From assembly GCF_018734325.1 (NCBI RefSeq), contig NZ_CP073754.1:1364001-1428000 (forward strand): a stretch of DNA of 64,000 bases, in the 5' to 3' direction. Shown here one piece after another: positions 1 to 64,000 of this stretch. Positions within the stretch are counted from its first letter, which is position 1. Each line of letters opens with the position of its first letter. Position numbers and translations under genes: made by a program. This stretch comes from Methylomonas paludis (GTDB lineage: Bacteria > Pseudomonadota > Gammaproteobacteria > Methylococcales > Methylomonadaceae). The notes beneath the pieces are model-generated. The model was not told the DNA's origin. It searched no databases and saw nothing but the letters and a program-made list of their open reading frames with translations.

Positions 1-421
1 CGATACAGAGCCGAGCTGGTCGGCAGATGGTACTTCCATCGTCTATACCTCGGATCAAGGCGGCAAACCCCAGTTGTATCTGGTACCCAGCACCGGCGGC
101 AAATCCACCCGCTTAACCTTTAACGGGGATTACAATGCCAGGGGCCGCTTCTCGTCCGATGGCCGCAGTCTGGTGATGGTGACCGCCAATGGCGGCGATT
201 ACCGCATCGCGGTGATGGATTTGGCTTCACATACCGTTAATGTATTAAGCGATGGCCGCCTGGATGATGCCCCAAGTTTTGCCCCCAACGGCAGCATGGT
301 ACTGTTTTCTGCCAATAAAGGCGGCCGTTCCGTGTTGTCGGTAGTGTCTACCGACGGCGCCATGCAGCAAAAACTGGCCTTTGAAAGCGGCGAAGTCCGC
401 GAACCGGCCTGGGGCCCTTAA
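1..421 (+). CDS. tolB: TolB, C-terminal part (5' end outside window)
   Basis: This is the C-terminal part of the periplasmic beta-propeller protein of the Tol-Pal envelope system. The open frame is already running at base 2 and has no start inside the window. About 139 residues are visible, made of repeated WD40-like TolB blades: three related stretches of the type PSWSADGTSIVYTSD, GRFSSDGRSLVMV and PSFAPNGSMVLFSA. The end AWGP is typical of TolB. TolB binds Pal and TolA and helps outer-membrane invagination during division. The order tolB-pal-cpoB downstream supports the call. The upstream part of the tol operon is not visible. Confidence 0.93.
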   Translation, partial: DTEPSWSADGTSIVYTSDQGGKPQLYLVPSTGGKSTRLTFNGDYNARGRFSSDGRSLVMVTANGGDYRIAVMDLASHTVNVLSDGRLDDAPSFAPNGSMVLFSANKGGRSVLSVVSTDGAMQQKLAFESGEVREPAWGP

Positions 422-429
422 CAAACCTA

Positions 430-805
430 GTGGTAGCTGAAAGAAATCGCAGGCTATAAAAAGTAGGATGTGCTGAACGCAGTGCAGCGCATCAATCGCG
501 CACGATGCGCCACCAGCGTCGGCATAGCCTCTGGCCCTGCCGAAGTAAGCACTAATGGTAGCTGAAAGAAATCGCAGGCTATAAAAAGTAGGATGTGCTG
601 AACGCAGTGAAGCGCATCAATCGCGCACGATGCGCCACCAGCGTCGGCATAGCCTCTGGCCCTGCCGAAGTAAGCACTAATGGTAGCTGAAAGAAATCGC
701 AGGCTATAAAAAGTAGGATGTGCTAAACGCAGTGCAGCGCATCAATCGCGAACACAACAGCAGCTTGGCCGTACAGAGCATGGGTATTTTACAATTCGGC
801 TGATA
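430..805. repeat. Tandem 125-bp repeat, three copies, each with a GTAG-headed REP element
   Basis: The tolB-pal gap (about 420 bases) is filled by a direct repeat with a 125-bp period. Copies start near 431, 556 and 681; the third is incomplete. Each copy holds a REP-like hairpin: GTAG, stem GATGYGC, a loop with GAACGCAGTG, and the complementary stem GCGCATC, at 463-493, 588-618 and 713-743. Copies differ by only a few bases, which suggests recent tandem duplication. No open frame of interest is seen. The repeat separates two genes that are normally cotranscribed, so it may act as an mRNA processing or attenuation element; that is inference. Confidence 0.85.
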
Positions 806-844
806 TAATGGCTTTAACTAATTAATGTGTAATGGAGAATGATC

Positions 845-1393
845 ATGAAATTCAATAAAACCTATCTGGCTTTGGCAATGTCGGCGTTTATTTTGACCGC
901 TTGCGGCTCGTCTGACGAAACCGACAATCTGGCTGATACTTCCCAAGGTACTGATGCTTCTACCAGCGGTTTGTCCGATGGTTCATTGTCCGGCAACCAG
1001 TATGGTTCTTCTTCCGGTCTGGCATCCGGTTTAGGCCCTGAATTCAGTGATCCGAGCAATCCTTTGTCAAAACGGGTGATTTACTTTGAACTGGACAGCA
1101 GCCAAATCAAACAGGAGTTTGTGCCGGTGGTCGCCGCTCATGCCAATTATTTGCAATCGCATCCATCGCAACATGTGATTCTGGCCGGTCATGCCGACGA
1201 AAGAGGCTCCAGCGAATACAATATCGCGCTGGGTGAACAACGGGCCAAATCGGTGGAAAGACTGTTCAGAGCCCAAGGTGTTGGTGCATCACAACTGGAA
1301 ATTGTCAGCTACGGTGAAGAAAAACCCGCCGCTGCCGGCCATGATGAATCGTCATGGAGCTTGAACCGTCGCGTGGAAGTAGGTTATCAATGA
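845..1393 (+). CDS. pal: Peptidoglycan-associated lipoprotein Pal
   Basis: This is the outer-membrane lipoprotein that tethers the outer membrane to peptidoglycan in the Tol-Pal complex (182 residues). The signal peptide ends in a lipobox, LTAC. A Ser/Gly-rich linker follows, then an OmpA-type peptidoglycan-binding domain (VIYFELDSSQI, GHADERGSSEYN, LNRRVEV). An in-frame ATG lies six bases upstream at 839, but GGAG at 834-837 is one base from it and seven bases from the ATG at 845, so 845 is the better start. The stop codon overlaps the cpoB start (ATGA), indicating translational coupling. Confidence 0.96.
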   Translation: MKFNKTYLALAMSAFILTACGSSDETDNLADTSQGTDASTSGLSDGSLSGNQYGSSSGLASGLGPEFSDPSNPLSKRVIYFELDSSQIKQEFVPVVAAHANYLQSHPSQHVILAGHADERGSSEYNIALGEQRAKSVERLFRAQGVGASQLEIVSYGEEKPAAAGHDESSWSLNRRVEVGYQ

Positions 1394-2226
1394 GGCAGTC
1401 GGCATTAGTAGCCCTGAGCGCAGTTGCGCTGATTTTCGGGACTACTGCCGCCACTGCGGCAGATGATGGTGCAGGGGTTCAGCAACCGGTACGCACACTG
1501 ACTGATAGCGGTGTTTACGATATTTTGAGCCGTATCGAGCAATTGCAGAATGAAGTTCAGCAATTGCGCGGTGTGGTGGAAGAACAGTCGCAAACCATCG
1601 CCGATTTACAGCGCAAGCAGGCTAATATGTACACCGATCTGGACAGTAGAGTTCAGGGCTTGACCCCGGCCGCTGCGTCAGCCAGTGGCGCTGCGGCAGC
1701 GGCTGTACCCGGTGCGGTACTGCCCGGTACGCCGGCAGCGCCTGCAGTTACCGCACCGGCAACACCCGCCTTTCCGGTGGCTGCACCTGCAACTGCCGGT
1801 ATTGTCGCGCCGCCTGCAACTACGCCGGCAGCGTCGGCACCGGTCAGTGCCGCCAATGAAAGAGATCGTTATCAGTTGGCTTATGAGACTTTGCGTAGTG
1901 GCCGTAACGAACAGGCCGTTAAGCAGTTTGAAGCGCTGCTGGTGGATTATCCGCGCGGTGAATACGCCGATAATGCCCAATACTGGCTGGGCGAAGCCTA
2001 TAAGGTTAATCGGGAGACCGATAAGGCCAGAGCCGCATTTACCAAAGTGCTGACCCAGTATCCCAATAGCTATAAGGCGCCGGATGCTTTGCTGAAGCTG
2101 GGCTATATCGAGTTTGAACTGCAAAACATGGTCAAGGCCAGAGAAATTTTTAATCGGGTGATCAGCACCTATCCCGGCACCCCGGCTGAACATCTGGCTA
2201 GCAAAAAACTGGCGCAGATTCCCTGA
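1390..2226 (+). CDS. cpoB: Cell division coordinator CpoB (YbgF)
   Basis: This is a periplasmic TPR protein that links Tol-Pal activity with peptidoglycan synthesis at the septum (278 residues). The start is the ATG overlapping the pal stop; it gives a clear signal peptide ending near TTAATAAD. A short coiled-coil follows (EQLQNEVQQLRGVVEEQS), then an Ala/Pro/Val-rich low-complexity linker of about 70 residues, and three TPR-type repeats at the C terminus (YQLAYETLRSGRNEQA, ADNAQYWLGEAYKV, APDALLKLGYIEFEL). This is the usual CpoB layout. An earlier in-frame start at 1354 lies inside pal and would spoil the signal peptide. Confidence 0.94.
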   Translation: MRQSALVALSAVALIFGTTAATAADDGAGVQQPVRTLTDSGVYDILSRIEQLQNEVQQLRGVVEEQSQTIADLQRKQANMYTDLDSRVQGLTPAAASASGAAAAAVPGAVLPGTPAAPAVTAPATPAFPVAAPATAGIVAPPATTPAASAPVSAANERDRYQLAYETLRSGRNEQAVKQFEALLVDYPRGEYADNAQYWLGEAYKVNRETDKARAAFTKVLTQYPNSYKAPDALLKLGYIEFELQNMVKAREIFNRVISTYPGTPAEHLASKKLAQIP

Positions 2227-2292
2227 TAGCCGGATAATTGCCGCGATTGGATTTTACTCATCGAGGCTGGTAGTCGGCCAATCTGATACCAC

Positions 2293-2323
2293 GTAGGATG
2301 CGCTGAACGCAGTGATGCGCATC
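2293..2323 (+). repeat. GTAG-headed REP element (GATGCGC stem class)
   Basis: A single REP element lies in the cpoB-queE gap. GTAG is followed by stem GATGCGC, a loop with GAACGCAGTG, and the stem complement GCGCATC. It has the same trailing sequence (AATCGCGCACGAT) as the three copies upstream of pal. The rest of the 180-base gap shows nothing I can name. Confidence 0.8.
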
Positions 2324-2407
2324 AATCGCGCACGATACGCTGCCGGAGTTGGCGCACTACCGGGCCGAGCGCTTGTTTAGCCGGTCATCGACATTTTGCG
2401 CAGAGTT

Positions 2408-3052
2408 ATGGAACATTCCTTACGAATTACTGAAATCTTTTATTCGCTGCAAGGCGAAAGTAACACAGTGGGCCTGCCTACCGTGTTTATCCGCCTGACC
2501 GGCTGTCCATTGCGCTGCGTTTATTGCGATACCGCCTATGCTTTTACCGGTGGTGAACGCCGTTCGGTGGCGGATATTATTGCCGAAGTGCAAACCTACC
2601 GTACCCGTCATGTCTGTGTCACCGGCGGCGAACCGCTGGCTCAGCCCGCTTGTCTGGTTTTGCTCAGCGCTTTGGCTGAGCTGGGCTATCAGGTGTCGCT
2701 GGAAACCAGTGGCGCTCTGGATGTGGCCGGTGTTGACCCGCGCGTGGCCAAGGTCATGGATTTAAAAACCCCTGGTTCCGGCGAATTGGCCCGCAACCGT
2801 TATGAAAATCTGGCTTTACTGACGGCTCAGGATCAACTGAAGTTTGTGATTGCCGATGTCGCCGATTATGAATGGTCCAAGCAGATGCTGCTGGATCACC
2901 AGTTGCCGGAACGCTGCCAGATTCTGTTTTCACCGGTGATGGATGTAATGTCTGCCACCGAATTAGCCGAACGCATTCTGGCCGATCAATTGCCGGTGCG
3001 CTTTCAGATTCAACTTCATAAATATCTGTGGAATGATGCAAGAGGAAAATAA
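2408..3052 (+). CDS. queE: 7-carboxy-7-deazaguanine synthase QueE
   Basis: This radical SAM enzyme converts 6-carboxy-tetrahydropterin to 7-carboxy-7-deazaguanine in queuosine biosynthesis (214 residues). The [4Fe-4S] motif is CPLRCVYC, i.e. Cys33-x3-Cys37-x2-Cys40. The N-terminal [12 protein letters not shown] and the VTGGEPLAQ segment are family hallmarks. The ATG at 2408 is preferred over a TTG 12 bases earlier. It overlaps queC by 20 bases and queD lies at 16.1 kb, so three steps of the pathway are in this window. Confidence 0.95.
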
Positions 3053-3734
3053 GTCCCATCAGCCAGCCGCCATTGTCCTGCTGTCCGGTGGCCTGGATTC
3101 CATAACCGTACTGGCATTGGCTCGCCGGCAAGGCTATGCCTGTTATGCCCTGAGTTTTGATTACGGCCAGCGCCATAACGCCGAACTGGCCGCCGCCCAG
3201 GCCATTGCTGAACAGTATGGGGTGATCGAACACAAAGTTTTGCAATTGGGCCTGAACAGTTTTGGCGGCTCGGCACTGACCGATGCCAATATCGCCGTGC
3301 CCACCGTGGCGCAGACCGGTATTCCGGTGACTTATGTGCCGGCCCGCAACACCATCTTTCTGGCCTGCGCTCTGGGCTGGGCGGAAGTTGTGCAGGCCAG
3401 GGATGTGTTTATCGGCGTCAATGCGGTGGATTTTTCCGGCTATCCGGATTGCCGCCCGGAGTTTATCCAGGCTTTTCAGGATATGGCCAATCTGGCCACC
3501 AAAGCCGGGGTGGAAGGCCGGAAAATTCAGATACACACGCCGTTAATCTCACTAAGCAAAGCCGAAATCATCCGCCAGGGCCTGGCCCTGGGTGTGGATT
3601 ATGCGCTGACAGTGTCCTGCTATTCGGCTGATCCGCAGGGTTGGGCTTGTGGCAAGTGTGACGCCTGCCGGTTAAGGGCAGAAGGTTTCCGGCAATTGGG
3701 CGTGGCTGATCCGACTAGGTATGTGGCTGCTTGA
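3033..3734 (+). CDS. queC: 7-cyano-7-deazaguanine synthase QueC
   Basis: This ATP-dependent enzyme converts 7-carboxy-7-deazaguanine to preQ0 (233 residues, normal length). The PP-loop SGGLDS is at residues 18-23. The zinc site near the C terminus is [19 protein letters not shown]. The start codon lies inside the end of queE (20-base overlap), so the two are translationally coupled. Tandem ATGs at 3033 and 3036 leave the exact start uncertain by one codon. Confidence 0.95.
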
Positions 3735-3766
3735 GCGGGTTTTAGCCGTTAATGCTGTGATGGGCC

Positions 3767-4048
3767 TTACAAATCTATTTTTGCCGGCTCATGGGTTTTA
3801 AGCCTATCATGTAACGCTAAATTCATACGTGTTTGCCAACCCTTGCCGGTTGCCTTAAATGCCGCGACAACATCGGCATCATATCGAACTGTCAAAGCTA
3901 ATTTTGGGCGGCTGGTGACTGGCCGGCCACGGCGGATTAAATGTTTACCAACAAATTCATCGGCCTGTTCCAAAAAATCGGCCGTCAATTCAGGCGCGTC
4001 ATCAGAGTCAAGCCAGGTATTTTGCATGGCGGGTTTGTTCTTGTTCAT
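3767..4048 (-). CDS. BrnA-like antitoxin, orphan
   Basis: A 93-residue protein with features of the BrnA antitoxin family: an N-terminal WLDSDDAPELT motif, the RRGRP segment, and a ribbon-helix-helix-like end (VRYDADVVAAFKATGKGWQTRMNLAL). BrnA normally neutralises the ribonuclease BrnT, encoded just upstream. Here the upstream side is occupied by a REP array, and no BrnT-like frame is seen on either side. The frame can be extended upstream to 4138, but that extension is translated REP sequence; ATG 4048 begins MNKNKPAMQNTWLDSDD and has a purine-rich stretch before it. It may be a residue of a decayed toxin-antitoxin pair or a trans-acting antitoxin. Confidence 0.75.
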   Translation of the reverse strand: MNKNKPAMQNTWLDSDDAPELTADFLEQADEFVGKHLIRRGRPVTSRPKLALTVRYDADVVAAFKATGKGWQTRMNLALHDRLKTHEPAKIDL

Positions 4049-4063
4049 TTGCTTTCTTTCGCG

Positions 4064-5016
4064 CCAATCCCGTAGCCTGGATGCAGCGCAGCGGAATCCG
4101 GGAATCGAAGCTAACTTACTCTTCGCGGCTAAAACCAAGCATTAAAGCAGACATAGTTTTACCCTAAGCAATCCAAAACCTGTCTTGCCGCCAATCCCGT
4201 AGCCTGGATGCAGCGCAGCGGAATCCGGGAATCGAAGCCAATCCACTTTCCACAGCCTAAACCAATCATTAAGGCATCGTTGTTATCCAAGCCCCATTAA
4301 TTTTAAAACCCAAAATCACGCCGGTTTAAAGTCAATATCCGCACCGACAGGCGAGACACCCTCATTCTTGCCAATCCCGTAGCCTGGATGCAGCGCAGCG
4401 GAATCCGGGAATCGAAGCTAACTTACTCTTCGTGGCTAAAACCAAGCATTAAAGCCGACATAGTTTCACCCTAAGCAATCCAAAACCTGTCTTGCCGCCA
4501 ATCCCGTAGCCTAGATGCAGCGCAGCGGAATCCGGGAATCGAAGCCAATCCGCTTTCCACAGCCTAAACCAATCATTAAGGCATCGTTGTTATCCAAGCC
4601 CCATTAATTTTAAAACCCAAAGTCACGCCGGTTTAATGTCAATATCCGCACCGACAGGCGAGACACCCTCATTCGCGCCAATCCCGTAGCCTGGATGCAG
4701 CGCAGCGGAATCCGGGAATCGCAGCCAATCCGCTTTCCACAGCCTAAACCAATCATTAAGGCATCGTTGTTATCCAAGCCCCATTAATTTTAAAACCCAA
4801 AATCACGCCAGTTTAAAGTCAATATCCGCACCGACAGGCGAGACACCCTCATTCGCGCCAATCCCGTAGCCTGGATGCAGCGCAGCGGAATCCGGGAATC
4901 GAAGCCAATCCACTTTCCACAGCCTAAACCAATCATTAAGGCATCGTTTTTATCTAAGCCCCATTAATTTTAAAACCCAAAATCACGCCGGTTTAAAGTC
5001 AATATCCGCACCGGCC
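4064..5016. repeat. Higher-order tandem array of REP elements (A-B-A-B-B-B)
   Basis: Six GTAG-headed REP elements (GTAGCCTGGAT, loop GCAGCGCAGCGG, AATCCGGG) start at 4072, 4199, 4379, 4506, 4686 and 4866. The spacings are 127, 180, 127, 180 and 180 bases. Two kinds of spacer therefore alternate: a short one (GCTAACTTACTCTTCG type) and a long one with TAAGGCATCGTTGTTATCC and ACCGACAGGCGAGACACC. Copies are nearly identical, pointing to recent unequal recombination. No convincing gene lies inside. It is not CRISPR: the repeated part is the whole unit and spacers are not unique. Confidence 0.88.
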
Positions 5017-5327
5017 AAGGAAATATTTTCTTTGAATTTACATCTGCTTATGGCAGATTGGTACGTTAGCGCACATTTTATTGTCGGCTTATCTTGCCGA
5101 TATCTGTTCAGCAAGCGCTAATCTGATAAATTGAAACATCGGCTCAGAAATGAGATTATAGTTATTTGCTAACTTCAGCATTGACCTGCCCAATAATAGA
5201 TTTTCCCCAACGGGTTTTACCGGTCTTGAACCTCCTGGGATGAGATACTATGCAATGAGCTGTGCTAAAGCTCGGAAATGTACCTCAAACTGGTTTCCGT
5301 AAGGGGTTTTACTCTTAACTAACCATC
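5017..5327. other. Intergenic region upstream of the hybrid kinase
   Basis: About 310 bases between the REP array and the sensor kinase gene. I see no open frame of interest, no clear rho-independent terminator and no recognised riboswitch. The promoter of the kinase gene should lie here, but no strong -35/-10 pair stands out. Confidence 0.5.
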
Positions 5328-8300
5328 ATGAATGAGAATAAAACAATGAAATCCGCAGATGCGGTCGAATCTGATTCGACGTTGAAAATCGGTGGATTGA
5401 ATGCTGCCAATCAACCGAATCAGGTGTGGCGAGTGCTGATCGTGGATGGTAGTGCCGCAGATCGTGCCGAACTGAAACAAATGCTGCTGTGCGGATCAAA
5501 CCGGCTTTACCAGTTGAACGAAGTCGAAACCGGGGCGGCCTGTCTGCAAATCTGTCTGGAAAGCAATGATAATCGGCCTGATTGCGTGATTCTGGATGAC
5601 CACTTGTCCGATTACACTGCCGAGGAAATTTTGTTTGCGCTGGGTGGTGCGGATGCTCCCTGCTGCCCGATATTAGTCTTGACCGAAAGCTCAAGACAGA
5701 TAAATAGCAGCACCATATTGAAACAGGGCGCACAGGACTTTATTCACAAGAACTGGCTTAATCCAGAGAGTCTGGCTCGGGCCGTGGAAAATACCATCGA
5801 GCGGTTTTGGCTTAACCAGGAACTCAAATCCAGCCATAGGCGGTTTAAGGCTTATTTGGAAAACAGTGCCTTGATTGCCTGGATGAAAGATGAACATGGC
5901 CGCTTTAACTACTTGAGCCAAAATTTCGAAATACGTTTCAATGCTCGTCTTGAAGACTGGAAAGGTAAAACCGATTACGATTTTTGGCCGGAAGATATGG
6001 CCGATAAATTCCGCCAAAACGATTTAGAGGTGCTCAATACTGCCCAGCCTCTGGAGTTGGTGGAACAAGCATTGAATACGGACGGCAGCATTAGTTGGTG
6101 GCTGGTTTCCAAATTTCCTTTTAAGGGACCAACAGGCAGTATGTTCGTCGGCGGTATGGCGGTGGATATCACTGAGCGCAAGCAGGCCGAGTTAGCGCTG
6201 GCAGAGAGTGAAGAGTTTAATCGCAGTGTGCTGGAAAATAGTGCGGATTGTATAAAAGTGATCGATCGGGCCGGAAATGTCATCCTGATGAACAGGCAAG
6301 GGCAATCCGCGATGGAGGTCGATGATCCAGCACACATTTTAGGCAAACCCTGGGTCGGTTTATGGCCTGAGTCTAGCCAGACGCTGGTTGAAAATGCCCT
6401 GGAAACCGCGCGCCTGAGAGGCAAAGCTCAATTCCAGGGTTTTCGCCCCACCGCCAAAAACACCCCCAAGTGGTGGGATGTGGTGGTGACGGTGGTATTG
6501 GATTCTGCTGGTCTGCCCAAGCGCTTTATTTCAATTTCCAGGGATATCACCGAGCGCAAGCAGGCAGAGGATAGGCTGCGTTTGGCCGCCGAGGCTGATG
6601 CCTTTTTTATTGCGTTGTCTGATGCCCTGCGTTCACTTTCAGATCCTGAATTGATCCAGGCCAAAGCCACTCGGTTGCTGGGTGAATTCTTGCGGGCCGA
6701 CCGGGTACATTATGCGGAAGTCATTGAAAACGGAGCGACCGGCCTGGTCAGCGTGGATTATTGCGCTAGAGTGGAATGCTGTCCCGGCACGGATCACTGC
6801 GCCAGTGCGGATTACTGTACTAGCAGGGATTGTTGCCCCGGTTTGTCCAGTGTGGTGGGACGCCACCATTTAGACGATTACGGGCCGGTAGCGATGGCGG
6901 AAATTCGGGCTGGCCGCACGTTGGTGATTGCCAACGTCGTCGAAGATAAGCGCCTGACTGCCGAAGAAAAAATTCTGACAGCCAAACTCGGTATTGGCGC
7001 TTATGTGCTGGTGCCGCTGGTGAAAAGTTTTCAGCTGGTTGCCTTACTTGCGGTACATCAGATCCAGCCGCGTAACTGGACTAATGCCGAGATCGATCAA
7101 ATACAAGAAACGGCTAATCGCACCTGGGAAGCGGTTGAGCGTGGCCTGATTCTGAATAAATTGCGCGCCAGCGAGACCCGACTGGCGGCGATTGTGCAGC
7201 AGGCCACTGCCGGTTTGGTGGAAACCGATTTATCAGGGCGGATTATTCTGGTAAATGACCACTTCTGCGAGATTGTGGGCCGTCCCCGTAAGGAATTGAT
7301 GAGCTTGCGTTGGCAGGACATCGCTTATCAGGATGATATAGCGGTATCCGTGGCACTGTTTCAGCAATGTGTCTCTGAAGGCAGCGATTTTACTCTCGAG
7401 ACCCGTTACCTGCGTCCGAATGGCGACATCGTCTGGGTAAGTAATAAGGTGTCCTTGCTGCGTGGCACCAACGGCCAGATCATTAGCGCCTTGGCGGTGT
7501 CGTTCGACATTAGTGAACGTAAGCGCAACGATATGCTATTGAGTGAACAAGCCAAATTATTGAATGAAAACGACAAGCGCAAGGACGAGTTTCTGGCCAT
7601 GCTGGCCCATGAGCTGCGTAATCCCTTGGCGCCGATCCGCAATGCCGTGGAAATTCTGAAAATAGCAGAGGCTGCCCCCGCCAGAGTCAATTGGTGTACT
7701 GATATCATCGAACGCCAGGTCAATCATTTGATTGGACTGGTTGATGACTTATTGGATGTCTCGCGTATTAATCGCGGTTTGATTGTGCTGAAAAAAGAAA
7801 TCCTGGAAATCCAGGACATTATTAAGCCGGCCTTGGAAACCAATCAACCGCTGCTCGACAAGCGCAGACAAAAATTCAGCATGACGCTGCCGGCAAAACC
7901 GGTGTGGATAGCAGGCGACCGGATTCGGCTGGCGCAAATCTTAATGAATTTAATCAACAACGCCGCCAAGTATACCCAGGAACAAGGCGAAATCAGGCTT
8001 AGCGTCGAGACCTCCGACCACAAGGTCTTGATACGGGTAAGCGACAATGGCTTTGGCATTGATCAAGCCGCTATTCCCTATGTGTTCAATCTGTTTTATC
8101 AGGTTGAGCATAATCTTGATCATTCCCAGGGCGGATTAGGCATAGGCTTGTCTCTGGTGCGGCGGCTGGTTGAAATGCATGATGGTGATATCCAGGCTTT
8201 CAGCGCCGGTAAGGATCAAGGCAGCGAATTTGTCATCAGTCTGCCTCGGGTTATTCCCAACGCAACTACCGCAACGGTATTAACTGCGCCGCTTGCTGCA

Positions 8301-8675
8301 TCAAGCCGGAAACTCGGTATTTTAGTGGTCGACGACAATCACGATATCGCCGAAACCCTGGCGGCACTGTTAGAGATAGATGGCTATCAGGTGTGGATAG
8401 CAAATGATGGCCCCAGCGCAATAGCGCTTGCCCAAACCGAGCTGCCGGATGTCATTCTGCTGGATATCGGCTTGCCGGGAATGAGCGGTTATGAAGTGGC
8501 GCAAACGCTACGCCAAAACAGTCGATTGGCGGTTACCCTGCTGATTGCCATGTCGGGCTATGGTCAGTTTGATGATAAGGAAAAATCGCGTGTTGCCGGA
8601 ATCAATGCCCATCTGGTCAAGCCGGTTGATTATGAAATCATCCGCAAAATGCTGCTTAATTATCATGCCGGCTAA
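5328..8675 (+). CDS. Hybrid sensor histidine kinase, REC-PAS-PAS-GAF-PAS-HisKA-HATPase-REC
   Basis: A soluble multidomain kinase of 1115 residues. Residues 35-155 form a receiver with Asp90 and Lys141 but a weakened acidic pocket (VDG). PAS domains cover about 165-285 and 290-415. A GAF domain spans about 420-605, and a third PAS about 615-735. HisKA carries phospho-acceptor His761 (AHELRNPL). HATPase shows the N box (MNLINNAAK), DNGFGI and GGLGIGL. The C-terminal receiver has Asp1046 and Lys1098. No transmembrane segment is seen. The oddity is a Cys-rich insert in the GAF domain: seven cysteines between residues 479 and 503, built from two copies of a C-x3-[DE]-CCPG unit. The ligand is unknown; metal, Fe-S or redox sensing is possible. 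No cognate response regulator is adjacent. Confidence 0.92.
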   Translation: MNENKTMKSADAVESDSTLKIGGLNAANQPNQVWRVLIVDGSAADRAELKQMLLCGSNRLYQLNEVETGAACLQICLESNDNRPDCVILDDHLSDYTAEEILFALGGADAPCCPILVLTESSRQINSSTILKQGAQDFIHKNWLNPESLARAVENTIERFWLNQELKSSHRRFKAYLENSALIAWMKDEHGRFNYLSQNFEIRFNARLEDWKGKTDYDFWPEDMADKFRQNDLEVLNTAQPLELVEQALNTDGSISWWLVSKFPFKGPTGSMFVGGMAVDITERKQAELALAESEEFNRSVLENSADCIKVIDRAGNVILMNRQGQSAMEVDDPAHILGKPWVGLWPESSQTLVENALETARLRGKAQFQGFRPTAKNTPKWWDVVVTVVLDSAGLPKRFISISRDITERKQAEDRLRLAAEADAFFIALSDALRSLSDPELIQAKATRLLGEFLRADRVHYAEVIENGATGLVSVDYCARVECCPGTDHCASADYCTSRDCCPGLSSVVGRHHLDDYGPVAMAEIRAGRTLVIANVVEDKRLTAEEKILTAKLGIGAYVLVPLVKSFQLVALLAVHQIQPRNWTNAEIDQIQETANRTWEAVERGLILNKLRASETRLAAIVQQATAGLVETDLSGRIILVNDHFCEIVGRPRKELMSLRWQDIAYQDDIAVSVALFQQCVSEGSDFTLETRYLRPNGDIVWVSNKVSLLRGTNGQIISALAVSFDISERKRNDMLLSEQAKLLNENDKRKDEFLAMLAHELRNPLAPIRNAVEILKIAEAAPARVNWCTDIIERQVNHLIGLVDDLLDVSRINRGLIVLKKEILEIQDIIKPALETNQPLLDKRRQKFSMTLPAKPVWIAGDRIRLAQILMNLINNAAKYTQEQGEIRLSVETSDHKVLIRVSDNGFGIDQAAIPYVFNLFYQVEHNLDHSQGGLGIGLSLVRRLVEMHDGDIQAFSAGKDQGSEFVISLPRVIPNATTATVLTAPLAASSRKLGILVVDDNHDIAETLAALLEIDGYQVWIANDGPSAIALAQTELPDVILLDIGLPGMSGYEVAQTLRQNSRLAVTLLIAMSGYGQFDDKEKSRVAGINAHLVKPVDYEIIRKMLLNYHAG

Positions 8676-8701
8676 GGCCAATTAACTGATTTGCCAAGCA
8701 A

Positions 8702-8732
8702 GTAGCCTGGATGCAGCGCAGCGGAATCCGGG
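8702..8732 (+). repeat. Solo REP element (GTAGCCTGGAT class)
   Basis: A single copy of the REP class found in the 4-5 kb array lies just after the kinase stop. Its trailing sequence resembles the short spacer of that array. It could act as a transcription or mRNA-end element between the kinase gene and the Nramp-like gene. Confidence 0.8.
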
Positions 8733-8860
8733 AATCGCAGCTAATTTACTCTCCGCAGCTTAAACCAAGCATTAAGGCGACCCTAATTCCCCCAAGGCAC
8801 TGCCCCCCTCTGGCAGTATAATAAGCTCAATCTGCCTGTCATACTGCCGAACCAAATCTT

Positions 8861-10285
8861 ATGAATCATTCCGAACTACACCTGTTACCACGCCGGCAAA
8901 TGCCTGGTTTTCCCGGTTGGCTGGCCGCTTTGGGGCCGGGGGTGGTGTGGATGGCCTTGGCGCAGGGCAGCGGCGAACTGATCTGGTGGCCGTATATGGT
9001 GGCCAAATACGGACTGACTTTCTTATGGCTGCTGGCTCCGGCCTGTTTGCTGCAATATCCCTTGAATCTGGAAATAGGCCGTTACACGCTGTTGACCGGG
9101 GAAAGCATTTTTCGCGGCTTTATTCGTCTGCATCGTGGCTTTGCGGTGTTTTTATGGTTGTTGATGACAGTATCGTTTTTGTGGTTTGGCGCCTTTGCCT
9201 CGGCCGGCGGCACTGCCATGGCGGCCTTGAGCCATTGGCCAAGCGGCTGGTCGCCGCGTGCCCAAAGCCTGTTCTGGGGCTATGTTTCCATCGCTGTGTT
9301 TCTGATTGCCATCCTCAGCAGCGGCGTGGTGTACACCCTGATTGAACGCTTTATGAAGCTGGTGGCGGTGGTCACAGTGTTTGGTTTATTGTCTGCCTGT
9401 CTGAATAGCGATGTACTAAACGCCTTGCCGGAATTTGCCCAGGGTTTGCTGGGGCCGGTGGCCGCCATCCCCCGGCCCTGGGATGATCATGATGCCAGCA
9501 AATTGCTGACCGCCATCACCTTTGCCGGTTTGGGCGGCTTCTGGATTTTGTTTTACTCGTACTGGTTGCGTGACAAGGGCGCCGGTATGGCCGGTCTGGT
9601 CGGGCGCATCACCGGGCTGGGCGGTGCCGAAGAAGCGGTGCTCAGCGACGGCTATCTGCCGCAGGACGATGCCGTCGGTGCAGGCCATTGGCAAACCTGG
9701 CGGCAGTTTTTGCGTGCCGATATTATGATAGGCATTCTCGGCAATCTGTTCACCACCTTAATGACCTGTCTGCTGGCTTATGCCTTGCTGTTCCCCAAAG
9801 GCCTGTTGCCTCAGGAATACGAACTGGCCGTGGTGCAAAGCCAGTTTTTTGCCGCCAGTTGGGGCGAAGCCGGTCGGCTGTTGTTTCTGGTGGTAGCGGC
9901 AGCGTTTCTTACCGACACCTGGCTGGCCACTGCCGATGCGGTGAGTCGCATCCAGGCCGATATCGTGCTGACCCTGTTTCCCAAAGCCCGCCGCTTTGCC
10001 GCCCGGCAATGGTATTATCTGTTTCTGGCCCTGCTGACGATTATTACCGGCTTTACCATGCAGCTGGATGCGCCGGGGCCGTTAATCCTGACCAGCGCGG
10101 TGATCGGTTTTGCCGGCACCATTGTGTTTCCGGTGGTGTTGTATCTGCTGAATTACCGGCTGCTGCCCGTTCATCTGCCGCACTGGGCCAGGCCCCAGCG
10201 TCAACCCTGGCTGCTGGGCCTGAGTTTTGTGGTGTATCTGCTGCTGGCGGCGCTGTATGTTAACGCCTCCTTTAAACTTTTCTGA
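8861..10285 (+). CDS. Nramp-related multipass membrane transporter
   Basis: An inner-membrane protein of 474 residues with about 11 hydrophobic segments. The N-terminal stretch LGPGVVWMALAQGSGELIWW resembles a divergent branch of the Nramp/MntH metal-ion transporters. In canonical Nramp proteins the first helix carries DPGN and the sixth MPH; here the first-helix motif is replaced by QGSGEL and I see no MPH. The substrate therefore cannot be assumed to be Mn2+ or Fe2+. A TATAAT box is present at 8817-8822. The gene ends nine bases before argA, suggesting cotranscription. Confidence 0.7.
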   Translation: MNHSELHLLPRRQMPGFPGWLAALGPGVVWMALAQGSGELIWWPYMVAKYGLTFLWLLAPACLLQYPLNLEIGRYTLLTGESIFRGFIRLHRGFAVFLWLLMTVSFLWFGAFASAGGTAMAALSHWPSGWSPRAQSLFWGYVSIAVFLIAILSSGVVYTLIERFMKLVAVVTVFGLLSACLNSDVLNALPEFAQGLLGPVAAIPRPWDDHDASKLLTAITFAGLGGFWILFYSYWLRDKGAGMAGLVGRITGLGGAEEAVLSDGYLPQDDAVGAGHWQTWRQFLRADIMIGILGNLFTTLMTCLLAYALLFPKGLLPQEYELAVVQSQFFAASWGEAGRLLFLVVAAAFLTDTWLATADAVSRIQADIVLTLFPKARRFAARQWYYLFLALLTIITGFTMQLDAPGPLILTSAVIGFAGTIVFPVVLYLLNYRLLPVHLPHWARPQRQPWLLGLSFVVYLLLAALYVNASFKLF

Positions 10286-10294
10286 GCGCTTGCC

Positions 10295-11608
10295 ATGATA
10301 TTACCCAGCGAATTCGTCAACTGGTTCCGGGCTTCTTCACCGTATATCCACGCCCATCGCAATCGCACTTTTGTGATTTTTTTCAGCGGTCAGGCCGTTA
10401 CCGATCCGGATTTTGACAAACTGATACAGGATCTGGCTCTGTTAAAAAGCTTGGGCGTGCGGCTGGTACTGGTACACGGCATCCGCCGCCAGATAGATGA
10501 GCGCTTGCAGCAGCAGGGCGATACCCCCAAGTTTCATCATCATTTACGCATTACCGATGCCGCCACCCTGCAATATGTCAAACAGACTGCCGGTTTGGTG
10601 CGAATAGAAATTGAAGCCTTACTTTCTATGGGGGTGTCCGGTTCGCCAATGGCCGGCGCCAAGGTGCGGGTGGCTTCCGGCAATTATGTTACCGCCCAGC
10701 CCTTGGGGGTGCTGGACGGCATAGACTACGGTTACACCGGCAAAGTCCGTCGCATCGACAGCGAAGGCATCAAACAACAACTGCAACAGCATAATGTGGT
10801 GCTGATCTCGCCTTTGGGTTATTCGCCCAGCGGCGAAGTTTTTAATCTGTCCGCCGCCGAAGTAGCCACAGAAGTGGCCATCGCTCTGCAAGCCGATAAA
10901 TTAATTTTGCTCACAGAACAAAGCTGTGTTTTACCGGTATTTAACACCCCGATTCTGCAACTCACCACCGATCAGGCCGACAGCCTACTCCAGCAAACAC
11001 CGGGCTTGCCGGATGTCATGGCCCGCGCCTTGCGCGCCGCCATGCAAAGCTGCAAGCAAGGCGTAGCCCGCGCCCACCTGATCAACCGCCAGGTGGACGG
11101 CGCGTTATTGCTGGAATTGTTCACCCGCGACGGCATCGGCACCCTGGTCAGCGCCAACCCCTACGAAACCACCCGCCCGGCCACGCTGGACGACATCGGC
11201 GGCATCATGGATTTAATCAAGCCGCTGGAACAGCAGGGTATCCTGGTGAAACGCTCACGGGAAAAGCTGGAAATGGACATCGACGAATATATCGTCAGCG
11301 AACGCGATGGCCTGATCATCGCATGCACCGCGCTACAGCCCTATGCCGACCACAACGCCGAAATCGCCTGTCTGGCGGTGCACCCCGATTATCAGAACAG
11401 CCAGCGCGGCAACAACCTGCTGGAGCATTTGTTTCAGCAGGCCAAAGCCCAGGGTATCCAACGCCTGTACGTCAGAACCACCCAGACTTTGCACTGGTTT
11501 GTGGAACGGGGCTTTGTGGCATGTGAGCTGGCCGACGCCCCCCAGGCCATGCAGGCGGCTTATAACTATCAGCGTAATTCTCGGGTGTTGGTTAAGGGGG
11601 TGGAGTAG
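10295..11608 (+). CDS. argA: Amino-acid N-acetyltransferase (N-acetylglutamate synthase) ArgA
   Basis: This is the first enzyme of arginine biosynthesis: it acetylates glutamate with acetyl-CoA (437 residues, the normal classical ArgA length). The N-terminal part is an amino-acid-kinase fold that binds arginine for feedback control (FVIFFSGQAV, LVLVHGIRRQI). The C-terminal part is a GNAT acetyltransferase (AEIACLAVHPDYQNSQRGNN, LYVRTTQTLHWFVERGF). It lies close behind the Nramp-like gene. The downstream 230 bases form the left flank of an insertion sequence. Confidence 0.96.
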   Translation: MILPSEFVNWFRASSPYIHAHRNRTFVIFFSGQAVTDPDFDKLIQDLALLKSLGVRLVLVHGIRRQIDERLQQQGDTPKFHHHLRITDAATLQYVKQTAGLVRIEIEALLSMGVSGSPMAGAKVRVASGNYVTAQPLGVLDGIDYGYTGKVRRIDSEGIKQQLQQHNVVLISPLGYSPSGEVFNLSAAEVATEVAIALQADKLILLTEQSCVLPVFNTPILQLTTDQADSLLQQTPGLPDVMARALRAAMQSCKQGVARAHLINRQVDGALLLELFTRDGIGTLVSANPYETTRPATLDDIGGIMDLIKPLEQQGILVKRSREKLEMDIDEYIVSERDGLIIACTALQPYADHNAEIACLAVHPDYQNSQRGNNLLEHLFQQAKAQGIQRLYVRTTQTLHWFVERGFVACELADAPQAMQAAYNYQRNSRVLVKGVE

Positions 11609-11839
11609 GTGGTTGTTTTGTCCTATTTAAAACTAATAGTCGGGTACAGCTCCGAAAACTGAAAACTCTCAGCGCGGTGTCGACGCAGCTAGGTTCGCTC
11701 CGGGTGGAAATGCCAATGCTGATCAAAAACTCATACCTGAATCCGTGACTTTAAATCACAAGAATTCCTCTATCCGAATGATTTAAAAGGCATAATTTGA
11801 TAAAATAGGCTCAATATAATTTCACCCATTGAGTGAGCC

Positions 11840-13174
11840 ATGGAACATTTTATCCTTGAACAATCCGAAACGGAAATTTATACCAGCCATTCTGGGTTAG
11901 CCTTAGTGGGTTTATGCCTAAACCAATACGGCAAACTTAATCAAGCGCTGAAAAGCGGTATACCACTGCGGCACGGCATAGCGCACAGCGACATTATCAA
12001 ATCCTATATGGGGACCTTATGCTTAGGGAAAAGCGACTTTGAAGCCATTGAAAACTATCGTCACGACTTGTATTTCAAATCATCCCTATCAATTAAGCAA
12101 GTGCCTTCAACCGCACGCCTCAGACAGCGCCTGGATGAGCAAGCCGAAGCATTATTGCCCATTGTCTATAACAGCAATATCGACTTCATGGTTGAGGCAC
12201 AAGTCCCCGTCACCCCCTTAAAAACCGGCCATGTGGCACTGGATATGGATGTCTACCCCATGAATAACGAGAAGACCCGCAAGGAAGGCATCTCCAGAAC
12301 CTACAAAGGCTATGACGGTTACGCACCGATAGCCGCTTATTTGGGTAACGAAGGCTGGTGTTTGACCAATGAACTCAGAGTGGGCAAACAGCATTGCCAA
12401 TCCGAATTTCAATATACCCTGGAACGCGTCATTCCTGCCGCCAAACGTCTGACCGATAAGCCATTGCTGGTACGCCTGGATAGCGGTCATGATGCACTGG
12501 ATACCCGCATCTGGCTGAGCGGTGACGAGCAAGTCGATTTCATTGTGAAATGGAATCCGCGCAAACAAGACGTTGAAACCTGGTTAGCGCAAGCCGAACA
12601 AAAAGGTCAATGGACAAGTCCACGAGAAGGCAAGCGCGTTGCGCTGTTCAGCGTGGAAGAGCAACAGACCCGTAGCGATAAAACCTATCGCTTCCGCCGC
12701 GTCATGCAAATCACCGAACGCACCACCACGGCCAGCGGCCAAATGCTGTTGATACCCGACATCGAAATCGAAGGTTGGTGGACTTCCCTGGATCAATCGC
12801 ACTACGATGACGCCCACATCATCGCCCTGTACCGGGATCATGCCACTGCCGAACAATTTCACAGTGAATTCAAAACTGATCTGGACATTGAGCGCTTGCC
12901 GTCCGGCAAATTTGCCACCAACGATCTGATTATGACCTTGAGCGCCTACAGCTACAACATTTTGCGCTGGATCGGCCTGATAGGCTTACTCGGCGACATC
13001 AGTCCCGTTAGACACCCTGCCAAACGGCGGCGCATCAAAACGGTTATGCAGGAACTCATGTACCTAGCTGCGAGGGTCATCCGAACCGGCCGCCGCCTGA
13101 AACTGCGGTTTTCCGCTGCCTGCACTGGCTTTAAGGCTTTCGAGGCTACCTATGCTAAATTAGCCGCCAGCTAA
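11840..13174 (+). CDS. IS1380-family transposase
   Basis: A DDE transposase of 444 residues, full length for the IS1380 family. Candidate catalytic acids are Asp in HVALDMDVYPM, Asp in LLVRLDSGHDALD and Glu in the YRDHATAEQFHSEFKTDLDIERLPSGKF segment, which is very typical of IS1380. The frame is intact. I looked for terminal inverted repeats between argA and this gene and in the 250 bases after it, and could not fix the ends. Its neighbours argA and the DUF2335 pair look intact, so it appears to be an intergenic insertion. Confidence 0.9.
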   Translation: MEHFILEQSETEIYTSHSGLALVGLCLNQYGKLNQALKSGIPLRHGIAHSDIIKSYMGTLCLGKSDFEAIENYRHDLYFKSSLSIKQVPSTARLRQRLDEQAEALLPIVYNSNIDFMVEAQVPVTPLKTGHVALDMDVYPMNNEKTRKEGISRTYKGYDGYAPIAAYLGNEGWCLTNELRVGKQHCQSEFQYTLERVIPAAKRLTDKPLLVRLDSGHDALDTRIWLSGDEQVDFIVKWNPRKQDVETWLAQAEQKGQWTSPREGKRVALFSVEEQQTRSDKTYRFRRVMQITERTTTASGQMLLIPDIEIEGWWTSLDQSHYDDAHIIALYRDHATAEQFHSEFKTDLDIERLPSGKFATNDLIMTLSAYSYNILRWIGLIGLLGDISPVRHPAKRRRIKTVMQELMYLAARVIRTGRRLKLRFSAACTGFKAFEATYAKLAAS

Positions 13175-13660
13175 TCCAAATCCACCCAGTTAATACCGGC
13201 GACACCTGCCGCCGCGGGCGGAGACTTGCCAACAGAAAATAAATGACGCATATTCAGCCAATAATTGCCGGAAAATACCCACGAATGGAATGGCCAAACT
13301 ATTTTCCCTCTGGAAATTGAACAAATTGACGGCTATTTTTTAAATGAGCACAGATGAATTTCATTGCTGGATTCTGAAAAAGGATGCGCGTGTAGTGAAC
13401 TTGAAGTACATGAGTTTTTAGCTCATTTTGTGCTTTTGGATTTTGATTTTCTGCATCTTGGTGCTACCGATTCACCTATGGTGGTCACACAGCTGCAGAA
13501 TTGTCTTGCTTCAGATCAATCTGAGCAAGCACCTCTGCTTTGGACTACTTTTCGGCAAATGGCAAGGGACTCTGCTGCGAAATCTGGAGAATTTGATCGC
13601 CCGCTTAGTTCGGGATCTTTGCGGTATAGTTTAGGGTGGGCAGGGGGAGCGCGGGAAAGC
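13175..13660. other. Region after the IS1380-type transposase; no convincing gene
   Basis: The first part should hold the right end of the insertion sequence. Short frames around 13344-13711 are hydrophobic in two registers (for example the one starting MCFWILIFC at 13428) but show no family signature and no good ribosome-binding site. They may be remnants of a small membrane protein or chance frames. Confidence 0.4.
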
Positions 13661-14044
13661 TTACTTCTTTTGTCTGCCGGAATAGATAAACGCCGACACC
13701 ATGCTGACTAAAGTGGTTCCACCAATAGCGGAAGCTGAAACTTCATGGCCGCCTATACTGGCTAACCAGATAGCACCTGCCAGACCACCAGCAGCAATCA
13801 AAAATGCGCAAAAAACACCTACAAGTCGTTCAATAAAAACATAGGTGTTTATCCGTTTGGCTTGTTCTCTTCTGGCTGTGGATTCGGCTTCAGTTTGTTG
13901 GAAAATCCAGTCCACTTTATCTGGCCGTATGGCATGCAGGCGCTCAATCTGCGCGATTGGAACTATAGGTGAGTCACTTTCGTGATCATGTAGAGTAAGT
14001 TCATTATTGCCAGACTTGGCCTTAATCTGTCTCTGTCTGCCCAT
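13661..14044 (-). CDS. DUF2335 two-helix membrane protein
   Basis: A 127-residue protein of the DUF2335 family. The N-terminal half is polar and contains ERLHAIRPDKVDWIFQQTEAES and a basic coiled segment. The C-terminal half carries two membrane helices (VFCAFLIAAGGLAGAIWLA; SAIGGTTLVSMVSAFIY) and ends in RQKK. Function is unknown; members are widespread in accessory regions, sometimes near mobile elements. It overlaps the upstream small gene by 23 bases, so the two are probably one transcript. Confidence 0.75.
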   Translation of the reverse strand: MGRQRQIKAKSGNNELTLHDHESDSPIVPIAQIERLHAIRPDKVDWIFQQTEAESTARREQAKRINTYVFIERLVGVFCAFLIAAGGLAGAIWLASIGGHEVSASAIGGTTLVSMVSAFIYSGRQKK

Positions 14045-14273
14045 ATTTTCTTAGGGATGTCTGTAGGTCTTTGCCAATATTGCGGAAATCTTTTTGCATT
14101 GCCAAAGCATCCGCATAAAAACCGCCGCCGGTTGGATGCGAGTAATTTCGGGGTTGTGAAGGGAAAAACCGACCAAACCCAGCCAAGACGTTGCTAAGAA
14201 ATGAATTTGCTGATTTCTTTTTGTAAGTTTTGAATCTGGTTTTTTGTAATGTGCTAATTCTGCGGCTTTTCAT
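14022..14273 (-). CDS. Small protein paired with DUF2335
   Basis: A basic 83-residue protein with a conserved-looking C-terminal half (HPTGGGFYADALAMQKDF, then GKDLQTSLRKYG). Similar short proteins are, in my recollection, found directly in front of DUF2335 genes, and the 23-base overlap fits such a pairing. Function is unknown. The N-terminal Lys/Arg-rich part is less certain and the true start may be further in. Confidence 0.5.
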   Translation of the reverse strand: MKSRRISTLQKTRFKTYKKKSANSFLSNVLAGFGRFFPSQPRNYSHPTGGGFYADALAMQKDFRNIGKDLQTSLRKYGQTETD

Positions 14274-14821
14274 TTCACATCATCCAGAAATTGACCAATT
14301 TGAGCGCTGTTCAAGACTCTTTATACACAGTTTGGCTAAAATTTTCCAGTCTGGGTAGGATGCGGTGATGAACGAACGGTATCATAACGCTTGATTTCGC
14401 CTTCAGGAATCTCGAATTCTGGTTAAGATTACACCAATTGTCTGGATAAAATCCACTTTTACCAATGCACTAAGGGCTGGAATATCGTTCATCAGCTGTA
14501 TTGGGCAAATCCATGTTTGCGCGATGCCAATGATTTGTGCTGGCAATAATACCTGTCCAGTTTGTTTGGGTCTGGTACTCAAAAGATGCGCTGCCCGTTG
14601 GTTGGCACATCCTATGTGTCTGGTTCGGTTATGGCATAGCAAAAGGTATAATCGGAATAGATCGATAGCCATTTTATAGGGTAGACAAGAGTGTCAAAAG
14701 GTGTTGAAAGTTGTAGTATCCATACCTATTAGCGAGTATTATCCTGCCACTACAGGCGGTGACAGTCGCCATGAGTTTGGGAAGTTTTTTCCTGGATTTG
14801 AAAAACGTCAGGAGTGTCAAC
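14274..14821. other. Intergenic region with a degenerate REP at 14355-14383
   Basis: About 550 bases between the DUF2335 pair and the SPFH gene. A GTAGGATGCGGTGATGAACG element with a decayed second arm (ACGGTATC) is at 14355-14383 and fits the REP design. A minus-strand frame at 14403-14672 has no family features and is probably spurious. The SPFH gene promoter should lie in the last 150 bases. Confidence 0.45.
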
Positions 14822-15595
14822 ATGGCTTTCGACAATACAGTGATTTTGGTGGTTTTCTTGCTGGTGATATTGATTTCGATGTCACTGCGTATTGTCAAGG
14901 AATATGACCGGGGGGTGATTTTTTTTCTGGGTAAGGTGACTGGGGTGCGTGGGCCGGGGTTGATTATCCTGATTCCGATTCTGGAGCAGATGACCAAGAC
15001 TACGCTGCGAACCATTACCATGAATATCCCGTCGCAGAAGATTATCACCAAGGACAATGTGTCTATCGATATTGCGGCGGTGGCTTATTACAAGATTGTT
15101 GATCCTATCAAGTCGGTGGTGGCCATTGAGGATATCACCAACGCGGTGAATCAGATCAGCCAGACCACGGTGCGTAATGTGGTTGGTCAGTTTTCGCTGG
15201 ATCAGTTGCTGTCCAAGACCATAGATATTAATCTGCAGATCAAAAATGTGATTGATGGGCATACTGAGCCTTGGGGGGCCGAGGTTACGGCTGTGGAGAT
15301 TAAGGATATTATGTTGCCGGAAAATATGCAGCGGGCGATGGCCAAAGAGGCGGAAGCGGAGCGTGAACGGCGGGCCAAAATTGTTGCTGCCGAGGGCGAG
15401 TTTCAGGCCGCGGTTAAGCTGGGTGAGGCTGCCGATATCATTGCTTTACATCCAGTGGCGCTGCAGTTGCGTACGCTGCAGACCATGGCCGAGATTGCCA
15501 CGGAAAAAAATTCCACCATTATCTTTCCCGCCCAGTTCATGACCACCGTACAGGAAGCGATTTCGACTATCAAGCAGGATACCAATCACAGTTAG
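14822..15595 (+). CDS. Stomatin/SPFH-family membrane protein (slipin)
   Basis: A 257-residue stomatin-like (SPFH/band 7) protein. An N-terminal helix ([14 protein letters not shown]) anchors it; the SPFH domain follows ([58 protein letters not shown]), then a coiled region. Such proteins form membrane microdomain scaffolds and often work with an NfeD protease partner, which is not seen here. The ATG at 14822 has GGAG seven bases upstream, so it is preferred over an in-frame start at 14759. Confidence 0.92.
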
Positions 15596-15754
15596 CCATC
15601 CTGACTGGGCGCAAAACGCTGCCCAGCTTTGGCGGGCGCGGGTTGGTGTTAAACCGGCCGGCAGTGCTGATCTGCGTAGCCAGTTACCGGCATTTAGTGT
15701 AAACTTTACCGGTATATCCCGGTTTCCGGCCATTAATTCAGCTTAAATCCCGCC

Positions 15755-16051
15755 ATGCTCAACCACGATGAAAAACGCGATTTTGCGCGTATGGAAATAC
15801 AGTGTGAGCTAAAGTATCGATTGGCAGATAGCCCTGAGCAACATATCGGTCGCTGTAAAACCCTGAGTGCCGCCGGCATTTCGTTTAACGCCGACCATTT
15901 TGTGGAGTCGGGTTTAGCCATGGAGGTGAGCATACGCCAATGTCTGACGGCGCCAGAACTCACGGCTTTTATTGAAGTGGTGCGTTGCGTTAAACAGCCC
16001 AGTGACGATTTTGTGATTGCAGCTGTGATCAGAAGCATCAAAGGCAATTAA
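15755..16051 (+). CDS. PilZ-domain protein
   Basis: A 98-residue stand-alone PilZ domain, a cyclic-di-GMP receptor module. The arginine motif is present as R8-D-F-A-R12. The second motif, normally [DN]-x-S-x-x-G, reads T-L-S-A-A-G, so the acidic or amide position is replaced by Thr and binding could be weakened. It is transcribed in the same direction as queD, 37 bases upstream of it. The effector target is unknown. Confidence 0.75.
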   Translation: MLNHDEKRDFARMEIQCELKYRLADSPEQHIGRCKTLSAAGISFNADHFVESGLAMEVSIRQCLTAPELTAFIEVVRCVKQPSDDFVIAAVIRSIKGN

Positions 16052-16088
16052 ATCCCAAGACAAGGCCGCCGTCTGGAAGCGGTTTAAT

Positions 16089-16493
16089 ATGTATATTATT
16101 ACTAAAGAAGTTTATTTTTGTTACGGTCACCGGCTGATGAATCATGCCGGCAAATGCCGTAATCTGCACGGTCACAGTGTCAAAGCCAGTATTTCCATTA
16201 AACAGCAAACGCTTAATGAGCAGGCTATGGTTTGTGATTTTGCTGATGTTAAAGCCTGTGTGGATGGTTTTATCAATAAGGTGCTGGATCATAATTTTCT
16301 GCTGCATAAAGATGATCCGATTATCCCGGCTCTGGTGGCTAATCAGGAGCAATTCCTGGCGCTGGATGAACATCCAACCGCTGAGGTGTTGAGTAAAATG
16401 ATTTTCCAGCACGTCAAACAGCAGGGTTTTAATGTTGATCAAGTGGTGCTGTGGGAAACCGCCAGTGCCTGCGCTTGCTACCGGGAAGACTGA
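16089..16493 (+). CDS. queD: 6-carboxy-tetrahydropterin synthase QueD family
   Basis: This enzyme of the PTPS/QueD family makes 6-carboxy-5,6,7,8-tetrahydropterin from dihydroneopterin triphosphate for queuosine synthesis (134 residues). Zinc ligands are His14, His27 and His29 (YGHRL, NLHGH), and Cys23 is the expected nucleophile. The DHNFLL motif and the terminal ETASACA segment also fit. A plain 6-pyruvoyl-tetrahydropterin synthase role cannot be excluded, but queE and queC in the same window favour QueD. Confidence 0.88.
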   Translation: MYIITKEVYFCYGHRLMNHAGKCRNLHGHSVKASISIKQQTLNEQAMVCDFADVKACVDGFINKVLDHNFLLHKDDPIIPALVANQEQFLALDEHPTAEVLSKMIFQHVKQQGFNVDQVVLWETASACACYRED

Positions 16494-16949
16494 ATGGGTC
16501 AGCTCACTCCGGTCAATACTGCATTTTGTCTGGAACAGCTGTGCGAATCCAACTACCGCAAGCTGTTCCGGTTGATTCCGGATTTACGCAGTTTTGCAGA
16601 TGCGGCGGTGGGCTATACCGATCGGCAGCCGGCTTTGTATCTGGATGTACTGGAACGAAATCCTTATACCTTGACCATTAGTCTTAGCCATTGTTTTGGC
16701 CGCACGCTTAATGAGTTGCTGGAGCCGGCGGTCAAAATCCGGGTTTATCTGGATGCTCAGGTAGCTGAAGTGATCCGCGATCATGCCCGCCCGGATGTCA
16801 GTACGGTGATTAAAGATCCCGGCAGCAGCCTGGAGATTAGGGACTATAAATGGCGGCTGAATTATTTTCTGGAAAAATGGCTGGATCATTGTTTAAAAAC
16901 CGATTACCGGTTTGACAGTGTGACGGCTATGCCGCGTCAGGCAATGTGA
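16494..16949 (+). CDS. DUF1249 family protein (YqiB-like)
   Basis: A 151-residue cytosolic protein resembling E. coli YqiB (DUF1249): CESNYRKLFRLIPDLR at the N terminus, IRVYLDAQVAEVI in the middle and LNYFLEKWLDHCL near the end. Function is not established. Its ATG follows the queD stop with no gap, so the two are translationally coupled. It converges on recQ. Confidence 0.85.
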   Translation: MGQLTPVNTAFCLEQLCESNYRKLFRLIPDLRSFADAAVGYTDRQPALYLDVLERNPYTLTISLSHCFGRTLNELLEPAVKIRVYLDAQVAEVIRDHARPDVSTVIKDPGSSLEIRDYKWRLNYFLEKWLDHCLKTDYRFDSVTAMPRQAM

Positions 16950-16991
16950 AACTGCTCCAGCTACTTTGGCACCAATCCTGTTCTAAAACAC

Positions 16992-19112
16992 CTAAGTCTG
17001 CCACATCAATCCAGCCCTGACACAGCGTAACAAACCGTAACTGTATGCGCCGTTAAAATGCTCGAATACGGGTTTTAAGGCCGGTTTTTGCTGGTCGGTG
17101 AGGTTTTTGATGGCTTGGCTGATGCTTGCCAGTTCGTCGGCTGGTAAATTCACTACCTCAGTTAAGGGCAGCGTCCCGGTTTCCAGGTATTTAACCAGAT
17201 GATTGTAAATGGTATCTTCTTTCAGATTGCGGCTGGCGGCGATTTTGGCGACGCTATAACCCAGCCGGAACAGGTCCAGGGTTTCCTGATGGGTATCGCC
17301 CACCGGGCTGGCTTCGCCGGGGGCAAATTCGCTTAATACCGCCAGAAACTCAGCGCCATAAGCTTCCAGCTTGCGTTCACCCACCCCGGAAATCATGCCC
17401 AGTTCGCGGCGGTTTTTGGGTCTGGCTTCCACCATAGCCATCAGGGTGGCATCGTGAAAAATCACATAAGGCGGCACATCCTGGCGGTCTGCTATCTCAC
17501 GGCGTTTAGTGCGCAAAGCCTGCCATAAGGCGTTGTCGGGCTGATTGTGCGCTGAGGATTCGGCCTTGTTTTTGGCGGTGAGGCTGTCTTTGCGCAGCAT
17601 CAGGGTTTGTTCGCCGCGCAACACGGCCCGGCAGGCATCGGTCAGTTTCAGGCCGCCAAAGCCGCTGAAATCCACTTCCACCAGGGATTTGGCCACCAGT
17701 TGCCGAAATACGGAGCGCCACTGTTTTTCATCCAGCTGTTTGCCGATGCCAAAGGTGGATTGCTGGTCGTGACCAAACTGTTTGATGCGCGGATCACTGC
17801 TGCGGCCCAGCAGCACATCGATCAGATAACTGACACCAAAGCGCTGGCCGGTACGATAAATGGCCGATAAGGCTTGCTGGGCGGCAACGCTGCCGTCCCA
17901 GGTGTCCGCCGGTTCCAGGCAGGCATCGCAATTACCGCAGGGTTGGCTTAGCGCTTCGCCGAAATAGTCCAGCAAGGCCTGACGCCGGCAGTTGACCATT
18001 TCACATAAGGCCAGCATGGCTTCCAGTTTGTGCAATTCCACGCGCTTATGAGTGGCATCGGCATTGGAGGCCGATAGCATTTCCCGCAAGGTCAGTACAT
18101 CTTGCAAGCCATAAACCATCCAGGCATTTGCGGCCAGCCCATCACGCCCGGCCCGGCCGGTTTCCTGATAATAGGCTTCTATACTTTTGGGCAAATCCAG
18201 ATGAGCGACAAAACGCACGTTGGGTTTGTCTATGCCCATGCCGAAGGCAATGGTGGCGACGATAATCAAGCCGTCTTCCATCAAAAACTGGTGTTGATTG
18301 CGGCGGCGCACATCATGGCTGAGGCCGGCGTGATAGGGCAGGGCGCGCAAGCCCTGCTGGTTGAGCCATTCTGCGGTGTCTTCCACCTTTTTGCGTGACA
18401 GACAATAGACGATGCCGGTATCGCTGCGGTGCTCGGCGCGGATGAAGCTTAGCAGCTGCTGGCGTGGATTCTGTTTCAGGACGATGCGGTAACGGATGTT
18501 GGGACGGTCGAAGCTGCTGATGAACACCTGGGCTTGTTCCAGGGCCAGCCGCTGGATAATTTCCTGGCGGGTGCGTTCGTCGGCGGTGGCGGTCAGGGCG
18601 ATGCGCGGTACGTTGGGGAATTGCTGGTGGAGGATGCTGAGTTGCAGATAATCGGCGCGGAAGTCATGGCCCCATTGCGATACGCAATGGGCTTCGTCGA
18701 TGGCGAACAGGGCGATTTTGCAGCGGCTCAGCAAGGCCAGGGTGCGGGGATTGCTGAGCCGTTCCGGGGCGATGTACAGTAAATCACAGCATCCATCCAG
18801 CAATTGCTGCTCAATATTGCGTATTTCCCCTATATCTAGTGTGGAATTAAGGAATGCCGCTTTTACACCTAGCTGGTGCAGGGCGCTGACCTGATCTTCC
18901 ATCAGCGCGATCAGCGGCGAAATGACCACGCCTACTCCATCAAGAATCAGTGCCGGTAACTGGTAACACAAAGACTTGCCGCCGCCGGTCGGCATTAGTA
19001 CCAAGGCATCGCGGCCCTGGCATAAGGCTTCTATAATCGGCTGTTGCGGGCCGCGAAAGCTGGTATAGCCGAATACGCTGCGCAGTGTGTGTAAAGCCTG
19101 TTCAAGCGGCAT
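16992..19112 (-). CDS. recQ: ATP-dependent DNA helicase RecQ
   Basis: This is a 3'-5' DNA helicase of replication-fork repair and recombination (706 residues, longer than the roughly 610 of E. coli). The Walker A motif is TGGGKS, the DEAH box [15 protein letters not shown], and motif VI contains [10 protein letters not shown]. The zinc-binding RecQ-Ct domain has CEMVNCRR and CGNCDAC. An HRDC domain follows ([17 protein letters not shown]). The extra C-terminal part carries a helix-turn-helix-like stretch ([20 protein letters not shown]) found in some RecQ proteins. It lies 25 bases downstream of nadB and is probably cotranscribed. Confidence 0.96.
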
Positions 19113-19137
19113 GGTGGTCTGTTTGGTTCAATAGGGT

Positions 19138-20778
19138 TTAATCCGGCTCCTGGCCTGGGGGGGTTAACACGGTATTCACCGGTGGTTTGCTGTCGTCGGG
19201 CAGGGGGTAGTCCTGGGTAAAATGCAGGCCCCGGCTTTCCTTGCGTTGCTGGGCGCAGCGGATGATTAATTCGGCGACGATGACCAGATTGCGCAGTTCC
19301 AGCAAATCGCTGGTGACGCGGAACTGGCCGTAATATTCGGCAATTTCGGCTTTGAGCATGATTACCCGGTTCATGGCGCGTTCCAGGCGTTTATTGGTGC
19401 GGACGATGCCGACATAATCCCACATGGAGCGGCGCAACTCGTCCCAGTTATGGGCGATCAGCACTTCCTCGTCGGAGTCGCTGACCTGGGATTCGTCCCA
19501 GTCCGGCAAACGTACCGGTGCCGGCATGTCGGCAAAGCGGCGGCGGATATCCAGATTGGCTTGCTCGGCAAACACCAGACATTCCAGCAAGGAATTGCTG
19601 GCCATGCGGTTGGCGCCGTGCAGTCCGGTGCAGGCCACTTCACCGACCGCGTATAAACCGGGGATATCGGTGCGGGCATTGGCATCGGTCAGTACCCCGC
19701 CGCAGGTGTAATGGGCTGCCGGTACCACCGGGATGGGTTGCTGGGCTATGTCGATATCCAGCTCCAGGCATTGCATATAGATGGTCGGAAAATGTTTTTT
19801 AATAAAATCGCGGGGCTGATGACTGATGTCCAGATAGACGCAGTCGATGCCGTGCTTTTTGATTTCGCTGTCGATGGCGCGGGCCACAATATCGCGCGGG
19901 GCCAGTTCCATGCGTTGATCGTAGCGGCGCATAAAGCGCTCGCCGTTGGGCAAAATCAAATGGCCGCCTTCACCTCGTACCGCCTCGCTGATTAAAAACG
20001 AGTGGGCGCTGGGGTGATATAGACAGGTGGGATGAAACTGCATAAACTCCATATTGGCCACCCGGCAGCCGGCCCGCCAGGCCAGGGCAATGCCGTCACC
20101 GGAAGAGGTGTGCGGATTGGTGGAATACAGATAAACTTTGTTCGCGCCGCCGGTGGCCAGCACCACGATGCGGGCGGCGATGGACTCGATGCGACCGCTG
20201 CGGCTGTCCAGCACATAAGCGCCGCGGATGGCGGCCTGGCTTTCGCCCAGCTTGGCGGCGGTGATTAATTCCACCACATTGTGATATTCCAGCAGGGTAA
20301 TATTGGGATGGATTTTAGCCCGTTCTATCAGCGATAAAGACACCGCTTTGCCGGTGGCGTCGTCGGTATGTACAATACGCCGATGGGAATGGCCGCCCTC
20401 GCGGTTGAGGTGTAATTGTTTTTCGCCGCTGGCCGACAGGCGCTCGGTAAAATGGACGCCTTGATGGCGCAGCCATTCGATATTTTCCCGGCCATGCACC
20501 ACGGTCAGCCGCACAATTTCCGGATCGCATAAGCCGGCCCCGGCCACCAAGGTATCTTCGATATGCGAGGCAATTGAGTCGTGTTTGTCGTCAAACACGG
20601 CAGAAATACCGCCTTGTGCATAAAAAGTGCTACACTCGGTGAGGGCGAACTTGGACAGGACGGCTACTTTATAGGTATCTGCCAGCCTGAGCGCCAGACT
20701 TAATCCGGCACCACCGCTACCGGCAATCAGAATATCGAAATACTGTTGATCCACTGCAGAAGAATAGGCTTTGCTCAA
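19138..20778 (-). CDS. nadB: L-aspartate oxidase NadB
   Basis: This FAD enzyme oxidises aspartate to iminoaspartate, the first step of de novo NAD synthesis (546 residues, normal length). The FAD-binding [15 protein letters not shown] is at the N terminus. Active-site segments are [18 protein letters not shown] and [22 protein letters not shown]. The gene is divergent from rpoE, a layout conserved in many gammaproteobacteria. Confidence 0.97.
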
Positions 20779-20861
20779 GGTTAGGCACTGATTTGAATGG
20801 TTGAAACAGGTCGTGGATAATAACTTGTTTTGCGGCGATGTGAATTTTTTTTGTCATAACC

Positions 20862-20889
20862 GAACTTATGCTGTTTAATTCTGTCTAGA
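20862..20889 (+). promoter_or_regulatory. Probable sigma-E promoter of rpoE
   Basis: GAACTT at 20862-20867, a 16-base spacer, then TCTAGA at 20884-20889. This matches the sigma-E consensus (GAACTT, 16-17 bases, TCTRA type), about 20 bases before the rpoE start codon. It implies autoregulation of the sigma-E operon. Confidence 0.7.
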
Positions 20890-20909
20890 CTACTAAATAA
20901 AAACACGCA

Positions 20910-21500
20910 GTGAACGAACAGACAAACCATAGCGAAGAATTGGATCAGGAGTTGGTACGCCGCGTACAGCGTGGTGACAAAACTGCTTTTGATCAACTGG
21001 TCATCAAGTATCAGCATAGGATAGTGCATCTGGTAAACCGTTATGTCAAAGATCCTACCGAAGCCGAAGATGTGGCTCAGGATACTTTTATCAAAGCATA
21101 TCGGGCGCTGGCCGACTTTCGGGGGGAGAGCGCGTTTTACACTTGGCTGTACCGGATTGCCATCAATACGGCCAAAAACTACCTGTTGTCGCGTTCCCGC
21201 CGGCAATTTGATTACGAAATCGATGTTCAGGATGCCGAGCAGGTGGAAAACGCGCCTCAGCTTAAAGATCTGGACTCGCCTGATAATCTGCTGATGAATC
21301 AGGAAATACTGGAGGTCATTAATCTGGCCATAGAAAAACTGCCCGAAGAAATGCGTATTGCTATCACGCTGCGCGAATTTGAAGGCATGAGTTATGAGGA
21401 AATTGCCGAAGCAATGGATTGTCCTATCGGCACAGTGCGTTCCCGCATTTTTCGGGCTCGGGAAGCCATAGACGAAAAACTACAGCCATTGCTCAACTAA
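20910..21500 (+). CDS. rpoE: RNA polymerase sigma-E factor RpoE (AlgU)
   Basis: This is an ECF sigma factor of 196 residues for envelope stress. Region 2 is QDTFIKAYRALADFRGESAFYTWLYRIAINTAKNYL; region 4 is the helix-turn-helix MSYEEIAEAMDCPIGTVRSRIFRAREAI. It starts at a GTG. The anti-sigma factor RseA and its regulator RseB follow. It is divergent from nadB and has its own sigma-E-type promoter. Confidence 0.97.
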   Translation: MNEQTNHSEELDQELVRRVQRGDKTAFDQLVIKYQHRIVHLVNRYVKDPTEAEDVAQDTFIKAYRALADFRGESAFYTWLYRIAINTAKNYLLSRSRRQFDYEIDVQDAEQVENAPQLKDLDSPDNLLMNQEILEVINLAIEKLPEEMRIAITLREFEGMSYEEIAEAMDCPIGTVRSRIFRAREAIDEKLQPLLN

Positions 21501-21512
21501 TTAGGTGTTTTG

Positions 21513-22031
21513 ATGCAAGAAATCAACCAAAAAATATCGCTGCTGATCGACGACGAACTGGATAGCCGTCAGGCCCAGCGCCTGTTGCAGGAAATTCAGC
21601 ACGATCCTGAACTGCAAGCTACGCTGCAACGCTATCAACTGCTGGGGCAGGCGCTTAAGTACAAACAGTGTCAGGTGCTGGATAAACAGTTCGCGGCCAA
21701 GATTCATCAACAAATCAGCCAGGAACCCAGCTATCTGCTGCCCAGCGCCAAACCTGCCAGTGTGGCTAAGCCTTACCGCTTCCCTGTGCAAAAAGCCGGT
21801 CTGGCTTTGGCGGCCTCTATTTTGCTGGCCATTATGTGGTTGACCAGCAATCAGGCTTATCAGCAGGCTCCCTTACCTTCATTGGTGTTTATGGCTCCGC
21901 AGCAGGACGTGCCGGCCGGTATGAGTCCACGTCTCAACGAATATCTGCAAGCCCACGATAATACCTTGTACAGCAGCCAGGCCGGCCGGGTGCAACCTTA
22001 TGCACGCGTGGTCGGCTTTCACCAGGAATAA
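21513..22031 (+). CDS. rseA: Anti-sigma-E factor RseA (MucA-like)
   Basis: A single-pass inner-membrane anti-sigma factor of 172 residues. The cytoplasmic RseA_N domain begins QEINQKISLLIDDELDSRQA. One helix near residues 95-110 (AGLALAASILLAIMWL) is followed by a periplasmic tail that RseB should cover. ATG 21513 is chosen, with AGG seven to ten bases upstream, over a TTG one codon earlier. It lies 12 bases after rpoE. Confidence 0.92.
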   Translation: MQEINQKISLLIDDELDSRQAQRLLQEIQHDPELQATLQRYQLLGQALKYKQCQVLDKQFAAKIHQQISQEPSYLLPSAKPASVAKPYRFPVQKAGLALAASILLAIMWLTSNQAYQQAPLPSLVFMAPQQDVPAGMSPRLNEYLQAHDNTLYSSQAGRVQPYARVVGFHQE

Positions 22032-22033
22032 CC

Positions 22034-22978
22034 GTGTTTCTACGCAGCTTAGCTTTGGCCTTGATTACCTGCTCGGCGCTGGCTGAAGATCAACAGCCCA
22101 GTGCTGCAGCCTGGTTGAATAATATGATACATGCCATGAAGACCCTTAATTATCAGGGCACTGTGGTGTTTGTGAAAAACGGCCAGCTGGATACCATGGT
22201 GTACCGGCACAGTATCGTCAACGGGGTGGAACAGGAGCGGCTGAGTTCGCTGAATTCGCCGTTGCGTGAGGTAACCCGCAAATCCAGCGAAGTCAGTTGT
22301 TTTTTTAAGGAAACCAGTCAAAAAATCATTAATCACCATCCCATAGACAGTTCATTCATCATCAATTTGCCCAGCGACAGTGCCGATCTGGATAAGCTTT
22401 ATACGCTGAGTAATGTGGGTCAGGAATCGATTGCCATGCTGCCGGCTCAGATTGTGGAAATCAAGCCTGTGGATCAATTGCGTTATGCCCGGAAAATCTG
22501 GATAGAAACTCAGCATTACCTGCCGTTAAAAACTGAAGTTTATAATCCTGACGGGGAAATTCTGGAACAGGTGGTGTTTACTGATCTGAAATTCAGCAAC
22601 GGCACCGAAGTTGATGCGGCTGAAAGTCAGGATAACGCTAATGTGCATATCAAGCATATTCATGCCAGTCAGGCCGAACCGCTGGAAAATGCGCCGTTCA
22701 TTTTGAAAAACTGGCCGGCTGGTTTTAAGACGGTGTTTTTTATTCGCAACTCTTTGCAAGCTTCGCAAAAAGCGGTGGATCATTTGCTGATCAGTGATGG
22801 ATTTTCTACCGTATCGGTTTATCTGGAACCTAAAACCGAGCAGGGTGTGCAGGGTTTGCACAGTTTGGGTATGGTGAATTCTTATAGCAAGGTGATAGCC
22901 GATTCGCAAATCACGGTGCTGGGTGAAGTGCCGGCGCAAACCGTGGAAACCATTGCTCAGGGTATTGTGTTGCGGTAG
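22034..22978 (+). CDS. rseB: Sigma-E regulatory protein RseB (MucB)
   Basis: A periplasmic protein of 314 residues that binds the RseA tail and protects it from DegS. It has a signal peptide (LRSLALALITCSALA), the lipoprotein-sensor-like domain (LNYQGTVVFVKNGQLDTMVYRH) and the C-terminal MucB/RseB domain (FKTVFFIRN, VSVYLE). It starts at GTG two bases after the rseA stop. The last two thirds of the gene and its downstream REP are duplicated nearly identically at 31.5 kb. Confidence 0.94.
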   Translation: MFLRSLALALITCSALAEDQQPSAAAWLNNMIHAMKTLNYQGTVVFVKNGQLDTMVYRHSIVNGVEQERLSSLNSPLREVTRKSSEVSCFFKETSQKIINHHPIDSSFIINLPSDSADLDKLYTLSNVGQESIAMLPAQIVEIKPVDQLRYARKIWIETQHYLPLKTEVYNPDGEILEQVVFTDLKFSNGTEVDAAESQDNANVHIKHIHASQAEPLENAPFILKNWPAGFKTVFFIRNSLQASQKAVDHLLISDGFSTVSVYLEPKTEQGVQGLHSLGMVNSYSKVIADSQITVLGEVPAQTVETIAQGIVLR

Positions 22979-23026
22979 TAGATGGATTTTGCTGGCCTTG
23001 GTTTGATTAAGGCTGTGCGGTGAAAT

Positions 23027-23056
23027 CCTCGTTCCACTGCGTTGCATCGAGGCTAC
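23027..23056 (-). repeat. REP element (CTCGAT stem class) downstream of rseB
   Basis: Read on the minus strand it is GTAGCCTCGATG, a loop with CAACGCAGTGG, and AACGAGG. It marks the right boundary of the segment duplicated at 31.5 kb. One base is missing in the second arm compared with the other copies. Confidence 0.75.
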
Positions 23057-23080
23057 GGGTGGCGTTAGGCAGGCTGTGAT

Positions 23081-23111
23081 GATGCGCTACACGGCGTTTA
23101 GCACATCCTAC
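23081..23111 (-). repeat. Degenerate REP element (GATGYGC stem class)
   Basis: Minus-strand reading starts GTAGGATGTGCTAAACGCCG and ends AGCGCATC. It is a diverged copy of the class found in the tolB-pal gap and lies between rseB and the cupin gene. Confidence 0.6.
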
Positions 23112-23218
23112 TACCGGGAATCTAGGCCAAGCATACGGCGCATACGCTACGCTATGATGCCCCTGCAATCGGCTGGGTTGATGGGGCTTATGGCCTTTGA
23201 ATAGTTACTAATAATGTT

Positions 23219-24424
23219 ATGGCAGCAAAACTCTGTTCATTCGCGAGTTTAATTGATCCGATTCAACTGGATGAGTTTTTCTCCCTCTTTTGGGAGAAAA
23301 AACCGCTGCATATCAAGCGCTCCGATGAATTGTTCTATAACGAGTTAATCAGCTTAAATAATGTGCAGTCGGCCTTGTCGTATGGTGGTCTGCGTTATCC
23401 TGCCATACAATTATCCAAAAATGGCGGTTTTTTACATCCTGATGTTTTTTGTACGGATATTCGCTCAGGCGACATAGTCTTTAATGGTGTACCGGACCTG
23501 AATAAACTTCAAGCTGAATATAAATCCGGAGCAACGCTTTCACTACCGGGTTTTAATCGGGCTTGGCAGCCATTAATGGCCTTGGCGGCAACGGTCGAAG
23601 AGTATTTAAGTCATGCGGTGCATACTAATATCTACATCACTCCCGGAAATGCATTGGGATTTACCCCGCACTACGATGCGCATGAGGTTTTTATTCTGCA
23701 GATTTCCGGTGCCAAACACTGGAAGATCTATGATCCACCCCTAAATTTACCACATCACAGTCAGGCTTTTAAACCTGATATGCTGACTTCCTCGCTGCCA
23801 ATTATGGAGCTTGATTTGGCACCCGGTGATCTATTGTACTTACCCAGGGGCTTTGTTCATGTGGCAAATACTTTAGATGATGCTTCCATGCATGTCACGC
23901 TGGGCGTAACAGTCTATACCTATGTAGAGCTAATCAGCGCATGGGGGCAGTCGAGTAAAAATGAATTGGCTATTCGCAAAGCCTTACCTCCCGGTTTTGC
24001 CAATCATCCTGAATTGCAAGCAGATATTGAGGCGGAGTTTTCCCGGTTGTTAGCAGAGTTCAAGCAAAAGCTGGAGGCAAAACAGCTGGTCGATGGTTTT
24101 TTTCAGCGCGTCAGAGCGGGTTATCCAGGGCGAAGTAAAGTTCGGCCGGAGCTGGAGTTGAATGTTTCGGTGATAAACCCGGCTACTCAATTAAAAACAT
24201 TAGCTGCCGGTCTTTATACGATCGCGGAAGAAAATGAAAATATTGTCTTAAAATTTGCTGACAAGACGATGGTTATGTCTAAGCGCGCACGTCCTTTACT
24301 TGATGAGATGGCTAAGCGAATATCATTTCAACCAGTGGAATTAGTTTGTGATTTAAGGGAGGATACAAAATTGACCCTGATACGGCATCTGTATCAGGAG
24401 GGGTTTTTATGGTTGTGTCAATGA
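23219..24424 (+). CDS. JmjC/cupin-4 oxygenase (YcfD/RoxA-like)
   Basis: A Fe(II)/2-oxoglutarate-dependent oxygenase of 401 residues. The cupin core has the iron triad candidates His151 and Asp153 (FTPHYDAHEVF) and His214 (LPRGFVHVANT). A C-terminal winged-helix-like part follows. The best-known bacterial relatives hydroxylate ribosomal protein arginines, but this sequence is divergent, so the substrate is open. It is a monocistronic-looking gene after rseB. Confidence 0.82.
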   Translation: MAAKLCSFASLIDPIQLDEFFSLFWEKKPLHIKRSDELFYNELISLNNVQSALSYGGLRYPAIQLSKNGGFLHPDVFCTDIRSGDIVFNGVPDLNKLQAEYKSGATLSLPGFNRAWQPLMALAATVEEYLSHAVHTNIYITPGNALGFTPHYDAHEVFILQISGAKHWKIYDPPLNLPHHSQAFKPDMLTSSLPIMELDLAPGDLLYLPRGFVHVANTLDDASMHVTLGVTVYTYVELISAWGQSSKNELAIRKALPPGFANHPELQADIEAEFSRLLAEFKQKLEAKQLVDGFFQRVRAGYPGRSKVRPELELNVSVINPATQLKTLAAGLYTIAEENENIVLKFADKTMVMSKRARPLLDEMAKRISFQPVELVCDLREDTKLTLIRHLYQEGFLWLCQ

Positions 24425-24546
24425 AGTTGCCCGGTGGGTTGTGATGGGTCAATACTTTTTGGGACGCGCCATTAAGTTGTTTTTCTTGTTTTTTGCTGAA
24501 GGCAAAAAACAAGACCTGAGCCCTGTTTTTGCTATTTTTTTAAGAT

Positions 24547-24819
24547 TTAATTGTGGTCGCCTTGAAATAAGTCTTGGGCGTTGGTGGTTGATTGTTGAAC
24601 ATTATCTTGCTCAAGCCGTGATTTTTTGAGTAAAGCATTTTCGGCTGCCTTGGCCTGGTTTTCTGTATTTACCCCTGATTGAATGATTTGATCCGGTTTT
24701 TGAGCGGCCTGTTCGACTGATGTTATGGCATTAGTCAGCTCGGAATCGTCTGCAAAAGCATTATGGACTGGACTGCAAGCCATTAACATGACGCTGAGTA
24801 AAATGTGTTTTTGTGGCAT
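24547..24819 (-). CDS. Small exported protein of unknown function
   Basis: A 90-residue protein with a signal peptide. The MLMACSPVHNAFADD region allows either lipoprotein processing at the Cys (LMAC, an imperfect lipobox) or signal peptidase I cleavage after AFA. The mature part is Asn/Gln/Ala-rich and hydrophilic. I recognise no family. AGGA lies about ten bases before the ATG. Confidence 0.5.
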   Translation of the reverse strand: MPQKHILLSVMLMACSPVHNAFADDSELTNAITSVEQAAQKPDQIIQSGVNTENQAKAAENALLKKSRLEQDNVQQSTTNAQDLFQGDHN

Positions 24820-25067
24820 AAAAATGTGTCCTTATTGAAGATAATGAAAGTTAAATATCGGGTAATTATTCAGCTTAATGTTGCATGACCCTTTTTTAAA
24901 CAAGTAGTTGGCCGCCAATGATGCGCCACTGAGTTAACTGCCTATGTTTTAAATGGATAAATGCACGCCGAATTGCTGCTTTTTATTTTAAGCTATATCC
25001 CCTTGTATTGGAAAATATTGCCGTGTTGTTTTTATTATGTCATCCATAGTTTGATTCGGGTGGCGGA

Positions 25068-26177
25068 TCAGCTCAATATGGTTCTTTCCAGTAGCCAATA
25101 AGTGCCCATCAGGCACACCGATAGCGAACAGCCTTTGAGCAGTTTGTCGGCAATCAGCAAATTATTGTTTATCCACCAGATAATGGGTAAAACCAGCGCC
25201 GCCACGGCGATCTGGCCGGTTTCTATACCCAGATTGAAAGACAGCAAGGGCAGCAGGATGCCGGTTTCACCGGAGGATATGCCCATTTCCCGCAGCACGC
25301 CGGCAAACCCGAAACCGTGGATTAAGCCAAACCCAAAAGTCAGCCACTGGCGGCCCCTGGGATGGTCGCCCCGAATCACATTTTCCATGGCTACATAAAT
25401 AATGGTTACAGCTATCACCGGCTCCACAAAACTACTGGGTAGTTCAATAATGTTGAGCCCGGCACAGGCCAGGGTGATGGAATGGGCGATGGTGAAAAAA
25501 GTGATAATTTTCAGCGCCGGCCCAAAACTGTGGGTAACCGCCAGCAGCGCAAATAAAAACAGTAGATGATCATAACCGGTGAGAATATGTTCGATACCTA
25601 GCTTAAAAAAGTCGGCAAAAGCGCCCAGCCAAGTCGGTGCTCCAGCCGACGGCTGGTTGCTGCCGGCCAGGGTCAGATTGAGTTGATCGTCGGTTTTGCC
25701 CAGCATTTTTTCCGCCAGGGTAACGCCGTTTGCAGTCCGCACTGTCAGATATTGTTGATGGCCGCTCGGCAGTTGCGCCAGAAAAGCGGATTGCACCAGT
25801 AACTGCTGTTGTGGAACTTCCGGATAAACCAGCGTCACCAAGGCGTTGTTCTGATCATCAAAACTCATTTGGCCCGGTTGAGCAGGCTGGTAATCTTTAC
25901 CGTCTATATTAATACGTAACTGACTTGCCAGTAAACGGGCGATAGCCGGTTTGGCAGCCTCGCGCTCGGCGTCGGTGACTTCGGCATCCAGATCGCTGTC
26001 CATAGGCGTAAAAGCCTCAATGTCCTGTAAGGCAAACGTGATTTTAACAACCACATCAGTTGTCTGAATTGATATGTCCAGGGAACTGAGGCCTGGCGGG
26101 TGGGCGGAAACACTGGCTGATTGCAATATCATCAGTACCGTAAACACCGATTTGGCTTGTAGAAAGTACATAGGCAT
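25068..26177 (-). CDS. HupE/UreJ_2-type membrane protein with periplasmic N-terminal domain
   Basis: A 369-residue exported and membrane protein. A signal peptide (MILQSASVSAHPPG) leads into a periplasmic beta-rich domain of about 160 residues, then about six membrane helices with the HupE/UreJ signatures GIEHILTGYDHLLFLFALL and GFGLIHGFGFAGVL. HupE/UreJ proteins are Ni2+ (or Co2+/Cu) permeases or metallochaperone-like proteins. It lies directly downstream of the TonB-dependent receptor (three bases apart), so they probably form one metal-uptake operon. The metal is not determined by sequence. Confidence 0.85.
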   Translation of the reverse strand: MPMYFLQAKSVFTVLMILQSASVSAHPPGLSSLDISIQTTDVVVKITFALQDIEAFTPMDSDLDAEVTDAEREAAKPAIARLLASQLRINIDGKDYQPAQPGQMSFDDQNNALVTLVYPEVPQQQLLVQSAFLAQLPSGHQQYLTVRTANGVTLAEKMLGKTDDQLNLTLAGSNQPSAGAPTWLGAFADFFKLGIEHILTGYDHLLFLFALLAVTHSFGPALKIITFFTIAHSITLACAGLNIIELPSSFVEPVIAVTIIYVAMENVIRGDHPRGRQWLTFGFGLIHGFGFAGVLREMGISSGETGILLPLLSFNLGIETGQIAVAALVLPIIWWINNNLLIADKLLKGCSLSVCLMGTYWLLERTILS

Positions 26178-26180
26178 CGT

Positions 26181-28691
26181 TTAGAAATAAATGGTAAAAC
26201 CAGCTCTGGCCATGCGCGGTTCAACTGGATGCCTGACGATGCCAAAGTTGCCGGTTTGCGCCCCGGCACCAGGCGTTGAGGCATAATTATAGGCATAAGC
26301 GATGTCACTGGTGGTTTCGCCAAGCAAATTAAAGATATTGAAATCCAGTTTATAATTCTTCTGCTTGTAGCCTAAGCTCAGATTGAGAATATCGACATTC
26401 GGCGCCCAGAAGGTACCGTTGGAATCCAGTGGCGAATCGCCAAAATGCCGCAAACGTAAGGAACCGAATACGCCATTAGGCGCGACTACTTGAACGCCGG
26501 TGGCAATGACAGTACCCACCAGATTAGGGATATAGTTGCCGGTACAGGCTGCAGTGGCACTGGAGGTTGGGCAGCTTGGGCCGCCGCTCGAATAATCGGT
26601 TTTCGGCGTATTCACAAAATAACCATCGCTTTTGGCGTAGTCAAAATCCAGCGTTACCATGTCATTTACTTTGTAATAATTAGTAAATTCCAAGCCATAG
26701 CGATTAGACATACCGTTTACATTAGTTGTACCATCATCACCGGCAAATACAAGCTCCTGACTGGATTGCAGAAACCATAAGGCCAAAGTGGAGTTCAATC
26801 CCGGTATAATATTACTTCGCGCCCCAATCTCACCGCCGCGGGCCCAGGCCATGGGGGTGATCATGCCGCTGCTACCTGCTGCGCTGCCGTCAGGTGTTAT
26901 TTGAAGTGTAGTACCACGTGCGTCGTTGGAATGATAACCGGAACCGGCGTTCAAGAAATATTCGGTGTTGTACCAGGGGCCAATGATGGCGCTAAATTTG
27001 GGGCTAACCATTTCCTTGGAGCGATAACCGGAATTGGCGGCATTGATGGCCGCAGCCAGGGAAGGATCGGCGGCCTGCAGCTGACCTGCGGCTAAAGAGG
27101 GAGAATAGGCCGTGACACTCGTGGCATCAGCTCCCGTTATCGCCGCACTGCCTGTGGTAAAGGGGTTGGCCAGCGCGTCGACCTGCATGTTGATGAAATC
27201 GGCCCGCAGAGCTTGAATGGTGCGGAATTTCTCGTGCCAGTGGATCTGGTTTTTGAAGTACATGCCGCCGGTACTTTCCGAGACATTGTCTTCACTGATG
27301 GTATTCAAATACTGACGGTTGACGGTGTTATACAAACCCAGGCCCATGATTTCGTCGTGCCGAAAGCTCATGCCGTAGGTGTTATCCATATCCAGGCCAA
27401 ACAGCTTGTCATAATGGGTGAACTCTTCATTACCACCCACCTGCACCCGGTGTTCGCGTTGGTTCATCTGGTCGCCCCAAGGGCCGCTGGTGTAGCCGCT
27501 AAAGTTCGAATATAAGTTTAAGTCGTAATAAACCGCATAAACATTGGCATCGTTTTTCCAGTCATTACCTTTATTCCAAACATTACTCGATAAACTGTAA
27601 CGATTGGTATTACCGCCATCCGAAGGGCTCAAAGAGCCATAAAGCCCCAACTGTCCGCTATCTATGGCGCTTTGCGCTATCTGGTTGGTCGCTGTCCAGG
27701 TGTTTTCATAAGCTTTGGCGTTGACCGCCACCCCCCAGTTGTCGTGATCCTGAGTATAACGCAGCACACCGTTGTATTTATGGCCGTTTTCCGGCACAGC
27801 CCAGGCACCGTTATAGGTCTGGAATTCGGCGGCGTAGAGTAAATTGCCGTCTTCGCCCAGTTTGCTGGAATTGGCCGCCACGGTTCGGTAAAAATCGAAC
27901 TCGCCGCCGGTAAACTTCAAAAAGCCTTTTGGCAAGGTTTTCATGGTAGTCATTTTGTTAAAGCCCGCCGCAGAAAAGTCACCGATCTCTGCATAATATG
28001 GGCCTTTACCGTATTCTATTCTATCCACCAGTTCTGGAATCATGCTGTTCAGATCCATATAACCCTGACCGTGGGCATGGGTAGGCATATTCATCGGAAC
28101 CCCGTCCACCACCGTGGTAAAGTCGGTGCCGTGATCCAGATTATAACCGCGCAAAAAATATTGGTTGGCTTTGCCGGAGCCGCTGTGCTGAGTGGCGATC
28201 ATGCCGGGAATCAGCTCCACCAGTTCGCCGGGGCGGGATGAAGAGCGGAATTCTATTTGCTCCTGGCTGATGACACCTTGTGAAGCAGAGCCGGTTAAAC
28301 CCAGCAGATCTCTGGATCGGCCTGCCGTTACACTAATTTCTCCCAATTCTTCAACCTTTAAAGTTTTAATTGCATTTGGCTTTTTATTGCTCTGCTCAGC
28401 CTGTTTAGCCGCTTTTTTGGGTGTTGTCTGGGCAGGCTCCGCCTTCGGTGACTCGACCTGAAGTACCCGTGAATCACGGTCGGGCGTTGTTTCTGGTTGC
28501 GACTGTTTTGAGTTTTTAACTGATTTTTGCTTTTTGGCTTTTTTAAGCACTTTTGCCTGATCGGGAGATAATGCCAGCTCAGCTTGGGCAAGGTTAGGCG
28601 CTGCCTGAAGCTCGACAGAACTTATCCCGAAAATAATGCCGAATCCGATAATTATTTTTTTCTTTTTGAAAATATCTTCATATGTGCTCAC
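26181..28691 (-). CDS. TonB-dependent outer-membrane receptor
   Basis: A TonB-dependent receptor of 836 residues. After the signal peptide there is an unusual Lys/Gln/Pro-rich segment (about residues 45-110), then a TonB-box-like EISVTAGRSRD, the plug domain (GELVELIPGMIATQHSGSG, FLRGYNLDHGTDFTTVVDG) and the beta-barrel ending in FTIYF. Genes for HupE/UreJ proteins lie on both sides, which suggests metal or metal-chelate import. The Lys/Pro-rich linker probably spans the periplasm before the plug. Confidence 0.9.
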   Translation of the reverse strand: MSTYEDIFKKKKIIIGFGIIFGISSVELQAAPNLAQAELALSPDQAKVLKKAKKQKSVKNSKQSQPETTPDRDSRVLQVESPKAEPAQTTPKKAAKQAEQSNKKPNAIKTLKVEELGEISVTAGRSRDLLGLTGSASQGVISQEQIEFRSSSRPGELVELIPGMIATQHSGSGKANQYFLRGYNLDHGTDFTTVVDGVPMNMPTHAHGQGYMDLNSMIPELVDRIEYGKGPYYAEIGDFSAAGFNKMTTMKTLPKGFLKFTGGEFDFYRTVAANSSKLGEDGNLLYAAEFQTYNGAWAVPENGHKYNGVLRYTQDHDNWGVAVNAKAYENTWTATNQIAQSAIDSGQLGLYGSLSPSDGGNTNRYSLSSNVWNKGNDWKNDANVYAVYYDLNLYSNFSGYTSGPWGDQMNQREHRVQVGGNEEFTHYDKLFGLDMDNTYGMSFRHDEIMGLGLYNTVNRQYLNTISEDNVSESTGGMYFKNQIHWHEKFRTIQALRADFINMQVDALANPFTTGSAAITGADATSVTAYSPSLAAGQLQAADPSLAAAINAANSGYRSKEMVSPKFSAIIGPWYNTEYFLNAGSGYHSNDARGTTLQITPDGSAAGSSGMITPMAWARGGEIGARSNIIPGLNSTLALWFLQSSQELVFAGDDGTTNVNGMSNRYGLEFTNYYKVNDMVTLDFDYAKSDGYFVNTPKTDYSSGGPSCPTSSATAACTGNYIPNLVGTVIATGVQVVAPNGVFGSLRLRHFGDSPLDSNGTFWAPNVDILNLSLGYKQKNYKLDFNIFNLLGETTSDIAYAYNYASTPGAGAQTGNFGIVRHPVEPRMARAGFTIYF

Positions 28692-28700
28692 TGCTTGCTC

Positions 28701-30308
28701 CTAATGGTCTAAATTATTAGTTTTATAAAGTGCTCTAACTGATTGCTGTTGTATTGCGAAAGAAATAATGGGTTGATCCGCATCGGCAAATTCTGCAAAC
28801 AGCGGGATTTTTAGCGTTACCGACCGCCAATGAAAATTGTTGATATTTGCGGTACTGGAAGAATTTAGCGGATAGCCAGCATTGAACAGCCGCGAAAATG
28901 AGTTGAAATCATTGGCGTTGCGAATGTTCTGAACAAATGGCCGCCAAATAAGACTTATAGCAAGGCTTAGTTCATCACGTTTGAGGAGGACGGGCGATTT
29001 GATGACAGAATTGCCGTTTGGGAAGCCGGCTAAACTTAATTGTAGACTGGATGCTGCAATTAAAGAAAAAGAGTTATTTTGAAACTGACGGGACACTGCA
29101 GATATGGAAAACAAATCAGGCGGCGAAGTTAAGCCAACGCCGTTGCTCAGGAAGTGACGACCAGGTGTATGATTAATTATTGGAAAATAATTTTTGAAAT
29201 CCAGGTTACTGCAATCTGCACAGTAGCTTGGGTAAAAAAGCTGATTTATGGCATTTTCACCCGCTGTTAGTCGGAAATCTTTAACCGTAACAGTGTGATA
29301 ATCGCCAAGCGCCGAGTTTTGTTTTCCCTGGTGGCTGATGGATTCCCTGTTCACTAGTGCCGATACCGGTGAAGAAAACTGAGCAGTTCCTGCTAACAGC
29401 CCACCTCCGCTATCTTGACTGATAAAATCTTTGGCGTTCGCTTGATTATCATCGTAGTCGATACAAGTGGCTTTATGACATCGTGGCTGGTAATTGTATC
29501 CAGCGTTAACACTATCTTGAAATTGATGAATCAGTGGTTGACCAACATTATTTTGACGGCAGTACCAGAGGATGTGCCGACTCTGAAGGCGCATCGTGCG
29601 CGATTGATGCGCATCACTGCGTTCAGCGCATCCTACGCCGTACCCGTCAAAATAAGATTGGTTGACTACTAGATGCGGATTGAGTTTGATATCGATAACC
29701 GATTCTGCAGACTTTGCCAGAGCGGAGGTGGAAAATAGAACGCTGAATAAACAGCCAATAGCGAGTACAACCAGTTTTGCAACCAGAATCCCGGCACCAT
29801 GCAGTAGCAGGGTGGCCAGCATAAAACCCAGCGTATAAGACAACAGACTGGCCGAAGTGGAAATTTCCTGGCCGTGGGCATAACCGTGGCAAAAGCCGAA
29901 AAAGGCCACGATCAGCACATTAATTTTGTTATTGAAACGGATTTTACGGCTGATCAAGACCCCGAACACCGCCCCGGACAGCAAAATAATGCCTTCCAGA
30001 TTGGGCAGCGCCAAACCCGCCGCCCCGGCCAAACCGCCGAGACTCATCACTCCCACAAAGGCCAGCGGCAATAACCAGATTGCCCGGCCCCGCAACTGGG
30101 CGGCCCAGATGCCGACCGCCAGCATGGTCAGCAAATGATCCCAGCCGCTTAAGGGATGGTTAAAGCCATTAGTCCAGCCTATGCTGTTAAAATTGAGCAT
30201 TTGCCTAGCCACAAATGCCAGCATCAGGGTCACAGGCAAACCTACAGACAACCAGAAGCCGCCGAAATTTCGGCTACGCATAAACTGAATGTAAGCAAAG
30301 GGTGACAT
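28701..30308 (-). CDS. HupE-like permease fused to a Cys-containing C-terminal region
   Basis: A 535-residue frame. Residues 45-198 are a HupE/UreJ core (NHPLSGWDHLLTMLAVGIWA, GFCHGYAHGQE). Typical HupE proteins stop there at about 190-210 residues; here the frame continues for some 335 polar residues of no recognised family, with cysteines at 227, 250, 277, 282, 363 and 366. Residues near 224-243 (GCAERSDAHQSRTMRLQS) are encoded by a REP element in reverse orientation, so the repeat has been absorbed into the coding frame or the frame past it is not biological. It sits nine bases upstream of the TonB receptor. Confidence 0.65.
   Translation of the reverse strand: MSPFAYIQFMRSRNFGGFWLSVGLPVTLMLAFVARQMLNFNSIGWTNGFNHPLSGWDHLLTMLAVGIWAAQLRGRAIWLLPLAFVGVMSLGGLAGAAGLALPNLEGIILLSGAVFGVLISRKIRFNNKINVLIVAFFGFCHGYAHGQEISTSASLLSYTLGFMLATLLLHGAGILVAKLVVLAIGCLFSVLFSTSALAKSAESVIDIKLNPHLVVNQSYFDGYGVGCAERSDAHQSRTMRLQSRHILWYCRQNNVGQPLIHQFQDSVNAGYNYQPRCHKATCIDYDDNQANAKDFISQDSGGGLLAGTAQFSSPVSALVNRESISHQGKQNSALGDYHTVTVKDFRLTAGENAINQLFYPSYCADCSNLDFKNYFPIINHTPGRHFLSNGVGLTSPPDLFSISAVSRQFQNNSFSLIAASSLQLSLAGFPNGNSVIKSPVLLKRDELSLAISLIWRPFVQNIRNANDFNSFSRLFNAGYPLNSSSTANINNFHWRSVTLKIPLFAEFADADQPIISFAIQQQSVRALYKTNNLDH
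29606..29636 (-). repeat. REP element inside the HupE-fusion frame
   Basis: On the minus strand: GTAGGATGCGCTGAACGCAG, then TGATGCGCATC. It matches the element at 2293-2323 almost base for base, including the following GATTGATGCG/CGCACGATGCGCC context. REP elements are normally intergenic, so a copy inside an open frame is unusual. Confidence 0.8.
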
Positions 30309-30477
30309 GCGGGGCGATGCTTATGAATGTAAAAGTTGGTAAAGATGATACCGGATTTTGTATGAAATTGAAAAAAATTATCTTAATAAACTTGGCCGCT
30401 CCAGATAACTCAAGATATCACGGTAAAATCCGGCCCTAGGTTTCGAGGGAACTCAACGCGATCATCAGCCGGATTAA

Positions 30478-31041
30478 TTAGGGATTGCCGTCCGATGCTG
30501 GTTGGAATAGTCGAGTAAGACAGAGATTAAGTCCTCTGATCAAGCCGACTATGGCGACAAGTATAACCCCGCTGGTCAAGGCAAAACCCGCAGTAAAGCT
30601 TATGGTGTCAACATCCAACCAGATATCGTAAACATGGGCTTGTCCGTGCAGGAAGCCTATCATGACGACCATCGCTATTCCTACCAAACGTGACAGCGTG
30701 TCCCCGGACGCTAGTAACACAATCAGACTAAACACCAGACCCTGCACAATATCTCCAGCGCGAACAATCTCTACATATGCCAGTGACAGTCCACCGCCAA
30801 GCAACATTGCAGCCACAAATATCAGTGGCATAAAACTCAAGCTGCGTTTGTCTGATCCGGAAAACAGTAAACCGATAGTCAGCAAAGTTAAAACATGATC
30901 CGCGCTGGTGAACGGGTGAATTAGGCCAGCCAGAAAATCAGGCGATTCACTTGAGGTATGCCAGGGATGTGCTGAAACAGTTATGGGTAATACCGCAGTC
31001 GCCAAAGCGAGTATATGGAAAATTTTTGCCTTATTTTTCAT
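30478..31041 (-). CDS. HupE/UreJ-family membrane protein
   Basis: A 187-residue HupE-like protein. Signal peptide ending TVSAHPWH is followed by the metal-site helix IHPFTSADHVLTLLTIGLLF and the later IGFLHGQAHVYD motif. ATG 31041 is selected because AGGAGG lies five bases upstream; the frame can extend to 31134 but without a site. It is the third HupE/UreJ-type gene in this cluster, all on the minus strand, and the most upstream. Confidence 0.85.
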   Translation of the reverse strand: MKNKAKIFHILALATAVLPITVSAHPWHTSSESPDFLAGLIHPFTSADHVLTLLTIGLLFSGSDKRSLSFMPLIFVAAMLLGGGLSLAYVEIVRAGDIVQGLVFSLIVLLASGDTLSRLVGIAMVVMIGFLHGQAHVYDIWLDVDTISFTAGFALTSGVILVAIVGLIRGLNLCLTRLFQPASDGNP

Positions 31042-31500
31042 TATCGCCTCCTGAGCGTGATTGCCTAAATTTGAACTGAAATTTGTAGTGCGTCTAGATT
31101 CTAACAAAAATATGAAAATAATAAAATTTCTCATAAAAAAGCTTATGGCTACGCCAATTTAGCTGGAAATCATGCTCGAGCCCTGTCTGTATTCGTTACG
31201 GGGGAATAGTGTAATACCTCGGTTATTGTTTTCAATTTATTGATTAAAATATGTCTTTTACATAAATAAATTGAGGTATGGCGCTAGAAAACACTGTCGA
31301 CTGCCTTGTATGATAATTATTTTAAATATCATAATATTGGTATATATTAAACACGGAGATAGTAATCTGTCGGTAGACTATGTAAGCGTTGTTTATCGAC
31401 AGTTTTTGGCCATGTCTGAGATAACTGTGGTATGCAGTCAGTCGATCAACCTTAAATTATGATTTGACTATTGTGTGCTGATAGTGAAGGTGGACATGGT
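31042..31500. other. AT-rich intergenic region upstream of the HupE cluster
   Basis: About 460 AT-rich bases with short frames only. The promoter for the minus-strand HupE/TonB cluster should be here. It ends abruptly at 31499 where the rseB duplicate begins. I see no recognised riboswitch. Confidence 0.45.
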
Positions 31501-32265
31501 TTTTTTAAGGAAACCAGTCAAAAAATCATTAATCACCATCCCATAGACAGTTCATTCATTATCAATTTGCCCAGCGACAGTGCCGATCTGGATAAGCTTT
31601 ATACGCTGAGTAATGTGGGTCAGGAATCGATTGCGATGCTGCCGGCTCAGATTGTGGAAATCAAGCCTGTGGATCAATTGCGTTATGCCCGGAAAATCTG
31701 GATAGAAACTCAGCATTACCTGCCGTTAAAAACTGAAGTTTATAATCCTGACGGGGAAATTCTGGAACAGGTGGTGTTTACTGATCTGAAATTCAGCAAC
31801 GGCACCGAAGTTGATGCGGTTGAAAGTCAGGACAACGCTAATGTGCATATCAAGCATATTCATGCCAGTCAGGCCGAACCGCTGGAAAATGCGCCGTTCA
31901 TTTTGAAAAACTGGCCGGCTGGTTTTAAGACGGTGTTTTTTATTCGCAACTCGTTGCAAGCTTCGCAAAAAGCGGTGGATCATTTGCTGATCAGTGATGG
32001 ATTTTCTACCGTATCGGTTTATCTGGAACCTAAAACCGAGCAGGGTGTGCAGGGTTTGCACAGTTTGGGTATGGTGAATTCTTATAGCAAGGTGATAGCC
32101 GATTCGCAAATTACGGTGCTGGGTGAAGTGCCGGCGCAAACCGTGGAAACCATTGCTCAGGGTATTGTGTTGCGGTAGTAGATGGATTTTGCTGGCCTTG
32201 GTTTGATTAAGGCTGTGCGGTGAAATCCTCGATTCCACTGCGTTGCATCGAGGCTACGGGTGGCG
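31499..32265 (+). pseudogene. 5'-truncated duplicate of rseB
   Basis: A copy of 22298-23064 at about 99 percent identity by eye. It begins in the T-run before KETSQKIINHHP and runs through the rseB stop and the downstream REP. Differences are a handful of single bases (for example GCGGCT to GCGGTT, changing Ala to Val) and one base in the REP. The first third of rseB (signal peptide and N-terminal domain start) is missing; an accidental upstream ATG gives a 235-residue frame without signal peptide. It is therefore most likely non-functional. Confidence 0.88.
32227..32257 (-). repeat. REP element ending the rseB duplicate
   Basis: The copy of the rseB-downstream REP (CCTCGAT...ATCGAGGCTAC), with complete 7-bp arms. 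Similarity between the two rseB segments stops eight bases after it (GGGTGGCG). Confidence 0.8.
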
Positions 32266-32287
32266 ATGATGAAGGCTGTGTTGATGG

Positions 32288-32607
32288 TTGGTATCTAAGA
32301 TAGTTCACTCAGGTAGCATTCAAATTGTCCCAATCACTCTTAATTGGAGCGAGTCTGCAGTTAATTGGAATAATCAGCCTTCGCTTGGCTTGCCGGTAGC
32401 ATCTGGTGTTGTAGTTAAAAATTCGGCCAGTTTTGTTGCCGTTGATATTACCAACCTAGTAACCTCATGGCTTACCTCACCAGCAGGAAATTTTGGCTTG
32501 GCGATACAACCCGACTCTAAATTTCATCTCACATCTATTTTGATTGACAGCAAGGAAAATACTGCAACTAGTCATCCGGCTTTCATAGACATCACTTTAG
32601 CGGATAT
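32288..32607 (+). pseudogene. DNRLRE/collagen-like surface protein gene, middle fragment before IS
   Basis: The frame encodes part of a DNRLRE domain (LNWSESAVNWNNQPSLG, FVAVDITNLVTSWLT, SPAGNFGLAIQPD, KENTATSHPAFIDITLADI). The 5' part of the gene is missing: upstream there is the rseB duplicate instead. The frame stops at the IS3-type insertion, and the rest continues at 34280. Removing the IS and one copy of the 5-bp duplication joins it in frame as ITLADIGPKGDTGATG, exactly the usual DNRLRE-collagen junction. Confidence 0.85.
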
Positions 32608-32669
32608 CCCCCCGCGTCAGACTAGTTGTCGTCTCAAATTTTTAAAGCCAATAAAATTTGAGATTAGAG

Positions 32670-33161
32670 ATGAAAACATATACAAGGTATTCTGAAGACT
32701 TCAAAGAGCAAGCTCTGAGAAAAGTTTACAACCGTGGAAACGACCAATCGATTCAGGATATTGCGAAGGACTTGAACGTTTGCTGGCAAACCCTAAAAAC
32801 ATGGATGAAAAAAGCTAAATTGCATAACTCCCGAGATCTACCGTCGAAATCGAAACGCCCTGATGATTGGCGTCCTGAAGAACGTCTCTCAGCGTTACAG
32901 AAATCTTATGGCTTGAACGGGGAAGACTTGAATGCCTGGTGCCGTGAACAAGGGTTATTCGTTCATCAGCTTGAGCAGTGGAAAGCTGAATTCTGTCGTC
33001 AGGGTGGCGTATCTGAAAAAGGTGAAGTGCATACCCTAAAAGCGGAAATTCATACCCTGGAGCGAGAGTTGTTACGCAAAGACAAAGCCTTAGCAGAAGC
33101 CGCCGCGCTGTTGGTTCTGCAAAAAAAGTTCCGAGCGCTCTTGGGGGGAGAGGTCGAATGA
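32670..33161 (+). CDS. IS3-type transposase OrfA
   Basis: A 163-residue helix-turn-helix protein (YSEDFKEQALRKVYNRGNDQ, IAKDLNVCWQTLKTWMKKAK), with a C-terminal coiled-coil/leucine-zipper-like part (LKAEIHTLERELLRKDKAL). The ATG at 32670 is preferred over an upstream TTG at 32658. Its stop overlaps the OrfB start as ATGA rather than using an obvious -1 slippery site. Confidence 0.88.
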   Translation: MKTYTRYSEDFKEQALRKVYNRGNDQSIQDIAKDLNVCWQTLKTWMKKAKLHNSRDLPSKSKRPDDWRPEERLSALQKSYGLNGEDLNAWCREQGLFVHQLEQWKAEFCRQGGVSEKGEVHTLKAEIHTLERELLRKDKALAEAAALLVLQKKFRALLGGEVE

Positions 33162-34240
33162 CTGCCCACGAAGAGCGCAAGCAAGTAATTGTTTTACTGA
33201 ATGAATCGATAATAGCGGGTGCGCGGCAAGCCCAAGCTTGTGAAGTGCTGGGTTTAAGCGAACGCACCTTGCAGCGCTGGCAGACCGGTGAGACCGTTCA
33301 TTGTGATCAACGTCCATTACGTGAATATCAACCGCCGCATAAGCTTACCGTCATGGAGCGAGCCGAGGTGTTGGCTGTTGCCAATTCCGATGAATTTGGG
33401 CATCTGCCGCCGAGTCAGATCGTACCTCGGCTGGCCGATCAAGGCCGCTATCTGGCTTCTGAATCGACATTCTATCGCGTACTGCGAGCAGAAAACCAAT
33501 TGGCACACCGTCGCAGTGAACGCCCTGCTCAATCCCGCACTAAACCGCGTGCCCTCTGTGCCACCGTACCTAACCAACTTTATAGCTGGGATATTACCTA
33601 TCTGCCATCAGCAATCCGTGGACAGTTTTTCTATCTTTACCTGTTTGTGGATATTTTCAGCCGAAAGATCGTGGGTTGGCAGGTGTTTGAAGAGGAAAGC
33701 AGTACCTTGGCAGGCGAATTGTTACGTGACCTGTGCCATCGTGAGGGGATACAGCCCAAACAGCTGATACTGCACTCTGATAACGGTAGCCCCATGAAAG
33801 GCGCTACCATGCTGGCAACCTTGCAACAACTCGGTGTCATGCCCTCGTTAAGTCGGCCTTCGGTTAGCAACGACAATCCTTACTCAGAATCGCTCTTTAA
33901 GACCTTAAAATACCGGCCAAACTATCCGTTAAAGCCGTTTGCAAAGGTGACGGATGCTCGTGACTGGGTAACGAGACTGGTGGAATGGTACAACCACGAG
34001 CATCGCCACAGCGCCATCCGGTTTGTCACGCCAGCGCAACGCCATGAAGGCTTAGATCAAGGCCTACTGGTTAAGCGTAAAGCCGTTTATGAGGCTGCCC
34101 GTGATCGAAACCCGAAGCGATGGACTGGTAACACGCGGAATTGGGATTGCATCCAAGCAGTCCACCTTAATCCTGATAAGCCAGTGACTAACAGTAAACC
34201 TAATACAGAGGAGACAACTCAGAACAAAAATGCCGCTTAA
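33158..34240 (+). CDS. IS3-type transposase OrfB (rve-type integrase core)
   Basis: A 360-residue protein with an N-terminal helix-turn-helix (ACEVLGLSERTLQRWQTG) and the rve catalytic core. Candidate DDE residues are Asp in SWDITYLPS, Asp in LILHSDNGSP and Glu in NDNPYSESLFKTLK. The frame is intact. The purine-rich GGAGAGG just upstream and the ATGA overlap suggest coupled translation from OrfA. Confidence 0.9.
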   Translation: MTAHEERKQVIVLLNESIIAGARQAQACEVLGLSERTLQRWQTGETVHCDQRPLREYQPPHKLTVMERAEVLAVANSDEFGHLPPSQIVPRLADQGRYLASESTFYRVLRAENQLAHRRSERPAQSRTKPRALCATVPNQLYSWDITYLPSAIRGQFFYLYLFVDIFSRKIVGWQVFEEESSTLAGELLRDLCHREGIQPKQLILHSDNGSPMKGATMLATLQQLGVMPSLSRPSVSNDNPYSESLFKTLKYRPNYPLKPFAKVTDARDWVTRLVEWYNHEHRHSAIRFVTPAQRHEGLDQGLLVKRKAVYEAARDRNPKRWTGNTRNWDCIQAVHLNPDKPVTNSKPNTEETTQNKNAA

Positions 34241-34279
34241 GATTTAAACGTCGAGGCGACAACTACATTGACAATTTCC

Positions 34280-34576
34280 GATATTGGTCCAAAAGGTGAC
34301 ACTGGTGCCACGGGCTTACAAGGCCCAAAAGGTGATACTGGAGCCACAGGTCCAGCGGTAACTACATCGTCAGTTTGTTCAGACGGGGGTAGTTGTTCTT
34401 GTACAAACAAAACCATATCAAAAGTAACGGCAGGTGCGACCGGGGTCGGTAATAATCAATTCAATTCAGGAGCATCAGGTTCTTGTAATGTTACGTCAGA
34501 TACAGGATCTTGTACTGGTAATGCTTCTCCGGCAACAGGTTACTATGTTGATAGTTTTCAACTGTACGAGGCCTAA
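34280..34576 (+). pseudogene. DNRLRE/collagen-like protein gene, 3' fragment after IS
   Basis: It continues the frame cut at 32607: GPKGDTGATGLQGPKGDTGA is a collagen-like Gly-x-y tract, followed by a Ser/Thr/Cys-rich C-terminal domain with TSSVCSDGGSCSC and ending in GYYVDSFQLYEA. With the 5' end replaced and the middle interrupted, the gene is broken twice. Confidence 0.85.
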
Positions 34577-34655
34577 ACCTATTACATACAAGGTAGTTGC
34601 TGTGTTTGTAGCCCTTAATGATTTAAGGCCATAAGCCGCACTCATCAAAGCCGTT

Positions 34656-34677
34656 GCCACCGCTGATAGGCGGTGGC
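34656..34677 (+). terminator. Hairpin terminator after the collagen-like gene
   Basis: Perfect 8-bp stem GCCACCGC / GCGGTGGC with a TGATAG loop, followed by a short T run (GTTTC). It lies 80 bases after the stop of the collagen-like fragment. The short T run makes efficiency uncertain. Confidence 0.55.
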
Positions 34678-34784
34678 GTTTCATGGCTGCCATTTCTTCC
34701 ATTCCTCGATCAATTCATTCTGGTTTGCGATAACCCAAGTCATTACTTCAGCACGCAAACCTCTGGGAAAAGTGCCTTCTATTG

Positions 34785-34892
34785 AAAAGCCGACACCGTA
34801 GCCTCGATGCAACGCAGTGGAATCGAGGATCATCGCAGCCAATTACCCCAAAAACACCAAAGCCCACATCGAAGCCATTTTACCCAACCCCA
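34785..34892 (-). repeat. 108-bp repeat with REP core, inverted copy
   Basis: This unit holds a CTCGAT-class REP (34798-34828) and a longer unique flank (CATCGCAGCCAATTACCCC, GCCCACATCGAAGCCATTTT). The same unit occurs inverted at 42403-42508 and again at 42620-42717. The pair brackets the efflux operon at 34.9-40.7 kb. Confidence 0.8.
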
Positions 34893-34944
34893 TAACAGCC
34901 AACACCTCATTAAGGCAACGCTGAATCAATAACCTGACATACAT

Positions 34945-36384
34945 TCACGGCAACACCCTAGCCGGACTAGGCTCAGCCAGCCCAGCCTTTTGTTCCGCCT
35001 GCACAATCCAGCCGCCGCCCATCGCTCTATACAACTGGATCAAAGCCGTATATCGATCGCTACGCGCCTGCACCAAATCAATCTGACCCTCATAAAATTG
35101 GCGCAGCGAGTCCAGCACTTCCAGGTAATACGTATAACCCTCGTCATAACGTACCCGTGAGGTATGCACATACTTTTGCAAAGCGTCCAGCCGGCGGGTT
35201 TGCGTGTTTAACCGTTCATTGGATTTGGCGCCGGCAATCAAAGCATCTTCATACTCACGAAACCCCGACAAAATGGCTTTTTGATAACCGGCCAAAGTAG
35301 CCTGTTGCTGGGCTTCCGCAGACTGAACCTGTCCAGCGATACGGCCGGCGGTAAAAATGGGTCCCAGCACCTGGCTGCCTATGCTCCAGAAATTAGCACC
35401 AGGCGCAAACAGTTCCGCCATCTGCAAGCTGGCCTGACCAACATTGCCGCCCAGCGTGACCGTTGGAAAATACTGACCTCTGGCCACGCCGATTTTAGCG
35501 TTGGCAGAGATCAGATTCTGTTCAGCCTGCTGAATATCAGGTCTGCGCATCAGCAATTCCGAAGGCAAACCGGCCGGCACCGCCGGAAAGTGCATCTCAT
35601 TCAAGCTCAGGCCGCGTTCAATAGCACCCGGCGGCTTACCCAGCAACAAACTTAAAGCATGCTCAGTTTGGGCAATTTGTTGTTCGTAATAAGGAATAAA
35701 TGCCCGGCGCCGCTCAAGCTCAGAAGTTGACTGGATCAGCTCAATTTCCGAAGCTTGCCCCTCTTCAAAACGGGCTTTGGCAATACGGTTTTCCTCGGAT
35801 AGACTGGCAACGATTTGCTTAGTGATCTGCAGATCAAGATCCAGAGCGCGCAGCACGATGTAAGACTGGGCAACCGCACTAACCAGCGTCAGCACCACCC
35901 CGTCACGCGCGGCTTTTTGCGCCAGCAGATCGGCACCGGCCGCTTCCTTGGCACGGCGTAACTGACCCCAGACATCCAGCTCCCAGGACATCGTGGCACC
36001 GAGCTGCGCGGAATCAGTATCAGGACGCTTGCCCAACCCAAACGGAAGTGCCTGAGAGCTGGTCTGCTGACGATCATAGCTGCCCAGGCCAAAAATCTGC
36101 GGAAACAGATTGGAACGCACCGTGCCGTAAACCCCCATAAACTGCTCGACATTGGCAATCGCAATCTTTAAATCAAGATTATTAAGCAGTGCCTGTTCGA
36201 CCAGTTTATTCAAGGCAGGGTCCTGCAACTGTTCCCACCAGGGCAAATTGGCGGTATCGCGGGTTTCCTCGGCAGCAAAACGCCACTGCTGCGGTGCCGC
36301 TATCTCAGGCTTTTGATAATCAGGGCCAATTTTAAAGCAACCCGTCAAACTGATGGCAAGCGCCAATACGGTCAGCTTATTCAT
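34945..36384 (-). CDS. OprM-type outer-membrane efflux lipoprotein
   Basis: The outer-membrane channel of an RND tripartite pump (479 residues). The signal peptide ends in the lipobox LTGC (after LAISL); the TolC/OprM repeats follow (QALLNNLDLKIAIANVEQF, RGQYFPTVTLGGNVG). ATG 36384 is chosen since it carries the lipoprotein signal, has GGGGAAGG upstream and overlaps the pump gene stop by 8 bases; the longer frame to 36504 lies inside the pump gene. Confidence 0.93.
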   Translation of the reverse strand: MNKLTVLALAISLTGCFKIGPDYQKPEIAAPQQWRFAAEETRDTANLPWWEQLQDPALNKLVEQALLNNLDLKIAIANVEQFMGVYGTVRSNLFPQIFGLGSYDRQQTSSQALPFGLGKRPDTDSAQLGATMSWELDVWGQLRRAKEAAGADLLAQKAARDGVVLTLVSAVAQSYIVLRALDLDLQITKQIVASLSEENRIAKARFEEGQASEIELIQSTSELERRRAFIPYYEQQIAQTEHALSLLLGKPPGAIERGLSLNEMHFPAVPAGLPSELLMRRPDIQQAEQNLISANAKIGVARGQYFPTVTLGGNVGQASLQMAELFAPGANFWSIGSQVLGPIFTAGRIAGQVQSAEAQQQATLAGYQKAILSGFREYEDALIAGAKSNERLNTQTRRLDALQKYVHTSRVRYDEGYTYYLEVLDSLRQFYEGQIDLVQARSDRYTALIQLYRAMGGGWIVQAEQKAGLAEPSPARVLP

Positions 36385-39300
36385 GGCCTTCCCCTTGGTC
36401 TTTAGGGTTGGCAGGCACTTTGGGTTTGAACCAGGTTTCCACGGTATAAAACAACACCGGAATAAAAAAGATGGCAATCGCCGTGGCTGCGGCCATACCG
36501 CCAATCACTGCATAACCCATCACCTGACGCGACAATGCCCCAGCGCCGCTGGCGGCGGCTAACGGCAAACAGCCCAGAATAAAAGACAAAGCCGTCATCA
36601 TGATAGGACGTAAGCGCAAGCGGGCCGCGTCCAGCGAAGCATCGTAGATGGATTTACCTTGATCGACACCCAGCTTAGCAAACTCGACGATCAGAATCGC
36701 ATTTTTGGCTGCCAAGCCGATCAGCATCACCAAACCGATTTGGGCATACAAATTGTTCTCATAATTGCCCAGCTTCAATCCGGCAAAAGCACCGAATACC
36801 GCAATCGGCGTCCCCAGCAACACGCTTAACGGCAGGCTCCAGCTTTCATAAAGCGCGGCCAGAATCAGGAAAACGCAAAAAATCGCAAAAGCAAATACCA
36901 CTGCCGGCGACACGCCTTGTTGGGCCTGTTTAGCCTGGAAGCTCATACCGATATAGTCGTAACCCATATCGGCAGGCATGGTTTCGGCAAAGACCTCTTC
37001 CAGCGCTTTCATAAGCTGCGCCCCACTATAGCCGGGCTTGGGCGAAGCGCTGATTTGCTGACTACGAAACTGGTTATAGCGCATGGTAAATTCCGGGCCC
37101 TCGGTTCTGCGTATTTTAGTCAACGCGGATAAAGGCACATTATCACCGGCACTATTACGCACATAAAACTGGCCCAGCGCATCGGTATCCTTACGATATT
37201 CGCCTTCGGCTTGAATATAAGTCTGCCATTGTCGGCCAAAGCGGTTGAAATAATTGATAAAACCGCTGCCCATATAAGCTTGCAATGTTTTATACACATC
37301 AGACAACTGCACACCTTGTTTCAAAACTTTATCCCGATCCACCTCCACAAAAATTTGCGGCACCGAAGGTAAGCCGGTAGTAAACACACCATTAATTTCC
37401 GGGCGTAATTTGGCGGCAGCAAGGAATTTTTCGGTGTTTTCAGCCAGGAAAGCCACATCCTTACCGGCTCTATCTTCCAGTATCATGGCCAAGCCGCCCG
37501 AGGTGCCCACGCCCGGTATCGCCGGCGGTGGAAAGGCAAAGCCTATCGCCTCCGGCAAACTCGACAACTCCTTATTGAGATGGGCTTTGATCGCCGTATA
37601 TTGTTCCTCAGGTTTAGTGCGCTGCGCCCAATTCTTTAACGAAATAAAGAAGAAAGCGTTATAAGTGGTATTGGCCTGGCTAAGCATGTTATAGCCGATT
37701 ACCGTTGAGTAATTTTCAACCCCTGGGGTATTTTTCAGAATTTCTTCAACCTCGCCCGCTGCTGCATCGGTGCGTTGCAAAGAGGCGACTTTGGGTAACT
37801 GAATACCGGCGAATAAATAGCCTTGGTCTTCGTCGGGCAGAAAACTCATCGGTATGCTTTTGCCGAGTCCACCGGCAACAACAGTCAAAATCCCCAGAAA
37901 CACCATACTGATTAAACTTTTCCGGATCAACACCGAGCAAAAACTCACATAGCCCTGATTGGCGCGGCCAAATTGGCGGTTAAAACCGTCATAGAATTTT
38001 TGCATTACCCCAGTGCCGCGCACCTTGGGCTTCAACAATAATGACGCCAAGGCCGGACTCAAGGAAAGTGAATTGAAGGTGGAAATCATCACCGACACAC
38101 CGACAGTCACGGCAAATTGTTGATACAAGCGCCCGGTAATGCCGGGAATGAATACCGTCGGCAAAAATACCGCAATCAACACCAGCGAGGTACCAATGAT
38201 AGGCCCAGTCACTTCCTGCATGGTTTTGAGCGTGGCTTCCTTCGGGCTAAGCCCTTTTTCAATGTAATGCTCAACCGCCTCAACCACCACGATGGGATCA
38301 TCCACCACCAGACCAATGGCCAGCACCAGACCGAACAGCGACAAAGTATTGATCGAAAAACCCAGTAAAGGAAACAGCATAAAGGTGCCGATCAAAGACA
38401 CCGGAATCGCCAGCAGCGGAATCAGCGTCGGTCGCCAGCCTTGCAAAAAGATGAACACCACCAAAATCACCAGCACCAACGCTTCGAACAAGGTGTGCGT
38501 AATCTCGTCTATGCCTTCGGTAACCGCCAGCGTGGTATCCAAAGCCACCACATAATCCAAATCTTCCGGGAAGCGTGATTTCAGATCCGCCATGGCTTGC
38601 TTGGCACCTTCAGCCGCCTCAATCGCATTGGAACCAGGCAATTGATACAAGGCAACCAACGCCGCCGGTTTACCGTTCAGGCGACCCTTGATATCGTAAC
38701 TCTGAGCGCCCAGCTCAATGCGGCCCACATCCTTGAGGCGCACCATAGAACCATTGGTTTCGGCACGCAATACGATATTGCCGAACTCTTCCTCGGTTTG
38801 CAGACGGCCTTGAGCCCGCACCGCATAGGTAAACTCTTGTCCGGGCGGCACCGGCTCCCCACCCACCTTACCGGCCGGGTTGACGCTGTTTTGGGCCTGC
38901 ACAGCACTGATAATTTCCGGAATAGTGATATTAAGTTTGGCCAGCTGGTCAGGTTTAACCCAGATGCGCATCGCGTATTGACCGGCGCCGAATACCGAAA
39001 CACTGGCAATGCCTTTTACCCTGGTCATCTGATCGTTAATATTAATATAGGCGTAGTTGGCCAGAAAAATATTATCGTAACTGCCTTTAGGTGAATATAA
39101 GGCAAACATCACCAATGGCGAAGATGAAGCTTTCTGCACATTAACGCCAAAATTGCGCACATCCTGCGGCAATTGCGACTCGGCCTGAGATTTACGCATT
39201 TGCGCCAAAATCTGATCGGTATTGGGGTCTGTCGCCACATCAAAATTAACCCGTAGCGACATTTGGCCATTATTGGCGTTAATGGAGTACATATAATTCA

Positions 39301-39523
39301 TGTTATCCACGCCGGACATTTGCTGCTCAATAGGGGTAGCCACTGCTTGCTCTACCGTCACCGCATCAGCGCCAGTGTAATTAGTGGTCACCAGAATTTC
39401 CGGTGGTGCTATATCGGGAAACAGGGCGATAGGCAATCTCAGCATCGAGACCAGTCCTAACATCACCATCAGAATGGCGATCACAATCGCCACGATGGGA
39501 CGGTTAATAAAAAATTTGGCCAT
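36377..39523 (-). CDS. RND multidrug efflux transporter, HAE1 (AcrB/MexB) type
   Basis: The inner-membrane proton-driven pump of 1048 residues, the usual length. The proton-relay aspartate pair is in LAIGLVVDDPIVVVEAVEH. Typical AcrB segments are FFINRPIVAIVIAILMV at the N terminus and GSNAIEAAEGAKQAM in the periplasmic part. The gene order is fusion protein, pump, channel, with 5-base spacing to the first and an 8-base overlap to the last, so one operon. No repressor gene is adjacent. Confidence 0.95.
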   Translation of the reverse strand: MAKFFINRPIVAIVIAILMVMLGLVSMLRLPIALFPDIAPPEILVTTNYTGADAVTVEQAVATPIEQQMSGVDNMNYMYSINANNGQMSLRVNFDVATDPNTDQILAQMRKSQAESQLPQDVRNFGVNVQKASSSPLVMFALYSPKGSYDNIFLANYAYININDQMTRVKGIASVSVFGAGQYAMRIWVKPDQLAKLNITIPEIISAVQAQNSVNPAGKVGGEPVPPGQEFTYAVRAQGRLQTEEEFGNIVLRAETNGSMVRLKDVGRIELGAQSYDIKGRLNGKPAALVALYQLPGSNAIEAAEGAKQAMADLKSRFPEDLDYVVALDTTLAVTEGIDEITHTLFEALVLVILVVFIFLQGWRPTLIPLLAIPVSLIGTFMLFPLLGFSINTLSLFGLVLAIGLVVDDPIVVVEAVEHYIEKGLSPKEATLKTMQEVTGPIIGTSLVLIAVFLPTVFIPGITGRLYQQFAVTVGVSVMISTFNSLSLSPALASLLLKPKVRGTGVMQKFYDGFNRQFGRANQGYVSFCSVLIRKSLISMVFLGILTVVAGGLGKSIPMSFLPDEDQGYLFAGIQLPKVASLQRTDAAAGEVEEILKNTPGVENYSTVIGYNMLSQANTTYNAFFFISLKNWAQRTKPEEQYTAIKAHLNKELSSLPEAIGFAFPPPAIPGVGTSGGLAMILEDRAGKDVAFLAENTEKFLAAAKLRPEINGVFTTGLPSVPQIFVEVDRDKVLKQGVQLSDVYKTLQAYMGSGFINYFNRFGRQWQTYIQAEGEYRKDTDALGQFYVRNSAGDNVPLSALTKIRRTEGPEFTMRYNQFRSQQISASPKPGYSGAQLMKALEEVFAETMPADMGYDYIGMSFQAKQAQQGVSPAVVFAFAIFCVFLILAALYESWSLPLSVLLGTPIAVFGAFAGLKLGNYENNLYAQIGLVMLIGLAAKNAILIVEFAKLGVDQGKSIYDASLDAARLRLRPIMMTALSFILGCLPLAAASGAGALSRQVMGYAVIGGMAAATAIAIFFIPVLFYTVETWFKPKVPANPKDQGEGHE

Positions 39524-39528
39524 GTCGG

Positions 39529-40668
39529 TTACCTTTCGCCGGTCGCGGAAACATCAGCATAAGGCTGGGGGATCACCGTCGTGCCCGGCCGTACTTTCTG
39601 AATACCCTCCACGATAACCCGCTCACCGGCTTGCAAGCCTTTATCAATCACCCATTGCGTACCTATGGTTTCCGCCGGTACCACCGGACGCAATTCCACA
39701 GTATTGTCAGGTTTAACCACAGCCACCAGCCAGCGCCCCTGCATTTCCCCAACAGCACGCTGCGGCACCAGCAAAGCGCCGGGTTTATATTTAACCACCG
39801 CACGCACCTTGGCATACTGACCAGGACGCAGCAAATTACCGGGATTGGGGAACAAGATAGCCACCTGGATAGTGCCGGTTTTGATATTCACCTGACGGTC
39901 GGCAAAGAAAAATTTTCCGGGATGCGGAAAAGTGGAACCATCAGCCAGGATCAGTTCCAGATTAAGATTATCCTGATATTTACCAATATCGGGCTTATTC
40001 CGCGAGAATTGCAGATATTCCTGTTCGCTAAGTTGAATATAAGCCTTAATCGGATCAAGCTGGGAAATCGTAGTCAATTCTGCAGCGCTGCCAGGGCCAA
40101 TCAAATTACCCAACTGCGCCTTGGACATACCCGCCACACCATCAATAGGCGCCGTGATTTTACAAAACCCCAATTGCAGCCGGGCATTTTCCACAGCCGC
40201 CCTGGCCGCCAAAACATCGGCCTGAGCGGCAGCTTCGTGACCAACCGCGTTATCGCGGTCACGCACACTAACCGCTTTTTCCGGCAGCAAACGCTCAACA
40301 CGCAGCATATCCAGATGCGAGGTTTTCAGCACGGCTTCCTGGCGGGCCAGATTGGCTAATGCCGAATCCAACTGCGCCTGAAAAACTTTGGGATCAATTT
40401 CGTAAAGCAGCTGGCCTTTTTTAACAAACTGCCCCTCTTGATAATGCTGCTTGACCAGATAACCCGATACCTGGGCTAGAATTTGGGCATTGATCATGCC
40501 ATCCAAACTACCTATCCATTCCCTTTGAATCGGCACATCTTTTTGCACAATCTCAGCCACTTCAACCGTCGGCGGCGGCACCGGAGCCGGTGCCGGCGGT
40601 TCGGACTTGGAGCAAGCCCCAGTCAATAAAGCAGTTGCCATAACAAGAGCGCCAAGGCCCCGCCGCAT
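39529..40668 (-). CDS. RND efflux periplasmic adaptor (AcrA/MexA type)
   Basis: The membrane-fusion protein of the pump. From ATG 40668 it has 379 residues, beginning with a lipoprotein signal (LVMATALLTGAC). A Pro-rich linker (PPAPAPVPPPTVEV), lipoyl/hairpin domain and beta-barrel follow (LLYEIDPKVFQAQLD, ITAPIDGVAGMSKAQLG). The frame can extend to 40770, but the added residues are charged and would displace the signal peptide. It is the first gene of the operon. Confidence 0.92.
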   Translation of the reverse strand: MRRGLGALVMATALLTGACSKSEPPAPAPVPPPTVEVAEIVQKDVPIQREWIGSLDGMINAQILAQVSGYLVKQHYQEGQFVKKGQLLYEIDPKVFQAQLDSALANLARQEAVLKTSHLDMLRVERLLPEKAVSVRDRDNAVGHEAAAQADVLAARAAVENARLQLGFCKITAPIDGVAGMSKAQLGNLIGPGSAAELTTISQLDPIKAYIQLSEQEYLQFSRNKPDIGKYQDNLNLELILADGSTFPHPGKFFFADRQVNIKTGTIQVAILFPNPGNLLRPGQYAKVRAVVKYKPGALLVPQRAVGEMQGRWLVAVVKPDNTVELRPVVPAETIGTQWVIDKGLQAGERVIVEGIQKVRPGTTVIPQPYADVSATGER

Positions 40669-41106
40669 TAGCCTGTCTCCACTCTTAAAGCTGCAGCGAG
40701 TGCTTAACATTACATCCCTGTCATGTGACATAGTTTTCATACGCTCTCCAAATGCATGCAGCGTGAGCAAAAAATTAAAAGGTTCAAGCCTATTATATTT
40801 TTACCGCCTAACCAAGAAAAATATTCGCATAAACCCAGCTCAGAGCAGCCAAAACCCGCAAGCTATTGATTTTAAATTACCCAAAAACCATACCACACAC
40901 CACAACCAAGCCCAAAAACCCAACAGATAAACCCCAATCCCAATACCGAATTACCTCAACCAAACCAAAACCCAACGCAGCACAATTCGTAGCCTCGATG
41001 CAGCGCAGCGGAATCGAGGAATTACCACCACACCCCCCAAACCACTACAAACCCATCTCAAAACCAAATGTTTTAAACCCCACCCCCAATACCGAATGAC
41101 AGCAAC
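40669..41106. other. Intergenic region upstream of the efflux operon, A/C-rich
   Basis: About 440 bases. The distal half is strikingly A/C-rich on the plus strand (runs such as ACCAAACCAAAACCCAACG) and holds a CTCGAT-class REP at 40989-41019. No gene is supported. The operon promoter should lie in the first 100 bases; no operator stands out. Confidence 0.5.
40989..41019 (+). repeat. REP element (CTCGAT stem class) upstream of IS copy 2
   Basis: Plus-strand reading GTAGCCTCGATGCAGCGCAG, then CGGAATCGAGG. It is in the A/C-rich spacer between the efflux operon and the deleted IS3 copy. Confidence 0.8.
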
Positions 41107-41168
41107 CCCCCCGCGTCAGACTAGTTGTCGTCTCAAATTTTTAAAGCCAATAAAATTTGAGATTAGAG

Positions 41169-41660
41169 ATGAAAACATATACAAGGTATTCTGAAGACTT
41201 CAAAGAGCAAGCTCTGAGAAAAGTTTACAACCGTGGAAACGACCAATCGATTCAGGATATTGCGAAGGACTTGAACGTTTGCTGGCAAACCCTAAAAACA
41301 TGGATGAAAAAAGCTAAATTGCATAACTCCCGAGATCTACCGTCGAAATCGAAACGCCCTGATGATTGGCGTCCTGAAGAACGTCTCTCAGCGTTACAGA
41401 AATCTTATGGCTTGAACGGGGAAGACTTGAATGCCTGGTGCCGTGAACAAGGGTTATTCGTTCATCAGCTTGAGCAGTGGAAAGCTGAATTCTGTCGTCA
41501 GGGTGGCGTATCTGAAAAAGGTGAAGTGCATACCCTAAAAGCGGAAATTCATACCCTGGAGCGAGAGTTGTTACGCAAAGACAAAGCCTTAGCAGAAGCC
41601 GCCGCGCTGTTGGTTCTGCAAAAAAAGTTCCGAGCGCTCTTGGGGGGAGAGGTCGAATGA
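41169..41660 (+). CDS. IS3-type transposase OrfA (copy 2)
   Basis: It encodes the same 163 residues as OrfA of copy 1, intact. The helix-turn-helix could still bind the element's ends and affect transposition of copy 1; that is inference. Confidence 0.85.
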   Translation: MKTYTRYSEDFKEQALRKVYNRGNDQSIQDIAKDLNVCWQTLKTWMKKAKLHNSRDLPSKSKRPDDWRPEERLSALQKSYGLNGEDLNAWCREQGLFVHQLEQWKAEFCRQGGVSEKGEVHTLKAEIHTLERELLRKDKALAEAAALLVLQKKFRALLGGEVE

Positions 41661-42358
41661 CTGCCCACGAAGAGCGCAAGCAAGTAATTGTTTTACTGAA
41701 TGAATCGATAATAGCGGGTGCGCGGCAAGCCCAAGCTTGTGAAGTGCTGGGTTTAAGCGAACGCACCTTGCAGCGCTGGCAGACCGGTGAGACCGTTCAT
41801 TGTGATCAACGTCCATTACGTGAATATCAACCGCCGCATAAGCTTACCGTCATGGAGCGAGCCGAGGTGTTGGCTGTTGCCAATTCCGATGAATTTGGGC
41901 ATCTGCCGCCGAGTCAGATCGTACCTCGGCTGGCCGATCAAGGCCGCTATCTGGCTTCTGAATCGACATTCTATCGCGTACTGCGAGCAGAAAACCAATT
42001 GGCACACCGTCGCAGTGAACGCCCTGCTCAATCCCGCACTAAACCGCGTGCCCTCTGTGCCACCGTACCTAACCAACTTTATAGCTGGGATATTACCTAT
42101 CTGCCATCAGCAATCCGTGGACAGTTTTTCTATCTTTACCTGTTTGTGGATATTTTCAGCCGAAAGATCGTGGGTTGGCAGGTGTTTGAAGAGGAAAGCA
42201 GTACCTTGGCAGGCGAATTGTTACGTGACCTGTGCCATCGTGAGGGGATACAGCCCAAACAGCTGATACTGCACTCTGATAACCTTAATCCTGATAAGCC
42301 AGTGACTAACAGTAAACCTAATACAGAGGAGACAACTCAGAACAAAAATGCCGCTTAA
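41657..42358 (+). pseudogene. OrfB with in-frame 127-codon deletion
   Basis: The frame is kept (233 instead of 360 residues), but residues from LILHSDN directly to LNPDKPVTNSK are joined. The lost part includes the region after the second Asp and the catalytic Glu, so no transposase activity is expected. The junction has only a 2-base microhomology (AC). Confidence 0.9.
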
Positions 42359-42397
42359 GATTTAAACGTCGAGGCGACAACTACATTGACAATTTCC

Positions 42398-42818
42398 GGT
42401 TTGGGGTTGGTAAAATGGCTTCGATGTGGGCTTTGGTGTTTTTGGGGTAATTGGCTGCGATGATCCTCGATTCCACTGCGTTGCATCGAGGCTACGGTGT
42501 CGGCTTTTAAATAGGGTGCGTGGTTACAATGTATTCGTCAATTATATGTGCCTTGTGTGCATCAAGGTGCAATATGTTGGGCTATTGGCAGCCTGGGCTG
42601 TGGTGGGTGTTGGCTGTTTGGGGTTGGTAAAATGGCTTCGATGTGGGCTTGGGTGTTTTTGGGGTAATTGGCTGCGATGATCCTCGATTCCACTGCGTTG
42701 CATCGAGGCTACGGTGTCTGCGAAAGTCAAAACCTCGATTCCGTGGTGCGGTATCGAGGTTACTTTGAATGGTTACTCCAGATGATCAGCGGGAGCAAAG
42801 ACGATATGGGTGGGTTGC
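42398..42818. repeat. Direct REP-containing repeats after IS copy 2
   Basis: Two direct copies of the 108-bp unit (42403-42508 and 42620-42717), with period about 217 bases, each holding a CTCGAT-class REP (42465-42495 and 42682-42712). A third degenerate core (CCTCGATTCCGTGGTGCGG) lies at 42732-42763. No gene is supported here. Confidence 0.8.
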
Positions 42819-43544
42819 TTAGGGTTTGTCGGTTCCGGAAGTCCAGGCGGCCAAACGTTTGCTCAACACTTCGCTCCACAGATCGATAGCGTTTTCTGCG
42901 TCACCCCATTGCCATTGCAATCCGGTTTTGAATGAACCGCCGCCGATGCGTTTATCCAAGCCTTCGCCTAATACTTCGCCGGTTACCGAATCTGTCGCTC
43001 TAATTTCCACCTGCGCGCCACCCACAAACGGATATGTGCCGGTGGCCAGATATTTGAGGTTTGAGACGGCGTGCGCCTGTGGTATCAAGATGGAGATGCT
43101 GCGTAGTACGGGTATGGCGGTTTCGGCATCGGTCAGTGCGACATCAAGCTTAAGGACGCCGGGACCAGGCTCGGATACCAGGGTGAAGTTTTTGCCCAGT
43201 TGTTCCAGCAATTCCTGGTCGAAATAATTCACCAGGGCTTGTTGATCGGCTACTGGGACTTTTGTTGAGTCGCCACCCCAAAAGGTGACTGGGCTAAGGA
43301 TGACTTTTTTGTATTGGGTCCAATTGACACCCGGCTTAATGTTGCGCATACCGACTTGATCATCGCCGCCAGGAACCAGTCTGCTGCTGCAATCCGGACC
43401 CAGCAGTCCACAGTTGACGCTGGCAGAATCGAGCTTAACTTTTTGGGTGGAGGAGCAGGCGGATAAGGTCAAAAGACACACTGCCAATAAAGGGTAAGGC
43501 CAAACAATTTTTTTGGGAGGGCATGCGAAAGACAATGTATTCAT
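42819..43544 (-). CDS. DUF3313-type lipoprotein
   Basis: A 241-residue lipoprotein. The signal ends in the lipobox LSAC. The body (GVNWTQYKKVILSPVTFWGG, LKLDVALTDAE, VEIRATDSVTGEVLGEGLDKR) fits the DUF3313 family, whose role is unknown. It is divergent from a second lipoprotein gene, with a palindromic operator candidate in the shared promoter region. Confidence 0.78.
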   Translation of the reverse strand: MNTLSFACPPKKIVWPYPLLAVCLLTLSACSSTQKVKLDSASVNCGLLGPDCSSRLVPGGDDQVGMRNIKPGVNWTQYKKVILSPVTFWGGDSTKVPVADQQALVNYFDQELLEQLGKNFTLVSEPGPGVLKLDVALTDAETAIPVLRSISILIPQAHAVSNLKYLATGTYPFVGGAQVEIRATDSVTGEVLGEGLDKRIGGGSFKTGLQWQWGDAENAIDLWSEVLSKRLAAWTSGTDKP

Positions 43545-43641
43545 GAATCTTATTCCTTGTTTTTATAGTTAAGTAAAAAGTAATACGCCGATCATGACCA
43601 ATTAAAACCCCGTACAGAAAAATCGAGAGATTAACTTGCTA

Positions 43642-43665
43642 AAAATGTGTAAATTTATACATTTT
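43642..43665. promoter_or_regulatory. 24-bp palindrome, candidate operator between divergent lipoprotein genes
   Basis: Arms AAAATGT and ACATTTT enclose TAAATTTA with one mismatched pair (G opposite T). The site is about 100 bases upstream of the DUF3313 start and 143 bases upstream of the Ysc84 start. This symmetry suits a dimeric regulator. No regulator gene is nearby. Confidence 0.5.
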
Positions 43666-43807
43666 GTGCCGACTGTCAAGAATAATTAAGCTTATATTTT
43701 GGCTGGAATATTATTTTTTATATCTATTGCAAAATCGATTGTTTGGCTTCAAAATGAAAAGTTAGACTTTTCCGCCTTATAATTGGATTAAATCCAGGAG
43801 CATTTGA

Positions 43808-44410
43808 ATGTCACTAAAACAGTTTGTCAGCCTGTTATTGACCGTTTTATCCCTGACTCTTTTCAGTTGCCAATCTACCAAACCCACTCAGTTCGGTGCC
43901 AGACCTGCTGAACGCTTGCTATCCTCAGACAGAGCTTCAAGCCCGGAACAAATTGATTTAGATGTTACTCAGGCTTTGGATAGTCTGTATGCCAACCAAC
44001 CGGAGGCTAAAGAACTGGGGCAAAAAGCTTATGGTATTCTGGTTTTTCCTAATATCTTAAAAGGCGGTTTCATGTTGGGTGCGCAATATGGAACCGGGGC
44101 TTTGCGTAAAGGCAATACCACGGAGGGTTATTACAAAACGGTTGCCGCTTCTTATGGTATGCAGGCCGGGGTGCAAACTTTTGGCTATGCGCTGTTTTTT
44201 ATGTCGCAATCGGCTCTGGATTATCTGCATAGTTCTAAGGGGTGGGAAATTGGTATGGGTCCCAGTATCGTGGTGGTTGATGCCGGTATGGCCAAAACCA
44301 TGACGACTACCACCCGTAAAGCGGATGTGTATTCGTTTATTTTTGATCAGAAAGGCATGATGGCCGGCTTGGGTCTGCAGGGTTCAAAAATTTATCCGAT
44401 TAAGCCTTGA
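43808..44410 (+). CDS. Ysc84/SYLF-domain lipoprotein
   Basis: A 200-residue lipoprotein: lipobox LFSC, then a SYLF (Ysc84, DUF500) lipid-binding domain (YGILVFPNILKGGFMLGAQY, YKTVAASYGMQAG, ALFFMSQSALDYL, VYSFIFDQKGMMAGLGLQG). Eukaryotic SYLF proteins bind phosphoinositides; the bacterial role is unknown. CAGGAG lies upstream of the ATG, and TATAAT is at 43778-43783. Confidence 0.85.
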   Translation: MSLKQFVSLLLTVLSLTLFSCQSTKPTQFGARPAERLLSSDRASSPEQIDLDVTQALDSLYANQPEAKELGQKAYGILVFPNILKGGFMLGAQYGTGALRKGNTTEGYYKTVAASYGMQAGVQTFGYALFFMSQSALDYLHSSKGWEIGMGPSIVVVDAGMAKTMTTTTRKADVYSFIFDQKGMMAGLGLQGSKIYPIKP

Positions 44411-44490
44411 TCGGACCGTTTTTTAATATGTGTTGTGATTTGCGGCGAATATGTGAGTGAGTTGGTTTGATAAAGACTACCCGGTGTATC

Positions 44491-44521
44491 CCTCGATTCC
44501 ACTGCGTTGCATCGAGGCTAC
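44491..44521 (-). repeat. REP element (CTCGAT stem class)
   Basis: Minus-strand reading GTAGCCTCGATGCAACGCAG, then TGGAATCGAGG. It has perfect 7-bp arms CCTCGAT/ATCGAGG. Confidence 0.8.
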
Positions 44522-44585
44522 GGGTCATCTAAATAGTCGTTTTTCTAGTTATAAATGACACAAAATCACAAATCTGGCTGGGTTG

Positions 44586-44782
44586 GGTGGATTGGCTGTT
44601 AGCTAATCCACCTTAATTTTGCAGGCTGTCCGGCGTTTTGCTGCGCGAAAACGCCCTACAATCAGTGGGTGATGGTGGGATTGGGTGTTTGCCGGTCAGC
44701 TGGGTCGTGGGTGGATTGGCTGTTAGCTAATCCACCTTAATTTTGCGGCTGTCCGGCGTTTTGCTGCGCGAAAACGCCCTAC
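44586..44782 (-). repeat. Composite REP pair, two direct copies
   Basis: A 72-base unit occurs twice (44586-44659 and 44710-44782). Each has one palindrome GGTGGATTAGCTAACAGCC.. (arms GGTGGATT/AATCCACC) and one headed GTAGGGCGTTTTCGCGCAGC (arms GGCGTTTT/AAAACGCC) on the minus strand. The second copy's GTAG overlaps the stop codon of the peroxidase gene, so the hairpin sits exactly at that gene's 3' end and may terminate or stabilise its mRNA. Confidence 0.8.
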
Positions 44783-46188
44783 TCTAAATCGGTTTGTCTG
44801 AGTTGGCGTAAGGATATGCCTTGGTATTCGCCGGTTAATGTTTTCAGAAATGCGACCAAGCTGTCGGCTTCATCTTGGTTTAAGTGCTTGTCGGCTTGTA
44901 CTTGGGCCATGATTTTGACCGCTTCGTCTAGTGAGGCGATGCTGCCGTCATGGAAGTATGGATAGGTCAGCTCCACATTGCGCAGGTTAGGCACTTTGAA
45001 TACTTGGCGGTCATTTTCCTGTTTGGTGACATTGAAGCGGCCATTATCGGCTGTAGTCAAGGCGGTTCCGCGCAATTGAAAGTAGTTTTGTTTGCGGCCC
45101 ATTTTTTCAAATGAAAGCCCGCCCAGGGTGGGGCCAAAGTGACAGGATGTGCAGTTTTCTTTAAACAGGGCGTAGCCTTGTTTTTCTTGGGCCGATAAGC
45201 TGTCGGTGCTGCCGCGCAAGTATTGGTCAAAGCGGGCGTTGCCGGTGACCAGTGATTGCTCGAAGCTGGCAATGGCCTGGGTGACGCCGGCTTTGCTTAA
45301 GCCTTGTTGTGGATACAGCTCGGCAAATGCGGTCCGATAACTGTCAACTTGGTTGAGGCTGGCGATGACATGATCCCATTCGGCACCCATTTCGCCGGGA
45401 TTGGCCACCGGGCCGGCAGCTTGTTCCACCAAATCAGCGGCGCGGCCATCCCAAAATTGGGCGAGGTTATAGCCGGCGTTATAAACACTGGGTGAATTGA
45501 TCGGCCCCACTTGACCGCCAATGCCGGTGGCGGTTTTGGCCTGATCGGTGCCGCCCTTGGCCAGACTATGACAGGATGCGCAATTGAGGGTGTTATCGCC
45601 TGACAAGCGCTTATCAAAAAATAACTGCCGGCCCAGTGCCACGGTGTTAGGGTCTAGGGTTAATTGCAATGGTAAAGGCTGAACCGGTTCACCTTTCAGG
45701 GCCGGTGCGGTATCGGCACTCCAGGCCAGTTTGCTGCGCTGCTCTGCGATCCAGGCCAGCAGGGTGGACTTTTCGGTTTCGTTGACTCTATCAGTCCAGT
45801 GCATGGACAGGTATAAAGCCGGCGGCATGGCATCATTGCGAATTGCGCCTTCCAGCCGGGCCAGCATTAGGGGGGTGAAGCCGGTTTCGCCGCTATACAT
45901 GGCTTTGCTGATCACCAGTCGCGCCGAGGCATTGGCTATGTCGTCGGCCATCAGTTGTTTGGCAATCGGCAGATCGGCATAAATCGGCAGCCGGGTCATA
46001 CCGGGCGAGTGGCAGTCTACGCATTTGTTTTGTAAGATGGTGCTGACGGCGGCAAAGTTGGCCGATGTGCCGGCTATCGGCGCAATCACGGGGTTTTTGC
46101 CGGTTAAGCCTATCAGATTGGATAGCGGCAGAAATAATGCCGCCGCGCCGAACACGGTTAATAGGATGTGAGTTTTTTTCATCGTCAT
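44779..46188 (-). CDS. Triheme cytochrome c peroxidase (YhjA-like)
   Basis: A periplasmic-facing membrane-anchored peroxidase of 469 residues. The N-terminal helix is followed by three CxxCH heme sites: Cys56 (CVDCH), Cys203 (CASCH) and Cys346 (CTSCH). The last two form the di-heme CcpA/MauG-type domain (SPSVYNAGYNLAQFWDGRA, VPNLRNVELTYPYFHDGS); the extra N-terminal heme domain is as in E. coli YhjA, a quinol-linked peroxidase. ATG 46188 is used since GGAG lies nine bases upstream. It is a likely H2O2 sink in the periplasm. Confidence 0.9.
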   Translation of the reverse strand: MTMKKTHILLTVFGAAALFLPLSNLIGLTGKNPVIAPIAGTSANFAAVSTILQNKCVDCHSPGMTRLPIYADLPIAKQLMADDIANASARLVISKAMYSGETGFTPLMLARLEGAIRNDAMPPALYLSMHWTDRVNETEKSTLLAWIAEQRSKLAWSADTAPALKGEPVQPLPLQLTLDPNTVALGRQLFFDKRLSGDNTLNCASCHSLAKGGTDQAKTATGIGGQVGPINSPSVYNAGYNLAQFWDGRAADLVEQAAGPVANPGEMGAEWDHVIASLNQVDSYRTAFAELYPQQGLSKAGVTQAIASFEQSLVTGNARFDQYLRGSTDSLSAQEKQGYALFKENCTSCHFGPTLGGLSFEKMGRKQNYFQLRGTALTTADNGRFNVTKQENDRQVFKVPNLRNVELTYPYFHDGSIASLDEAVKIMAQVQADKHLNQDEADSLVAFLKTLTGEYQGISLRQLRQTDLE

Positions 46189-46359
46189 TTTATGCAACTC
46201 CGCAGCTTGATGGTGGAGTGGGATAGCCAGTCTTTTACGAGCAGACCCGGCGCATATCTCCTGTTAATTTAGCTATCATCAGTTTATAAATACCCGCGTA
46301 ACGCGAGTCATTTCATGGCCATCAGTCGTTGATTCGGACTGTAGCGGCCATCGTTAAAT

Positions 46360-46391
46360 CCCCCCTAACCCCCTTTTTGCAAAGGGGGGAA
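46360..46391 (-). terminator. Hairpin repeat after the light/redox fusion gene
   Basis: A strong inverted repeat (CCCCCTTTTTGC / AAAGGGGGG) lies 30 bases beyond the stop of the fusion gene. The same CCCCCTAACCCCC head occurs in dispersed bacterial repeats. It probably terminates the fusion transcript before the peroxidase gene. Confidence 0.6.
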
Positions 46392-46419
46392 CTGGTTTTT
46401 AATGCATTTAACCCTGTTA

Positions 46420-49400
46420 TCAGCTGTTTAATATGGCTGCTGATTGGGGTTGGAAATTGGTCAGGGTATGTATCTTGACCGCTTGGTTTAGATCGGCAAA
46501 TTCAAATTCGCCCACGGCTTGAAAGCCCCAGGAGGTATCGGTATTGGCCAGAATGGCGGCGTCTATGGCCAATGCCTGGTGCGTGTCGCGGGCAAATGCG
46601 GCTAAATGCAAGGCTTTGTCTACGCTATCACCCAAGACGGTGTAATCCATTTTGATGGAAGAACCAATATTACCTTCGATCAGGGTACCAGCGACGATGC
46701 CAAAACCAAATTGAATGGCGCTGATATTGCCATTGGCGTGTTTGGCGACCAGGGCCTGCAAGCGTTGTCGGGCGTCTGCACAAGCCCCTATGGCGATATC
46801 GACCTGGTTGGGGGCAAAGTGGGCGATGATGCCGCTGCGCGAGTAGCGGGCCACTTGGCCGCCATAGGCTATAAAGCAGGCCGAACAGATTTCCAGATAT
46901 TCGTTGAATACTTCTATCAGTTCCGGTACCGAAAATTGTTTGGTTAGCGGTGAAAAATCACTCATGCAGCCGGATACCACGATTTTGTCCAGGTTTTTGA
47001 AGGGGGCGGTTAAGGGATTAATGCCATCGGTTAGCAATTTAAGCAAGGCCGGCTGGGTATAACGGCCAATAATGTGGTAAGACTCGGCGATATTGCCCAG
47101 CATCATCCCCACCGCTTGTAACATTAAGTCGGTGCTTTGGGTAATGGCGACGGTTTTCATGTCCCAATCAGAGAATAAACGTTCTTCGCAGCCATATTCA
47201 GCCGTCAGCACCGTCACATTGCAGTGGCGCGGATCACGGCCTATTTTTTCCAGTAACTGATCGACGAGATGGGGTTCGCCTTCCAGAATTTGAAAGAAAT
47301 AATCGCCGGCGGCGATCAATACACCGGTGATATCAATTCTGCGGTTATTAATGCTGGATAGGCGGCCGATTTCCAGGATATCGGCTTCACTGAGTATGGC
47401 ATTGACTTTGCTGATATAGGTGAGCCGTTTTAAACCCAATGGGCTGGGCTGGTCGGCATGGTAATCTTTTAAATTGCGGATGGCTTTGCTCATTAGCCAG
47501 CCGCTCTGAATCAGGGCTTTCAAGTCGGTTTGGGAGAGCTGTCTTAGTTCGCAGTCGGACAGGCAGCGTACCGTTTCTGCACGCCGGTTCAGATGTTGTG
47601 GTTGTAGTTCGCCGAAATAATCGCCTGGGCCTAATTGCCGAATCACCCGGCCATCCTGAATGACTTTGAGTTGCCCCAAATCCACCACATAGGCAAATTG
47701 GCCGACATCGCCCTGATGAAATATTTCGTCACCCGCTTTGAAATGGGATTTTTGCAGATGCTCGGATGGGGCTTGTGCCAATACCGCGATATCATTGCGG
47801 AAGGCCAGCACCAAAAACCAGTCGATTATTATTCTGAGATTGCGTTCCAGCCCCGGCACCGAGAGCAGGTTGATTAATCTGGAAATAAACCAGGCCGGTT
47901 TGCCGCTGATGATTAAGCGGCCCAGCCGGCACAGGGAATATTCCGCCATATTGTAAGGCTGGATAAACCAGCTGCTTTTTTTGAAACTGTGCGGCGCATA
48001 GCCCTGGGAATGTGCCCAGGCGTTAAAGCCGGCGGTCTGCCCTAATTCGACCAGATCGTTGGTGAAGATAAACGGGGTAACTTCTGAGCTGGAGTCAAAC
48101 TCAGTCAGCCAGATGTTCTGGAAACCATTCAGGCGCAATTGCGGGTCAACAGAAAAGGGTGCAGTTAAGGGATCGCGGCCCAGGATGGGGATGCCGGGTA
48201 GGTGTAAGGTGGTGTTAATCACCAAGCCAACGGCTTGAGACTGGCCATTGCTGAAAAACAATTGTTTTTCGGTGACGCTGTTGATGTGCTGGTCCTGATG
48301 TTCGGTGATACCGGCTTTAAGCAGGCAGCGGCTGCGTTTGTTGCCGATTAAGGTTTCAAACGCCGGCCACTGGGATTTAGGTTCGCTGTATAGATGAATT
48401 TGCCAGCCGGTCGTGCGCAGTACGGTATATGAGGATTCTGCTGCGCGCAGAATCTGGCTGACTTCAACGGCGATGCCATAGGCGGATTCTTGGTTTCCGG
48501 TGACGGCAAAGGTCAGCAGGCGGGCTTTTTCGACCGGCTCGGCGGCGAACTCGGCTTCTTCAACCAGATCCAGCACCCGCTGTCTGATCCTTAAGGCATC
48601 GGCAACTGAATCGATGGGGCAGCTGTGGGCAGTCATGCCTGGAATGTCGGAGACGCTGGATTTTGCCGTCAAGGCCAGGACTAGGCTGTCGTAGGCTAAT
48701 TCCAGGGTTTCGTTGTTTTTGCGTTTGGCGATGACGATATGATTGTTAACATCAATTGTTTCCAGATGGCCGACTACAATCTGGGTTTGCTGGACGATGC
48801 GCCGCAATGGGTTGACTACGTTGCCGGGTTGTACTGTGCCGCCAATGACTTCCGGTAAAAATGGAATAAACAGGAAATTGGCCTGGTCATGCAGCAGGGT
48901 AATATTGACGTGTGAATATTGGCCGATCAGTTTCTCGATTTTGATGGCTGCCTGTAAGGCTGCCAAACCACCGCCGACGATGACAATATTGGCTGGTTTG
49001 TCGCGCGGCTCCGGACGTTTTAAATGACCCGCCGAGTTGATCAGGCAGGACAATACCACGCCATAGAACAAGATGTGTTCGGTGGGGGTTTCGGGCAGCA
49101 ATAGGGCAAATACGGTAAAGGCCAGGATCAAAAACAGCGATAAAGGCCGCAACAGCACGCCGGCCATCATTAGAATGCCGGCGCTGACTTCTACCAGAGC
49201 CATGAACAGGGTGAACGCTTGGGGATGCAGGGAGAGGATGGGTAATTGGTAGATGCTGATGATGGCTATCGACAGATTGGGTTGCATGACCTTGAAAAAC
49301 ACGCCCAGATACAAGAGCGTGGTGCCGGTGAGGATGCGCATGATGGCCTGCGCCCGCAAACGCGGCTGGTTAGCCAGCCAGGACTGCCAGTTTAATAATA

Positions 49401-50067
49401 GCGGCAGGGTAGGCAAGGGCACATAATGGCGTCCCGCCCCTTGCATGACTAGATAGATGTTGGCGCCAATAAAGGCGCCGGCGTAAGCCAGGATGGCTGC
49501 GCCGTATAAATAGCCGCCCAGCAGGCTTAATAGAATGGCCAGTGCCGAAAAAACCCGTACATAGATGCCAAACAGGATGGTCAGGCCTAAAAATATTTCC
49601 GCCCAGCGCAGCCAATGCCATTGCGGGCTTAATTGACTGAGTTCCAGGTCGGGGGCGAGAAAGGTGGGCGAGGTGAAGGGATCTACCCCAAACCGGGGTT
49701 CCGCGCCAAAGGCGGATGATAATAAAATCCAGGCGATGCAGACGCGTAAAATTCTGGGTACGTGATCGCCGTAAGAGGCCAGGCGGGCTTGCAAGTCTGG
49801 AAATAATTCACGGGCGCCGGTAAAGCCCAGCCAGACCCAGCCGACAATGAACAGTGAAAACGCCGAAATCATGCTCAGATTTAATACCGAAAAACTGGAA
49901 AACAGCTCGGGCCTGAGTTTTGAGTTCCAGAGTTCAATCTGTTGCGGTGACAGTATCCAGCGTTCGTGGGCTAGCAGCGTGTCAGAAAACAGCAGTAAGC
50001 CAAGGATGCAAAAATGGGTTAACAGTGCCTTGCCGGCGGGCTGTATGCGGATTCCGAATATTGACAT
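46420..50067 (-). CDS. Membrane DoxX-like / NDH-2 / cNMP-binding / BLUF / pseudo-cyclase fusion protein
   Basis: A single uninterrupted frame of 1215 residues. Residues 1-345: signal-like helix and about eight membrane helices with DoxX-like stretches. Residues 358-690: FAD/NAD(P)H oxidoreductase of NDH-2 type with IVIVGGGLAALQAA at 361-374. Residues 768-860: cyclic-nucleotide-binding domain with the phosphate-cassette-like GEL...RRAET (819-832). Residues 879-972: BLUF flavin photoreceptor with Tyr884, Asn908 and Gln926 (FFQILEG). Residues 1025-1200: class III cyclase fold, closest in my memory to the Beggiatoa BLUF-cyclase bPAC. In the cyclase part the two metal Asp positions are Cys1034 and Ser1078, and the Asn/Arg pair is Asp1150/His1154, so cyclase activity is doubtful. 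It may couple quinone or NADH redox state, light and cNMP. No partner is in an operon; a triheme peroxidase follows after a hairpin. Confidence 0.88.
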   Translation of the reverse strand: MSIFGIRIQPAGKALLTHFCILGLLLFSDTLLAHERWILSPQQIELWNSKLRPELFSSFSVLNLSMISAFSLFIVGWVWLGFTGARELFPDLQARLASYGDHVPRILRVCIAWILLSSAFGAEPRFGVDPFTSPTFLAPDLELSQLSPQWHWLRWAEIFLGLTILFGIYVRVFSALAILLSLLGGYLYGAAILAYAGAFIGANIYLVMQGAGRHYVPLPTLPLLLNWQSWLANQPRLRAQAIMRILTGTTLLYLGVFFKVMQPNLSIAIISIYQLPILSLHPQAFTLFMALVEVSAGILMMAGVLLRPLSLFLILAFTVFALLLPETPTEHILFYGVVLSCLINSAGHLKRPEPRDKPANIVIVGGGLAALQAAIKIEKLIGQYSHVNITLLHDQANFLFIPFLPEVIGGTVQPGNVVNPLRRIVQQTQIVVGHLETIDVNNHIVIAKRKNNETLELAYDSLVLALTAKSSVSDIPGMTAHSCPIDSVADALRIRQRVLDLVEEAEFAAEPVEKARLLTFAVTGNQESAYGIAVEVSQILRAAESSYTVLRTTGWQIHLYSEPKSQWPAFETLIGNKRSRCLLKAGITEHQDQHINSVTEKQLFFSNGQSQAVGLVINTTLHLPGIPILGRDPLTAPFSVDPQLRLNGFQNIWLTEFDSSSEVTPFIFTNDLVELGQTAGFNAWAHSQGYAPHSFKKSSWFIQPYNMAEYSLCRLGRLIISGKPAWFISRLINLLSVPGLERNLRIIIDWFLVLAFRNDIAVLAQAPSEHLQKSHFKAGDEIFHQGDVGQFAYVVDLGQLKVIQDGRVIRQLGPGDYFGELQPQHLNRRAETVRCLSDCELRQLSQTDLKALIQSGWLMSKAIRNLKDYHADQPSPLGLKRLTYISKVNAILSEADILEIGRLSSINNRRIDITGVLIAAGDYFFQILEGEPHLVDQLLEKIGRDPRHCNVTVLTAEYGCEERLFSDWDMKTVAITQSTDLMLQAVGMMLGNIAESYHIIGRYTQPALLKLLTDGINPLTAPFKNLDKIVVSGCMSDFSPLTKQFSVPELIEVFNEYLEICSACFIAYGGQVARYSRSGIIAHFAPNQVDIAIGACADARQRLQALVAKHANGNISAIQFGFGIVAGTLIEGNIGSSIKMDYTVLGDSVDKALHLAAFARDTHQALAIDAAILANTDTSWGFQAVGEFEFADLNQAVKIHTLTNFQPQSAAILNS

Positions 50068-50574
50068 GACAAAAATTGCCTCAAAATGATTTGTATTTGC
50101 ATGTGGAATATTTGATAGGTAGTTGACGTAACTAGAATCAAAAGTGCCGTTTGTTGTTGTTATAAGTACGCAATATTGATGTTTCTGCGGTGGCGATTAA
50201 AATCCTCGCTTAGATATCATAGAACAATGAAACTGGAAATGTAAGCTTTTAGACATTATTCCACGGCAAAATGAATTGTGAGTAGGGGGTGGCTATTTAA
50301 GTAGACATAGTTGGTGTTATGGGGTGTTGGCGATTGGCAGCCTCGATTCCGCGTTGCTGCAGCTAGGCTACGGTGGTTTTTTGGGTAGTTGGGATGTAGT
50401 GGCTATTTAAGTAGCTTATGGTTGGTGTGATGGGGTGTTGGCGACTGGCATCCTCGATTCCGCGTTGCTGCATCGAGGCTACGGTGGTTTTTTTAGGGTA
50501 GTTGGGATGAAAGGGAGGGGGGCGAAGCCGGGTTGTATGCCGGCTTTAAAGCTTTCGGCCGTGTTCGGCGCGGG
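50068..50574. repeat. Intergenic region with two tandem 110-bp REP-containing repeats
   Basis: Two direct copies with a 110-bp period (near 50285 and 50395) carry GGCTATTTAAGTAG and GGTGTTGGCGA, each with a CTCGATTCC-type REP variant (50341-50371, degenerate second arm; 50452-50482). The promoter of the fusion gene should lie in the first 150 bases upstream of 50067. No gene is supported. Confidence 0.75.
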
Positions 50575-53500
50575 CTATTCCTCTCGCTTGTGCAGATAGC
50601 CATAAAATATCGGCAGCAGTAATAGGGTGAGCAGGGTTGAGGAGAGGATGCCGCCGATGACTACGGTTGCCAGTGGGCGTTGCACTTCGGCACCGGTGCC
50701 GGTGGCCAGGGCCATGGGCACAAAGCCCAGTGATGCTACCAGGGCTGTCATCAGCACTGGGCGCAGCCGGGTCAGGGCGCCGGTGTAAATGGCGTTGTCC
50801 AGGGTTTGGCCTTGTTCGCGCAGGCTGCGGATGCAGCTGATCATCACCAGGCCATTCAGTACCGCTACCCCGGACAGGGCAATAAAGCCGACGGCTGCCG
50901 GAACCGATAGCGGAATGTCGCGCCACCAGAGGGCCAGCAAACCACCGGTCAGGGCAAACGGCACGGCGCTGAACACCAGCACGCTGTCTTTGAGGTTGCC
51001 GCACACCATGAATAACAGGATAAAAACCAGCAGCAATGCCAGCGGCACGACGATTTGCAGGCGCTGGCCGGCTGATTGGAGATGTTCGAACTGGCCGCCC
51101 CAGCTGATCCAGTAGCCGGGGGGGATTTTTAACTGCTGTAGTTGTTGCTGGGCCTCTGCGACGCAGGAGCCGATGTCACGGCCCCGAATATTGGCGCTGA
51201 CTACTATCCGGCGCTTGCCGTTTTCGCGGCTGATCTGATTGGGGCCAGGTGCCAGATCGAGGCTGGCTACTTCTGCCAGCGGGATAAAGCTGGTCTGGCC
51301 GTTATTGTTTGCCGCCTCCGGCAAGGTCAGCGGCAGGCGTTTGATGGCTTCCAGATCGCTGCGCAACTGTTCCGGCAGACGTACGATGATGTCAAAGCGC
51401 CGGTCGCCCTGGAACAGGGTGCCGGCTTTGGCACCGCCCAGGGCGATGGCCACGGTTTCCTGTACGTCAGCGATATTCAGGCCATAGCGGGCGATTTTGG
51501 CGCGGTTGATATTGATGGTCAATACCGGCAGGCCGCTGGTCTGTTCTATTTTTAGTTCGGACAGACCGGGGATTTTTTCTAAAATTTCCAGAATGCCGGC
51601 GGCGGTGTGCTGCAGGATGGCGGTATCATCGCCGAATACTTTGACGGCGATATCGCTGCGCACCCCGGAAATCAGTTCATTAAAGCGTAACTGGATCGGT
51701 TGGGAGAATTCATAAATATTGCCGGGCTGTTGTTGCGCGGCTTGCTGGATTTCGGCCAGTAATTGGCTTCTGGGTTTGCTGGGGTCGGGCCATTGTTCCT
51801 GGGGTTTGAGCATGATATAGCCATCGGAAATATTGGGCGGCATGGGGTCTGAGGCTATTTCGGCGGTGCCGGTGCGGGCAAACAGTCGTTGTATTTCCGG
51901 AAACTGTCGGGTTAAGGCGGTTTCCAGTTGTTGCTGCATGGCGACTGATTGGGTCAGACTGGTGCCGGGGATACGTAGAGCCTGGATGGCAAAGTCACCT
52001 TCATTGAGACTGGGCACAAATTCACTGCCCAAGCGCGTCACCAGCAGCCCGGACAATAGCATGACGATGAGCGCTGCATAGAGTACGGTGGCTTGATGCC
52101 GCATGACTTGTTGCAGCAGTGGGGTGTACAGGCGTTTGGCGCTGCGCATGATCAGGGTTTCGGTTTCGCTGATGTTGCCGCTCATGCCCAGTGCCAGTGC
52201 GGCGGGAATAAAGGTCACGGAAAGCAGCATTGCGCCCAGTAAGGTAATCAAAACAGTTAGCGCCATTGGCTGAAACATTTTGCCTTCCACGCCGTCCAGG
52301 GCAAAAATCGGCAAGTAAACCACCATGATGATTAATTGACCGAACAGCAGGGCGCGTCTGGCTTCGGCAGCGGCGCTAAATATTTCATGATAGCGCTCGG
52401 TTTTGCTTAATTGCCGGCCCAGCCGGGTTTGGGCGTGAGCCAAACGCCGGACGCTGGTTTCTACAATCACTACGGCACCGTCGATAATCACGCCAAAGTC
52501 CAGCGCTCCCAGGCTCATCAGATTGGCGCTGACATCGGCAGCGACCATGCCGCTAAAGGTAAACAGCATGGCCAGCGGGATGATCAGGGCGGTAATCAGG
52601 GCAGCACGCAAATTACCCAGAAATATAAATAGTATCAGGATCACCAGCATGGCCCCGGCACTCAGATTGTGGCGCACGGTGCTGATGGCTTTATCAACCA
52701 GTACGGTGCGGTCGTAAACGCTGACGGCCTGGATGCCGGGCGGCAGGCTGCGGTTGATTTCCTGCATTTTGGCGGCCACGGCCTGAGCTACGCTGCGGCT
52801 GTTTTGGCCGATCAGCATGAACACGGTGCCTAATACCACTTCATGGCCATTTTCAGTGGCGGCGCCGGTGCGTAATTCCCGGCCTATTTCCACGCTGCCG
52901 ATGTCGCGTATCCGCACCGGCAGGCCCTGGACGTTGGTGAGGATAATCTGGCCGATATCGTTGAGTGTTTCTACTTGGCCGGGTACCCGAATCAAATATT
53001 GTTCACCGCGTTTTTCGATATAACCGGCGCTGACATTATTGTTATTGCGGGCCAGTGCGGTGAGGATATCGGTCAGGCTCAGGCCGTAGGCGGCGAGTTT
53101 TTCCGGCAGCGGAGCTATCTGGTATTGCTTGGTGTAACCGCCCAGGCTGTTGATGTCGGTGACGCCGGGTACATTACGCAATTGCGGTTTGATGATCCAG
53201 TCCTGGATTTCGCGTAAATCGGCTGCGCTGTAGGGCGTGCCATCGGGCTTTTTGGCCTGATCCTGGGCCTGGACTATCCATAAGTAGATTTCCCCCAGTC
53301 CGGTGGATATCGGTCCCAGAATCGGGGTGATGCCGCTGGGCAGTTTGTCTTTGGCTTCCTGCAGGCGCTGGTTGACCAGTTGCCGGGCAAAGTATATATC
53401 GGTACCGTCGGCAAAGATGGCGGTGACCTGGGATAAACCGTAGCGCGACAGGGAGCGGGTTTGTTGCAGATGCGGCAGGCCGGCCAGCGTGGTTTCAAGG

Positions 53501-53703
53501 GGATAGCTGATGCGCTGTTCGGTTTCCAGCGGGGCGTAACCCGGTGCGGCGGTATTGATCTGCACCTGGACATTGGTGATATCCGGTACGGCGTCGATGG
53601 GTAATATCCGGTAATTGATCAGGCCCAGCACTGCCATGGCTGTGACTGCCAGTAATACCAGCCAGCGTTGGCGGATGGCCAGTTGAATAATTTGGCTAAA
53701 CAT
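50575..53703 (-). CDS. czcA: Heavy-metal efflux RND pump CzcA (HME1 type)
   Basis: An inner-membrane RND pump of 1042 residues. The motif GALDFGVIIDGAVVIVE matches the DFGxxxDGA signature used to assign the Co2+/Zn2+/Cd2+/Ni2+ branch rather than the Cu+/Ag+ branch. Other typical parts are VPDITNVQVQINT near the N terminus and the long periplasmic loops. The 3' end is followed by the REP-rich region; czcB is 15 bases upstream. No outer-membrane CzcC gene is present in the window. Confidence 0.93.
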   Translation of the reverse strand: MFSQIIQLAIRQRWLVLLAVTAMAVLGLINYRILPIDAVPDITNVQVQINTAAPGYAPLETEQRISYPLETTLAGLPHLQQTRSLSRYGLSQVTAIFADGTDIYFARQLVNQRLQEAKDKLPSGITPILGPISTGLGEIYLWIVQAQDQAKKPDGTPYSAADLREIQDWIIKPQLRNVPGVTDINSLGGYTKQYQIAPLPEKLAAYGLSLTDILTALARNNNNVSAGYIEKRGEQYLIRVPGQVETLNDIGQIILTNVQGLPVRIRDIGSVEIGRELRTGAATENGHEVVLGTVFMLIGQNSRSVAQAVAAKMQEINRSLPPGIQAVSVYDRTVLVDKAISTVRHNLSAGAMLVILILFIFLGNLRAALITALIIPLAMLFTFSGMVAADVSANLMSLGALDFGVIIDGAVVIVETSVRRLAHAQTRLGRQLSKTERYHEIFSAAAEARRALLFGQLIIMVVYLPIFALDGVEGKMFQPMALTVLITLLGAMLLSVTFIPAALALGMSGNISETETLIMRSAKRLYTPLLQQVMRHQATVLYAALIVMLLSGLLVTRLGSEFVPSLNEGDFAIQALRIPGTSLTQSVAMQQQLETALTRQFPEIQRLFARTGTAEIASDPMPPNISDGYIMLKPQEQWPDPSKPRSQLLAEIQQAAQQQPGNIYEFSQPIQLRFNELISGVRSDIAVKVFGDDTAILQHTAAGILEILEKIPGLSELKIEQTSGLPVLTININRAKIARYGLNIADVQETVAIALGGAKAGTLFQGDRRFDIIVRLPEQLRSDLEAIKRLPLTLPEAANNNGQTSFIPLAEVASLDLAPGPNQISRENGKRRIVVSANIRGRDIGSCVAEAQQQLQQLKIPPGYWISWGGQFEHLQSAGQRLQIVVPLALLLVFILLFMVCGNLKDSVLVFSAVPFALTGGLLALWWRDIPLSVPAAVGFIALSGVAVLNGLVMISCIRSLREQGQTLDNAIYTGALTRLRPVLMTALVASLGFVPMALATGTGAEVQRPLATVVIGGILSSTLLTLLLLPIFYGYLHKREE

Positions 53704-53718
53704 CGGGGCTGCTCCGGG

Positions 53719-54915
53719 TTAGTGGCTGTGCTCGGCAGCGTGCTTGCCGTGCTCGGATTTGATGATAAAGCTGCCCTGTGCGGCGTATTCGCTACCCGGT
53801 TGTAGTCCTGAGATGATTTCCACTCGCCGGCCATCGGTCTGGCCGGTGCTGACCGGCTGGGCGCTAAAACCACCGGGTACCCGGACAAATACCACGGTTT
53901 GACCATCGATGGTTTGCAGGGCATCGGCTTGGACGGTTACCGCTGCGGCTGTGCTGCCGGTGATGATTTCGGCGCTGATGAATAAACCGGGACGCCAGCG
54001 CATTTGCGGGTTGGCCACCAGGATCCTGGTTTTGGCGGTGCGGGTTTGTGCGCCCATCAAGGCGCCGATATAGCTTATTTGGCCGGAGGCGGTGGTATTA
54101 AAGCCGCTGGTGCTGATGGTGACAGTTTGGCCAATCTGCACGGCATTGATGTCCTGTGCCGGTACGTTGATCTCGGCGGCGACTGTGGATAAATCCGACA
54201 GGGTGAAGATGCTGGCGTCTTCTTTGACGGCTTCGCCCAGGGCGATATGTTTTTCTACTACCATGCCGTCAAACGGGGCGCGTATTTCATAACGATTGAT
54301 GGTCTCGCCGCTGGTTTGTACGGTGGCGATGGAACCCAATGCCAGTAATTTTTGTTGAGCGTTGTGCAGCGCAATTTCGGCTTCCTGGGCGCTGAGTTGG
54401 GCTTGTAAATAGTCTTTTTTGGCCAGAATGCCGGCATCCCACAATTCCGTGGCGCGGGCAAAGCCGGCCTGGGCCAAGGTTAAGCGCTTTTGGGCGGCGA
54501 ATAATTCGCTGCGCTGTTCGGCCAGGGCAATGCTGGCGATGACGGCCAGTAACTGGCCTTTTTTGACTTGCGAGCCCAGGCTGACGCTAATATCGGCGAC
54601 TACCCCGGCCAGACGCGGCACGACGTGGGCGGTTTTATCTTCATTTAATTTGATTTCGCCGGGCAGGGTGATGATTTGTTGCAATTGCGCCGGTGCGGCG
54701 ATTTGGGTGGAAATCCCTGCTGCCTGGATTTGCTGGTCGCTTAGCTCGATTATGGCATCATGGTTCTCGCCGGCAGGGGCCGCAGCGGATTCGGGCTGTT
54801 CGCCGGCGGTTGGTATCGGCAGACGTAGGATTAATAGCGCTGCGGTCAGGCCGGCTGCCAGCAGGCCGCCACGCAGCAGCCACGGGTTTTGGCAAGAAAA
54901 GATAGTTTTGGTCAA
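53719..54915 (-). CDS. czcB: Heavy-metal efflux periplasmic adaptor CzcB
   Basis: The membrane-fusion protein of the Czc-type pump (398 residues). N-terminal membrane anchor, then an AcrA-like barrel-sandwich and hairpin (DKTAHVVPRLAGVVADISVS, YEIRAPFDGMVVEKHIALGE). The C terminus is His-rich (SEHGKHAAEHSH), as in many CzcB-like proteins, and could bind metal. It is in one operon with czcA. Confidence 0.9.
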   Translation of the reverse strand: MTKTIFSCQNPWLLRGGLLAAGLTAALLILRLPIPTAGEQPESAAAPAGENHDAIIELSDQQIQAAGISTQIAAPAQLQQIITLPGEIKLNEDKTAHVVPRLAGVVADISVSLGSQVKKGQLLAVIASIALAEQRSELFAAQKRLTLAQAGFARATELWDAGILAKKDYLQAQLSAQEAEIALHNAQQKLLALGSIATVQTSGETINRYEIRAPFDGMVVEKHIALGEAVKEDASIFTLSDLSTVAAEINVPAQDINAVQIGQTVTISTSGFNTTASGQISYIGALMGAQTRTAKTRILVANPQMRWRPGLFISAEIITGSTAAAVTVQADALQTIDGQTVVFVRVPGGFSAQPVSTGQTDGRRVEIISGLQPGSEYAAQGSFIIKSEHGKHAAEHSH

Positions 54916-55028
54916 GGTCGCTCCATGCCGTGTCAGTCACGGCTTGCCCTGGAATTTGTGATAGATTCCGGGTGGTAAATGATGTTCGGCGCGCGGCGCC
55001 GGCAAGTTTACTGGGCTGGAGGCTGGGG

Positions 55029-55460
55029 CTAATTCTGCAGGACGATGCTGCGTAGACTCAGTAGTCGGGTATCGGTGAATAACAGCGGGAGCAAGCCGTG
55101 GCAGAGTTTGATGACGCGGCGGCGGGGGATGATCAGTAATGCAAGCACCAGCAGCACAAAAATCGGGTCGGCGTGTGCGGTTTTGCTTAACAGCGAGAGC
55201 GGGATATGGTTGTCATGCCCGCTGTTGACCACCGGAAAATCCTGGCAGGGCAAGTTGGCGGTAGTCAGGTTAGTAGTCTGGGCCGGTTTGCTGACCGGCT
55301 GGTCGTGTGTGTGAGCCGCCTGTTCAACTGCGATATGACCGTCGGCGCCAAAACACAATACCCAGTCAGCTTCGCCATGTGCCAGAGCAAAATGCACGAA
55401 TACCGCGCAGATCAGCACATAGGAAAACCAGGTTTTGGGTAAATATAGCTTATCCGGCAT
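55029..55460 (-). CDS. Small exported Cys/His protein upstream of czcBA
   Basis: A 143-residue protein with a signal-like N terminus (VLICAVFVHFALAHGEADWV), CFGADGHIAVE, a His-rich stretch (QAAHTHDQ), a Cys (LPCQDFPV) and a C-terminal hydrophobic segment (FVLLVLALLIIP). I recall similar small proteins in front of czc operons, but I cannot name a family. It may be a metal sensor or carrier. It is 113 bases upstream of czcB. Confidence 0.6.
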   Translation of the reverse strand: MPDKLYLPKTWFSYVLICAVFVHFALAHGEADWVLCFGADGHIAVEQAAHTHDQPVSKPAQTTNLTTANLPCQDFPVVNSGHDNHIPLSLLSKTAHADPIFVLLVLALLIIPRRRVIKLCHGLLPLLFTDTRLLSLRSIVLQN

Positions 55461-55776
55461 AAGGGGTGTGGCAGTTATGGTTCTAGCAATGTCAGCATTC
55501 TAATCCACTGGTATTGGTTCTGTCAGTATTAATTAAACGGCTTATAGGGTTTTGGTCATTAGCTATGCCAATCCGTTTGGGAACTTGATAAGCACATTTC
55601 ACAAAACTGCAATAACATTTAAATAAAATATCGCTCAGAGCAATTGTTTTTCTGCGCAGCCTGGCATTAAAGGAAAAAGACAGTGTGAGGCTGTGCGGTA
55701 AATTGCTTTTCTATCAGCATCTGGCCGGCGACAGTCGGTTGGGTTGCTGCCCTGACTTACTGCTCTGATACTTTCC
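55461..55776. other. Divergent intergenic region
   Basis: About 315 bases between the minus-strand czc genes and the plus-strand lipoprotein. It should hold both promoters. I see no repeat, operator or riboswitch I can support. Confidence 0.4.
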
Positions 55777-56316
55777 ATGTTGATTCGTCTGCTTTTGCTG
55801 GTCATGATGCTGGCTGTGTCCGGCTGCGCCACTACTCCGGCTAAATCCCCCGCTTGGTCAGAGGCCATGCCGGCAGAGGATTATTTTTTAATGGTTTATC
55901 AGCAGGATGATGCCAATAGCAGTCGGCAGAGTCTGGATGATTATCTGAACTGGGTGCAGCGTTTTTATCAGGGATGTGCGTTTTATCCGAATGGCTGGAA
56001 TGCGATAACGGCTGAGCTGTTGCAGCGCTTGCCAGAATCGGAAGTGGCGGCTGCCGTGCAAGATAAAATGGCAGGACTAGGCCTGCTGATTGGCTCGGAA
56101 TGGGCCAAGAATAATCAGACCCGCAGTATCAATACCCGTCATGTGTCAATTTGGGGTAATGCGCTGTTAAAGTCCTTGGCGCAGGGCGAAACCTTGCTGT
56201 TATTGGATAAGGTGAGCGCCGATGTGGACGATTTGCTGGGTAAACGAATTTCCGCTGATGTGATTACCGAAGACCGTTTTTATGCGGAAGAGGATATTTT
56301 TAAAAATATTAATTAA
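55777..56316 (+). CDS. Lipoprotein of unknown function
   Basis: A 179-residue lipoprotein with the lipobox VSGC (MLAVSGCATTPA). The mature part is mostly helical in appearance (DDYLNWVQRFYQGC; LLQRLPESEVAAAVQDKMAG). No family recognised. It is followed 47 bases later by the HAD gene in the same direction. Confidence 0.65.
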   Translation: MLIRLLLLVMMLAVSGCATTPAKSPAWSEAMPAEDYFLMVYQQDDANSSRQSLDDYLNWVQRFYQGCAFYPNGWNAITAELLQRLPESEVAAAVQDKMAGLGLLIGSEWAKNNQTRSINTRHVSIWGNALLKSLAQGETLLLLDKVSADVDDLLGKRISADVITEDRFYAEEDIFKNIN

Positions 56317-56363
56317 GCTGCCGGGTTTCACTTTGTTCAACCCCGCCTACACGATGCCTGTTT

Positions 56364-56960
56364 ATGATGACTCCCTGTTTATTGTTATTTGATTTGGGCG
56401 GCGTATTAACCGAAAATGCGACCTTTAGCCAATTGCAGCAATTACTGCCGGATGGTGAGCAGTCCATCAAGGAACGCTGGTTGTTTTCGCCCTCAGTCAG
56501 GCTGTTTGAGTTGGGTGAAATTGATGCCGCCGAGTTTGGCGAACGGTTTGTCGCGGAATGGGGGCTGGAATTATCGGTAGATGATTTTCTGCAGGCGTTT
56601 GCTTCGTGGTCCAAGGGGTTTTGTCCTGGGGTGCGCGACACGCTGTTGCTGCTTAGACAAAGCTATCAGATCGGTTGTCTAAGCAACTCCAACCCGCTGC
56701 ATTGGCAAAAATTAAGCGATTTTGGCGTAGAATTCGATTTTGCTTTGTTCTCGCATTTGCAGGGGGTGATCAAACCTGACCGCGAGGCGTTTGTGCTGGC
56801 CTTGCGCACCGCCGATCTGGATCCGTGCCAAATTTTTTATTATGACGATGCACCGGCCAATGTGCGGATGGCGGCTGAATTGGGTATGCAGGCTTTTCAG
56901 GTTGAAGGCTTTGCCAGTTTGGTGCAACTGCTTGAGCGTCAAGGCTTGCTTGCCAGTTAG
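56364..56960 (+). CDS. HAD-superfamily phosphatase (YihX-like)
   Basis: A 198-residue HAD hydrolase. Motif I is LLLFDLGGVL, motif II the CLSNSN segment, motif III GVIKPDREAF and motif IV YYDDAPANV. The DLGGVL form of motif I is like YihX, an alpha-D-glucose-1-phosphate phosphatase, and related HAD-IA enzymes. The substrate is not settled by sequence. It converges on the type III restriction gene. Confidence 0.82.
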   Translation: MMTPCLLLFDLGGVLTENATFSQLQQLLPDGEQSIKERWLFSPSVRLFELGEIDAAEFGERFVAEWGLELSVDDFLQAFASWSKGFCPGVRDTLLLLRQSYQIGCLSNSNPLHWQKLSDFGVEFDFALFSHLQGVIKPDREAFVLALRTADLDPCQIFYYDDAPANVRMAAELGMQAFQVEGFASLVQLLERQGLLAS

Positions 56961-56974
56961 TTGTATGCTGGCAA

Positions 56975-59900
56975 TCACTCTGTGCTCATGCACAAGTCCA
57001 TCAATTTTGCATAATTATCCACAACACCATATTTAACCTGCTCACTACCGATTTTGTTATTAATTTCCGTGAAAAACTTATCTGCGCAGGCAATTTTTGA
57101 TTTCTCGATAGCTCTCAATTCCATTGAGGACATAGAGCCTTTGGTTTCAGCGATAAAATAGATATGTTTAACTGTGCCCTGTTTAAAAGCGATAGCCCAA
57201 TCCGGGTTATAATCGCCTACCGGCGTCGGAATATAAAAGCCTTTCGGCAGCTTGGCATAAACCACGACCTCGGCGCTTACATCCAGTTCCTCAACGAAAC
57301 TGCGTTCAGTTTTAGAATCAGTAAACACATAATCGTAAATATGCCGGTTTAATTTACTGCCGGCTTTGCTGAAGTCCAGCTTGGCTCTGTTCTGGGTAAA
57401 AATATCCAGGCTATGAGTTTCTGCTATGGTGTCATAGCTTAAATGCTCCACAATAACAGCGGCTTTCTGTTCATTGATTAGTTTTGCCGCCTTAGCGATA
57501 AAATGTTCAGGATTGATTTGATATTGGCCAAATACCTTAGCGTTAATACCTTGTAGAATCTTTGCAATAGTCTGGCGGGTGAGTTTTGTTTCTGCCGTCA
57601 ATTTGCCTATCAAATCGTATTTAACAGCAGAATGTATCGAGCCATCCAGTTTGCCGGTATGATTTTGAATGGTCACAAAACTTTCACCGGCTTTTATAGC
57701 ATCATAAGTAACCTGATTTGCTTGTATGCCGCTTGCCACCGTGTACAGCAAGGGGCTGACCTTGAGTTCTTTATCCAGTTCCAGGATACATTTACTCACC
57801 AGTTCCGTTGTGGCAAATTCCACGGTATAGGCAGCTTTATGGTTGATCCGCTGCCATAATTCTTTAAATTCCTGCTTGTAAAAGTTATCGTTAAGCTCAT
57901 TGAATTTAGTCTTGCGCCCATTTTCAATATCGGGAAGTTGCTCATCACTAAATACACTGTCAATCAATTGCCAAACCGGCTCTCCATATATCTGCAATTC
58001 AGCGGGTAACTCGGCAAGATTGCCTTCTTTACGGGCAAGGTGATAGGCCGCCGTAATGTTGTCATCCGCATCCGTGTAATCGTTTTTCAGCAAATATTTG
58101 TAAATTTGCTTGGCAAGTTGCGGCGTTACTTCAACCGGGCCGGACTCGGTTTTAAGGATTTTGCCGGTAAAATATTTTTCATCGGCAATCCGTGGCCTGG
58201 CCGACAAAGCACTGCTGATTTCGCTTTGCAAAGCCGTCACAAACTCTGTGTAACTTTCGCTGGTAACCACGGTCAGCACATTGACATCATGTACTGTTGC
58301 CGGGTTATCCATCCGCTCGCCGCTTTGATTGACCGACAGGCGCATACCGCGACCAACTTCCTGACGGCGGGTGGTAGTGTTATCGCTGTGCTTTAAGGTA
58401 CAGATGACAAACACATTCGGGTTGTCCCAGCCTTCACGCAATGCGGAATGCGAGAAAATAAACCGCACCGGTTCCTCAAACTTAAGCAATTGTTCTTTAT
58501 TGCGCAAAATCAGATCGTAAGCATCCACATCGTCAGTATCGCTGGATTTTTTACCGGTTGCCGGATCAATCAGATGTTGGCTCTTTTTGTCGATGGAAAA
58601 ATAGCCCTGATGAGTTTTGGCGGTAGCAATGCCACGTAGATAGGCGTTATAGGGATTGTCATCCAGCGTCAAAACCTCGTTTAGCTGGTTGTTATACTCT
58701 TCTGCAAAAATCTGCGCATATTCCCCGGCAGAACCGCCGCTTTCGGGATCGGCAACTGCCCGACCTTCGCCAGCCTTGCTGTCGTAACAACGGTATTTGG
58801 CTACGCTATCAATAAAGAACAGCGTTAACACTTTAATACCTTGATGAAACAGCGTCTGTTCTTTGTCAAAATGCGCTTTAATCGCCTCCCGGATTTGAAT
58901 CCGGCGCAAGGCAGTTTCGTCAACATCCCCCGTCGCCTCACCAACCGATAGCTCCACGCCATTGGTAAAACTAAGCGTATCGGTATAGGCATTAATATCC
59001 GCGACCACATAACCTTTATATTGATCCAGGCCGCCGGACAGATCAAACAGGTTATCGCCTTTGTTAAGCTTGCGCACCACTCGCTTAATACCGCTGCTTA
59101 GTTTAATCTCCAGCTCTAGTTTGACAACTGGCGGCTTGCTGCTGGAAATATCAATACTGCCCAGATATAAATAGGCGTGGGTTCCTGCCAGGTTTTTGAC
59201 GGCAATACCGCGCACAGCGATTTTTTTTACCAGTTTTTGCTGATAGGCATCCAGTGCATCCAGCCGGTAAACTTTATGGTATTCGGTCTTATGGGTGGCG
59301 GAATAGCGTAAAATCATCAAAGCCTGAAAATTCCTGAATGACTCCAGGGTTTTGAGTCCTGCCATTTTTTGCGGTTCATCCAGGATCAAAATAGGCCGAT
59401 TGGCGGCAATGACATCAATGGGTTTGCGTGACTGAAAATCGTCCAGTTCATCATAAATCCGCCGGTTATCCCTGCCGGTGGCATTAAACGCCTGCACGTT
59501 AATAATCATCACATTAATGCCGGCATCGGCTGAGAAACTTTCCAAATTATGTAACTGCTTGGAGTTGTAAATAAAAAACCGGGCTTTTTTGCCGTATTCT
59601 TCTAAAAAATGTTCGGCGGTGATTTGCAGGGATTTGTATACTCCTTCGCGAATCGCGATACTCGGCACCACAATGATGTATTTGCTCCAGCCATAGCGTT
59701 TGTTAAGCTCAAACAGGGTTTTGATATAGCAATAGGTTTTGCCAGTACCGGTTTCCATTTCAATATCCAGATTGATATTGCAGCCGGTTTTTTTATCGAC
59801 AACTAAATCCACCGATTCAGGCAGATTTTGCTGACGCTGTATGTGGCGGATATTGTCCAGTAAGCTGGTGGCAGTGATAGCCAAGGCGTTATTTCTGAAG

Positions 59901-60058
59901 CCTGCATCTTCAAACAGGCTGGTTTGGGGCGTTGTTTGATTACTGCCGGGATCAATCCGGTATTCAATACCCTGGGTATTCGGCTGACCGCTAAAACAGT
60001 CCACCACAGCGGCCACGGCGTGGGATTGAAACGCTTGCTTTTTAAACTTCAGTTTCAT
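56975..60058 (-). CDS. Type III restriction enzyme Res subunit
   Basis: The restriction subunit of a type III system (1027 residues). The Walker A motif is ETGTGKT (102-108) and the Walker B-like motif [10 protein letters not shown] late helicase motif is [15 protein letters not shown]. The nuclease domain near the C terminus has PD (952-953) and ExK (971-973, AETKG). It cuts away from the site after ATP-dependent translocation. It is the last gene of the locus; VapC-like toxin is five bases upstream. Confidence 0.93.
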
Positions 60059-60062
60059 GTTT

Positions 60063-60449
60063 TTAAACGCTCATGATATAAGGCAATTGATATTGAGCGA
60101 TTTTGTCATCCACCGTGACTAACTGATATTGTTTGTTATGGGATTGGGCAATCAATAAGCGATCAAAGGGGTCACGATGTATCATTGCTAACTGTGTGGC
60201 TAACATGGTATCAGAAGCCGTTATCACCAATTCTTGTAAGTTGGACTTAAGTGCACCGGCATGAATATCCTCAATTCGCTTAATTCCAAACTCCGGCCAA
60301 ATAGTGGATTTGATACCAATCTCCCATAGATTAACAGGGCTAAAAAACACGGTGTCTGCAAGATAAATAGCTTCAGCCGCTTTTTTAGGTAATTGCTTTG
60401 GTTTTGCTAAAGTCCAAAGCAAAATATGGGTATCCAGCAGCAAATTCAT
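60063..60449 (-). CDS. PIN-domain toxin (VapC-like)
   Basis: A 128-residue PIN nuclease, likely an RNase toxin. Candidate acids are Asp6 ([10 protein letters not shown]), Glu43 (NLWEIGIK), Asp96 ([12 protein letters not shown]) and Asp114 (VTVDDKI), a complete set. It overlaps its antitoxin gene by four bases (ATGA). It is placed between mod and res, so it is probably expressed with them. Confidence 0.88.
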
Positions 60450-60772
60450 AAATCGTCCGTATAAAATTCATTGATAAGTTTTTCGGGCAAAGGTTTGTCA
60501 AAATCATCTGGAATAGCAAACTCCTCTGCCATTAGCCCTAAAATAACCGGATTACGCTTTTTATGATCGATCTGCTCCAGACTGACGCCATGAGATGCTT
60601 TTAAAATGCCGCAAGCCTGTTCAAGTTCGGCATCAGTCAAGGCATTAACATCTTCCGTACTTTGCTTCTGCGTGTACCTGGCTTCTAAAAAATAGATAAA
60701 GTCCAGCACCTGTTTTTGTAAATCTTCCGACAGGGTTTGGCATTGGGTGCTTATTTCCTGAATATGACTCAT
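60446..60772 (-). CDS. Antitoxin of the PIN toxin (DUF2281-like)
   Basis: A 108-residue protein with an N-terminal QVLDFIYFLEARY (DUF2281-like) and a C-terminal IPDDFDKPLPEKLINEF segment, the form known from antitoxins of PIN toxins. Its middle part (ALTDAELEQACGILKASHGV) is longer than usual. It overlaps the toxin by four bases and lies 12 bases after mod. Confidence 0.75.
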   Translation of the reverse strand: MSHIQEISTQCQTLSEDLQKQVLDFIYFLEARYTQKQSTEDVNALTDAELEQACGILKASHGVSLEQIDHKKRNPVILGLMAEEFAIPDDFDKPLPEKLINEFYTDDL

Positions 60773-60784
60773 AAAAACCTCGTC

Positions 60785-62710
60785 CTAAATAACTTTTATT
60801 TCAGTATTGGGTGAAATAAGCTTAAAGACTTGTTCGACATTAATCTTTACACTATCGCTGCTGAAACCGGCATCGCGAAATACCACGCGCAATGGCTGGC
60901 GCTTGGCCAGTTCCTTGACAAAAGCTTCGTTGATGCCAGTGTCAAAACAGGCGGCCAGGGCATTGCCGTCAACGAAGAACACTGTAAAGGATGAAATTTG
61001 TTCATCCTTGACTAAAATAGTCTCTTGGCTAATCGGTAGGCTTAAATCCACCCCCCAGTCCAGCAATACCTGAAACAGCAAGTCTTCCGCGGTGCGGTCT
61101 GGCTTGATGTTATCGGTAAAATGTTCCAGGTCGCCTTGTTTTAATTGATCGGGCTGGTAGTAGACATCTTTCATATTGGAGCTGTCGACTTTTAGAACAC
61201 GAAAGCCGATGTCTAAGGGTAAGACTGAACCGTCCGGTTTTGTTTCATTCTTCATCCTGCCAACTTCAGTCTTGATTTTCTGTCCGGCGCGACGGATGCG
61301 TTCCTTGCCGATTTCGGCAATAGTTTTGTAGCCGGCTTTATAGGCTTCGGATTTTTCATCACAGACTTCAGGGAGTTGCACCATAATGAATTTACGATTG
61401 CCGTCGTCTTCAGCGTTTAGCTGCATGACAGCGTGGGCGCTTGTGGCGGAACCAGAGAAAAAATCGAGAATTATGTCGTTTTTGTCGGTTGAAATTTGTA
61501 ATATTCGTTTGATTAAACGAGAAGGTTTTGGCGTTTCAAATACAGTTGATTCGGGGAATAAATCGTTGACTTCTTTTTTTGCTTCTTGATTATGCCCAAC
61601 ATCAACGTATTTCCAAATCGTCTGACAAGCTGTTCCTTGCTTGACTTCAGAAAGAAAACGCTTAACGGCAGGAACATTATTGCCATCTGCACCAAACCAA
61701 ATGCGATTATCTTTAATCATTTGCTGCAAAACGGGTTCAGTATATAACCAACAACGACCATTTGGTAAAGTATGTTGTTTACCGTTCGGGGCTGTCAATA
61801 CATAGAACTGACTTTTTGTTCCGTGACCTGCTTGAGCAGTCGAATCTACTGATTTCCATACCCCGCGAAGGTCATTATCAAGATTGCGATAACGAGCGTT
61901 CATTTCGTCCGAACGCGCTAATAAATTCGGATACCAATTGATTTTATTCTTGGCATATATGATTATAAAATCATGGGATTCAGAAAACCATTTTACGGCG
62001 TTTTGAGGACTATATCTTTTTTCCCAAACTATTGTGCTTACAAAGTTCTGCTCCCCAAAAACCTCATCACACAACCTTTTTAGGTTTGCCTGTTCGTTGT
62101 CGTCAATCGAAATAAAAATAACACCATCTTCGCTAAGAAAATTGCGTGCTAGTTTGATGCGAGGATACAACATGGTAAGCCAATCAGAATGAAATCGGCC
62201 ATTAGACTCATTATTAGCCACTAAGCGATTGCCAACCTCATCCTTTTGATTGGATCGCTGTAAATAGCTTTCGGTGTTTTCGGCAAAGTCATCTTCATAA
62301 ATAAAATCATTACCGGTGTTGTAAGGTGGATCAATGTAAATCATCTTCACCTTGCCCAGATAGGTTTCCTGCAGTAACTTCAAGGCATCCAGATTATCGC
62401 CTTCAATATAAAGGTTTTGGGTAGTGTCAAAATCCACGCTTTCTTCACGGCAGGGGCGCAGGGTTTTGGCGATGGGGGCGTTGGCGGTTAATAAGGCTTC
62501 GCGCTTGCCGGGCCAGTTGAGTTGATAGCGTTCCTGCGGGCCTTCCACTATCACTCCGCTCAACTCCTGGCGCAGCAAGTCAAAATCAATCGCGTATTTC
62601 AGTTCAGCATGTTCATCACCTGTTTCCGTCACACAATTGGGAAACAATTCGGCCAGTTTGGCGATGTTGGCTTGGATAAAATCGGGCGTGTGTAATTTCA
62701 GCTTGTTCAT
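60785..62710 (-). CDS. Type III DNA methyltransferase Mod (N6-adenine)
   Basis: The modification and recognition subunit (641 residues). The catalytic DPPY motif is at 127-130 (IYIDPPYNTGND) and the AdoMet motif FFSGSATSAHA is near residue 420, so the beta-class order is seen. The region between is the target-recognition domain. It is the partner of Res at 57-60 kb, with a toxin-antitoxin pair between them. The recognised sequence cannot be told from the protein. Confidence 0.93.
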   Translation of the reverse strand: MNKLKLHTPDFIQANIAKLAELFPNCVTETGDEHAELKYAIDFDLLRQELSGVIVEGPQERYQLNWPGKREALLTANAPIAKTLRPCREESVDFDTTQNLYIEGDNLDALKLLQETYLGKVKMIYIDPPYNTGNDFIYEDDFAENTESYLQRSNQKDEVGNRLVANNESNGRFHSDWLTMLYPRIKLARNFLSEDGVIFISIDDNEQANLKRLCDEVFGEQNFVSTIVWEKRYSPQNAVKWFSESHDFIIIYAKNKINWYPNLLARSDEMNARYRNLDNDLRGVWKSVDSTAQAGHGTKSQFYVLTAPNGKQHTLPNGRCWLYTEPVLQQMIKDNRIWFGADGNNVPAVKRFLSEVKQGTACQTIWKYVDVGHNQEAKKEVNDLFPESTVFETPKPSRLIKRILQISTDKNDIILDFFSGSATSAHAVMQLNAEDDGNRKFIMVQLPEVCDEKSEAYKAGYKTIAEIGKERIRRAGQKIKTEVGRMKNETKPDGSVLPLDIGFRVLKVDSSNMKDVYYQPDQLKQGDLEHFTDNIKPDRTAEDLLFQVLLDWGVDLSLPISQETILVKDEQISSFTVFFVDGNALAACFDTGINEAFVKELAKRQPLRVVFRDAGFSSDSVKINVEQVFKLISPNTEIKVI

Positions 62711-62721
62711 AATTTCAGTGT

Positions 62722-63033
62722 TTATACCAAACGCACTTCCAGCTTTTTGCCTAAGGCTTTGGCATATTTCTGCAAGGTATCAATCGATGGTGAATGTTTG
62801 CCGGAAGCCAGGGAGTTTTCCAATCTGGCTACGGCTGGCGCTTTGGTGCCCATGCGCTCAGCGACTTGCGCTTGAGTCAGTCCGGCTTCTTTGCGGGCAT
62901 TGAGCATTTCATCGAGTATGGCGTATTCAGCTGCGTTGGCCTGAAAAGCTGCTTGTACCTCTGGATTCGCCAACAACTGTGCTCTAAATGCGGCATCGTG
63001 TGGTACAGGTTGATAATGTTCGTCGTTATGCAT
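62722..63033 (-). CDS. XRE-family antitoxin (HigA-like)
   Basis: A 103-residue helix-turn-helix protein (AGLTQAQVAERMGTKAPAVA, then LENSLASGKHSPSIDTL), as in HigA antitoxins. Its start overlaps the end of the HigB-like toxin gene by eight bases, giving toxin-first order. It is 11 bases upstream of mod and may repress the whole run of genes. Confidence 0.86.
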   Translation of the reverse strand: MHNDEHYQPVPHDAAFRAQLLANPEVQAAFQANAAEYAILDEMLNARKEAGLTQAQVAERMGTKAPAVARLENSLASGKHSPSIDTLQKYAKALGKKLEVRLV

Positions 63034-63352
63034 TTTTAACCTCTTTTAACCGTTTTTTGGCAAGTTTTAAATCGGCAACCGGCGTGGTATTGGTTTTTTT
63101 GATAAAGCTGTGCAATATCACTACCGTGCAACCCAGTTGCATACAGTAAAATACCCGGCCTATACCTTCCGGCCCTTTTGGCCGTAATTCAAATAAACCA
63201 TCCCCCATCGCCCGCGAATGCGGCATACGTAAATCAGTGCCATGATGTTGAATTAAATCAGTCAAATGAATGTAGTCAGCCAGAATACCTGAAGGTAATT
63301 TGAGCACTTATTGCCTGACCCGTTCATTGAAATAAACAATTGTATACTTCAT
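63026..63352 (-). pseudogene. HigB/Gp49-like toxin with an in-frame stop near its start
   Basis: The family (phage Gp49-like, RelE superfamily) is shown by HSRAMGDGLFELRP, RVFYCMQLGCTVVILHSFIKK and LKLAKKRLKEV. From the ATG at 63352 the frame reads MKYTIVYFNERVRQ, then TAA at 63308-63310, then GTG and LKLPSGILADYIHL. These 14 residues are what this family has before the LP segment, so the stop splits a normal gene. The frame after the stop can start at GTG 63307 (93 residues), with AGG upstream, so a truncated toxin may still be made. Confidence 0.72.
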
Positions 63353-63387
63353 AAGCCAATAATAACAAATATGTTATTTTAACGAGA

Positions 63388-64000
63388 TTAGTTTTGCAGT
63401 CGCTTCAGTTCTGTCTGCAATGTTCTAAGCTGAGCGTTAAGCTCCACCTTGCGGTTGAACTGCTGTTCTTTATGTAAGCGGTTTTGCAGCTTTTGACATT
63501 CGGCTTGTTTGGTTTGCAGTTCCGTCCAGCGTTGCAGGTGCTGCTGTATATCTTCACCATGGCGCGGCGGCAGCGGTATCAATTGGCGCAGCAGATGTTC
63601 ATATAATAAGGCCAAATCCAGCACAGCGGGCAAGGGCTGCCTAATTAAATCCTGGGCTAGCCAGTTACTGGCTAAATAAGCGTCTACCAGCCATTTGTGG
63701 CTATCGGTGGTGCTGGGGCGCTTATAGGCGGCCATGACTTTAATTCGCTCGGCATAATGGAGTTGATAGATGATAGGAAATGGGATGGCCTGGTCTATGC
63801 AGCGCAAGACGGCTTCATTCAGTTCCGGGGTTTTCAGGCTGATGTCAAATATCTGAATTTCCGCTACGCCGGGCTTGGCGGGCAGGTTTATGGTTTCCGG
63901 TGCCAGTTTGTATTGCCAGATAATTTGCTCGATCTGTTGCACAAACAGTGCTTTTAACGTGCTGTTGGTGGCGGTGTGTTGATAGATTTTATTTTTCGGC
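63388..64000 (-). CDS. DUF4391 protein, 5' end outside window
   Basis: The frame is open up to the window end and reads PKNKIYQHTATNSTLKALFV, then QQIEQIIWQYKLAPETINL, a DUF4391 pattern. The visible part is about 204 residues; the start lies beyond base 64000. A C-terminal coiled-coil (QAECQKLQNRLHKEQQFNR) ends it. DUF4391 genes occur, to my knowledge, next to helicase and type III restriction genes, so it may belong to the same defence locus; a helicase gene could follow outside. Confidence 0.8.
   Translation of the reverse strand, partial: PKNKIYQHTATNSTLKALFVQQIEQIIWQYKLAPETINLPAKPGVAEIQIFDISLKTPELNEAVLRCIDQAIPFPIIYQLHYAERIKVMAAYKRPSTTDSHKWLVDAYLASNWLAQDLIRQPLPAVLDLALLYEHLLRQLIPLPPRHGEDIQQHLQRWTELQTKQAECQKLQNRLHKEQQFNRKVELNAQLRTLQTELKRLQN

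Follow-up and report, generated by a model that had tools for sequence, protein, structure and literature searches.

How does a single protein come to combine a membrane domain, an NDH-2 fold, a cyclic-nucleotide-binding (CNB) domain, a BLUF domain and a stretch of cyclase homology, in that order from the N terminus, and what would light do to it? The gene lies within 64,000 nucleotides of the Methylomonas paludis genome (contig NZ_CP073754.1, positions 1,364,001 to 1,428,000; hereafter the window), begins with ATG and runs as a single unbroken frame (Table 1). An earlier note on this DNA had proposed both the continuous frame and this set and order of modules, and both are borne out. Three of the Pfam profiles match clearly: BLUF (PF04940; residues 879-971, 85.7 bits, cut-off 25), cNMP_binding (residues 775-854, 57.5 bits, cut-off 27.5) and Pyr_redox_2 (residues 360-551, 48.7 bits, cut-off 26.1). 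DoxX is marginal, a single 77-residue stretch (106-182) barely over its cut-off (24.7 bits versus 23.6), and the Guanylate_cyc profile has no match in the window protein. The motifs GGGLAALQAA and RRAET are located where the same note put them, and its statement that no described protein carries this set holds in the open PMC literature, where no description of the protein or its module set was found among the matches listed. Promoter-like sites are about as frequent as chance would give (8 against 7.1), and terminator-like sites number 16, against 9.2 expected.

Table 1. Coordinates, in window positions, of the fused gene, its domains and the neighboring peroxidase gene
Feature	Positions	Strand	Length or residues
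Whole gene: membrane domain, pseudo-NDH-2, CNB, BLUF, pseudo-cyclase	46420..50067	(-)	1215 aa
Polytopic membrane domain, DoxX-like by marginal Pfam match	49012..49998	(-)	residues 24-352
NDH-2 fold; motifs for FAD, NAD and quinone all degenerate	47773..49002	(-)	residues 356-765
CNB domain; retains Glu820 and Arg829, with Gln822 and Glu831 in place of the cassette Ala	47482..47760	(-)	residues 770-862
BLUF domain; Tyr884, Asn908, Gln926, Trp and Met kept	47152..47433	(-)	residues 879-972
Class III cyclase homology, pseudo-enzyme	46456..46998	(-)	residues 1024-1204
Tri-haem peroxidase (Haem_bd and CCP_MauG), next gene downstream, conserved neighbor	44779..46197	(-)	472 aa

A survey for the same architecture among 237 genomes of the family gave matches in 37 at 1e-30, one of which (G189) is an ordinary NDH-2 and was not counted, leaving 36 carriers with the window genome included. 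Near full-length alignments in one frame were obtained for 28 of these, and partial ones, mostly at contig ends, for the other eight; in one of the 28 (G203) a TAG was counted within the aligned stretch, while L056, the same contig under its named record, has an open frame across residues 1-1203. Since the frame recurs near full length across many genomes, a frameshift artefact is very unlikely, and we ruled out a sequencing error or missed frameshift as the source of the fusion. The protein occurs in methanotrophs and in some ammonia oxidisers (Nitrosomonas).

Could the fusion simply be decaying? Within the family search the protein is present in only those 36 of 237 genomes, and the pseudo-cyclase is its least conserved domain, with a median identity to the window protein of 49%, compared with 80% for the membrane domain, the highest (34 rows each, those of the membrane domain including five N-terminal fragments, L081, L087, L105, L107 and L109, that may be of either type). 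However, dN/dS among unsaturated pairs is well below 1 for all five domains, 0.12-0.36 even in the pseudo-cyclase (in these comparisons, the identity values and the trees below, rows without a separate cyclase gene are labelled fused by default), and by this measure the family is under purifying selection. Moreover, the family search found the fused type in 7 of 29 genera, and Nitrosomonas also holds it. A non-functional relic is therefore hardly credible.

The protein had been read as a possible respiratory-chain-linked enzyme. The two-Rossmann fold of its NDH-2 part is confirmed on the predicted model, but the residues that such an enzyme uses are replaced. In a comparison of 47 family sequences with six NDH-2 of the same genus, 0/47 have the catalytic Glu and 0/47 the Asp of GD, the second FAD motif; in the NAD motif GxGxxG the third Gly has become Ala in 44/47, and the AQ quinone motif is replaced, with few exceptions over all these signatures. 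The family departs from the solved NDH-2 structures 9mqy, 4nwz and 5na1 in the same NAD, FAD and quinone signature residues. The acid that would contact the ribose is His or Asn in 46/47, although the compared Rhodobacter NDH-2 has Asn there too. That protein (Rhodobacter sp. CZR27, WP_096787383) shares the order of oxidoreductase followed by CNB, with 25% identity over residues 359-855; unlike the window protein, it keeps the NAD Gly triplet, the catalytic Glu and the GD pair, and it is a 556-aa gene product with neither membrane domain nor BLUF. The NDH-2 part of the family thus looks inactive from its residues, despite the retained fold, and the idea of a light-regulated NADH:quinone oxidoreductase, put forward in the earlier note, is weakened to the point of being distinctly improbable.

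The photoreceptor has fared differently from the cyclase attached to it. By phmmer, residues 877-1206 are homologous over their whole length to OaPAC (227-230 bits; structures 4yus, 9f1w) and bPAC (219 bits; 5m27), and the five BLUF residues that were checked are shared with both. Tyr884, Asn908 and Gln926, correctly named before, are invariant across the 11 sequences of alignment A1; the Asn, Gln, Trp and Met are present in 39/39 fused proteins, and the Tyr also in L103 and L040 (a gene that appears as L004 too), where the main residue table cuts it off. In contrast to OaPAC and bPAC, the window protein has lost the cyclase active site and is joined to a membrane/pseudo-NDH-2/CNB protein. Cys and Ser stand in place of the two metal-binding Asp, and Asp and His in place of the transition-state Asn and Arg; the first metal Asp is found in 0/39 fused proteins. 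The bPAC-like character claimed for the C-terminal part therefore holds as homology over its full length and fails as function: judged by its active-site residues, the region looks like an inactive pseudo-cyclase, and an active cyclase in the fused protein is ruled out on these grounds.

The separate-gene relatives are a new fact here and had not been noticed earlier. In these, a "reader" (membrane domain, pseudo-NDH-2 and CNB) and a BLUF cyclase are encoded by distinct genes. All six residues that serve metal, base and transition state (the two Asp together with Lys, Thr, Asn and Arg) are intact in 12/12 unfused BLUF cyclases; beyond those six, the GD pair of OaPAC has Glu for its Asp in 2/12 and Gly in 5/12, and DYT has Phe for its Tyr in 2/12. 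The CNB phosphate cassette follows the same division. Unfused readers have the canonical Ala/Ala in 17/17, near copies included (L092/L093, L097/L098, L148/L149); for the last five, added to an initial 12, Ala/Ala was predicted beforehand and then seen. In the fused proteins, position 831 is Glu or Asp in 37/37 and position 822 is not Ala in 36/37, all 37 rows extending into the BLUF part. Because the cyclase active site and the two cassette Ala are intact when the genes are separate and lost when they are fused, with the BLUF residues of the fused proteins untouched, we infer that fusion of a BLUF cyclase with a reader replaced a relay from light to cAMP to CNB domain by direct coupling. The fused protein would then be a membrane-bound blue-light receptor, a reading to which we assign a probability of roughly 45%. 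Blue light would switch the hydrogen-bond network of the BLUF flavin, and the change would reach the pseudo-NDH-2 and membrane domains by way of the pseudo-cyclase, acting as a structural transmitter, and then the CNB domain, with no second messenger involved.

The CNB domain itself suggests another arrangement, in which the fused protein still binds cAMP made by a different cyclase and integrates light with the cAMP level of the cell. Glu820 and Arg829 of the cassette are present in 37/37 fused proteins, so that cyclic nucleotide binding may survive, and a frame of 736 aa supplies the window genome with one further class III cyclase domain. The two drifted cassette positions, both Ala in every unfused reader, weigh against such a two-input sensor, which we regard as rather unlikely. 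For the same reason, the earlier suggestion that cyclic nucleotides set the state of the protein is doubtful for the fused form, but likely for its unfused relatives.

The fused proteins form a single clade (SH-aLRT 100; the 36 rows labelled fused in one tree include L081 and L087, both of which end before the BLUF part), and therefore the joint loss of cyclase and CNB residues counts as one correlated evolutionary event and not as repeated evidence. Congruent reader and cyclase trees were sought and not found, as the two place the unlinked group differently. The unlinked readers fall together with the split ones (support 76; a second reader tree left out L106, a single SAR324 sequence on a long branch), whereas unlinked cyclases group with the fused ones (support 99; the cyclase trees left out L094, with a cut-off cyclase, and L072, with a broken end, and the OaPAC-rooted tree carries a long-branch warning). 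The reader tree places L082, a reader that lacks a cyclase, as sister to the fused clade. Given this conflict and the position of L082, different pairs may have been the source of the fusion, and a working pair may or may not have been the ancestor. Unlinked intact BLUF cyclases occur in five genomes, each of which carries a separate reader gene as well. In three genomes a reader is present but no BLUF cyclase is found at 1e-20, which indicates that a reader can do without one. The neighbors of unlinked readers (a GDSL lipase and others) show no clear functional link.

In the unfused form, the relay would consist of a light-driven writer, a CNB reader and, where the genes adjoin, a metallo-hydrolase eraser. 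Indeed, a metallo-beta-lactamase-fold gene with HxHxDH is near 7/7 adjacent or opposed reader/cyclase pairs with enough sequence. An eraser is not a general feature, since no HxHxDH frame was found beside the five unlinked cyclases and none is labelled next to the five unlinked readers; among loci of fused or undetermined type, such a frame occurs in 2/41, away from the gene. The hydrolase is Apyc1-like in L097 and in its 98%-identical copy in L098; those of L096 and L101 are assigned to the RNase Z/MBL superfamily only, and a cyclic-nucleotide phosphodiesterase model scores 31.9 on the L096 hydrolase, far below its cut-off of 400. The Apyc1-like hydrolase in L097 recalls Pycsar defence, a circuit of a cyclase and a CNB membrane effector, to which the separate-gene form might have added a light sensor; PADLOC matches the L096 reader to Pycsar TIR effectors (7.5e-14) and its cyclase to PycC (1.4e-21). 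These matches, however, concern the shared domains (CNB and class III cyclase), and the cyclase is a BLUF-PAC homologue that shares the base residues K and T with OaPAC, which makes a Pycsar-like origin highly improbable.

What would direct coupling act on? In E. coli BluF the output is an EAL domain, not a cyclase, and no membrane redox fold is known to be attached. Like the fused protein, BluF joins a light sensor to a degenerate output domain of nucleotide-enzyme type, and it is described as antagonising BluR (PMC3509220). By analogy, the pseudo-cyclase might bind a regulator, with the membrane half merely an anchor, but it is the membrane domain that is best conserved (median 80%, against 49% for the pseudo-cyclase), and we consider a BluF-like mode improbable. 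His34 and His331 of the membrane domain are also kept in the four stand-alone relatives aligned. The closest known counterparts of this domain may be the GGCX/HTTM-like membrane fold and DoxX-like proteins; Foldseek with the membrane-domain model returned no match with E up to 0.001, and the genes next to two stand-alone membrane domains (L036 and L129) gave little hint of function.

A gene absent from the earlier note, the tri-haem peroxidase, lies directly downstream at 24 of the 34 fused loci with readable downstream sequence (23/33 named loci plus the window). At the remaining ten the next gene is not this peroxidase: four are of the Nitrosomonas type, three belong to the deepest fused branch and three are others. 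Three CxxCH motifs are present in the window gene and in 21/21 complete downstream homologues. Among solved structures the window gene product is best matched by 9qdt, which bears no more specific name than "Probable cytochrome c peroxidase"; in domain makeup the gene product resembles E. coli YhjA (Haem_bd and CCP_MauG with three CxxCH), which is described as a three-haem enzyme and proposed to be quinol-fed (PMC10301912). Because the usual partner gene is of this YhjA type, the arrangement suggests light control of a quinol-linked periplasmic redox defence. Returning to direct coupling, the membrane domain might handle a redox cofactor, quinone or some other, and the protein's output might tune the quinol-fed defence, both less certain than the coupling itself. 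The full picture, a short circuit of a second-messenger pathway in which a blue-light cyclase and its cAMP-reading partner were joined and then lost their messenger chemistry, leaving the photoreceptor to drive a quinone-linked membrane redox protein mechanically while the unfused relatives still relay, is tentative and in our estimate falls short of an even chance.

On this account, unlinked, adjacent and fused genes would form a natural series that shows, one residue at a time, how a messenger step is lost. BLUF cyclases are known mostly as optogenetic tools, and the reader is a candidate native partner for one; a light-driven membrane effector that works without a messenger would also be of interest to optogenetics. 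The light sensitivity of methanotrophs and Nitrosomonas is an old question, and the fused protein would place a blue-light receptor in both.

The continuous frame that the earlier note had read is real, and the domain profiles that match its product are listed below. Matches to the BLUF, cNMP_binding and Pyr_redox_2 models bear out most of the architecture that the note had proposed, whereas DoxX is barely significant and the Pfam cyclase model is silent. The C-terminal part is nevertheless homologous to bPAC, as had been suggested: an end-to-end alignment joins residues 877-1206 to the BLUF photoactivated cyclases OaPAC and bPAC, but the catalytic residues are lost. The M. paludis genome (a single 3.67-Mb contig) has one BLUF domain, one class III cyclase domain elsewhere and, as fits a methanotroph, two AMO/pMMO A-subunit family proteins. 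Upstream of the fused gene lie a CusA/CzcA-type heavy-metal efflux permease and adaptor (window 50575-54915). Two similarly arranged frame sets occupy the plus strand at window 32658-34240 and 41157-42358, of which the one at 41657-42358 matches IS3-family transposases.

Fused gene in the window and Pfam domains of its product
Feature	Position	Strand	Note
Fused gene	46420-50067	minus	1215 aa, ATG start
DoxX	residues 106-182		Pfam, barely significant
Pyr_redox_2	residues 360-551		Pfam
cNMP_binding	residues 775-854		Pfam
BLUF	residues 879-971		Pfam

A survey of homologues found the architecture recurring near full length in 3 of 37 genomes of the genus, the window's own counted. A search of 237 genomes of the family produced matches at 1e-30 in 37. 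One of these (genome G189) is an ordinary NDH-2, with 27% identity over the NDH-2 part; dropping it leaves 36 genomes in 7 of 29 genera. At least 70 loci were recovered from named genomes, the best 80 of 82 matching stretches being used, with carriers in Methylobacter, Crenothrix, other Methylococcaceae, Ca. Methylumidiphilus and Nitrosomonas, including N. aestuarii Nm36. Nitrosomonas branches inside the methanotroph clade, which suggests transfer. Pairwise dN/dS was at most 0.36 in every domain for unsaturated pairs; for pairs with the window protein, synonymous sites are saturated in most domains, which makes these pairs uninformative. The membrane domain also exists as a stand-alone protein (loci L036, 3956-5017, and L129, 5536-6660), with His34 and His331 kept in both; the L036 gene, in Phaeobacter, adjoins a vanadium haloperoxidase gene.

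Sequence comparison establishes the domain order, the intact BLUF residues, the degenerate NDH-2 and the dead cyclase of the fused protein. By its residues, the cyclase part of the fused proteins is a pseudo-enzyme. In the window protein, the metal Asp pair of OaPAC is replaced by Cys and Ser, and the transition-state Asn and Arg by Asp and His. Among 39 fused proteins, including one (L072) broken after the second metal site, the first metal Asp is retained in none, the second in three, the Asn in four and the Arg in six. We take the metal, base and transition-state roles of these residues to be those they have in OaPAC. All 39 retain the Asn, Gln, Trp and Met of the BLUF domain; the Tyr is present also in the L103 and L040 proteins (L004 and L040 are one gene), whose alignment rows start too late to show it. 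Downstream of the fused gene, one Methylococcales MAG encodes a protein that joins BLUF to a PsiE membrane domain (L070, 10265-11209).

Established on the same footing are the separate-gene relatives with their intact residues, the changed CNB cassette and the peroxidase partner. At some named loci, a reader gene (membrane domain, pseudo-NDH-2 and CNB) matches residues 1-868 only. A separate BLUF cyclase follows it on the same strand in six Methylococcus-like loci (L094, L096, L099-L102), is found on the opposite strand at a distance of about 1.6 kb in Methylolobus L097 and Methylotetracoccus L098, and is on a different contig in the lake MAGs L110-L114, where 5/5 genomes encode both. Four Alphaproteobacterial loci (L082, L092, L093, L095) have a reader without a cyclase in the available sequence, and a search at 1e-20 of the genomes of L082, L092 and L095 found no BLUF cyclase. 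All 12 readable unfused cyclases, a set that omits the cut L094 copy, keep the metal Asp pair, Lys and Thr as base residues, the Asn and the Arg. Close by, in 7/7 adjacent or opposed loci whose sequence extends far enough, is a metallo-beta-lactamase-fold gene with HxHxDH, along with a small cytochrome c (five loci) or tri-haem peroxidase (two). The L097 hydrolase is Apyc1-like (match to 7u2s, 4.5e-30, best stretch residues 3-121), and that of L098 is 98% identical to it; the others read are RNase Z-like only. No HxHxDH frame was found beside the five unlinked cyclases, and no frame next to the five unlinked readers was labelled as one. With cyclase, reader and nearby hydrolase together, the adjacent form looks like the writer, the reader and perhaps the eraser of a putative cyclic-nucleotide product. 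Beside the BLUF cyclase of L100 (5610-6851) and L101 (8660-10042), the hydrolase is joined to a receiver-like domain, and L102 3802-5049 resembles these genes.

Ala occupies both 822 and 831 in 12/12 adjacent, opposed and cyclase-less readers and, as predicted beforehand, in 5/5 unlinked readers, several unfused readers being near copies of one another. In contrast, the 37 fused CNB rows, all extending into BLUF, have Glu or Asp at 831 without exception, and 36 of them have a residue other than Ala at 822. Thus, among these proteins, the canonical cassette accompanies an unfused reader, and the changed cassette a fused, dead cyclase. Since the fused proteins form one clade, this co-change counts as one event, not 37. 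The reader and cyclase trees conflict over the unlinked group; the cyclase-less L082 is sister to the fused readers in the reader tree. Glu820 and Arg829 are kept in the fused CNB domains, and because they survive, the strongest rival to a purely light-driven route is a two-input sensor whose fused CNB still binds cAMP. The parts of the protein are of known kinds. In the open-access PMC literature, among the matches listed, we found no description of the module combination, in line with the earlier note, or of the separate-gene relatives or the paired loss.

Of 33 named fused loci with 500 nt or more of downstream sequence, 23 have a tri-haem peroxidase as the next same-strand gene (24 of 34 with the window; 8 further loci were not judgeable), as do 13/19 loci of another set with partly overlapping genomes. 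In four loci, the fused gene and the peroxidase gene share 4 nt. Every complete downstream peroxidase at the named loci (21/21) has three CxxCH motifs, two more being cut. Among solved structures, the window peroxidase best matches 9qdt, over 55-459. E. coli YhjA is described as having three haems and is proposed to be quinol-fed (PMC10301912). Adjoining the 3' end of the window peroxidase gene, about 124 nt of intergenic DNA are tandemly duplicated (window 44584-44793), and both copies contain an identical 39-nt hairpin-bearing stretch. The peroxidase does not directly follow the fused gene at the four Nitrosomonas-type loci that could be judged (L072, L084, L090, L104), at three on the deepest branch of the fused clade (L077, L089, L103), or at L056, L070 and L088. 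Upstream in L086 are a DUF1722/2-thiouracil desulfurase gene and a molybdopterin oxidoreductase with a ferric-reductase-like membrane protein, a pairing as in MsrPQ. Short single-domain proteins carrying NCRFLQ, a LOV motif, are encoded near the fused gene in L069, L079, L084 and L086, immediately upstream of it in Nitrosomonas L084. At some of the loci but not all, these neighbours hint at a connection with light and with oxidative stress in the periplasm.

Most likely, in our reading, the fused protein conducts a signal from light through BLUF, the dead cyclase and the CNB/pseudo-NDH-2 portion to the membrane. Light would alter the BLUF domain, and the dead cyclase, kept as a structural part, would relay the change. 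The CNB and pseudo-NDH-2 would convey it onward to the membrane domain, which may tune quinol-linked redox reactions at the periplasmic face.
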